Notes under the pieces: model-generated | What the model was told of the DNA's origin: nothing | What the model saw: only the letters and a program-made list of their open reading frames with translations | The model's database searches: none | Translations under genes and position numbers: made by a program | Virus record (IMG/VR): IMGVR_UViG_3300046170_000016 | Coordinates: 1-28,449 of that record | DNA length: 28,449 bases | Reading direction: 5' to 3' (one strand) | Source of the DNA: a virus | Part shown: positions 1 through 28,449 of the stretch, piece by piece | How positions within the stretch are numbered: position 1 is the stretch's first letter | How the letters are laid out: each line of letters begins with the position of its first letter

Positions 1-2
1 AT

Positions 3-254
3 CCTAACTTCCCTGAGTGGGTCAAGGTGGGCATGGCTGTGGACTCAGAGGACAGACTCAACGGGTATCAAACGTCGTCACCGTTCAGGGACTACGCATT
101 GTTTACCTGCTGGTCTGTGGTTGACCGACGCTCTGCTGAGTCAGAGGCACACAGTCTGCTAGAGAAAACGTATGGACGTAAGGGTGAGTGGTTCAACTGC
201 ACACCAGAGCAAGCCAGAGACTCTATCTCTGAACTAATGGAGCAACATAAATGA
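3..254 (+). CDS. GIY-YIG-type nuclease (T5orf172/Mug113-like), 5' truncated by window edge
   Basis: The frame is open to the left edge, so the N-terminus with the GIY...YIG strands is missing. The visible part begins P-N-F-P-E-W-V-K-V-G and matches the second half of the T5orf172/Mug113 branch of GIY-YIG domains: a VKVGMA strand, then RL..YQT.SPFRDY, a helix with AESEAH, and GEWFNC near the end. Members of this family are small nicking or homing-type endonucleases, or uncharacterised phage proteins. Its stop overlaps the next start by four bases (ATGA), so it is co-translated with the Cas4-like nuclease. The exact role is unknown. Family assignment comes from motif memory only. Confidence 0.65.
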   Translation, partial: PNFPEWVKVGMAVDSEDRLNGYQTSSPFRDYALFTCWSVVDRRSAESEAHSLLEKTYGRKGEWFNCTPEQARDSISELMEQHK

Positions 255-1114
255 AAAGTATTTATTCACTGGTAGACGACATCTACGCCGTGGTTGCTTC
301 CAAGGAAGTGCCAGAGGACGTAGACCTCTACGAAGAGATAGAAAACTTTGGAGAAGGCTGCAAACGCCTGATGACCAAGCTGTTCACAGAGCAACGTGAC
401 GGGCGCAAGCTACGAATGTCTAACATCGGGCGCGACGACAGGTATCTTTGGAACGTGGTGAATAACTCTGATGTGCAAGAGGAGATGACACCTAACACGC
501 ATGTCAAGTTTATGTACGGGCATCTGATTGAAGAGATGCTTTTATTCTTAACCAAAATATCAGGACACGAGGTGACTGATGAACAAAAACAGTGTGAGGT
601 TTCGGGCATTATCGGTCATATGGACTGCAAAATTGATGGTGTTGTCACTGATGTTAAAAGCACTTCCACTTTTGGGTTTAAAAAATTCAAAGACGGAAGT
701 TTGGCTTATGATGACCCGTTTGGGTACGTTGCTCAAATTAAAGGGTACGCACACGCCGAAGGTGAAACATCGTTTGGTTGGTTAGCGATGGATAAACAGA
801 ACGGACACCTGACGTACCTCATGTACGACTCTGCAGACACGCAGGCTCCGGTGTACGACAAGATAAGCTACGACATAGAGGAGCGCATAGAGCACATAAA
901 AAAGCTCGTAGAGCAACCAGAGTGGCCTCAGGTTTGTCACGAGACCGTACCAGACGGCAAAAGTGGAAATCAAAAGCTCGCCGTTGGTTGTTCTTACTGT
1001 CCCTACAAGTTTACCTGCTGGCCCGAAGTAAGAACATTCCTGTACTCAAGTGGTCCAAGATATTTAACAGAGGTGTTCAATGAGCCGAAGGTCACGGAAA
1101 TCCAAGCACAGTAA
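251..1114 (+). CDS. PD-(D/E)XK exonuclease, Cas4/RecB-like with candidate Fe-S cysteines
   Basis: The 287-residue protein has the RecB/Cas4-type nuclease core: GHMDCKIDG near residues 122-130, the catalytic D134-V-K136 in VVTDVKST, and the Q162xxxY166 motif in AQIKGYAH. A C-terminal cysteine group (C247, C250, C256 in GCSYCPYKFTC), with possibly C37 near the N-terminus as fourth ligand, resembles the Fe-S cluster arrangement of Cas4 and AddB nucleases. Phage proteins of this type act as 5'-3' exonucleases in replication and recombination, or in host DNA degradation. It sits directly upstream of endonuclease I and overlaps it by 35 bases, suggesting a joint DNA-processing unit. The middle third (about 560-790) uses more GAT, GTT and AAA codons than its flanks. 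Confidence 0.8.
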   Translation: MKSIYSLVDDIYAVVASKEVPEDVDLYEEIENFGEGCKRLMTKLFTEQRDGRKLRMSNIGRDDRYLWNVVNNSDVQEEMTPNTHVKFMYGHLIEEMLLFLTKISGHEVTDEQKQCEVSGIIGHMDCKIDGVVTDVKSTSTFGFKKFKDGSLAYDDPFGYVAQIKGYAHAEGETSFGWLAMDKQNGHLTYLMYDSADTQAPVYDKISYDIEERIEHIKKLVEQPEWPQVCHETVPDGKSGNQKLAVGCSYCPYKFTCWPEVRTFLYSSGPRYLTEVFNEPKVTEIQAQ

Positions 1115-1490
1115 ATTTAGGTCGGGGTTTGAAGAAGATGTTGCAAAGCAGTTACAACCATTTGGTTTTAGTTACGAACCGTTCCAAGTCCCGTACATTA
1201 TCCCACGAAAGTACACACCAGACTTTGTGTACGAAAGAAAAGACAAAACCTACCTCATTGAGTGCAAAGGATACTTTCGTGCAGGAGACACGCAGAAGTA
1301 TAAAGCGATCTCTAAGTCACTACCGTGGACGCAAGAACTCATATTTGTGTTAATGAAGCCTAATCAGAAAGTGAGTAAAAGTACCAAACTTACTATGGCT
1401 GAGTGGTGTGACAAACACAATATTCTATGGTATAATATAGATACACTTAAGGAGTTGGTTGATTATGTCTCTGACACTAGAAGAAATTAA
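1080..1490 (+). CDS. T7-type endonuclease I (Holliday junction resolvase)
   Basis: The 136-residue protein aligns by eye along its length with T7 gp3 (149 residues). FRSGFEEDVAKQL matches the T7 FRSGLED helix, KYTPDFVY the TYTPDFLL strand and YLIECKGYF the VETKGLW strand. The catalytic acidic residues and lysine of T7 (E20, D55, E65, K67) correspond to E18, D48, E61 and K63, so the active site is complete. The enzyme resolves branched DNA before packaging and helps break down host DNA. The start at 1080 has an AGAGGTG ribosome binding site and lies inside the preceding gene. Its 3' end carries a promoter-like sequence. Confidence 0.92.
   Translation: MSRRSRKSKHSKFRSGFEEDVAKQLQPFGFSYEPFQVPYIIPRKYTPDFVYERKDKTYLIECKGYFRAGDTQKYKAISKSLPWTQELIFVLMKPNQKVSKSTKLTMAEWCDKHNILWYNIDTLKELVDYVSDTRRN
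1408..1436 (+). promoter_or_regulatory. sigma70-type promoter with extended -10, inside endonuclease I gene
   Basis: GTGACA (1408-1413) is followed by a 17-base spacer and a perfect TATAAT (1431-1436) with TG one base upstream (extended -10). The block TATGGTATAATATAG is shared base for base with the minus-strand promoter at 21998. It would start transcription near 1443, ahead of the 57-residue gene at 1465 and the genes through nrdJ. It lies within coding sequence, so part of the match could be chance. Confidence 0.65.
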
Positions 1491-1638
1491 GGAGCGTCTG
1501 TTGCGGTTGTACGACCCTGACGATCTTCTGGAAGCACTACAAATCTCTTCTGAGGAACTACTGGATAGATTTGAGGATAAACTCATACGCAAACTCGACG
1601 AATTTCAAGAGGAGCTAGAGGAAGAATATGCCGAATGA
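1465..1638 (+). CDS. Small acidic phage protein, 57 residues
   Basis: The reading frame starts with ATG at 1465 and encodes MSLTLEEIKERLLRLYDPDD..., ending ...EELEEEYAE. It is almost wholly helical and acidic, with an LEEIKERLLRLYDPDDLLEAL segment like a small helix-turn-helix or dimerisation unit. I recall similar short ORFs in marine phages but know no function. It is supported by a GGAG ribosome binding site about ten bases upstream, tight packing (the start overlaps the end of the endonuclease gene, the stop overlaps the next gene by 11 bases) and the promoter at 1408 just before it. Confidence 0.75.
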   Translation: MSLTLEEIKERLLRLYDPDDLLEALQISSEELLDRFEDKLIRKLDEFQEELEEEYAE

Positions 1639-2011
1639 ATGGAACATGACTGAAGACGACTGTGCAAAGTTTGAAAAAGACTGTGAGAAGCTACGTAAGA
1701 ACTGTCAGGAAAGCAGGTCCATAGACGACATTACTACAGAGGAGTGGGACAGGATGTCTAAGACATTCACAGGAAAACTGTACCACCCTCAGGACAAGCA
1801 CGATCCTGTGGCACAACCAGATCACTACAACAAGGGAGCTATTGAGGCCATTGAAGCAATCAAGGCGTCTATGCACCCACAAGAATACAAGGGATACCTC
1901 AAGGGTAACTGTCTGAAGTACCTGTGGCGTTACGAGTACAAGAACGGCGTAGAGGATCTACGGAAGGCTCGTGTCTACCTAGAGTGGTTAATCAAGGAGG
2001 TTGCCTTGTGA
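1628..2011 (+). CDS. DUF3310 (SaV-like) phage protein, possible nucleotide-kinase relative
   Basis: The 127-residue protein has a variable acidic N-terminal half and a conserved C-terminal half from about residue 57: DPVAQPDHYN, then AIEAIKASMHPQEYKGYLKGN, then KYLWRYEYKNGVEDLRKARVYLEWLI. This is the signature of DUF3310 (Pfam PF11753), common in phage nucleotide-metabolism clusters. I recall that T7 gp1.7, a dTMP/dGMP kinase, is placed in the same family, so a nucleotide-related role is possible, but no kinase motif is obvious here. Its location two genes upstream of the ribonucleotide reductase fits. The stop overlaps the next GTG start by four bases. Confidence 0.82.
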   Translation: MPNEWNMTEDDCAKFEKDCEKLRKNCQESRSIDDITTEEWDRMSKTFTGKLYHPQDKHDPVAQPDHYNKGAIEAIEAIKASMHPQEYKGYLKGNCLKYLWRYEYKNGVEDLRKARVYLEWLIKEVAL

Positions 2012-2265
2012 AGATCATAGAAGGTAAGTTTGGGACAAAGACAGAAGAAAAGGAGATAACAACGGCTGAGTTTCTGACTGCGTTTGCAGCTAAGGCTCAG
2101 ATACAGGAGACTGAAGGTAACAAACCTAAGGTGGTAGTGGTAATGTACGAGGACGGTCAGATGTTTGAAGTAGCGTCCAACGAACAGTACCCTGATGGGG
2201 TGTACATGCTACTACAGTTAGCAGCACAAGCAATCATTAACGAAACGCTAGGAGTAACAGAATAG
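2008..2265 (+). CDS. Hypothetical protein, 85 residues
   Basis: I chose the GTG at 2008 because a strong AAGGAGG ribosome binding site lies seven bases upstream and the codon overlaps the preceding stop (GTGA). The longer open frame upstream only shadows the DUF3310 gene. The protein reads as an alpha/beta fold: KIIEGKFG strand, a helical EFLTAFAAKAQ, a VVVVMYEDGQMFEV hairpin, and a C-terminal helix. No family is recognised. Its stop abuts the ATG of nrdJ with no gap, so the two are probably translationally coupled. Confidence 0.8.
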   Translation: MKIIEGKFGTKTEEKEITTAEFLTAFAAKAQIQETEGNKPKVVVVMYEDGQMFEVASNEQYPDGVYMLLQLAAQAIINETLGVTE

Positions 2266-4137
2266 ATGGACGCATATCAACAGTACATACACAAGTCACG
2301 GTACGCTAGGTACTTGCCAGAGGAGCAACGCCGGGAGACTTGGGAAGAAACAGTAAACAGGTACATCAACTTTTGGGTAGACCGTGGACACCTCAACGAC
2401 TTTGACGTATCAGAGATATTCAAGGCAGTCCATGACCTAGACGTAATGCCCAGCATGAGGGCGCTGATGACTGCAGGAGACGCACTGGAGCGTGACAACG
2501 TAGCAGGGTTTAACTGTAGCTACCTACCCATAGACCACCCTAAGGCGTTTGACGAACTCATGTACGTACTCCTGTGTGGTACAGGCGTTGGCTTCAGTGT
2601 CGAGCGTCAGTACATACAGAAGTTACCGGAAGTTGCGGAGGAGTTTCATGCAACCGATACAGTTATTAATGTTGCGGATTCAAAGATCGGATGGGCGAAA
2701 TCGTTTAGGGAACTGGTATCACTGTTGTATACAGGTCAAGTTCCCCAATGGGACATTAGTAGAGTACGACCTGCAGGTGCCGCACTCAAGACTTTCGGAG
2801 GTCGTGCAAGTGGTCCAGAACCTCTCGTTGATCTCTTCAAGTTTACAGTTGAACTCTTTAAGACAGCATCTGGACGAAAACTTAGCTCCATTGAATGCCA
2901 CGATCTTTGCTGTAAGATTGCTCAAATCGTCGTCGTCGGAGGAGTCAGGAGAAGCGCCCTGATCTCACTGTCCAACCTAACGGACGACAGGCTCCGGAGA
3001 TGCAAGCATGGACAGTGGTACATAGATGAACCCCAGCGTGGTCTGGCGAATAACTCAGCGTGTTACACAGAGAAGCCAGACTTTGAAGCCTTTCTCAACG
3101 AGTGGACTAGCTTATATGAATCTAAATCTGGCGAACGAGGTGTCTTTAGCAGAGTGGCAAGTCAAAAGCAAGCTGCAAAAAATGAACGTAGAGATGCTAC
3201 CTACGATTTTGGAACTAATCCATGCAGCGAAATCATCCTCAGACCCTACCAGTTCTGCAATCTTTCAGAGGTTGTTGTTAGGCCACAGGATACACTCGCA
3301 AGTCTCAAACGAAAAGTTAGGGTTGCAACTATCCTTGGGACTCTTCAGGCCACCCTCACCAACTTCCGATATCTCAGAAATATTTGGAAACTAAACACAC
3401 AGGAAGAGGCACTGCTAGGTGTATCCTTGACAGGCATCATGGACCATCCAATGCTGTCAGGTAGAGGAGACAAGGCCAAGCTGAAGAAGTGGCTTACGGA
3501 GATGAGGGAGGAAGCAATTGAAGTTAACAAGCAGTGGGCAGAGAAACTGGGTATCAACGCTTCTACCGCTATTACTGCGGTCAAGCCTAGCGGCACTGTT
3601 AGTCAGTTGGTCGATAGCGCTAGTGGTATCCATCCTCGTTATAGTGCACAATACATACGCAGAGTACGTGCAGATGCTAGAGATCCACTTTGTAGCGTCC
3701 TAGAGGCCGCAGGAGTGCCTGTGGAGGACGATGCGATGTCACCCAGTACTAGGGTATTCTCCTTCCCTATTGCGTCTCCTGAAGGCGCTGTGACAGCCTC
3801 AGACATGGGTGCTATGGAACAGTTGGATCTGTGGGAGATATATCAGGACTACTGGTGTGAGCACAAGCCGTCCATGACTTGCTACTACAGGGACAACGAG
3901 TTTCTGGAGGTGGGACAGTGGCTGTACAACAAGTTTGATAAGGTCAGTGGTATCTCTTTTCTGCCTTACTCAGACCACACGTATCAGCAGGCACCTTATG
4001 AACCTGTGGACAAGGCCACCCTCAAGGCACTACAGAAGGGCTTTCCGACCCAGATTGATTGGGACATCAATGAAGCCTCTGATATGACTGAGGGTAGCCA
4101 GCAGTTAGCCTGTACAGGGAACAACTGTGAACTATGA
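2266..4137 (+). CDS. nrdJ: Class II ribonucleotide reductase, adenosylcobalamin-dependent, monomeric type
   Basis: The 623-residue enzyme would reduce ribonucleoside triphosphates to deoxy forms, supplying DNA precursors. Key cysteines line up with Lactobacillus RTPR (C119, C408, C419, C731, C736). Here these are C84 in FNCSY, the thiyl-radical C320 in GTNPCSE with E322, C331 in QFCNLSE eleven residues later, and the C616/C621 redox pair in CTGNNCEL at the very end. All catalytic positions are therefore present. At 623 against about 739 residues it is shorter than RTPR; no intein is seen. Being B12-dependent it needs host or scavenged cobalamin. An encoded glutaredoxin at 26389 could serve as reductant. 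Segments near 2640-2950 and 3120-3400 differ in codon use from the rest. Confidence 0.93.
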   Translation: MDAYQQYIHKSRYARYLPEEQRRETWEETVNRYINFWVDRGHLNDFDVSEIFKAVHDLDVMPSMRALMTAGDALERDNVAGFNCSYLPIDHPKAFDELMYVLLCGTGVGFSVERQYIQKLPEVAEEFHATDTVINVADSKIGWAKSFRELVSLLYTGQVPQWDISRVRPAGAALKTFGGRASGPEPLVDLFKFTVELFKTASGRKLSSIECHDLCCKIAQIVVVGGVRRSALISLSNLTDDRLRRCKHGQWYIDEPQRGLANNSACYTEKPDFEAFLNEWTSLYESKSGERGVFSRVASQKQAAKNERRDATYDFGTNPCSEIILRPYQFCNLSEVVVRPQDTLASLKRKVRVATILGTLQATLTNFRYLRNIWKLNTQEEALLGVSLTGIMDHPMLSGRGDKAKLKKWLTEMREEAIEVNKQWAEKLGINASTAITAVKPSGTVSQLVDSASGIHPRYSAQYIRRVRADARDPLCSVLEAAGVPVEDDAMSPSTRVFSFPIASPEGAVTASDMGAMEQLDLWEIYQDYWCEHKPSMTCYYRDNEFLEVGQWLYNKFDKVSGISFLPYSDHTYQQAPYEPVDKATLKALQKGFPTQIDWDINEASDMTEGSQQLACTGNNCEL

Positions 4138-4320
4138 CATGAAGAATATGGAGTAACCGTTAGACTTACCTACGTCCTCTGGCTTATCTTTAGGGTCATG
4201 GGACGTAGGTATTCCTTCAGCTTGCATCTTCTTGATGCGTTCCTTTGACTTCTGGCACATACTGTGGTAGTCAATGGATGTGTAGCTTACTGTGTGGTCT
4301 TTGTCTTTATTCTTTTTCAT
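4132..4320 (-). CDS. Hypothetical small protein, 62 residues, last gene of the late block
   Basis: I chose the ATG at 4320 (MKKNKDKDHTVSYTSIDYHS...) because GGGAGA lies just upstream, within the end of the preceding gene. An in-frame ATG five codons earlier would overlap that stop. The protein is charged, Lys-rich at the N-terminus, with KERIKKMQAEGIP then DPKDKPEDVGKS in the middle. No family is recognised. Its stop codon overlaps the convergent nrdJ stop region by six bases, making it the end of the leftward transcript. Confidence 0.7.
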   Translation of the reverse strand: MKKNKDKDHTVSYTSIDYHSMCQKSKERIKKMQAEGIPTSHDPKDKPEDVGKSNGYSIFFMS

Positions 4321-4321
4321 T

Positions 4322-7033
4322 TTATCTCCCAGCATTTGCCGCTTTTTCTAGCTCTTTAAATAGCTTAGGGTCTTCCGCTTTTAGTCTGTCCAAAGAACCT
4401 TCTTTGGCTTTTAAGTTTCTGTACAAAGCCGCTTTACCAGATACGGGCATTTTACGTAAAGCCTCTTTTCTTTCCTCAGAAAACATTACTCCTTGAGGAA
4501 CTACCACCATCCCTGCTGCACCTGCCTGACCTCCAGTTGTCATAGCAGTTGTCGCCCCAAGTCTTTCTGCAACTTCTCCTACAGAAGACACGCCTTTTCT
4601 TATAGCCGCTTGTCCGGCTGTTTGCCCTGCTAGTAGCCGTTGAGTCACTTCACGAGCCAATATGTTAGCTCCTATAGAGCCTGTAACAATAGTAGATGTT
4701 ATTTGTTCAGTCGCTTTAGGAGCAAATAAGCCCATTGTTTGTCCAACTAACGCAGAGTTAAACAACGCTTCAAAAACGCTAGGCTGAAAAGAACTAGGCA
4801 TCATTTCTTTTAGGGCGTTCAGTTCTTGTTTAGCCCTAGCTATTTTACTGTCAACATCAGCTAGTTGAAGTGTAATCCGTTCTCTTTCTTCGGCAATTTT
4901 TATATCTAAATCGCGTCTTCCTGTGGCTTGCGCTCCTTGAACTTGTTTTTGCCTGTTTAACTCTGCAATTTTAGAATCTGCTTCTGCTTGAATTTTATCT
5001 CTTTGTTTTTGTAAAGCAGTTGATAATTGGGCTTTATCTTTTATGGCCTGCCTTCTAACTTCGTCGGCTTCTTTGTTCGCTAGTCCAAGTATGTTGTCTT
5101 TGTTTCTTTGTGTTGAAGCGGCTAAACTCTGGGCCTCTTCTTGCAACCTTCCCTGTCCTCTAGCAACAAACCTTTTGCTGTGTTCCTTCAATGCCGCTAA
5201 ATAATCAGAGGCGTCAAAAGCACCCATTCTTGGTTTTCCATCTGACGCTTTTATAATAGCACTGTCAACAAGGCTTCTTATGCTCCACGAAGTTTTATCA
5301 GCGTTTAAAACAGCCAACTCTTGTTTATTCAAACCTGACTCAAGCAAATCATCAAAATACGTTTGAACTTCTGACGCAAAGCGTCTCGTTGAGGTTGCTC
5401 CCTCGCTCAATCCACTAATTGCTTTACCTATGGTGCTTCTGAGTTGAACTAGGTCTTCTCCTGAAATAACACCATCAGGGGCTTTCTTCGCTATTTGCCC
5501 CTTTATGTACGTTTTAACACTTGCTATGATATTTGCTCTTTCACCGCCGACTAACGCAAGATCCGCAAAATCATCTTCAATATCGTCAATAAATTTTAAC
5601 ACGCCGTCTGCGTTTATATCATAAGTTTTACCGTTAGCTACTGTAAAGCCGTGTCTTTTCCACAAATCGTCTAAAAAAGCGTTAGCATCTTGGGGGTCCA
5701 TCAAGCCTAGTTCATTAATTTCATCGGCAGTGGCTCCGGGCGGTGCGGCTTCACGCAAGGCTTTACCGCGAAAAAAGGCGTTAGCTGAGTTTGTAGCCTC
5801 ATCAGCTTGCTGAACAGCGATAGATCGTAAAACGCTAGGGTTTTGTTGAGCCTGCTTTAACTCCGCAATCTGATTATCGTAGTCTATTTTAGCTTGTCCT
5901 TTAGCCTCTTTTGATAACTTTGTTAACTCATTAATTTTATCCTGAATCCTTATTCCGGTTTCTTCTATAGATTCTACTGTGTTTCTTTCTATAGTTTTCT
6001 TTGCAATTTTGGTTTTTTGTCCCGCCTCTTGAACAGCCTTAGCTCCGTCTATTTTAGCAGATTCTGTTGTTACAGCCCTTCCTGCCATGTTTCTAGCCTG
6101 CTGTTCAGACAGTGATCTACCTCCGTAAGCCTTTGAAACAACAGACCTGTAAACACCAGAAACAAAGGGAAGATCAGTAAACATTAAATTTATAAAGTCT
6201 TTGCCTTCTCCTAGCTGTTGAGCAAGTTTAGTTTCAGTAAAAAAATCGTAACCTTTTTTTACACCGGCAAAAGCAAAAGGAACCGTTGCAGAAATACCAG
6301 CAGTAAGCAAAGCGTTTTTAGCCTTTTCTTCGTCTGTCATTCCCTCGTAGCCTATGACATAACCTTCCGCAGCAGTTACTCCTGAAGCAGCTACAGGAGT
6401 TGGGAGGTTAGAAAGAAGTTGCGCTGGTCTGCCGCCCTGCTGTCGGCCTAGCTTTGCAGCAAGTAAAGCACCTTCATCAGAAACTTGAGCAACACCCGGA
6501 CCTAATTTAGAAGCTATTTGTGCTTGAGTTTGAACCGCTTGCGATCCTTGCCTAAGTCTCCCGGCTTGCGTAAGTAATTGACCGCTTTTTATTGAGACAG
6601 GAGACAAAATACTACCAGCAATATTTGCTGTAGTAGATAAGATAGGACTTTCTTCAGCAAATGTTGCGGATTTAGCTTCTTCTTCAGTTAAAATTTGTTT
6701 TCTTAATTCTGATACAGAAACATCCCTAAACGCATCTGGCTCTAATATTTTGACAACAGCGGCTGAAATGTAGCTAGATATTTCTTCACCTTTGTTTAAC
6801 CACATACCGTCAATAAAAGCACGAGCAGTCATAAACAAATCGTCATCGGTAATAGAATTAGAATCAACTTTTTCTACGTAAGACTGAAGATGTTCTGCCG
6901 TGTATTGCTCTTGACGCTCAAGTGGTCCCATAGCGTCTACAGCATAAGGATTAGAAAAACCTACTCCAGAACCTAAAGAAGCATACGGGTTATCTTCCGA
7001 TATTTCTTCATCTGTAAATACACTTTTAGCCAT
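4322..7033 (-). CDS. Large coiled-coil structural protein, candidate internal virion/DNA-ejection protein
   Basis: The 903-residue protein has no family I recognise by name. Residues 1-110 are acidic; roughly 110-270 are Ala/Gly-rich with moderately hydrophobic helices (for example TANIAGSILSPVSI and GISATVPFAFAGVKKGY). Long Lys/Glu/Gln coiled coils follow around 330-400 and 640-745, and an Ala/Gly-rich hydrophobic stretch lies near 755-850. Large helical proteins at the end of the tail module of podoviruses are usually ejection proteins forming a DNA conduit, as T7 gp14-16 do. That role is inferred from position and composition. An AAGGG site precedes the ATG. The gene is more A+T-rich than the tail genes around it. 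Confidence 0.75.
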   Translation of the reverse strand: MAKSVFTDEEISEDNPYASLGSGVGFSNPYAVDAMGPLERQEQYTAEHLQSYVEKVDSNSITDDDLFMTARAFIDGMWLNKGEEISSYISAAVVKILEPDAFRDVSVSELRKQILTEEEAKSATFAEESPILSTTANIAGSILSPVSIKSGQLLTQAGRLRQGSQAVQTQAQIASKLGPGVAQVSDEGALLAAKLGRQQGGRPAQLLSNLPTPVAASGVTAAEGYVIGYEGMTDEEKAKNALLTAGISATVPFAFAGVKKGYDFFTETKLAQQLGEGKDFINLMFTDLPFVSGVYRSVVSKAYGGRSLSEQQARNMAGRAVTTESAKIDGAKAVQEAGQKTKIAKKTIERNTVESIEETGIRIQDKINELTKLSKEAKGQAKIDYDNQIAELKQAQQNPSVLRSIAVQQADEATNSANAFFRGKALREAAPPGATADEINELGLMDPQDANAFLDDLWKRHGFTVANGKTYDINADGVLKFIDDIEDDFADLALVGGERANIIASVKTYIKGQIAKKAPDGVISGEDLVQLRSTIGKAISGLSEGATSTRRFASEVQTYFDDLLESGLNKQELAVLNADKTSWSIRSLVDSAIIKASDGKPRMGAFDASDYLAALKEHSKRFVARGQGRLQEEAQSLAASTQRNKDNILGLANKEADEVRRQAIKDKAQLSTALQKQRDKIQAEADSKIAELNRQKQVQGAQATGRRDLDIKIAEERERITLQLADVDSKIARAKQELNALKEMMPSSFQPSVFEALFNSALVGQTMGLFAPKATEQITSTIVTGSIGANILAREVTQRLLAGQTAGQAAIRKGVSSVGEVAERLGATTAMTTGGQAGAAGMVVVPQGVMFSEERKEALRKMPVSGKAALYRNLKAKEGSLDRLKAEDPKLFKELEKAANAGR

Positions 7034-7043
7034 GTTATTACCC

Positions 7044-8360
7044 TTAGCGGTAGAACTTAGGAACGAACCCCAAAACTTCTGAGACTTGCTTAATTACTTC
7101 TAGCTCAATGTCAATAGCTTCTTGTTCTGTTTGAGCGTTTGCTGTTTTCTCTTCTATGTCTCTACGAGCCTTTTGCATTATAGAAGCGTACTTCTGTTTT
7201 TTATCTTCAAAACCAACCATTGTTGCGTCTAGTCCTGCGTTTATCTGAGAAGCCAAATGCCTATCAGCAACCATCGCCATGTCGCTAGACGCCGCCAAAA
7301 TTCTTTCTTCTGCCTGTAAATACTTAAGTATTTCTTCTGAGGAGGCGTTAGCCGCAGGAAAACCTTGAGAGAATATTCTGACATCAGTGTCTGAAGCCAC
7401 ACCGGGAGGAAGTGAGTTAATAATGTCTGTGTTTCTCGTTCTCAAGAAAGCTGTCTTAGCTTCTTCTTCAGCATCTCTTAAGCCAGCAACGTCTAAAACA
7501 GAAGTCCTCCAATCACTAAGAATACCAGTGGTTTTTTGAGTAGTAACAAGTTCCTGCTGTAGCTGTCTGTTCCTCGCTAAACCTATAGAAGATTTTGTAG
7601 ATTCTGCTGAGATTTCGTTGTTTCTTTTTTCTACATTAGAACCTACTGATCCTCTTCCTTCAGACTCAACAACTTCCTGTAGCTTAGAATAATCAATACT
7701 TCCGTCTGCTCCTACAGCGTCTTGAATTGAGACAGCAGTGTACTTACCTGTTTTTGCTAATTCAAAAGCTCTATCAATTGTTTTATCTGATGAATCTTCT
7801 TTAAAAGGAACAGTCTTTTGTAAAACTAGGTTTCCGTCTTCATCTCGTTTAAAAAACTGGGAACCCGGTGTTCCTTGAATGATTTCAGGCTTTTCTCCTT
7901 TTGCCAAATCAACGCCTGCGTTGTACGCCGACATAATATCTGCTTGCGTACCACCTTGTGCCAAAACAGACGAAACAGCGCTACTTAAATCAGGCTTTTT
8001 ATCGCTCTGCAAAGGAACTCCACGTGCTGCCGCTTGTGTAATCGCAGTTAGTCCACCCTGTAAACCTCTCTGTTGGCCTGCGGTTTCTTTAGCAGTAGCC
8101 TGAGTAGCAGCAGTAGTAAACGCTTGAGCAGCGTCTGTGTTACCTTTGGCGCGATACTCATTGGCAAGCTGCTGTAGCTTCGCAGGGTTATTCGCGTGTT
8201 GCTTTAGCAACTCCTGTATCTCTGCTTGGCTTCTCTGTGTAGCCTGCCGTGTCATCATACGACCCGGAGCACCGCCAAGACCGCGAGCAGCACTGGTTAA
8301 CTCTTTCTGGTACGTCGGATTCAGAAGACCCGCCAGCATCTGTTGTGAAAATCTAGCCAT
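7044..8360 (-). CDS. Helical structural protein, candidate internal virion protein
   Basis: The 438-residue protein is rich in Ala, Gln and Glu and lacks recognisable catalytic motifs. The N-terminus (MARFSQQMLAGLLNPTYQKEL) and the QELLKQHANNPAKLQQLANEYRAK region suggest amphipathic helices. The C-terminal third (EDKKQKYASIMQKARRDIEEK) is a likely coiled coil, and it ends EVLGFVPKFYR. A strong AGGAGG site overlaps the end of the preceding gene. It lies between two other large Ala/Gln-rich proteins, in the position where podoviruses keep internal core or ejection proteins. The specific function is unknown. Confidence 0.72.
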   Translation of the reverse strand: MARFSQQMLAGLLNPTYQKELTSAARGLGGAPGRMMTRQATQRSQAEIQELLKQHANNPAKLQQLANEYRAKGNTDAAQAFTTAATQATAKETAGQQRGLQGGLTAITQAAARGVPLQSDKKPDLSSAVSSVLAQGGTQADIMSAYNAGVDLAKGEKPEIIQGTPGSQFFKRDEDGNLVLQKTVPFKEDSSDKTIDRAFELAKTGKYTAVSIQDAVGADGSIDYSKLQEVVESEGRGSVGSNVEKRNNEISAESTKSSIGLARNRQLQQELVTTQKTTGILSDWRTSVLDVAGLRDAEEEAKTAFLRTRNTDIINSLPPGVASDTDVRIFSQGFPAANASSEEILKYLQAEERILAASSDMAMVADRHLASQINAGLDATMVGFEDKKQKYASIMQKARRDIEEKTANAQTEQEAIDIELEVIKQVSEVLGFVPKFYR

Positions 8361-8365
8361 CTTGG

Positions 8366-9430
8366 TTATCCTCCTGTTACTGCAGTTTGTAGCATATCAA
8401 AAAAGTCAAAGTCTTTGTTTGCGCCGAATACACCACTCAGCAAACCAGATCCTATGCTACCCAACAGATTAGCCTGAGCTTGCTCTGCTACCAACCTAGC
8501 CTCAAGACCACTCATCATTGTCTCACCGTATTGACCAGCACCAAACAACTGTCCCTGCTGTTGCATCTGCTGATAAGGCATCATAGCCTGCTGTAGCTGC
8601 ATCATCTGAGTCTGTGGCATGTACGCAGCGCCCATAGAACCAACACCTAAGTTTTGCTGTGCCGCCAGTTGTTGCAAGTCTGCCTGAGACAACTGACTAC
8701 CCATGCCTGTAAACATCTGTGCCTGCTGTGCCAACTGTGATTGTTCTGCCTGTGCTTGGCCCATAGCCTGTAGCATAGCTGAGTTTCTAGCTTCTGCTTG
8801 TGCTTTACCAAACGCTAGTTGCTCTGGTGTCCCACCAAACTGTGCAGTCTGTACACCTAAGCGTCCTTGTGCAGCCAAACGTTCTTCCATTGCCTGTGCC
8901 TGTCGTTGCTCCTCAGGAGACTGTGCAGCCCTAATGCGCCCGTAGATGTCTTGCTCGCGTTGAGCCATGTCAGTGTCGCGCAAGTCTGTCATCATGCCGC
9001 CACCTAATTTAAACGCTTGTTCTGCGGCTGTTCGTCCTCGTTGTTGACCGTAAGGAGTACCAGCAAGCTGAGTTTGAGCACGAGTCAGCATAGACTGTTG
9101 GAACGCTTTCTCTTCGTCAGAAAGATCCATGCTTGTACCTACGCCAGTAAACGCACCAGTTTCAGGATCAAACTGAGGAGTTGCACCAAAGCTACCACCC
9201 ATTGTAGACGCTACAGTAAACGGCTTAAACTGAGACATTCCTACGGCTTGTTGTGCTAACCCGTAAGCACCGGGAACGTACATTTGTTCATTTGTACGAG
9301 GATCAGTAAAGAAAGTTCCTGCTAAAGACTGTTCACCAATCTTACTCAGCCGGTCTATAGCGTCTTTAGTTAGCAGACCGCCGCCAACAGCACCGCCAAT
9401 TCCTAGTAGATTTGTTAACCATTCTGGCAT
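8366..9430 (-). CDS. Gln/Ala-rich virion protein, candidate internal virion protein
   Basis: The 354-residue protein begins with a hydrophobic glycine-rich stretch (LTNLLGIGGAVGGGLLTKDAI, residues 5-25) that could insert in a membrane. A YVPGAYGLAQQAVG region follows, then a long segment of Gln, Ala and Met (about 200-310, for example QAEQSQLAQQAQMFTGMG and QMMQLQQAMMPYQQMQQQG). It ends with another hydrophobic Gly-rich segment (LLGSIGSGLLSGVFGANKD). Hydrophobic ends with a Gln-rich middle are common in phage pilot/ejection proteins. The start ATG shares its A with the TGA of the preceding gene. The final Gly-Gly codons contain the ribosome binding site of the next gene. Confidence 0.72.
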   Translation of the reverse strand: MPEWLTNLLGIGGAVGGGLLTKDAIDRLSKIGEQSLAGTFFTDPRTNEQMYVPGAYGLAQQAVGMSQFKPFTVASTMGGSFGATPQFDPETGAFTGVGTSMDLSDEEKAFQQSMLTRAQTQLAGTPYGQQRGRTAAEQAFKLGGGMMTDLRDTDMAQREQDIYGRIRAAQSPEEQRQAQAMEERLAAQGRLGVQTAQFGGTPEQLAFGKAQAEARNSAMLQAMGQAQAEQSQLAQQAQMFTGMGSQLSQADLQQLAAQQNLGVGSMGAAYMPQTQMMQLQQAMMPYQQMQQQGQLFGAGQYGETMMSGLEARLVAEQAQANLLGSIGSGLLSGVFGANKDFDFFDMLQTAVTGG

Positions 9431-9663
9431 CAGTAAGTCCCTCCGTCAATCGTCCCTGTAGACAGAGTTCCTGTAAACGTCAAGTTAGGTATAGTAACAG
9501 TACCTGTAAACGTCGGTGAAGCTGTGTTCGCCTTAGTTGCAACTGCAACCGCAATAGCGTCAAACTCTGTGTTAAATTCAGTGCCTTGAATAATCTTGCC
9601 AGCATCTCCAGAAGGCAAACTATCCTTAGCAGCAAAGTTAGTTGTCTTTGTATAGTTGCTCAT
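9430..9663 (-). CDS. Short fibre-like structural protein, 77 residues
   Basis: The sequence MSNYTKTTNFAAKDSLPSGD.. followed by KIIQGTEFNTEFDAIAVAVATKAN and ASPTFTGTVTIPNLTFTG is typical of N-terminal modules of phage tail fibres and short virion proteins. Here the module stands alone. It ends TIDGGTY, the same terminal peptide as the fibre encoded at 18598. It overlaps the nozzle-like gene by four bases (ATGA) and the next gene by one. It may be an attachment collar for a fibre, or a remnant of one. Function is not established. Confidence 0.75.
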   Translation of the reverse strand: MSNYTKTTNFAAKDSLPSGDAGKIIQGTEFNTEFDAIAVAVATKANTASPTFTGTVTIPNLTFTGTLSTGTIDGGTY

Positions 9664-11225
9664 AGTGTTTTACCCATTAGTGCTAATACGTTAATTTCTT
9701 GGAGAGATAAAGCAAAACCGTTTATTTCTGACTCAAGACCAATAGTAATAATAGTGCCAGAGCCTGTAGTGTTAACAGGAGGTCTGGTTGTTGTTGCTCC
9801 TCCGGTGAACTCAGCAACTGTGTACTCTGAAGCTGCTTCGTTAAAGAAGAAGGGAGTCTGGTTACCTACCGTAAACTCTTGTGTACTGTACGATGTACCA
9901 AAGTCATACGCCCACTTCATAAACACAGTAGCGCTGTTAGCACCAACCAATGTTGGACGTATTTTCTTTAAGAACTTAAGTTTAGACGGATCACCAAACG
10001 TCAATCCGGGGCTGTAGTACCTAAAGCGGTAACTGGAAGTCCTAATCGTACCTGAGTCGTTGTACTCATCTGCGTACCCTGCGTACTCACCTACGCCGTC
10101 CACAGTACCAACAAGAAGCGTACCATCGTTCTTTCTCTCGTAAGACTTAAACGGTGCAGAGGTCCAACGTGTGACTCTGTAAGCGTTATTCTCTAGTTTA
10201 CCCTTGAGATCAAAGCAGTACGTAGTTGACCTGTCTGGAAACGTAATGAGGTAAAAGGAGTTCTCAGGGCTGTACACAGATGCCGTTGGTGCAGTTCGTG
10301 TTTCAATTAAATTAATAATCTCAGACTTTATGTTTACACTCAAATCAGACAGAGGTAGTGACTTTTCTTGTATAGTCCTACCAAAACTTCTCAGACCATT
10401 CTGAGACATAAACAACACATCAGTACCTATGTGCTGTACAGAGTTTCTACAGATGCACCCAACTCCAGCCACAGTATCAGCCAGTGCCATCATTGCTGGA
10501 CTCACGGCGTTAGCGTACACGAGGATGCTGTGCTTGCCTAAGATTAGCAGAGCGTTGTTGTGAGCAACCAGTGCCCGTACTTCGTCGTACCCGTCAGGCC
10601 AAGCCTTAGATACATCTATAGAACCACTGGAGCCACCAGTGAAGTCTGTTCCTATCAGCAGGTCAGACCAGTATATAGTCTGTGTGTCTGCTGCGTTATC
10701 TACGATCCACAGTCTACCGTAAGCTGCTAGAGCCTCGTGGCAGTAGAAGTTACTATTAGTAGAACTACCTGTTGCTGTGCCAAACGTCCTAAGTCCTGTC
10801 GCGTTGTCATACACCAGAGGCTCTTGTCCACGCTGAAAGAAGTACGCCTTATCGTTAAAGTTTACTATCTTCCAGTTGTCTGCAGAGATTGTGTACGAAC
10901 CCGGAGTAATGTCAGTAAGCGTGTCATCAGGATTAGTCGTCTGTGCAGTCTTAAATATCTTGTTGTTACCCGTGACAAAGACTTCCTCGTTACCTGCGTC
11001 ATCGTAAAAGTGGTGCAGCTTAACAGCGTAATCAGTGCCCAGAGGTGTGTTAACAGCAGTTAACAAGTCTACACCCTTACGTGCAGCAATACGTCCACGC
11101 TTGTCAATCACAGCGTTATCAGCGATTTCAGCAAAAGACGGATCCTGTGCAATCGGAGAGTCTTCTGTGTTGACTCCTTTAAACGCAGGAGCAACTAAGT
11201 TAATACTTTGTAGCGGCTGTGCCAT
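9660..11225 (-). CDS. Tail nozzle / tail tubular protein B-like virion protein
   Basis: The 521-residue protein is almost entirely beta-strand. The opening (FKGVNTEDSPIAQDPSFAEI then DNAVIDKRGRIAARKGVDLL) parallels the start of T7 gp12 and P22 gp10-type nozzle proteins, where a loop announcing a list of positions is followed by a propeller. Repeated blade-like segments follow, such as EEVFVTGNNKIFKT, NWKIVNFNDKAYFFQRGQEPLVYDN, RLWIVDNAADTQTIYWSDLL and ALLILGKHSILVYANA. Such proteins form the distal tail tube of podoviruses. The adaptor gene lies directly upstream, the usual order. An AGGAGC site precedes the ATG. Assignment is by pattern and context, not by a database match. Confidence 0.7.
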   Translation of the reverse strand: MAQPLQSINLVAPAFKGVNTEDSPIAQDPSFAEIADNAVIDKRGRIAARKGVDLLTAVNTPLGTDYAVKLHHFYDDAGNEEVFVTGNNKIFKTAQTTNPDDTLTDITPGSYTISADNWKIVNFNDKAYFFQRGQEPLVYDNATGLRTFGTATGSSTNSNFYCHEALAAYGRLWIVDNAADTQTIYWSDLLIGTDFTGGSSGSIDVSKAWPDGYDEVRALVAHNNALLILGKHSILVYANAVSPAMMALADTVAGVGCICRNSVQHIGTDVLFMSQNGLRSFGRTIQEKSLPLSDLSVNIKSEIINLIETRTAPTASVYSPENSFYLITFPDRSTTYCFDLKGKLENNAYRVTRWTSAPFKSYERKNDGTLLVGTVDGVGEYAGYADEYNDSGTIRTSSYRFRYYSPGLTFGDPSKLKFLKKIRPTLVGANSATVFMKWAYDFGTSYSTQEFTVGNQTPFFFNEAASEYTVAEFTGGATTTRPPVNTTGSGTIITIGLESEINGFALSLQEINVLALMGKTL

Positions 11226-11236
11226 ACGTCAGGCTC

Positions 11237-11884
11237 CTAGGGAGTGTACCAGATGGTTTCTTCAGGATGCTTCTGTGCGTCCAGAGCAATCGCGTCAGAC
11301 AAAAACTTATCAGCAATACCAAAGTACTCAGGTGCTGATGTACCGCCTGTCTCGCCACGCTCACGAGCTAACAGAGCTATCGCTAGGTGTATCACGGGTT
11401 GACTAGGTATACTCAGTACATCTGTATCAGCGCTTAACTCAGCGTTCCTAAGAGTACAGTTAAATCTCAAGCTGTACACACCGTCCGGCTTAGGATAAAT
11501 GTCTACCTGAGTGTCACCACTAGCATCAACGCCGTTGTACGTGTAGTACTCAGGTGAGCCGCTGGGTGGTGATTGGTTCAAGTACTTATCGTTAAACCAG
11601 TGCTGAGTCTGGTACTGCATAAAGATGTTTGAGGTATCATTGATTACATCTAGCACCTTAATTTTATTTTGTGACCCAGTAAGTACGTAGTTAAAAATAT
11701 CAGCAGACGTAGTTACCGTAAGGGTAGTCCTGAGTGCTGACCAATCCCAAGCGTCCTCTACCACCTTTTTAGCGTCGTTTACAAAATCACCCGCCAGTTT
11801 ACTGTAGGTTGTATCTTGTACACTAGACACCTCGTCTTCACGTAAGCGCCTGAGGACGTTGTTTACTAAGTTTAAATATGTCAT
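11237..11884 (-). CDS. Head-tail adaptor / tail tubular protein A-like protein
   Basis: I chose the ATG at 11884, one base after the preceding stop, giving 215 residues that start MTYLNLVNNVLRRLREDEV. The longer frame (start 11902) overlaps the upstream gene. The N-terminal helix pair, the KLAGDFVNDAKKVVEDAWDWS helix, the TTLTVTTSADIFNYVL strands and the C-terminal helix LAIALLARERGE match the gp11 (T7)/gp4 (P22) adaptor pattern. Such proteins sit below the portal and start the tail. The next gene is nozzle-like, in accordance with the usual order. Confidence 0.82.
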   Translation of the reverse strand: MTYLNLVNNVLRRLREDEVSSVQDTTYSKLAGDFVNDAKKVVEDAWDWSALRTTLTVTTSADIFNYVLTGSQNKIKVLDVINDTSNIFMQYQTQHWFNDKYLNQSPPSGSPEYYTYNGVDASGDTQVDIYPKPDGVYSLRFNCTLRNAELSADTDVLSIPSQPVIHLAIALLARERGETGGTSAPEYFGIADKFLSDAIALDAQKHPEETIWYTP

Positions 11885-11885
11885 C

Positions 11886-14800
11886 TTATGCCATGCCCTC
11901 AAACAAACTTCGTTTAATTATGTTGTCTAGTTCAGCCATGTAGTCCTTCTGTGGTGGTGCTGGAGGCTCTGGTACAGCCTGTTGTGTGTAACTTATGCCA
12001 GCTAAGAACGGATTAAACATACCGCCACCACCGCCACCACCACCGCCACCGCCACCGCCACCGCCTGTGGGAGGAGTTACTGGAGGTTCGCCGGGAGTAA
12101 GACAGAAACCTTCTTCGCTCATTACCGCACCTTCAGGACACGTAGTACAAGCAGGAAAGTCAGTAGCTCCGTTATCGCACTCTTCTGTAGTACTAGGACA
12201 CATTCCGTCTTCGTACTCAAGAACACTGGTTCCATCAGGACAAGTATCACACCCACTTTCTTCTGTAGCTCCGTTGTCACAAACAGTAGTATCTTGTACA
12301 CAAAGCAGCGTTTCTGGGTCTTTTGAAAAACCGGGCTTACATTCACAAGGCCCGTCTTGTCCATCGTTGACAGCGTTAGGGTCGCTACAGGTTTCTGGAG
12401 GAAGACCAACTGGAATACAGGCTTTACCGTCCTTGCTTACTGTAAAAGTGTCAGGACAAACACACGGTCCTAGTTCTCCGTTATTAGTTGCATTTTCGTC
12501 GTCACACGACTCCTGTGGTGCTTGTTTTGATCCTACACATTTACCGAAAGTTGTGCTGTTTTCGTCGTTATCCAGTACGTAGTCCTGTTTACACTCACAG
12601 CCACCTTGTCCATCTGATTGAGAGTTAGGGTCTTCCTGTGTACACGGATCTGTAGTGTCTATGTCTTTACACGGCGCATCGTCTGGTCCGTAGCCGGGAA
12701 CATTTTGTGCAGCACATATATCTACTATAGAAGTACAAACGTCGTACCCTTCTGGCTTGGCATAATCACGCTTACAAGGACCACAGCCACCGTCGTCACC
12801 TGCAGGCGGGTCTGCGTTTTCATCGTTACACACTAACTCAGGAGCAGGTGTCCAGTACATAGAACTGGAGAGGTCGTCTGCACACGGGTCATAGGTAATT
12901 GAATCACCGTTGTAGAAAAAAGCACCATCTTGGTCAGTATCTTCAGGTAAATACTCAGGTTCATTACCGTTTGTGCATTGACCACCGCTGACATCAATAC
13001 AGAAACCTTCTGTGCTGTACTGTCCTTGCTGTGTAGTTGTAGAGTCTCCGGGATATTTACTAGGCTCCGCAAAACAAACTTGACCTACTGTTACACAAGC
13101 TGCACCAGCGATGCCGCCTCTGCGTACTTGATTTGGGTCGGGACACTCATCGTTGCCACCATCAGGACCGGGCACTTCAACAGGTGGCTGAGTTTGATCG
13201 CAAGGATCGTAGGTATAGTTTTTTCCGTCACGAGGGTCTGTAAAGGCTCCATCTTTGTCTTCGTCAAATACAACATAGAAAGGCTCAGCACCGCTGGGAC
13301 ACAGGTCGTCATCGTCGCCATCGTCGTCACCACCGTCACTGCCACCTTCGCCCTCGCAGACTCCATCTTCAGGTATTTTAGTTCCGTCGTTGCAGTGAGT
13401 ATCTTTGCAGTTAGCCCCCCACCACTTTTGTTGATCTTGAAGACCAAAAGTTAAAGTACCTTGTGGATAACCGTCTTCACACTTGATACCGTCTGGTCCT
13501 GTGGGTGTTCCACTACCATATTCATCACAGTTAGTGCCATCTGCGTTTTCTTTTTCAGTTACTCCGTCTTGACAAAAACCAAACTCAGGTGGTTCAGGAA
13601 TACATTGAAGTTCATCACCTACAAACTGATAGGTACCTGCTGTTCCGTCTTCTAAATTACAAGGGTCACCTTCCTTGACTACAGGCTCTGGGCCGGGACA
13701 GTTAGTACCTTCTGCGTCTTCTTTTTTAGTTAACTCATCATCGCACATTCCGTAATCTGCCACGTATTCAGCACAGTTAGTTCCAGCAGTATTTTCTTTC
13801 TTAGTTACATTGTCTTCACAATAGCCAAACTCAGCGTATTCAGCACAGTTAGTACCTTCTGCGTCTTCTTTTTTAGTTACACCATCTTCACAGTACTCTT
13901 CATCGGCTGTTATACCAATAGTTCCATCACCGTCAATGTCTGCCTCAAATAGTTTTTCTAGCTCTTTGAGTATCTTATCGCCGTACTGAGAACCAATAAT
14001 AATAGCTCTCATCCAAGGTGGAAGTCCCGGTTGAGTTGGGTCAGCACCGCCAATGACGCCTTCAAGAATACCTTTAATTTTACCGGCGCAAGCCGCTGGA
14101 TCTTTAACACAATCAAGAGTTTCTAAGGCTTTGTCTACTATCCCTTGTACTGCTTCTGTTGTAGCGTCAACTATGTCACCAGTGCCGTCAAGTATGCCTT
14201 GAGTAATAATACCGGCAATGTCCCTGTTTTCCATGCAGTAAGAGGCTGTGTTAGCAACGCCGTCTCCGTCATCGTCCTTTTTCATGCACTCTCTTAACTG
14301 ATCCCTAGCGGCATCGTTAAAAGGCCCAGTAATTTTGTCCCATATTTCTCCAATTGTTGGAAGACTCATAATCCCCGGAAGAGGTAACCACGCAGGTAAA
14401 CCCGGAATTTGAAGACCTTTAAATATTACTTGTATGTGTCTACCAAAGTCTTCCCATAAATCGTTAATTGCCTTAGGGTCAACACAGTTAGTTGTAACTG
14501 TAGTGCTACATATGTCAACTTTTACGCCAATATCGCTGTCACCTAAAATAGCCCTGTCTATAATTTGTCGTGGGTTTACAAAGCTAAAAGAGTTTTGTAT
14601 AAATGTGTTGTCAGCTATTCCGTAATTTTCGTAGCGTTCAAAAAGTTCTTGTGCCCCAGAAGAAGGATCTTCAGAAGATAAAATTTCTTCAAACTCGTCA
14701 ATAAAACTGTTGTACTGCCACTCATTAAACTCTGTGGATTCTGTGTTACCGTTGCTATCATAGCCGTATACAGTATGTGCATTACCATCAGCATCTATAG

Positions 14801-15026
14801 CATAGAGGTTGTTAAAGCCATCACCGTTTAAATCAGAAGAGGCCCAATCAACAGTACCTTCTGGAAGATCACCAAAAAGATGTCTGAGATAGGCTTCTAG
14901 TGTTTTGTATTCTGGATTAGACGATCCTTGAGGACCAAGTGGATTAAAACCGGCAGCAAGGTACTGCTGAACAAAACTCCAAAAATCAAAGTCTGGATGA
15001 TGTGGATTTACTGTTATCCTAATCAC
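11886..15026 (-). CDS. Large Cys-rich, Ca-binding-repeat virion or surface protein, with poly-Gly tract
   Basis: The 1046-residue protein starts with GTG at 15026. Its first 320 residues contain calcium-loop-like motifs (DLNGDGFNNLYAIDADGNAH, DDDGDGV, ADIDGDGTIG). From about residue 375 there is a run of Cys-containing repeats of roughly 20 residues, CEDGVTKKEDAEGTNC and variants with VTKKENTAGTNC, LTKKEDAEGTNC and VTEKENADGTNC. More irregular Cys/Pro/Asp-rich EGF-like segments follow, then 15 consecutive glycines near the end, then MFNPFLAG and a short amphipathic tail. It is flanked by tail genes, so it may be a virion surface or adhesion component. No named family is claimed. It is unusually large and disulfide-capable for a phage. 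Confidence 0.78.
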   Translation of the reverse strand: MIRITVNPHHPDFDFWSFVQQYLAAGFNPLGPQGSSNPEYKTLEAYLRHLFGDLPEGTVDWASSDLNGDGFNNLYAIDADGNAHTVYGYDSNGNTESTEFNEWQYNSFIDEFEEILSSEDPSSGAQELFERYENYGIADNTFIQNSFSFVNPRQIIDRAILGDSDIGVKVDICSTTVTTNCVDPKAINDLWEDFGRHIQVIFKGLQIPGLPAWLPLPGIMSLPTIGEIWDKITGPFNDAARDQLRECMKKDDDGDGVANTASYCMENRDIAGIITQGILDGTGDIVDATTEAVQGIVDKALETLDCVKDPAACAGKIKGILEGVIGGADPTQPGLPPWMRAIIIGSQYGDKILKELEKLFEADIDGDGTIGITADEEYCEDGVTKKEDAEGTNCAEYAEFGYCEDNVTKKENTAGTNCAEYVADYGMCDDELTKKEDAEGTNCPGPEPVVKEGDPCNLEDGTAGTYQFVGDELQCIPEPPEFGFCQDGVTEKENADGTNCDEYGSGTPTGPDGIKCEDGYPQGTLTFGLQDQQKWWGANCKDTHCNDGTKIPEDGVCEGEGGSDGGDDDGDDDDLCPSGAEPFYVVFDEDKDGAFTDPRDGKNYTYDPCDQTQPPVEVPGPDGGNDECPDPNQVRRGGIAGAACVTVGQVCFAEPSKYPGDSTTTQQGQYSTEGFCIDVSGGQCTNGNEPEYLPEDTDQDGAFFYNGDSITYDPCADDLSSSMYWTPAPELVCNDENADPPAGDDGGCGPCKRDYAKPEGYDVCTSIVDICAAQNVPGYGPDDAPCKDIDTTDPCTQEDPNSQSDGQGGCECKQDYVLDNDENSTTFGKCVGSKQAPQESCDDENATNNGELGPCVCPDTFTVSKDGKACIPVGLPPETCSDPNAVNDGQDGPCECKPGFSKDPETLLCVQDTTVCDNGATEESGCDTCPDGTSVLEYEDGMCPSTTEECDNGATDFPACTTCPEGAVMSEEGFCLTPGEPPVTPPTGGGGGGGGGGGGGGGMFNPFLAGISYTQQAVPEPPAPPQKDYMAELDNIIKRSLFEGMA
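12021..12065 (-). repeat. Poly-glycine codon run (15 GGN codons)
   Basis: Fifteen consecutive Gly codons, alternating GGT and GGC, lie in the large Cys-rich gene. On the plus strand they read as a run of acc and gcc triplets. The codon mix means it is not a pure trinucleotide repeat, but it is long enough for replication slippage. Confidence 0.9.
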
Positions 15027-15028
15027 AG

Positions 15029-15406
15029 CTACTTACCACCCTTTAGCTGCATCAGCTTGTCAGCACCACGTATGCCAAAGCTGGCTGTGACTGCAACGTA
15101 CAAAAGATATTGATACCACTCAGGTAGCTTCCCTAGCTCTGCAAAGGCAATGCCTACGCGACCAATGATATCAAGATCGTTCATACCTACGCCCCACATA
15201 ATAGCTATCACAGGTGCACTCAGGACTACTGTGAACCACTCGTCTTTCCACGAGGATGCACTAGCCTGTGCCATGTGCTGTTCCCAAGATGCTGTGTTCT
15301 GTATTACTTGCATCTTAGCTACGTGTTTTGCTTGTGATTGCTCGTGACGATTGCTCATCCAAGTCTTAGCGAGTCCAGCAATAGGACTAATGAGTGCTTG
15401 CCACAC
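15029..15406 (-). CDS. Holin-like membrane protein (GTA_holin_3TM-like)
   Basis: The 125-residue protein starts with GTG immediately after the preceding stop, with AGAGGT upstream. The N-terminal half is polar and helical. Two hydrophobic segments follow: WFTVVLSAPVIAIMWGVGM (about residues 57-75) and WYQYLLYVAVTASFGIRGA (about 97-115). The arrangement SWKDEWF...PEWYQ...GIRGADKL resembles phage and gene-transfer-agent holins of the three-TM family. A holin would permeabilise the inner membrane to release endolysin. Neighbouring genes encode two more small membrane proteins. Assignment is moderate; a structural membrane protein remains possible. Confidence 0.55.
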   Translation of the reverse strand: MWQALISPIAGLAKTWMSNRHEQSQAKHVAKMQVIQNTASWEQHMAQASASSWKDEWFTVVLSAPVIAIMWGVGMNDLDIIGRVGIAFAELGKLPEWYQYLLYVAVTASFGIRGADKLMQLKGGK

Positions 15407-15580
15407 TTACGACTTACCTCTGTTACGCCAGCCTTGCACCGTGTCTGTTTCCCAGATGCGTATACCTGTCCACACGAGTGTCAACAACGCAGCTAAGGAA
15501 GGCAGTACGCCAGCCAAGGCACCAACACCAGTTGCTACAGAAACTGTATCCATTACCTCTTTCATACCTTGATCTGCCAT
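15407..15580 (-). CDS. Small membrane protein, 57 residues, possible lysis component
   Basis: The reading frame from ATG 15580 encodes MADQGMKEVMDTVSVATGVG... and ends ...GWRNRGKS. One transmembrane segment spans about residues 16-42 (LAGVLPSLAALLTLVWTGIR), followed by WETDTVQGW and a basic tail, giving a positively charged C-terminus. Short one-TM proteins of this form are recurrent in marine phages, often near holins. It is packed between two membrane-protein genes with 0-2 base gaps. Function is uncertain: holin, antiholin or accessory. Confidence 0.7.
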   Translation of the reverse strand: MADQGMKEVMDTVSVATGVGALAGVLPSLAALLTLVWTGIRIWETDTVQGWRNRGKS

Positions 15581-15582
15581 CC

Positions 15583-16050
15583 TTATGCACCTTTGATAAT
15601 TACTGTCGTGCCGTAAATAATACTGGCTGTTACGACAGCGGCTATAGACAACAAGAAACTATCTAGTATCATACGTTGCCTCTTGCGTTGCTTATAGATT
15701 ACCTCTTCTCTTTGTGCTTTAATCTTACGCCTCAGCATTATCATCTCTTGATAAGTCTCGACACCGTAAGACCACACAATGAGTTCTCTTATCTGCCTCT
15801 CCTGTTCCTCTAGTTTTTTCTTAGCTATGACACTGTTGAGTGCCTGTTGCTCTACGGTGTTACCATCAAATAACTTTTTAAATACACCGGGACTCTCAGC
15901 TTCTTTTTCTGCTTGTTTTATGTCAGACGCAAAGCTGTACCACTGCCCTAACTTCTGAGCAACGTGCTCAATCTCAGCACCTCTGTTTACTAGCGTCTGT
16001 ATACCTTTGAAGGTTGTAGACGCCATAGCAATTAAAGAAAGAGGATCCAT
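15583..16050 (-). CDS. Membrane-anchored coiled-coil protein, possible lysis or virion protein
   Basis: The 155-residue protein begins MDPLSLIAMASTTFKGIQTL, has a charged helical middle (GVFKKLFDGNTVEQQAL, then KKKLEEQERQIRELI) and basic KAQREEVIYKQRKRQR. A C-terminal hydrophobic helix (LDSFLLSIAAVVTASIIYGT, about residues 129-148) follows. The topology, a long coiled coil anchored by one TM helix, is spanin-like but inverted relative to classical i-spanins. A virion internal membrane protein is equally possible. The ribosome binding site is weak. Together with the two following genes it forms a membrane-protein cluster. Confidence 0.65.
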   Translation of the reverse strand: MDPLSLIAMASTTFKGIQTLVNRGAEIEHVAQKLGQWYSFASDIKQAEKEAESPGVFKKLFDGNTVEQQALNSVIAKKKLEEQERQIRELIVWSYGVETYQEMIMLRRKIKAQREEVIYKQRKRQRMILDSFLLSIAAVVTASIIYGTTVIIKGA

Positions 16051-16058
16051 TCATTAGC

Positions 16059-16286
16059 TTACGAGTTTGCGTCAATAGCGGCTTGAAGCACAGAAGTATC
16101 TTGTGCATCAGTCCAATAGTCTTTAGCAACCATAAGTTCTAGGTGCTCGACGTTGCGTGATACGCAGTCAGTCCACTCGTCATCTGCCCATCCTTCTGGT
16201 TTACCGGCGTTTAACAGCCCTACAGAATCCATAGCGGCATCGTAGTGTGCTTGTATTTCTTCTGTGCTTAAGGTTTCATCGGTCAT
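16059..16286 (-). CDS. Hypothetical small acidic protein, 75 residues
   Basis: The sequence begins MTDETLSTEEIQAHYDAAMD and continues SVGLLNAGKPEGWADDEWTD.., then VEHLELMVAKDYW. It is helical and acidic. Similar short ORFs sit next to fibre genes in other marine phages as I recall, but no function is known. A GGAGAG ribosome binding site encoded by the last codons of the fibre gene precedes its ATG. It could be a fibre assembly helper, an inference from position only. Confidence 0.72.
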   Translation of the reverse strand: MTDETLSTEEIQAHYDAAMDSVGLLNAGKPEGWADDEWTDCVSRNVEHLELMVAKDYWTDAQDTSVLQAAIDANS

Positions 16287-16288
16287 TT

Positions 16289-18598
16289 TTACTCTCCACT
16301 TAATTCAGCGACTTGCGCTTTTAATGATTCAATTTCTGCAAGCGCCTCTTGCAATGCCGACACCACAGAGGGCAACAGCGTTGCGTAGGACGCTTCCATC
16401 TTGTCAGGGTTACTCTCGTAAACTAAACGCGGAACGTGCCAGTTTGTTTCTTGCTGTGCTGTTTTTAGCTCTTGAGCAATAAACCCGTGATCTGACTGGC
16501 CTATTCTTTCGCCATCTCGCTGATTCCAATCAAACGAAACAGGACGCAAGGCTTTAATAAAGTCAGAAGCACTGCCAAGGGTTTCAATGTTTTTCTTATC
16601 TCGCTCATCAGACAAAACCGTTAGAGCTACTTGACAGCGCAGTGTTTCAACGCTTGAGTTTCCTAGCGTTACCTCGTTAGTTGCTGTGCCGCTTGAGGGA
16701 TCAGACGCATAGCCAATACAGGTAATATTGCTTCCTGACGTAATTGCGTCACCCGCACTGTTTCCAACCGCTACATTATTTGAGCCTGTTCCGTTGTATC
16801 CAGCCGTATATCCGATATAAACATTTCTAGCGGCACCAGCACCTGTGTACCCAGCATAAGTTCCTAGGTAGGTATTATCAAAGCCCGTGCTAGTTGTATA
16901 CCCAGCCTGATAGCCCACAGCTACATTGAAGTTTGGCGTGGTTTGGCTGGTGAGGGCATACGATCCAAGAGCCGTACTGTAGCCTCCAGTTGTATTAGTG
17001 GTCATCGCCGCATAGCCAACAGCACAGTTTCTAGCGCCCGTGGTGTTAGCGTCTAGCGTTTGATAGCCAACGGCTACGCCATAGTTTCCTGTTGTATTTG
17101 CATACAGCGCGTAGTTTCCAACAGCGGTGTTAGAGTATCCAGTAGAGGTGCTATAAAGGGCTTGTAAGCCCAAAGCGGCGTTTTCTACCCCAGTAGTGTT
17201 TGAAATAAGAGCTTGCATACCAACAGCGGTGTTGTTTCCCGCTGTAGTATTAGAGACACCTGCCTGCATTCCAACAAAAGTATTATTGGAACCTGTGGTA
17301 TTAGCCTGCCCAGCCTGTCTGCCCAAAGCTGTGTTGTAGTTTCCTGTTGTGTTGTTTTGCAGTGCTGTTGAGCCAACGGCAGTAATTGAATCCCCCGTGA
17401 TGTTCTCAAATCCAGCGTAGTGACCCACAGCCACATGGTTGGTGCCTGTGGTGTTGTCATAAAGCGCGTAGTCTCCAACCGCTACGTTGTAAAATCCTGA
17501 TGTGTTCGCGTAACCGGCTAGATATCCCAATGCCGTGTTAGCCGATCCCGTGGTATTTTGAAGCGTTCCGTATCCGACGCCAGTAAGTTGAACGCCCGCT
17601 GTGTTGGTAAAACAAGAGTTGTGACCAATCGCTACATTGCCGGTTGCGGTGTTATTATATAAAGACGCATAACCAACCGCAGTGTTGTAGCTTCCTGTTG
17701 TATTTGAATACAGAGCCGCAACCCCAAGGGCATGATTAAACACTCCTGTAGTGGTTAGACGGGCCGCGTCATTACCTACAGCAACGCTATTATTTGCTGT
17801 GGTTGCATCTGCTAGTGCGCTTCTGCCCACCGCCGTCATATAACTGCCTGTTGTCAGATCGGTTAGCGCCGTCGCGCCTAATGCCGTGGAATATGACGCC
17901 GTGGTGCTGTTATCCATCGCGGCATGACCCACAACGGTATTTTGCGTGCCGGTAGTATTACTATTTAGCGCGCTATAGCCAAAAGCGTTGTTATCACCAC
18001 CAGTAGTGTTATTGCCCAGCGAGCCACGGCCCAACGCATTGTTATCCGCGCCTGTAGTGTTTTCTGCTAAAGAAGCGTATCCGACTGCAACATTTGAGTT
18101 TGCAGTTGTATTACTTCGTAGTGCTCCATATCCAACGGCAACCATGCGGATGCCTGTTGTATTGTCTTCAAGAGCAAAACCCCCAACGGCAACACTATTT
18201 GCCCCGCTAGTGTTTGTCGTGAGGGCGGCATGTCCTATTGCAGTATTGTAGTTACCGGTCAGAGAGGCGTCGAGAGCAGTGTCTCCTAAAGCTACGTTGC
18301 CTGTTCCAGTAGGATAATTACCATCCAACTTAATAGTGCCGCCGTCAAACGAAACATTAGAGGATGCTGTTAGTGTGGTAAACGAGCCTGCGGCGGCTGT
18401 AGAGCCTCCAATAGCAGTGCCATCAATCGTTCCAGCGTTAATGTCAATAGTACTGGGGCTAGTTCCTATTTCAATTACAGCACCACTTGCGTTTTCTGTG
18501 TAAAGGCGCTTATTAGTAAGATCCAGCGCGGGTTCGCCCTGAACAAGATCACTTGTCGCTGGTGCGCCTGAACCGTTCTTTAGCTTAATTGTAGTCAT
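16289..18598 (-). CDS. Tail fibre with YadA-like head repeats and C-terminal S74 autocleaving chaperone
   Basis: The 769-residue protein has three parts. Residues 1-45 (KNGSGAPATSDLVQGEPALD, then NKRLYTENASG) form the common phage fibre attachment domain. Residues about 98-640 consist of roughly 35 short repeats of about 14-15 residues with the pattern N(T/V)AVGxxAL..NTTG, like the left-handed beta-roll head of trimeric adhesins. Residues 663-769 are an intramolecular chaperone (peptidase S74): SDERDKKNIETL with S663 and K668 spaced as the Ser-Lys dyad of endosialidase-type domains, GFIAQEL, and a terminal trimeric coiled coil. Cleavage is expected just before S663. This is the likely receptor-binding fibre. 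Its ATG overlaps the preceding stop by one base (TAATG). Confidence 0.9.
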   Translation of the reverse strand: MTTIKLKNGSGAPATSDLVQGEPALDLTNKRLYTENASGAVIEIGTSPSTIDINAGTIDGTAIGGSTAAAGSFTTLTASSNVSFDGGTIKLDGNYPTGTGNVALGDTALDASLTGNYNTAIGHAALTTNTSGANSVAVGGFALEDNTTGIRMVAVGYGALRSNTTANSNVAVGYASLAENTTGADNNALGRGSLGNNTTGGDNNAFGYSALNSNTTGTQNTVVGHAAMDNSTTASYSTALGATALTDLTTGSYMTAVGRSALADATTANNSVAVGNDAARLTTTGVFNHALGVAALYSNTTGSYNTAVGYASLYNNTATGNVAIGHNSCFTNTAGVQLTGVGYGTLQNTTGSANTALGYLAGYANTSGFYNVAVGDYALYDNTTGTNHVAVGHYAGFENITGDSITAVGSTALQNNTTGNYNTALGRQAGQANTTGSNNTFVGMQAGVSNTTAGNNTAVGMQALISNTTGVENAALGLQALYSTSTGYSNTAVGNYALYANTTGNYGVAVGYQTLDANTTGARNCAVGYAAMTTNTTGGYSTALGSYALTSQTTPNFNVAVGYQAGYTTSTGFDNTYLGTYAGYTGAGAARNVYIGYTAGYNGTGSNNVAVGNSAGDAITSGSNITCIGYASDPSSGTATNEVTLGNSSVETLRCQVALTVLSDERDKKNIETLGSASDFIKALRPVSFDWNQRDGERIGQSDHGFIAQELKTAQQETNWHVPRLVYESNPDKMEASYATLLPSVVSALQEALAEIESLKAQVAELSGE

Positions 18599-19542
18599 TA
18601 ATAAGTTCCTCCGTCAACAGTTGACAGTGTTGTAGAAATAGAAGTTGTACCAGAGCCAGTGACTGCACCGGACAGTGTGATCGTTTGGTTGCCTGTAAGA
18701 TACCCAGCACTAGCGTGATTACCCCAGCCGTAAGCAGTGTCCCATTGACCTACTTTAGTATCAGTAATATTGTTAGTACCCATGTCGATAGTGTTGCCGT
18801 TAGCATCTAACGTACCGCCTAACTGTGGTGTTGTGTCGCCTACTAGGTTTGGATTAATAGTATCCCAAGCACTTCCTGTGTAAATCCTAGTGCTGTTATC
18901 TGACGTATTAAAGTACCAATCACCTGTTGTTACTGCGTTACCGTTACCGTCTACAGTTGGGTTACTTGATTGTGCGCCTAAGTAAAGCCCGTCAATAGCG
19001 TCCTTAGCGGCTTCTGCGGCTGTTGCAGACGTAGCTGCTGCTGTAGCACTAGATGCTGCTGCCGTTGCGCTGGAGGCCGCTGCAGTGGCGCTAGAGGCTG
19101 CATTGGTAGCCTGTGTAGTAGATGTTGTTGCTTGTGTTGTTGCTGTGGTTGCGCTGGTAGCTGCATTAGTAGCACTTGTGCTGGCTTCACTGGCTTTAGT
19201 AGTAGCCGTAGTAGCCTGTGTTGTTGCTGTAGTAGAAGATGTAGCAGCAGACGTAGCAGATGTTGCAGCCGCTGTTGCAGATGTAGATGCAGCAGAGGCC
19301 TGCGTAGTTGCTGTTGTGGCTTGTGTTGTTGCTGTTGTGGCTTGTGTTGTTGCTGTTGTAGCGCTAGATGATGCGCTAGTTGCACTAGTTGCTGCATTAG
19401 TTTCTGACGTAGCAGCATTAGTTGCACTGGTAGCAGCTTCGTTTGCTTTTGTAGTAGCAGTCTGAGCGTAATCAGCTATTTCAGACGCGTACGCATCCGT
19501 AGAGGCGTTGCCTGAACCACCTGTGCCTCTAAATATAGGCAT
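18598..19542 (-). CDS. Ala/Ser/Thr-repeat tail fibre, 314 residues
   Basis: Residues 1-20 (MPIFRGTGGSGNASTDAYAS) lead into about 150 residues made almost only of Ala, Thr, Ser and Asn in seven-residue periods (SATNAAT, TATTQAT, SATAAAS). This is expected to form a long trimeric coiled-coil shaft. The C-terminal part (AIDGLYLGAQSSNPTVDGNG, then GDWYFNTSDNSTRIYTGSAW and GGTLDANGNTIDMGTNNI) is the usual fibre globular/pre-tip module. It ends LSTVDGGTY. It lies directly upstream of the S74 fibre, so the two may assemble as one fibre. The codon repeats create long misleading open frames on both strands. Confidence 0.87.
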   Translation of the reverse strand: MPIFRGTGGSGNASTDAYASEIADYAQTATTKANEAATSATNAATSETNAATSATSASSSATTATTQATTATTQATTATTQASAASTSATAAATSATSAATSSTTATTQATTATTKASEASTSATNAATSATTATTQATTSTTQATNAASSATAAASSATAAASSATAAATSATAAEAAKDAIDGLYLGAQSSNPTVDGNGNAVTTGDWYFNTSDNSTRIYTGSAWDTINPNLVGDTTPQLGGTLDANGNTIDMGTNNITDTKVGQWDTAYGWGNHASAGYLTGNQTITLSGAVTGSGTTSISTTLSTVDGGTY

Positions 19543-19570
19543 AGACTACTCCTAAGAAAACAAACAAGGA

Positions 19571-19596
19571 AAGAAAAAGGGGCCATTGCTGACCCC
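19571..19596 (-). terminator. Rho-independent terminator after the major capsid gene
   Basis: On the minus strand GGGGTCA pairs with TGGCCCC (one G-U) around a GCAA tetraloop, followed by a T-rich tail (TTTTTCTT). It begins nine bases after the capsid stop, and no other gene boundary in the window shows such a hairpin. Confidence 0.85.
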
Positions 19597-19604
19597 CTAG
19601 AGTT

Positions 19605-20597
19605 TTACTCGTCAGCGACAGCGAGGATAAATCCTGCTTCGGGACGGTAAGTCTCAACACCGTACAGAGTGTCAGCCGTGTACAGAGTAGAGAGGTACTC
19701 TTGCTTGTACTGGGTCTGAGAACGTACAGCCATTTGCTCTGCCATTACGAGAGCGTCTTTGTGGAAGAACAAGCAACCACGGGTATCAAGAGATGAAGCA
19801 CCGTTCTCACCACCTGTCTCAATTACGGGACAGTTGCTAGAAACGTATACGTCAACACCGTACAAGTTACCGATGAGTCCTGACTCAACACCACGACCAC
19901 CTACGAAATCAGAAGACACGTAGCGCTCAATGCCCATGATTGACTTACGTGACGCAGGAGGAATAACGAGAACTCGTCCATCCATAGGTACGTCAGCGTC
20001 ATCCATCAGCTTGATAGCTTCGCGGAATCCAAGATCCGTAAAGTTGTCGCCTGTAGCTACAGTATCCACTGCATAGGTAGAAATACCAGTAGCAGCGTTA
20101 AAGTAGTAGCTGTTAGTGTTAACCCAGTTAGCACCAGTAGCAGCAGGAGACTGAGTACGAGTACCGTTACCAAAGCCAGTAGCAGCGTTGATGAGGTCAG
20201 TGTCTACCTTCAGAGCAAGCTGGTAGCCAGCGTCTTCGGTGTAGAACTGTCGCAGAGAAGACAGAGCCTGTACTTCTACGATGTCCTCAATCAAACGTGA
20301 GTACTCAAAGTGACGGTCAACAGTTACTTGCAACTCAGTTTCTAGGTTAGCCTGAATCGTAACTGCTACAGCTTCTGCCTTAGCAGATGCAGCACCACGA
20401 ATGGGCTTAGGGATGTGAATAACGTCACCTTTCTTGCCAGACATTTGCAGACGCTTGACAAGAGGAGCCATCTTCAGGTTCTTTTGGTAAGCAGCGATTA
20501 CTTCATCGCTCCAGATTTCTGGGATAAAAGTCCCAGCAGCAGTTTTGTCTACTACAGCATTAGCTGTAAAATAGGCACCAGAGGTTTCACCAGCCAT
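19605..20597 (-). CDS. Major capsid protein (HK97-fold type)
   Basis: The 330-residue protein begins MAGETSGAYFTANAVVDKTA and has the usual capsid features: FIPEIWSDEVIAAYQKNLKM (N-arm and early helix), KKGDVIHIPKP, VDRHFEYSRLIEDI, the spine-helix region EDAGYQLALKVDTDLINAAT, the P-domain ADVPMDGRVLVIPPASRKSI, and GNLYGVDVYVSSNCPV near the end. Length fits podovirus capsid proteins. It follows the scaffold gene by 17 bases, has a strong AAAGGAG site, and is closed by a terminator, consistent with high expression. Confidence 0.93.
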   Translation of the reverse strand: MAGETSGAYFTANAVVDKTAAGTFIPEIWSDEVIAAYQKNLKMAPLVKRLQMSGKKGDVIHIPKPIRGAASAKAEAVAVTIQANLETELQVTVDRHFEYSRLIEDIVEVQALSSLRQFYTEDAGYQLALKVDTDLINAATGFGNGTRTQSPAATGANWVNTNSYYFNAATGISTYAVDTVATGDNFTDLGFREAIKLMDDADVPMDGRVLVIPPASRKSIMGIERYVSSDFVGGRGVESGLIGNLYGVDVYVSSNCPVIETGGENGASSLDTRGCLFFHKDALVMAEQMAVRSQTQYKQEYLSTLYTADTLYGVETYRPEAGFILAVADE

Positions 20598-20614
20598 TGT
20601 AATTCTCCTTTAGG

Positions 20615-21418
20615 CTATCGGACCCGACCCTCTGAATACGCTTTGAGTAGTTCGTCCGACATGGACTGATAGCGTTCTGGGTCGGTTCTCATAAGTTTAA
20701 TAATGTCAGCACGACGATAAACTTTACGACGAGATCCTTCTGCTGTTCCGCGAGCGTTGCCTGTTGATGCAGTCTTAACTGAACTCTTACGTGCTGCTTT
20801 TTCTGCTTGTGCAGTCTGTTGAACTACTTGGTTCCTTTCTTTCCAAAGGCTAAATAGCTCGTGTGCAGAATCGTAATCGTACTGTTGGTCTGCCTGAACA
20901 AACAACTGTGTTCGGACTTTTGACCCTTTGATCCACTCAGCAAACTTGGGGTCTTGCAGTATCTGTTCCATCTCAGGATGAGAGGACTTGAGTTGTGCAA
21001 GAGTAGCCTGTTGTTTGTACTGTTGTGTGTAAGCTTGTGCTTCCTTGATCTTAGGGTGGTTGTCTATAGCTCTACTAACAGCGGTCTTAGGATCGACAAA
21101 GAAATCTACATCGTCATCGTTATCATCTTGTTGTTGCTGTTGTTGAGGTGCTTGTTGGTCTGAGAGTTGTGTCTGGATGTAATCATCAACAACTTTACGT
21201 AACTCGCCAACTTCCGTACTCTGTTTACCTGAAAACTTCTCAAGTTCTTGGTGCATCTGTACGAGGTCTTCAACAGATTTACCTTGGTACTTTTCCGGAA
21301 CTTCGGGCTGCTGAGGTTGTTCCTCTTCAGGAGTCTCTACAGTATCTTGTGTGTCGAGTTGGTCTGTTGCTTCTAATTCTTCTTCCTTACGCTCATCAAT
21401 TAGTGTTGCTCGTGACAT
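20615..21418 (-). CDS. Capsid scaffolding protein
   Basis: The 267-residue protein is highly charged and Gln-rich. It has an acidic disordered N-terminus (EEEQPQQPEVPEKYQGKSVE), QMHQELEKFSGKQSTEVGEL helices, a QAPQQQQQQDDNDDD linker, helical middle sections and a basic C-terminus (GSRRKVYRRADIIKLMRTD, then SDELLKAYSEGRV). Acidic start, coiled coil and a basic C-terminal helix-turn-helix for shell binding, immediately upstream of the capsid gene, are typical of scaffolds. No protease signature is visible, so shell maturation by scaffold exit is likely. Confidence 0.85.
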   Translation of the reverse strand: MSRATLIDERKEEELEATDQLDTQDTVETPEEEQPQQPEVPEKYQGKSVEDLVQMHQELEKFSGKQSTEVGELRKVVDDYIQTQLSDQQAPQQQQQQDDNDDDVDFFVDPKTAVSRAIDNHPKIKEAQAYTQQYKQQATLAQLKSSHPEMEQILQDPKFAEWIKGSKVRTQLFVQADQQYDYDSAHELFSLWKERNQVVQQTAQAEKAARKSSVKTASTGNARGTAEGSRRKVYRRADIIKLMRTDPERYQSMSDELLKAYSEGRVR

Positions 21419-21477
21419 TCTAAACTTACCCCGCCTATTATTTTTATTAGGTTATGGAGGATTAAATGGGAGTTGGC

Positions 21478-21702
21478 CTATGAGGTTTCCCGCGTGGTTT
21501 GCCCAGCTTTCTCGTGTTCACGTACCCACTTCATGTGCCTGCCGGGGAAATCCCCAGAGGAACCATCAAGGATATGTGGAGTTGCTGATACAATCTTTGT
21601 AGCGTTAGCACCACATCCGCACCTACTGGATGTAGTACCTGACTCTACAAATTCTTCAAAGGTATGTCCGTTAGTACAACGAAAGTCAAATACTTTAATC
21701 AT
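21478..21702 (-). CDS. Zinc-ribbon protein, FmdB-like, 74 residues
   Basis: The protein starts MIKVFDFRCTNGHTFEEFVE with Cys9/His13 in CTNGH and CGCG after SSR, the paired CxxxH and CxC knuckles of FmdB-type zinc ribbons. The C-terminus (FPGRHMKWVREHEKAG) is basic. FmdB proteins are putative regulators, and in phages small zinc ribbons often sit in head gene clusters with unknown roles. Its start lies inside the end of the preceding gene (eight-base overlap). A transcription or assembly role would be conjecture. Confidence 0.75.
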   Translation of the reverse strand: MIKVFDFRCTNGHTFEEFVESGTTSSRCGCGANATKIVSATPHILDGSSGDFPGRHMKWVREHEKAGQTTRETS

Positions 21703-21943
21703 CTTCTTCTGGAGGCTTAGATGCCTCTTCGTAGTTAGTTGTAACGATAGTTTCCATGTTGATTAAGTGGGCTAATATGTTTAGTTGTCCCTTACGAAAA
21801 AACATATCGTAAGCATCTTTAGTTGCTTCTATACTGTTAATCTGTAAAGCATTGTTGCCAAAGTCTTGCACAAGTTGCTTCCAACCATCAGTAAGAAAAA
21901 GACTAAAGTATGCGTCGTAGTACTGCTGTGTTTCTTGATCCAT
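21695..21943 (-). CDS. Hypothetical phage protein, 82 residues
   Basis: The protein MDQETQQYYDAYFSLFLTDG... is helical (GWKQLVQDFGNNALQ, then IEATKDAYDMFFRKGQLNIL) and ends acidic (SKPPEEDD). I recall similar proteins next to scaffolds in marine podoviruses, but no function is known. It is the first gene after the promoter at 21998, with a leader of about 48 bases containing a palindrome and a GAGG ribosome binding site before the ATG. Confidence 0.78.
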   Translation of the reverse strand: MDQETQQYYDAYFSLFLTDGWKQLVQDFGNNALQINSIEATKDAYDMFFRKGQLNILAHLINMETIVTTNYEEASKPPEEDD

Positions 21944-21977
21944 CTTGAGGCCTCTTGGGTTGTCTCTGTTGTATTAA

Positions 21978-21993
21978 GTGTACCTAAGTACAC
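21978..21993. promoter_or_regulatory. Operator-like palindrome at the predicted transcription start
   Basis: GTGTAC and GTACAC arms (six bases each, perfect) flank CTAA. The element starts five bases downstream of the -10 box at 21998 on the minus strand, so it covers the predicted start near 21991. It could be a repressor site or a short 5' hairpin in the transcript. Confidence 0.55.
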
Positions 21994-21994
21994 C

Positions 21995-22044
21995 TATATT
22001 ATACCATACTTTTACTCAAAAGTCAAGTATTATTTTATGTAAAT
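21995..22044 (-). repeat. Copy A of a duplicated 50-base promoter block
   Basis: Bases 21995-22044 match 27992-28041 at 48 of 50 positions, in the same orientation. The block holds -10, spacer and -35, plus an A+T-rich upstream stretch like an UP element. It begins two bases after the stop of the 48-residue gene at 22046. Confidence 0.9.
21998..22026 (-). promoter_or_regulatory. Strong sigma70-type promoter for the head-gene segment
   Basis: Reading the minus strand: TTGACT (22026-22021), a 17-base spacer, then TATAAT (22003-21998) with TG one base upstream, an extended -10. It is near consensus and directs transcription into the 82-residue protein, zinc ribbon, scaffold and capsid genes, ending at the terminator near 19580. 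Confidence 0.88.
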
Positions 22045-22045
22045 T

Positions 22046-22192
22046 TTACCGTTTCTTGGCTGTTTTCTTAGCTTTCTTAAAAGCAGAGGCCTTAGGAGCG
22101 CCTTTTGATCCCGGTTTACGCATAGTTTCACCTGATCCAGCCTTGATACGCTTACGTTTGGCGTGTATGTTGCTGTATAGTCCCCTAGGCAT
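22046..22192 (-). CDS. Small very basic phage protein, 48 residues
   Basis: The frame from ATG 22192 encodes MPRGLYSNIHAKRKRIKAGS, then GETMRKPGSKGAPKASAFKK and a Lys-rich tail. About a third of residues are Lys or Arg. This short form (PRGLYxNIHAKRKRI.AGSGE.MRKPG) is one I recall from many marine phages near the portal. Its role is unknown, perhaps nucleic-acid binding in the head. Its ATG overlaps the preceding stop (TAATG). Confidence 0.8.
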   Translation of the reverse strand: MPRGLYSNIHAKRKRIKAGSGETMRKPGSKGAPKASAFKKAKKTAKKR

Positions 22193-22269
22193 TATTTTTT
22201 AACCTTCTTCTTTTTCTTTTTAGGTGGTCTTCCTACTGTACTTCCGTATGTTCCTTTTCCTTGTGGCAT
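22192..22269 (-). CDS. Tiny basic protein with AT-hook-like GRPP motif, 25 residues
   Basis: The frame from ATG 22269 encodes MPQGKGTYGSTVGRPP followed by a nine-residue Lys/Val tail. The VGRPPKKKK segment looks like an AT-hook. A near-identical start (MP.GKGTYG...GRPPKK) is recurrent in phages as I recall. An AAGGAGATAGC ribosome binding region precedes the start. Reality is supported by the TAATG coupling to the next gene. Confidence 0.72.
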   Translation of the reverse strand: MPQGKGTYGSTVGRPPKKKKKKVKK

Positions 22270-22279
22270 AGCTATCTCC

Positions 22280-22567
22280 TTACCATTTTACCTTGTTTGC
22301 CCAATAAGCCGCAGAACACTTTCCTTTGGCTATGTTTTTAGCGTGACGAGCCTTAAAGGACTTACGCCTCGCTTTCTCCTTATCAGTCTTAGGACTCTTG
22401 CCAGCACCTGATACTCCTTGTTGTCCAAACCGGATAGTCTTAACTTTACCGTCGTCACATTTAGCCACAACTACGTGTGACTTAGTGGGGTGACTAGGCG
22501 TCCTCTTTGGCTTGTTGTACCCCGACACGCCCGCTCTTGCTAGTCTTGGGTCTTTTTCCTTTGGCAT
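22280..22567 (-). CDS. DUF6321-like basic phage protein, 95 residues
   Basis: The protein begins MPKEKDPRLARAGVSGYNKP, continues RTPSHPTKSHVVVAKCDDGK and VKTIRFGQQGVSGAG, and ends RRKSFKARHAKNIAKGKCSA.. AAYWANKVKW. The SGYNKPKRTPSHP, IRFGQQGV and YWANKVKW blocks are those I associate with DUF6321, found beside portals in many marine and enterobacterial phages. It is strongly basic; function unknown, probably virion-associated. An AAGGAGGA ribosome binding site formed by the last portal codons precedes the ATG. Confidence 0.85.
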   Translation of the reverse strand: MPKEKDPRLARAGVSGYNKPKRTPSHPTKSHVVVAKCDDGKVKTIRFGQQGVSGAGKSPKTDKEKARRKSFKARHAKNIAKGKCSAAYWANKVKW

Positions 22568-22718
22568 TATCAGAGTCCTCCTTCTGGCGCAGGCCCGACA
22601 TTTGGTCCTCTAGGGCCACCACCTTGGCCTCTAGGACTTCCAATTTGTTGAACTGGTCTTGGAACGCTTGGTTGATTTGCGTTAGGAACTGGTTCATTTC
22701 TGTTTGTGTCATTAGCAT
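22494..22718 (-). CDS. Overprinted coiled-coil protein, 74 residues, nested between portal and DUF6321 genes
   Basis: In a different frame across the portal 3' end (149 bases) and the DUF6321 5' end (74 bases), an ATG at 22718 opens MLMTQTEMNQFLTQINQAFQ, then DQFNKLEVLEAKVVALEDQM and a basic tail. The heptad pattern of Leu, Val and Met is that of a real coiled coil, whereas the portal frame there is low-complexity Pro/Gly/Asn. AAGGA lies about ten bases upstream of the first ATG. I recall separate small coiled-coil genes after portals in related phages. Function unknown. Confidence 0.65.
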   Translation of the reverse strand: MLMTQTEMNQFLTQINQAFQDQFNKLEVLEAKVVALEDQMSGLRQKEDSDNAKGKRPKTSKSGRVGVQQAKEDA

Positions 22719-24621
22719 TAGGACGTTTTCCTTCTATCTGTCTTTCTTTCAGTAGGGCGTCTGCTACCTTCAGGCGGCGGTCAAACTCCTTGTCTTCTTG
22801 GTCCCCTTCCTTGAGATTTCTTGTGACTGCTTCCAGTTTCTCAATCTGTAGCTCTTCTGGTAGCAACTGTGTTTCCATAGCGTACTTAGATGCTCTAGCT
22901 TGCGACTCAGCAGCCTGTGCTTGTAGTGCTGAAGTCTGGCTCTGCTGAAACTCCATCTGAGTCTGTTGAGCCATCTGAGCCATTTGCTGTGCTTGAGGAT
23001 CTGGCTGTTGAGCCTGTTGCATAGACGCAATCAACTCATCACGGTTACTCAGGTTCATGTTGTCGATGATGCTCTGGATCAACACAGGGTAAATTGGGCT
23101 ATCTTGCTTCATAGTTTGCAGAAGTTGCACCAACTGTGTTACCTCGTATTCCCTAGCGATAATGCCTAGAGTAGACGTAGCGTTGAACTTGTAGTCAGCT
23201 ACAGGGTAGTTCTCAGGATCAAACTGCATGTACCTGTGTGCAGCTTTGGTTACAAACGGCAACAGGAACGACTGCTGAAAGTTAATCAAGGTGCGCTTAT
23301 GACGTTTAATAATAGCACCAAGAGACATACTAATGCCAGCGGCAGTAGCTTCGCCATTAACAGCGCCAGAAACTCCCGCTGAATCAACCGCTCCTGTAGA
23401 CTGCTGAACCATCTGCTGAAGCGCTTGTGCTTGTGCGAAAGTGATTTGACCAACTTGCCCAAAGTTAAACGGCTGTAGAACTTCACGGGGATCTCCGTTA
23501 GTTAGAATCATCTTGCCCGGACGTACTTCAGGTTTAGCACCACGAGGTAGCCTAGTAGCGTCAATAGCGAGCATTGGGTGGATCGTAAGGTTCAAGGCGT
23601 CAATACGTGCACGTAGCTCTGTGTCTAGCGCCTTCTGACTGTTGTAGCCCTTTTCGCATACACCACGACCCCAGAATCTTCCGGGAACTACGTCCCAAGG
23701 AAAAGCAACTACAGGCCTATCACCCATCATGTAAGGGTTAGCTTCAGCCTTCAGGAGTGTACCACCGTTAGCTATGACTACGATAGCCTCAACGTACATA
23801 GACTCATCTTCTACGTCTACGTCCTCAGCCTCAAGCATTTCACGAGGTACTAGGCCATAGTACTTAGTCAGGCGTACCTTGTCGTCGTTGTAGATCGTTA
23901 GGTCTTGGTCAGGCTCTAGGTCTGTGTCAGGCGCAGCAGACTCAATGTAAGCGTCTCTGTACACGCCCTGCTCCTGCAGAAGTTCTACGGAGTGCTTAGA
24001 CACAAACTCATCAATAGCCACACCCATAGCATCTTCTACAGTCGTTGCTACAGGGTCTATTAAAAAGTTCTGAGGAAGTACTGGCTTGAGTTTAACAACG
24101 ATTCTGTCAGTAATGTTTACACCTACAGCCTGCAACTGTCCTTCCATAATAGGCTGAGTAGCAGGAGCCATTTCCTTGATCTCCTCAAGAACTACCTCTC
24201 CTATACCTGTGCCAAACACAGCAGAGTTAATTAGGCACTCTGCAACAGCCTTACGTACCTTACAGTTCTCAAAGTCTTCTGTTAGCTTGTTACGGAGGTA
24301 CTGTACGTCCTGACGGTCTTTGTCGTTAGTGTCGTCAGCGATGTCAAACCACTTACCTCTGCCAAACGTGGCTTCCTCTAGCTCTGCTACGTTAGACTCT
24401 ACGGCCTGTTGTAGCGCAGGAGATATGATTCTGGAACGCTCTGATCCTCTCTGAGAATCTGCAGGATCCCACTGTCCTCTCCATAGCCTGTAGTACTCTT
24501 CAAACTTTGCTTCGTAGTTTGACTCGTAGTGGTCACGCCAGTTTTCACACTTGGTCATCACCCACTCTTCCAGAGACTCTTCAATCATCAGAGGGTCTGG
24601 GCTATAGATATCTTCTGCCAT
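22570..24621 (-). CDS. Portal protein (head-tail connector)
   Basis: The 683-residue protein begins MAEDIYSPDPLMIEESLEEW with a helical N-terminus (NWRDHYESNYEAKFEEYYRL), then RSRIISPALQQAVESNVAEL and TFGRGKWFDIADDTNDKD, the conserved wing/stem regions of podovirus portals. VFGTGIGEVVLEEI, WGRGVCEKGYNSQKALDTEL, and a stem-like RIDALNLTIHPML follow. The last 130 residues are Gln-rich coiled coil and then Pro/Gly-rich (ending GPAPEGGL). It forms the dodecameric packaging and tail-attachment ring. It sits downstream of large terminase and upstream of scaffold and capsid, the usual order. Its 3' end carries an overlapping gene. Confidence 0.92.
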   Translation of the reverse strand: MAEDIYSPDPLMIEESLEEWVMTKCENWRDHYESNYEAKFEEYYRLWRGQWDPADSQRGSERSRIISPALQQAVESNVAELEEATFGRGKWFDIADDTNDKDRQDVQYLRNKLTEDFENCKVRKAVAECLINSAVFGTGIGEVVLEEIKEMAPATQPIMEGQLQAVGVNITDRIVVKLKPVLPQNFLIDPVATTVEDAMGVAIDEFVSKHSVELLQEQGVYRDAYIESAAPDTDLEPDQDLTIYNDDKVRLTKYYGLVPREMLEAEDVDVEDESMYVEAIVVIANGGTLLKAEANPYMMGDRPVVAFPWDVVPGRFWGRGVCEKGYNSQKALDTELRARIDALNLTIHPMLAIDATRLPRGAKPEVRPGKMILTNGDPREVLQPFNFGQVGQITFAQAQALQQMVQQSTGAVDSAGVSGAVNGEATAAGISMSLGAIIKRHKRTLINFQQSFLLPFVTKAAHRYMQFDPENYPVADYKFNATSTLGIIAREYEVTQLVQLLQTMKQDSPIYPVLIQSIIDNMNLSNRDELIASMQQAQQPDPQAQQMAQMAQQTQMEFQQSQTSALQAQAAESQARASKYAMETQLLPEELQIEKLEAVTRNLKEGDQEDKEFDRRLKVADALLKERQIEGKRPNANDTNRNEPVPNANQPSVPRPVQQIGSPRGQGGGPRGPNVGPAPEGGL

Positions 24622-24631
24622 AGTACTTTCC

Positions 24632-24730
24632 TTAAAGTATTGCTACGCTGTAACCAAGTGTAAAAAACACTACGGCAGAAATAGCGTAGATGCCATATGT
24701 GTTAAACGGTCTAAAAACTCTGTGATTCAC
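24632..24730 (-). CDS. Tiny membrane protein, 32 residues, between large terminase and portal
   Basis: A GTG at 24730, one base after the terminase stop, opens a frame encoding (V/M)NHRVFRPFNTYGIYAISAVV, then FFTLGYSVAIL and stop. The last 20 residues are one hydrophobic helix. It fills the only gap between the terminase and portal genes. I recall similar short proteins in marine phages, but function is unknown; no strong ribosome binding site is seen, so coupling to terminase translation is likely. Confidence 0.62.
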   Translation of the reverse strand: MNHRVFRPFNTYGIYAISAVVFFTLGYSVAIL

Positions 24731-24731
24731 T

Positions 24732-25982
24732 TTAGTATCCTGCTACTACATCTAGTAGTTCGTGGTCGTCTATTTCAAAATCGTAGTGGTACGCTACTTG
24801 TGCTAACTGATCTACGTAAGCCAAAGCGTCAATCAAGTCATCGTGGGTCAGAGGATCTGGAAACTGGAACAGTTGGTCCAAGAACCTAGAGTTCCACTCG
24901 CCTTTACTCAGTGTTACGTAGCCGTTCTCAAAGCGTCCCTGCAGCGCCCACATCACCCTGTCAGTCTTCTTCTTGTTACCGTGGGTTAGCTCCTCGACTC
25001 TGAAGAACGTCCCGTAGCGCTTCTGTAGGTCCATCAGAGGCGACATTACAGCCTGCTTTGCGATTCCTCGTTCAATACCAACGCTGATAGGACGGTAATC
25101 TCTGACCGCCTGAAATATCTTGGTGGCAGTCTCGTCAAGGCTCCACCGCCCATATATAATGTTATCAACGTACCAACCATCAGGACTAACTTTAACAACA
25201 GCGATTGCGGTTTCATCTAGTTTAGCGTTCTTCGTCCGTTTCTTGTTTACTTCCTCAAATCCAGCTAGGTCAACAGCTATATAGTAATCTCCAACCTCTG
25301 GCTCTTCTCCGAACTGTACCCAATCTTCTCTGAACATCTCTGAGCCTCTGGCTTCAAACGAGGCCATGAACTCTTGTCTAAAGGCGTAACTCGACATTGA
25401 TTTCTTCGCCATGTCGATTTCAGACGGGTCCAACAGAGGGTTGTCGTAGCTGGTGAAATGCCAGCCCCGGTAAGTCTCATCGTCACCTAACTCCGCGTAC
25501 TTGTACAACTCGTAGAAGTGATTACGTCCCATAGGCGTACCTATGAACATCGCAGAACCCTTTTGGTCTGCCAGTGCTGGACGGAGTATCTGTTCCCATA
25601 CATCAGGCTTCATGTCTGCGTACTCGTCCATCACGAGAAACTTCAAGGACACACCACGCATTGTCTCAGGCCTGTCGGCTCCCTTGAGACTAATCATGGC
25701 CCCGTTGACCAGCTTGATCTGCAGGTTGTTTATGTGCGAACCTGAGATAACAGGGTGTCCTAGCTCTAGCAGGGTTTGCCACATGATGTCTCTTGCTTGG
25801 CCCTGCGTAGGCGCAACGTAAAAAACTTGACCTCTATCGGTCTGCAGTGCATTAATAATTAACATCCAAGCAGCAAGACGGGACTTCCCTGTTCTCCGTC
25901 CTGCGGCTACTACCTTGAACCTAGTAGGATCAGAGTAGACTTCCTGCTGCCACGGCAACAGTTGTACGTTTAAGTCTGTCAC
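24732..25982 (-). CDS. terL: Terminase large subunit (packaging ATPase and nuclease)
   Basis: The 416-residue motor has Walker A AAGRRTGKS (residues 26-34), Walker B LVMDE with catalytic E120, and the coupling motif MFIGTPMGR (about 145-153). The RNase H-like nuclease has D238 in YYIAVDLAGF, E304 in VGIERG and D385 in THDDLIDALAY. All expected catalytic residues are present. It translocates DNA into the prohead and cuts it. The start is GTG with only a weak upstream site, but MTDLNVQLLPWQQEVYSDP is the usual beginning of such proteins. It lies downstream of the exported Cys-rich protein and five genes after the small subunit. Confidence 0.96.
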   Translation of the reverse strand: MTDLNVQLLPWQQEVYSDPTRFKVVAAGRRTGKSRLAAWMLIINALQTDRGQVFYVAPTQGQARDIMWQTLLELGHPVISGSHINNLQIKLVNGAMISLKGADRPETMRGVSLKFLVMDEYADMKPDVWEQILRPALADQKGSAMFIGTPMGRNHFYELYKYAELGDDETYRGWHFTSYDNPLLDPSEIDMAKKSMSSYAFRQEFMASFEARGSEMFREDWVQFGEEPEVGDYYIAVDLAGFEEVNKKRTKNAKLDETAIAVVKVSPDGWYVDNIIYGRWSLDETATKIFQAVRDYRPISVGIERGIAKQAVMSPLMDLQKRYGTFFRVEELTHGNKKKTDRVMWALQGRFENGYVTLSKGEWNSRFLDQLFQFPDPLTHDDLIDALAYVDQLAQVAYHYDFEIDDHELLDVVAGY

Positions 25983-25987
25983 TTGGT

Positions 25988-26392
25988 CTAGTTACAAACC
26001 CCAGCGTCTTCTGAGTTATCAAACTGATTGTCACCACAGCCGTACTTACCGTCGTTGTCTGTGTCACAGGCCCGTTGCCACGAAATCATGTCGAACGATA
26101 AACCTTCGCTCCACGGCACGTAAGTCTTACACCACTGATGTGATCCTACTGTGTAGTCGTCTGATGCCACGGGTACGTAGTCACGCTTAGTCCACGGCTT
26201 CTGTACACGAAAGAACGTGTCTTTGTTTTTCATGAGCTGTCTCTTGAACAGAGAGCTACTAGGCGTACTGATGTAGATTTCTTGGTTTTCCTCTAGGGTG
26301 TACGTAGATCCGTCGTCGTAGTTGATAACGGTGCTGCCGTAGACAATAGGGGCTACTAGTAAGGCAAAGATAGTAAACAGGTGTTTAGTCAT
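25988..26392 (-). CDS. Exported Cys-rich protein with Ca-loop-like C-terminus
   Basis: The 134-residue protein has a classical signal peptide (MTKHLFTIFALLVAPIVYG with likely cleavage before STV). The mature part is beta-rich (INYDDGSTYTLEENQEIYIS) and has four cysteines. A C-terminal DTDNDGKYGCGDNQFDNSED segment resembles a calcium-binding loop like those in exported adhesins or nucleases. It would act in the periplasm of the infected cell or be carried on the virion. No enzyme active site is recognised. It lies between glutaredoxin and large terminase and overlaps glutaredoxin by four bases. Confidence 0.7.
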   Translation of the reverse strand: MTKHLFTIFALLVAPIVYGSTVINYDDGSTYTLEENQEIYISTPSSSLFKRQLMKNKDTFFRVQKPWTKRDYVPVASDDYTVGSHQWCKTYVPWSEGLSFDMISWQRACDTDNDGKYGCGDNQFDNSEDAGVCN

Positions 26393-26619
26393 TGTGAAAG
26401 TTCTCCTATGCTGTTTAGGGCTTCGTTAAATTCTTTTGAACCACCAAAGTGGTAAAAGATTTGTGGAATACTCCTCTTGCCACTCATGGCTTCTACTAAG
26501 TCCCAACCGGCTTGACCCGCAGGTATGTGTACGTACTTGTAGTCTAGGTTGTGCTCTTTGGCAGTCTTCTTGGCTCTACGGCACGCAGGACACCAATCAG
26601 CACCAACGATGGTAATCAT
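26389..26619 (-). CDS. Glutaredoxin
   Basis: The ATG at 26619 (second Met; an upstream in-frame GTG is possible) gives 76 residues. MITIVGADWCPACRRAKKTA carries the CPAC dithiol after the first strand; YKYVHIP, then RSIPQIFYHFGG includes the cis-proline (SIPQ) of the thioredoxin fold. It is thus a complete small glutaredoxin. It could reduce the phage ribonucleotide reductase, whose C-terminal Cys pair needs an external thiol donor, though the two genes lie in opposite blocks. Overlaps the exported Cys-rich gene by four bases. Confidence 0.88.
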   Translation of the reverse strand: MITIVGADWCPACRRAKKTAKEHNLDYKYVHIPAGQAGWDLVEAMSGKRSIPQIFYHFGGSKEFNEALNSIGELSQ

Positions 26620-26637
26620 CACAGATTACACTCCAGC

Positions 26638-26982
26638 TTAAAAGTTATTGAGAGAAAAAGGAGAATACTGTAGATCAAAAGTTACTACTACTTCTACGTT
26701 GCCTGCTGATCCTGATGATGCTTTAATTATGTCTCCTGCTTGAAGTACAAAGATAGCGTTACCGTCGATCAACAGGTTGTTTTTAGAAGTTACTGTGGTT
26801 CCGTTGTAGATGTACACATCAGCAGTAGGAGAAGGTTTGTCTACAAACACAGTAACGTCGTTAGTTGAGTTATGTAGGTTAGCTACAAACAGCATGTTCC
26901 AGTGAGCTACAAAACTGTCAGGAACAGTCATAATAGTCTGTGTAGATGTGTCTGTTAGGTTTACGTTTTTAGTGAATAACAT
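26638..26982 (-). CDS. Beta-rich hypothetical virion protein, 114 residues
   Basis: The protein begins MLFTKNVNLTDTSTQTIMTV and continues as strands: FVAHWNMLFVANLHNSTNDV, VFVDKPSPTADVYIYNG, FVLQAGDIIKASSG, EVVVTFDLQ. It looks like a jelly-roll or immunoglobulin-like sandwich, as in capsid decoration or fibre-attachment proteins. I recall similar ORFs from marine phage structural clusters but no proven role. An AGGGGA ribosome binding site lies eight bases before the ATG. Confidence 0.72.
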   Translation of the reverse strand: MLFTKNVNLTDTSTQTIMTVPDSFVAHWNMLFVANLHNSTNDVTVFVDKPSPTADVYIYNGTTVTSKNNLLIDGNAIFVLQAGDIIKASSGSAGNVEVVVTFDLQYSPFSLNNF

Positions 26983-27004
26983 GCCCAGCGTCCCCTAAAG
27001 ATGC

Positions 27005-27346
27005 CTAGTAAACCCAGATAACGGGTACAGTTCCCCGTGTATCAACGTGAATAAAGTCACCAGCGACCCCTATGCCAGTAAATCCCATGGATAGAGCTTC
27101 TCTTATTAACGTGTACCGGTGTGCAGCGTTTGTTATTTTTATGTCTGCTGCTATGCCTTGCGCGTGGGTTCCCGGTACATCCTTTTTAGCTTCTATAGGG
27201 TGGCTAGGGCTTCTGTAGCCGCTGGTGATAACAAAAGGGAAACCGCAGTTGTCCCTGAGTTGGTCTAACTTGAGTAAAAACTCGTCCTCCATACGGTTCT
27301 CACCAGTATGTTGACAGTTAAACTCTTCTTTAGTGAAGTATTTCAA
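27005..27346 (-). CDS. M15 zinc peptidase, probable endolysin (D,D-carboxypeptidase fold)
   Basis: The zinc ligands of the peptidase M15_3 family are present: H in GTHAQGIAADI with D seven residues on, and H in GDFIHVDTRG. The SGYRSPSHP motif is also intact. Such proteins cleave peptidoglycan peptide bridges at lysis. I set the start at the TTG at 27346, which gives (M)KYFTKEEFNCQ, the family-typical beginning, with AGAGGA six bases upstream. In-frame GTG (27364) and TTG (27373) starts would add 6 or 9 residues. It is separated from the holin-like cluster at 15029-16050 by the whole head module. Confidence 0.87.
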   Translation of the reverse strand: MKYFTKEEFNCQHTGENRMEDEFLLKLDQLRDNCGFPFVITSGYRSPSHPIEAKKDVPGTHAQGIAADIKITNAAHRYTLIREALSMGFTGIGVAGDFIHVDTRGTVPVIWVY

Positions 27347-27394
27347 GAATCTTCCTCTTGACACTCTTGACAACCGCAGTCACAGCCTGAAAGC

Positions 27395-27850
27395 TTACTC
27401 CTCAATGAGTTCACCTTCAATTGTGCTTCCGTCTTCAGGGCCTCCAAGAATTTCCGTGCTTCCGACACCAGTGATGTTAATCTGTATTGCACTTCTTCCA
27501 TTGTCTTTTACCACCTCTTTTTCAAATGCACCTACTGGGAGTATTCTGTCCATCACTAGCTTCCATGCTGCTGCCTGATTCTTGTGATCGTGGTCTAAAG
27601 CAGCCTCAAAGATAGTCTCTAGTACCTTAACGGACTTAGGACTAGCTAACATCCTAGCCTTGTACTCATTAATTATAGTAGCATCACCCTTAGGTCTGCC
27701 TACTTTACCTCTAGACCCTGCAGTTTTAGCCTTGATTTCCTTTTGCTTAGGCCTACCTCTGGGTCTCTTTTTAATATTAATCTCTTTTCTAGCTGCTGCT
27801 TGGGCTTCTAGGGTGTTTTCTTTGGTTTCTAGGGTGTCACCTGACGACAT
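27395..27850 (-). CDS. Terminase small subunit candidate with AT-hooks
   Basis: The 151-residue protein is the first gene of the leftward block. Two AT-hook-like motifs (KRPRGRPKQK at about 28-37, GKVGRPKGD at 48-56) are followed by a helical central region (EYKARMLASPKSVKVLETIF, then DHDHKNQAAAWKLVMDRIL) and an acidic tail (EDGSTIEGELIEE). This plan of basic DNA-binding N-terminus, helical oligomerisation core and acidic C-terminus for contact with the large subunit fits podovirus small terminases. It lies next to the repeat-rich non-coding region that would be a natural recognition site. Assignment by pattern and position. Confidence 0.75.
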   Translation of the reverse strand: MSSGDTLETKENTLEAQAAARKEINIKKRPRGRPKQKEIKAKTAGSRGKVGRPKGDATIINEYKARMLASPKSVKVLETIFEAALDHDHKNQAAAWKLVMDRILPVGAFEKEVVKDNGRSAIQINITGVGSTEILGGPEDGSTIEGELIEE

Positions 27851-27875
27851 TCTCCTGTATCCTTGTGTTTAACGC

Positions 27876-27932
27876 TAGTTCGCATGAGTCCCCTGCTTAG
27901 GTTGCAACAGATGAGGGGATCTATACGAACTA
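27876..27932. promoter_or_regulatory. Nested inverted repeat in the small-terminase leader
   Basis: Outer arms TAGTTCG (27876-27882) and CGAACTA (27926-27932) pair over seven bases. Inner arms TCCCCT (27889-27894) and AGGGGA (27914-27919) pair over six, and the central loop holds the palindrome GTTGCAAC. The inner loops are six bases on each side. It could fold in the transcript or serve as a protein binding site. Confidence 0.6.
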
Positions 27933-27991
27933 TACAACACTCAATCTTTAGTCCCGCACCTGCTTCACTAAATACATCCTAATATCTACCT

Positions 27992-28041
27992 TATATTATA
28001 CCATACTTTTACTCAAAAGTCAAGCTTTATTTTATGTAAAT
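27992..28041 (-). repeat. Copy B of a duplicated 50-base promoter block
   Basis: This block matches 21995-22044 at 48 of 50 positions, including the A+T-rich part upstream of the -35. It is located ahead of the small-terminase leader. Confidence 0.9.
27995..28023 (-). promoter_or_regulatory. Strong sigma70-type promoter for the late block
   Basis: On the minus strand TTGACT (28023-28018), a 17-base spacer and TATAAT (28000-27995) with an upstream TG form an extended -10 promoter. It should start near 27988, leaving a leader of about 138 bases before the small-terminase ATG. Confidence 0.88.
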
Positions 28042-28100
28042 AGTACACAAGCTATACTATAGGCGCACCTATTTAGTGCATTTGTGTCAACACAGGGTAA

Positions 28101-28400
28101 ACACGAGGTAAAACAAGGCGCTAGGCAGGGCATAAGTAACATGAATAGTCCCTATTTTTTCTAAATTCACCTTCTGGTGTGCTGAGGTGGCTACAACTAT
28201 AATTAACACAAGTCAATCCCCTCCCCCGGTGTCAACACGAGGCCCACCCTTCAGTCTAACACAAGGCAGACACGAGCGCAAGGATAAACTTTGGTACTAT
28301 TCACGTTGACACAAGGGTTGACACGAGGCGCAGACTGTGGTAGTCACGAGGCCCAAAGGCCTACCACAGATGACACGAGATGTCAAGCGTAACACGATGG
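28101..28400 (+). repeat. Iteron-like direct repeat array, consensus ACACRAGG
   Basis: Copies in the same orientation begin near 28101, 28206, 28235, 28259, 28270, 28309, 28321, 28344 (TCACGAGG), 28373 and 28392 (ACACGATGG). A degenerate copy (ACACAGGG) lies at 28090. Several are preceded by TTG, TCA or TGA, giving TTGACACRAGG. Start-to-start distances are 105, 29, 24, 11, 39, 12, 23, 29 and 19. This looks like binding sites for a replication initiator, terminase or regulator; unit length and uneven spacing exclude CRISPR. Confidence 0.7.
28335..28369. promoter_or_regulatory. Hairpin enclosing one ACACRAGG-type copy
   Basis: CTGTGGTAG (28335-28343) and CTACCACAG (28361-28369) form perfect nine-base arms. 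Inside, GGCC CAAA GGCC can form a second stem sharing part of the right arm. No T-run follows on either strand, so it does not look like an intrinsic terminator. One repeat copy (28344-28351) lies in its loop. Confidence 0.65.
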
Positions 28401-28449
28401 GAATATTCACAGGTAAACATGTGTTGACAAAGTGTGTGAACCAGTGTAG

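Follow-up and report, generated by a model that had tools for sequence, protein, structure and literature searches.

The question raised by this locus is which function a 1046-residue, Cys-rich protein might have between a small membrane protein and the tail adaptor of a phage. The window, i.e. the whole stretch of 28,449 nucleotides that was analysed, is a 28.4-kb IMG/VR virus record of an uncultured marine short-tailed phage and encodes a terminase, a PF19821 capsid protein, an SU10-type adaptor, an S74 fibre, a B12-type RNR and endonuclease I; its portal shares only 21–26% identity with those of HMO-2011-type and other phages. The gene (11886–15026, minus strand, GTG start) is located, as an earlier note on this DNA had described, between a membrane/lysis gene and the adaptor. 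Its upstream boundary is gene H (15029–15406, minus), encoding a small, holin-like membrane protein (phrog_2524), and its downstream boundary is gene A (11237–11884, minus), encoding the SU10-type adaptor (PF24175, SU10_adaptor). The GTG lies 2 nt past the stop codon of H and the ATG of the adaptor gene 1 nt past the stop codon of the gene itself, which places the gene in a structural operon; like podovirus ejection proteins, the protein is thus encoded with the structural module. The position between H and A is termed the slot in the following. Elsewhere in the window, a peptidase M15 gene (27005–27373, minus) possibly encodes an endolysin, and a 134-aa protein adjoining the terminase (25988–26392, minus) appears to have a signal peptide, contains several Cys together with a DTDNDGKYGCGD loop and gave no match in Pfam.

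The composition that the earlier note had described was confirmed. The slot protein contains 54 Cys (5.2%), four CxDxVTKKE-type repeats with two Cys each, five DxDxDG loops (0.39 expected from shuffled sequences, p 0.0005) and a run of 15 Gly, and it is strongly acidic (202 D+E vs 56 K+R). It begins with a variable head (residues 1–165; 14532–15026, minus), for which many different heads occur in the relatives and of which residues 41–130 fold at a pLDDT of about 77–94 in the AF2 model. A core domain common to many slot proteins follows (residues 166–372; 13911–14531, minus), whose Cys are gained or lost in sets when slot proteins are compared. The adjacent array of Cys-rich modules (residues 376–975; 12102–13901, minus) holds 48 of the 54 Cys, including the repeats at residues 379–394 (13845–13892), 403–418 (13773–13820), 428–443 (13698–13745) and 485–500 (13527–13574; all minus). 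The Gly15 linker (residues 988–1002; 12021–12065, minus) leads to a C-terminal tail of 44 aa (MFNPFLAGISYTQQ...PQKDYMAELDNIIKRSLFEGMA; 11889–12020, minus) with a helix predicted at residues 1029–1045. As a whole, the AlphaFold model is a chain of separate beads (mean pLDDT 64, pTM 0.32), of which the N-terminal one is confident and others are small and Cys-rich, with disorder around the Gly run.

Homology searches provided no named homologue of the slot protein in Pfam, PHROGs, PDB sequences or fold searches. Homology to an unrelated, known enzyme family, which would have spoken against the earlier note, was not found. The sole PHROGs match was phrog_37193 (E 0.0026), a family of unknown function; known ejection proteins were not matched in Pfam, PHROGs or PDB sequences, and a viral fold search gave no usable match. 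Relatives were found in IMG/VR contigs. Tblastn with the slot protein, adaptor and I1 (see below) against named phages gave no matches or only short S74 matches, and strict patterns for the core and the CxxC module detected no bacterial homologues in GTDB contigs. In the cultured relatives that were inspected, the slot was not seen at this position. A description of such a protein was not found among open-licence papers. The EGF-like segments that had been proposed are only loosely supported. The spacing C-x13-C-x-C-x12-C occurs in part of the Cys array, and the best PDB folds are the EGF-module proteins Pfs25, LRP2 and LDLR, so that the array resembles EGF/LDLR-type disulfide modules in spacing and top folds; these matches are, however, non-significant (Foldseek E 0.03–1), Pfam detected nothing in the window protein, and cEGF was weak in 3 of 59 relatives and below the cut-off in L106. 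Matches to the chitin-binding domain CBM_14 in L073 and L106 were discarded, as they are summed half-domains of which no stretch passes alone, and HYR, Collagen and CPW_WPC matches in relatives were set aside as sums of repeats or composition.

Among the IMG/VR contigs, the slot between H and the adaptor is occupied by an ORF in all 289 loci with upstream sequence. An apparent absence in 23 further loci was rejected, as every one of these stops at or near the adaptor, i.e. at a contig end. The slot proteins are hypervariable mosaics of widely varying length: the protein of contig L015 matches that of the window to 90% across one module and to a far lower degree elsewhere, and some alleles possess almost no Cys and consist of low-complexity repeats. 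While the N-terminus is variable, the C-terminus occurs in two main classes. In L073, L082 and L112 two consecutive genes fill the slot, and both carry a class-Y-like tail in L073 and L082. A TonB-box-like motif, LEEVVVTA(K/T), is located near the N-terminus of 4 of 136 distinct slot proteins (L125, L031, L033 and L042) and is otherwise absent from the 99,060 slot residues; mimicry of TonB-dependent receptors is possible. The near-identical phages G001 and G002 differ strongly in the structural genes for fibres, portal C-terminus, slot and ejection proteins. The C-terminal ca. 100 residues of the portal differ among otherwise near-identical phages (G002 27489–29537 and its counterparts in G001 and G003); as a partner of the tail class they were rejected, since they also differ between the two class-Y phages G002 and G003.

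The number of Cys is even in 86 of 86 distinct complete Cys-rich slot proteins, across 28 different totals, whereby these sequences are related (67 remain after reduction of redundancy) and do not represent 86 independent trials. Even counts were also obtained for the 48 Cys-poor slot proteins, whereas odd counts are frequent among the adaptor and tail-tube proteins that these phages encode. Cys in pairs are characteristic of disulfide-bonded proteins, and the even counts are strong indirect evidence that the Cys of the slot proteins probably form disulfides. The earlier suggestion that this protein would require disulfide formation or an extracellular location is thereby supported, and so is an oxidizing setting. 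Zn-binding Cys4 sites alone do not account for the pattern, as 40 of the 86 totals are not multiples of four and the repeats hold only two Cys each; mixed-ligand Zn sites are possible.

Downstream of the adaptor gene, the gene for a protein of the tail-tube/head-closure type (TB; phrog_5107, phrog_3287, phrog_578; 9660–11225, minus) is followed by I1 (8366–9430, minus) and I2. Relatives of I1 match phrog_4287 (DNA ejection protein; E 4e-11 and 6e-11) and phrog_6121, and the matching stretches start well before the S74 end. I1 of the window itself showed no direct match to an ejection family, and its AF2 model, of low confidence (pLDDT 60), matched no fold; it is predicted to be an ejection protein through its family. 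About 22 of 139 I1 proteins, nearly all of class b (see below), end in a Peptidase_S74-like chaperone domain (e.g. L007:4585–5577).

The C-terminal ca. 45 aa of the slot proteins belong to class F (...FPITDFLAG...) or class Y (...QKDYMAEL... and allies, including the window), and only a few to neither; tail-HMM matches below E 0.1 were confined to slot ORFs. I1 likewise possesses an N-terminus of two kinds, a and b, and its class corresponds to that of the slot tail in 137 of 139 deduplicated contigs (exceptions L251 and L072). In the window, the class-a segment precedes the motif FKPFTV (9230–9430, minus), and the first 45 aa of I2 (MARFSQQMLAGLLNPTYQ...; 8226–8360, minus) switch together with the slot tail as well. 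The I1 classes were assigned by a position-based rule, and unsupervised clustering agrees: rule-free clusters of the first 70 aa of I1 contained 76 F and 1 Y, and 59 Y and 1 F (135 of 137 agreeing), and those of the first 40 aa of I2 contained 52 Y, and 63 F and 1 Y (115 of 116 agreeing). In pairs of contigs with a TB identity of at least 95%, tail and I1 both differed in 170 cases, neither in 252 and only one in 5. L212 and L019, for example, have opposite tails and opposite I1 classes with identical TB and 97–98% identical adaptors; between L156 and L075, tail and I1 differ, while 77% of the slot body is shared, along with 98.6% of A and 99.6% of TB. Such near-identical A and TB proteins across opposite classes indicate that the intervening genes do not force the joint switch. 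Many class-Y and some class-F tails contain FxP(F/Y), and class-a I1 proteins contain F(K/Q/R)PFT with an invariant F..P.T; perhaps these represent a shared docking motif.

These observations suggest that the slot protein is a part of the virion which aids the passage of the phage through the host envelope. We consider it somewhat more probable than the contrary that it is a virion component whose C-terminal tail anchors it to the DNA-ejection complex and whose variable body is directed towards the host envelope. The tail would dock, via the poly-Gly linker, on the N-terminal segments of I1 and I2, and the hypervariable, disulfide-bonded modules would face the cell envelope of the host during infection. 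Most likely, the protein would be stored beside the ejection proteins or travel with them, and it would be oxidized on reaching the periplasm or the cell surface. Such strong acidity as that of the slot protein would be unexpected in a protein packaged with DNA and is a mild argument for a location outside the head, whereas the link to the ejection proteins argues for a location inside. Further points against this reading are the two exceptions L251 and L072, the negative result for I1 of the window in the ejection families, and the more frequent pairing of F tails with Cys-rich bodies.

Known systems are similar in part. Podovirus ejection proteins comprise gp14, gp15 and gp16 of T7 and gp7, gp20 and gp16 of P22 (PMC8954989). 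The order and sizes of I1, I2 and I3, their position after the adaptor and tail-tube genes and their mosaic divergence are similar to those operons (PMC8954989), I1 relatives match a DNA-ejection profile, and the slot tail switches together with I1 and I2. Unlike podovirus ejection proteins, the slot protein is encoded ahead of the adaptor, is Cys-rich and has no match to an ejection family. The crAssphage cargo protein gp45 shows that a virion can store a large protein and extrude it: gp45, whose position was determined by cryo-EM and mass spectrometry, is anchored at one region and leaves through the tail (PMC10172136). It is considered here as a model of how the slot protein, known from its sequence, might work, and no homology is claimed. 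In marine phages, hypervariable host-recognition genes lie in metaviromic islands, among whose genes putative internal virion proteins are listed (PMC3909814), and the slot gene likewise varies in a marine phage genome whose other parts are conserved. The tail fibres of these islands are variable at the C-terminus, whereas the C-terminus of the slot protein is the constrained, two-class part; a Cys-rich protein is not mentioned in the main text of PMC3909814.

A different explanation, already contained in the earlier note, is an external adhesin or fibre-like protein on the exterior of the tail, which binds host or particle surfaces outside the ejection complex. The slot gene is as hypervariable as a tail fibre gene, which makes a host-facing role plausible; profiles of tail fibres and collagen-like proteins are matched by alleles with GTT/GPS repeats, partly through composition, and an exterior position agrees with disulfides and acidic modules. 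S74 forms the end of some I1 relatives and of the fibre of the window, but the slot protein of the window lacks S74 as well as any known fibre anchor domain. Phage fibres are usually anchored by their N-terminus. A conserved, tail-binding N-terminus with a variable distal part was not found in the slot protein, in which the constrained part lies at the opposite end. Moreover, a free-standing adhesin leaves the joint switch of tail, I1 and I2 unexplained, and we therefore regard this explanation as rather unlikely.

The association itself might also be due to linkage only, if two old haplotypes persisted and A and TB were homogenized between them by gene conversion without any functional coupling. 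Indeed, nearest-neighbour linkage to the tail class is still 0.82 for A and 0.75 for TB, so hitch-hiking may be behind a part of the association, and gene conversion of A and TB could mimic a part of the pattern. However, the N-termini of I1 and I2, although separated from the tail by A and TB, are linked to its class more tightly than these (0.98; slot C-terminal 45 aa 0.99), and beyond this peak the values drop to 0.71–0.72. Selection for matching predicts two peaks separated by a dip, which genome distance does not. Within I1, the middle (0.93) and C-terminal (0.97) parts also give high nearest-neighbour values and show no class split in broad clusters. On the other side, the slot N-terminus reaches 0.67 and H 0.48, which equals chance, and crossovers to the left are thus common. 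Mapped onto the TB tree, both traits show 30 changes each; among 17 independent pairs, 15.7 changed together and none in opposite direction (p 3e-5), and the adaptor tree concurs with 11.5 of 12 independent pairs. About 30 joint switches are difficult to reconcile with linkage only, which we consider improbable.

An assembly factor or chaperone that loads the ejection proteins through its tail and does not face the host would account for the matching of tail, I1 and I2, but leaves the extreme variability of the body and the modules with paired Cys unexplained and is very improbable. Hardly probable at all is a late-made protein outside the virion, associated with lysis or, as the earlier note had considered, released at lysis as a decoy: the gene comes after the holin-like gene H, but no signal peptide is evident in the N-terminal sequence, H is unlinked to the tail class, and a tail matched to predicted virion proteins fits poorly.

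Anchorage to the ejection complex is therefore the reading that we favour. Only tentatively, and with considerable doubt, can it be extended to a fourth, disulfide-rich and hypervariable protein of the ejection complex, which would be carried in reduced form and oxidized in the host envelope, and which would be held by a short docking code of two classes, formed by its C-terminal tail and the N-termini of two ejection proteins; the bodies would be freely exchangeable, as long as the code matches. Ejection complexes of podoviruses are mostly poorly known, and the ca. 30 natural joint switches mark three short segments which are probably in mutual contact, so that docking becomes directly testable. 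If this proves true, disulfide-rich, eukaryote-like modular proteins would serve phage entry in uncultured marine phages.
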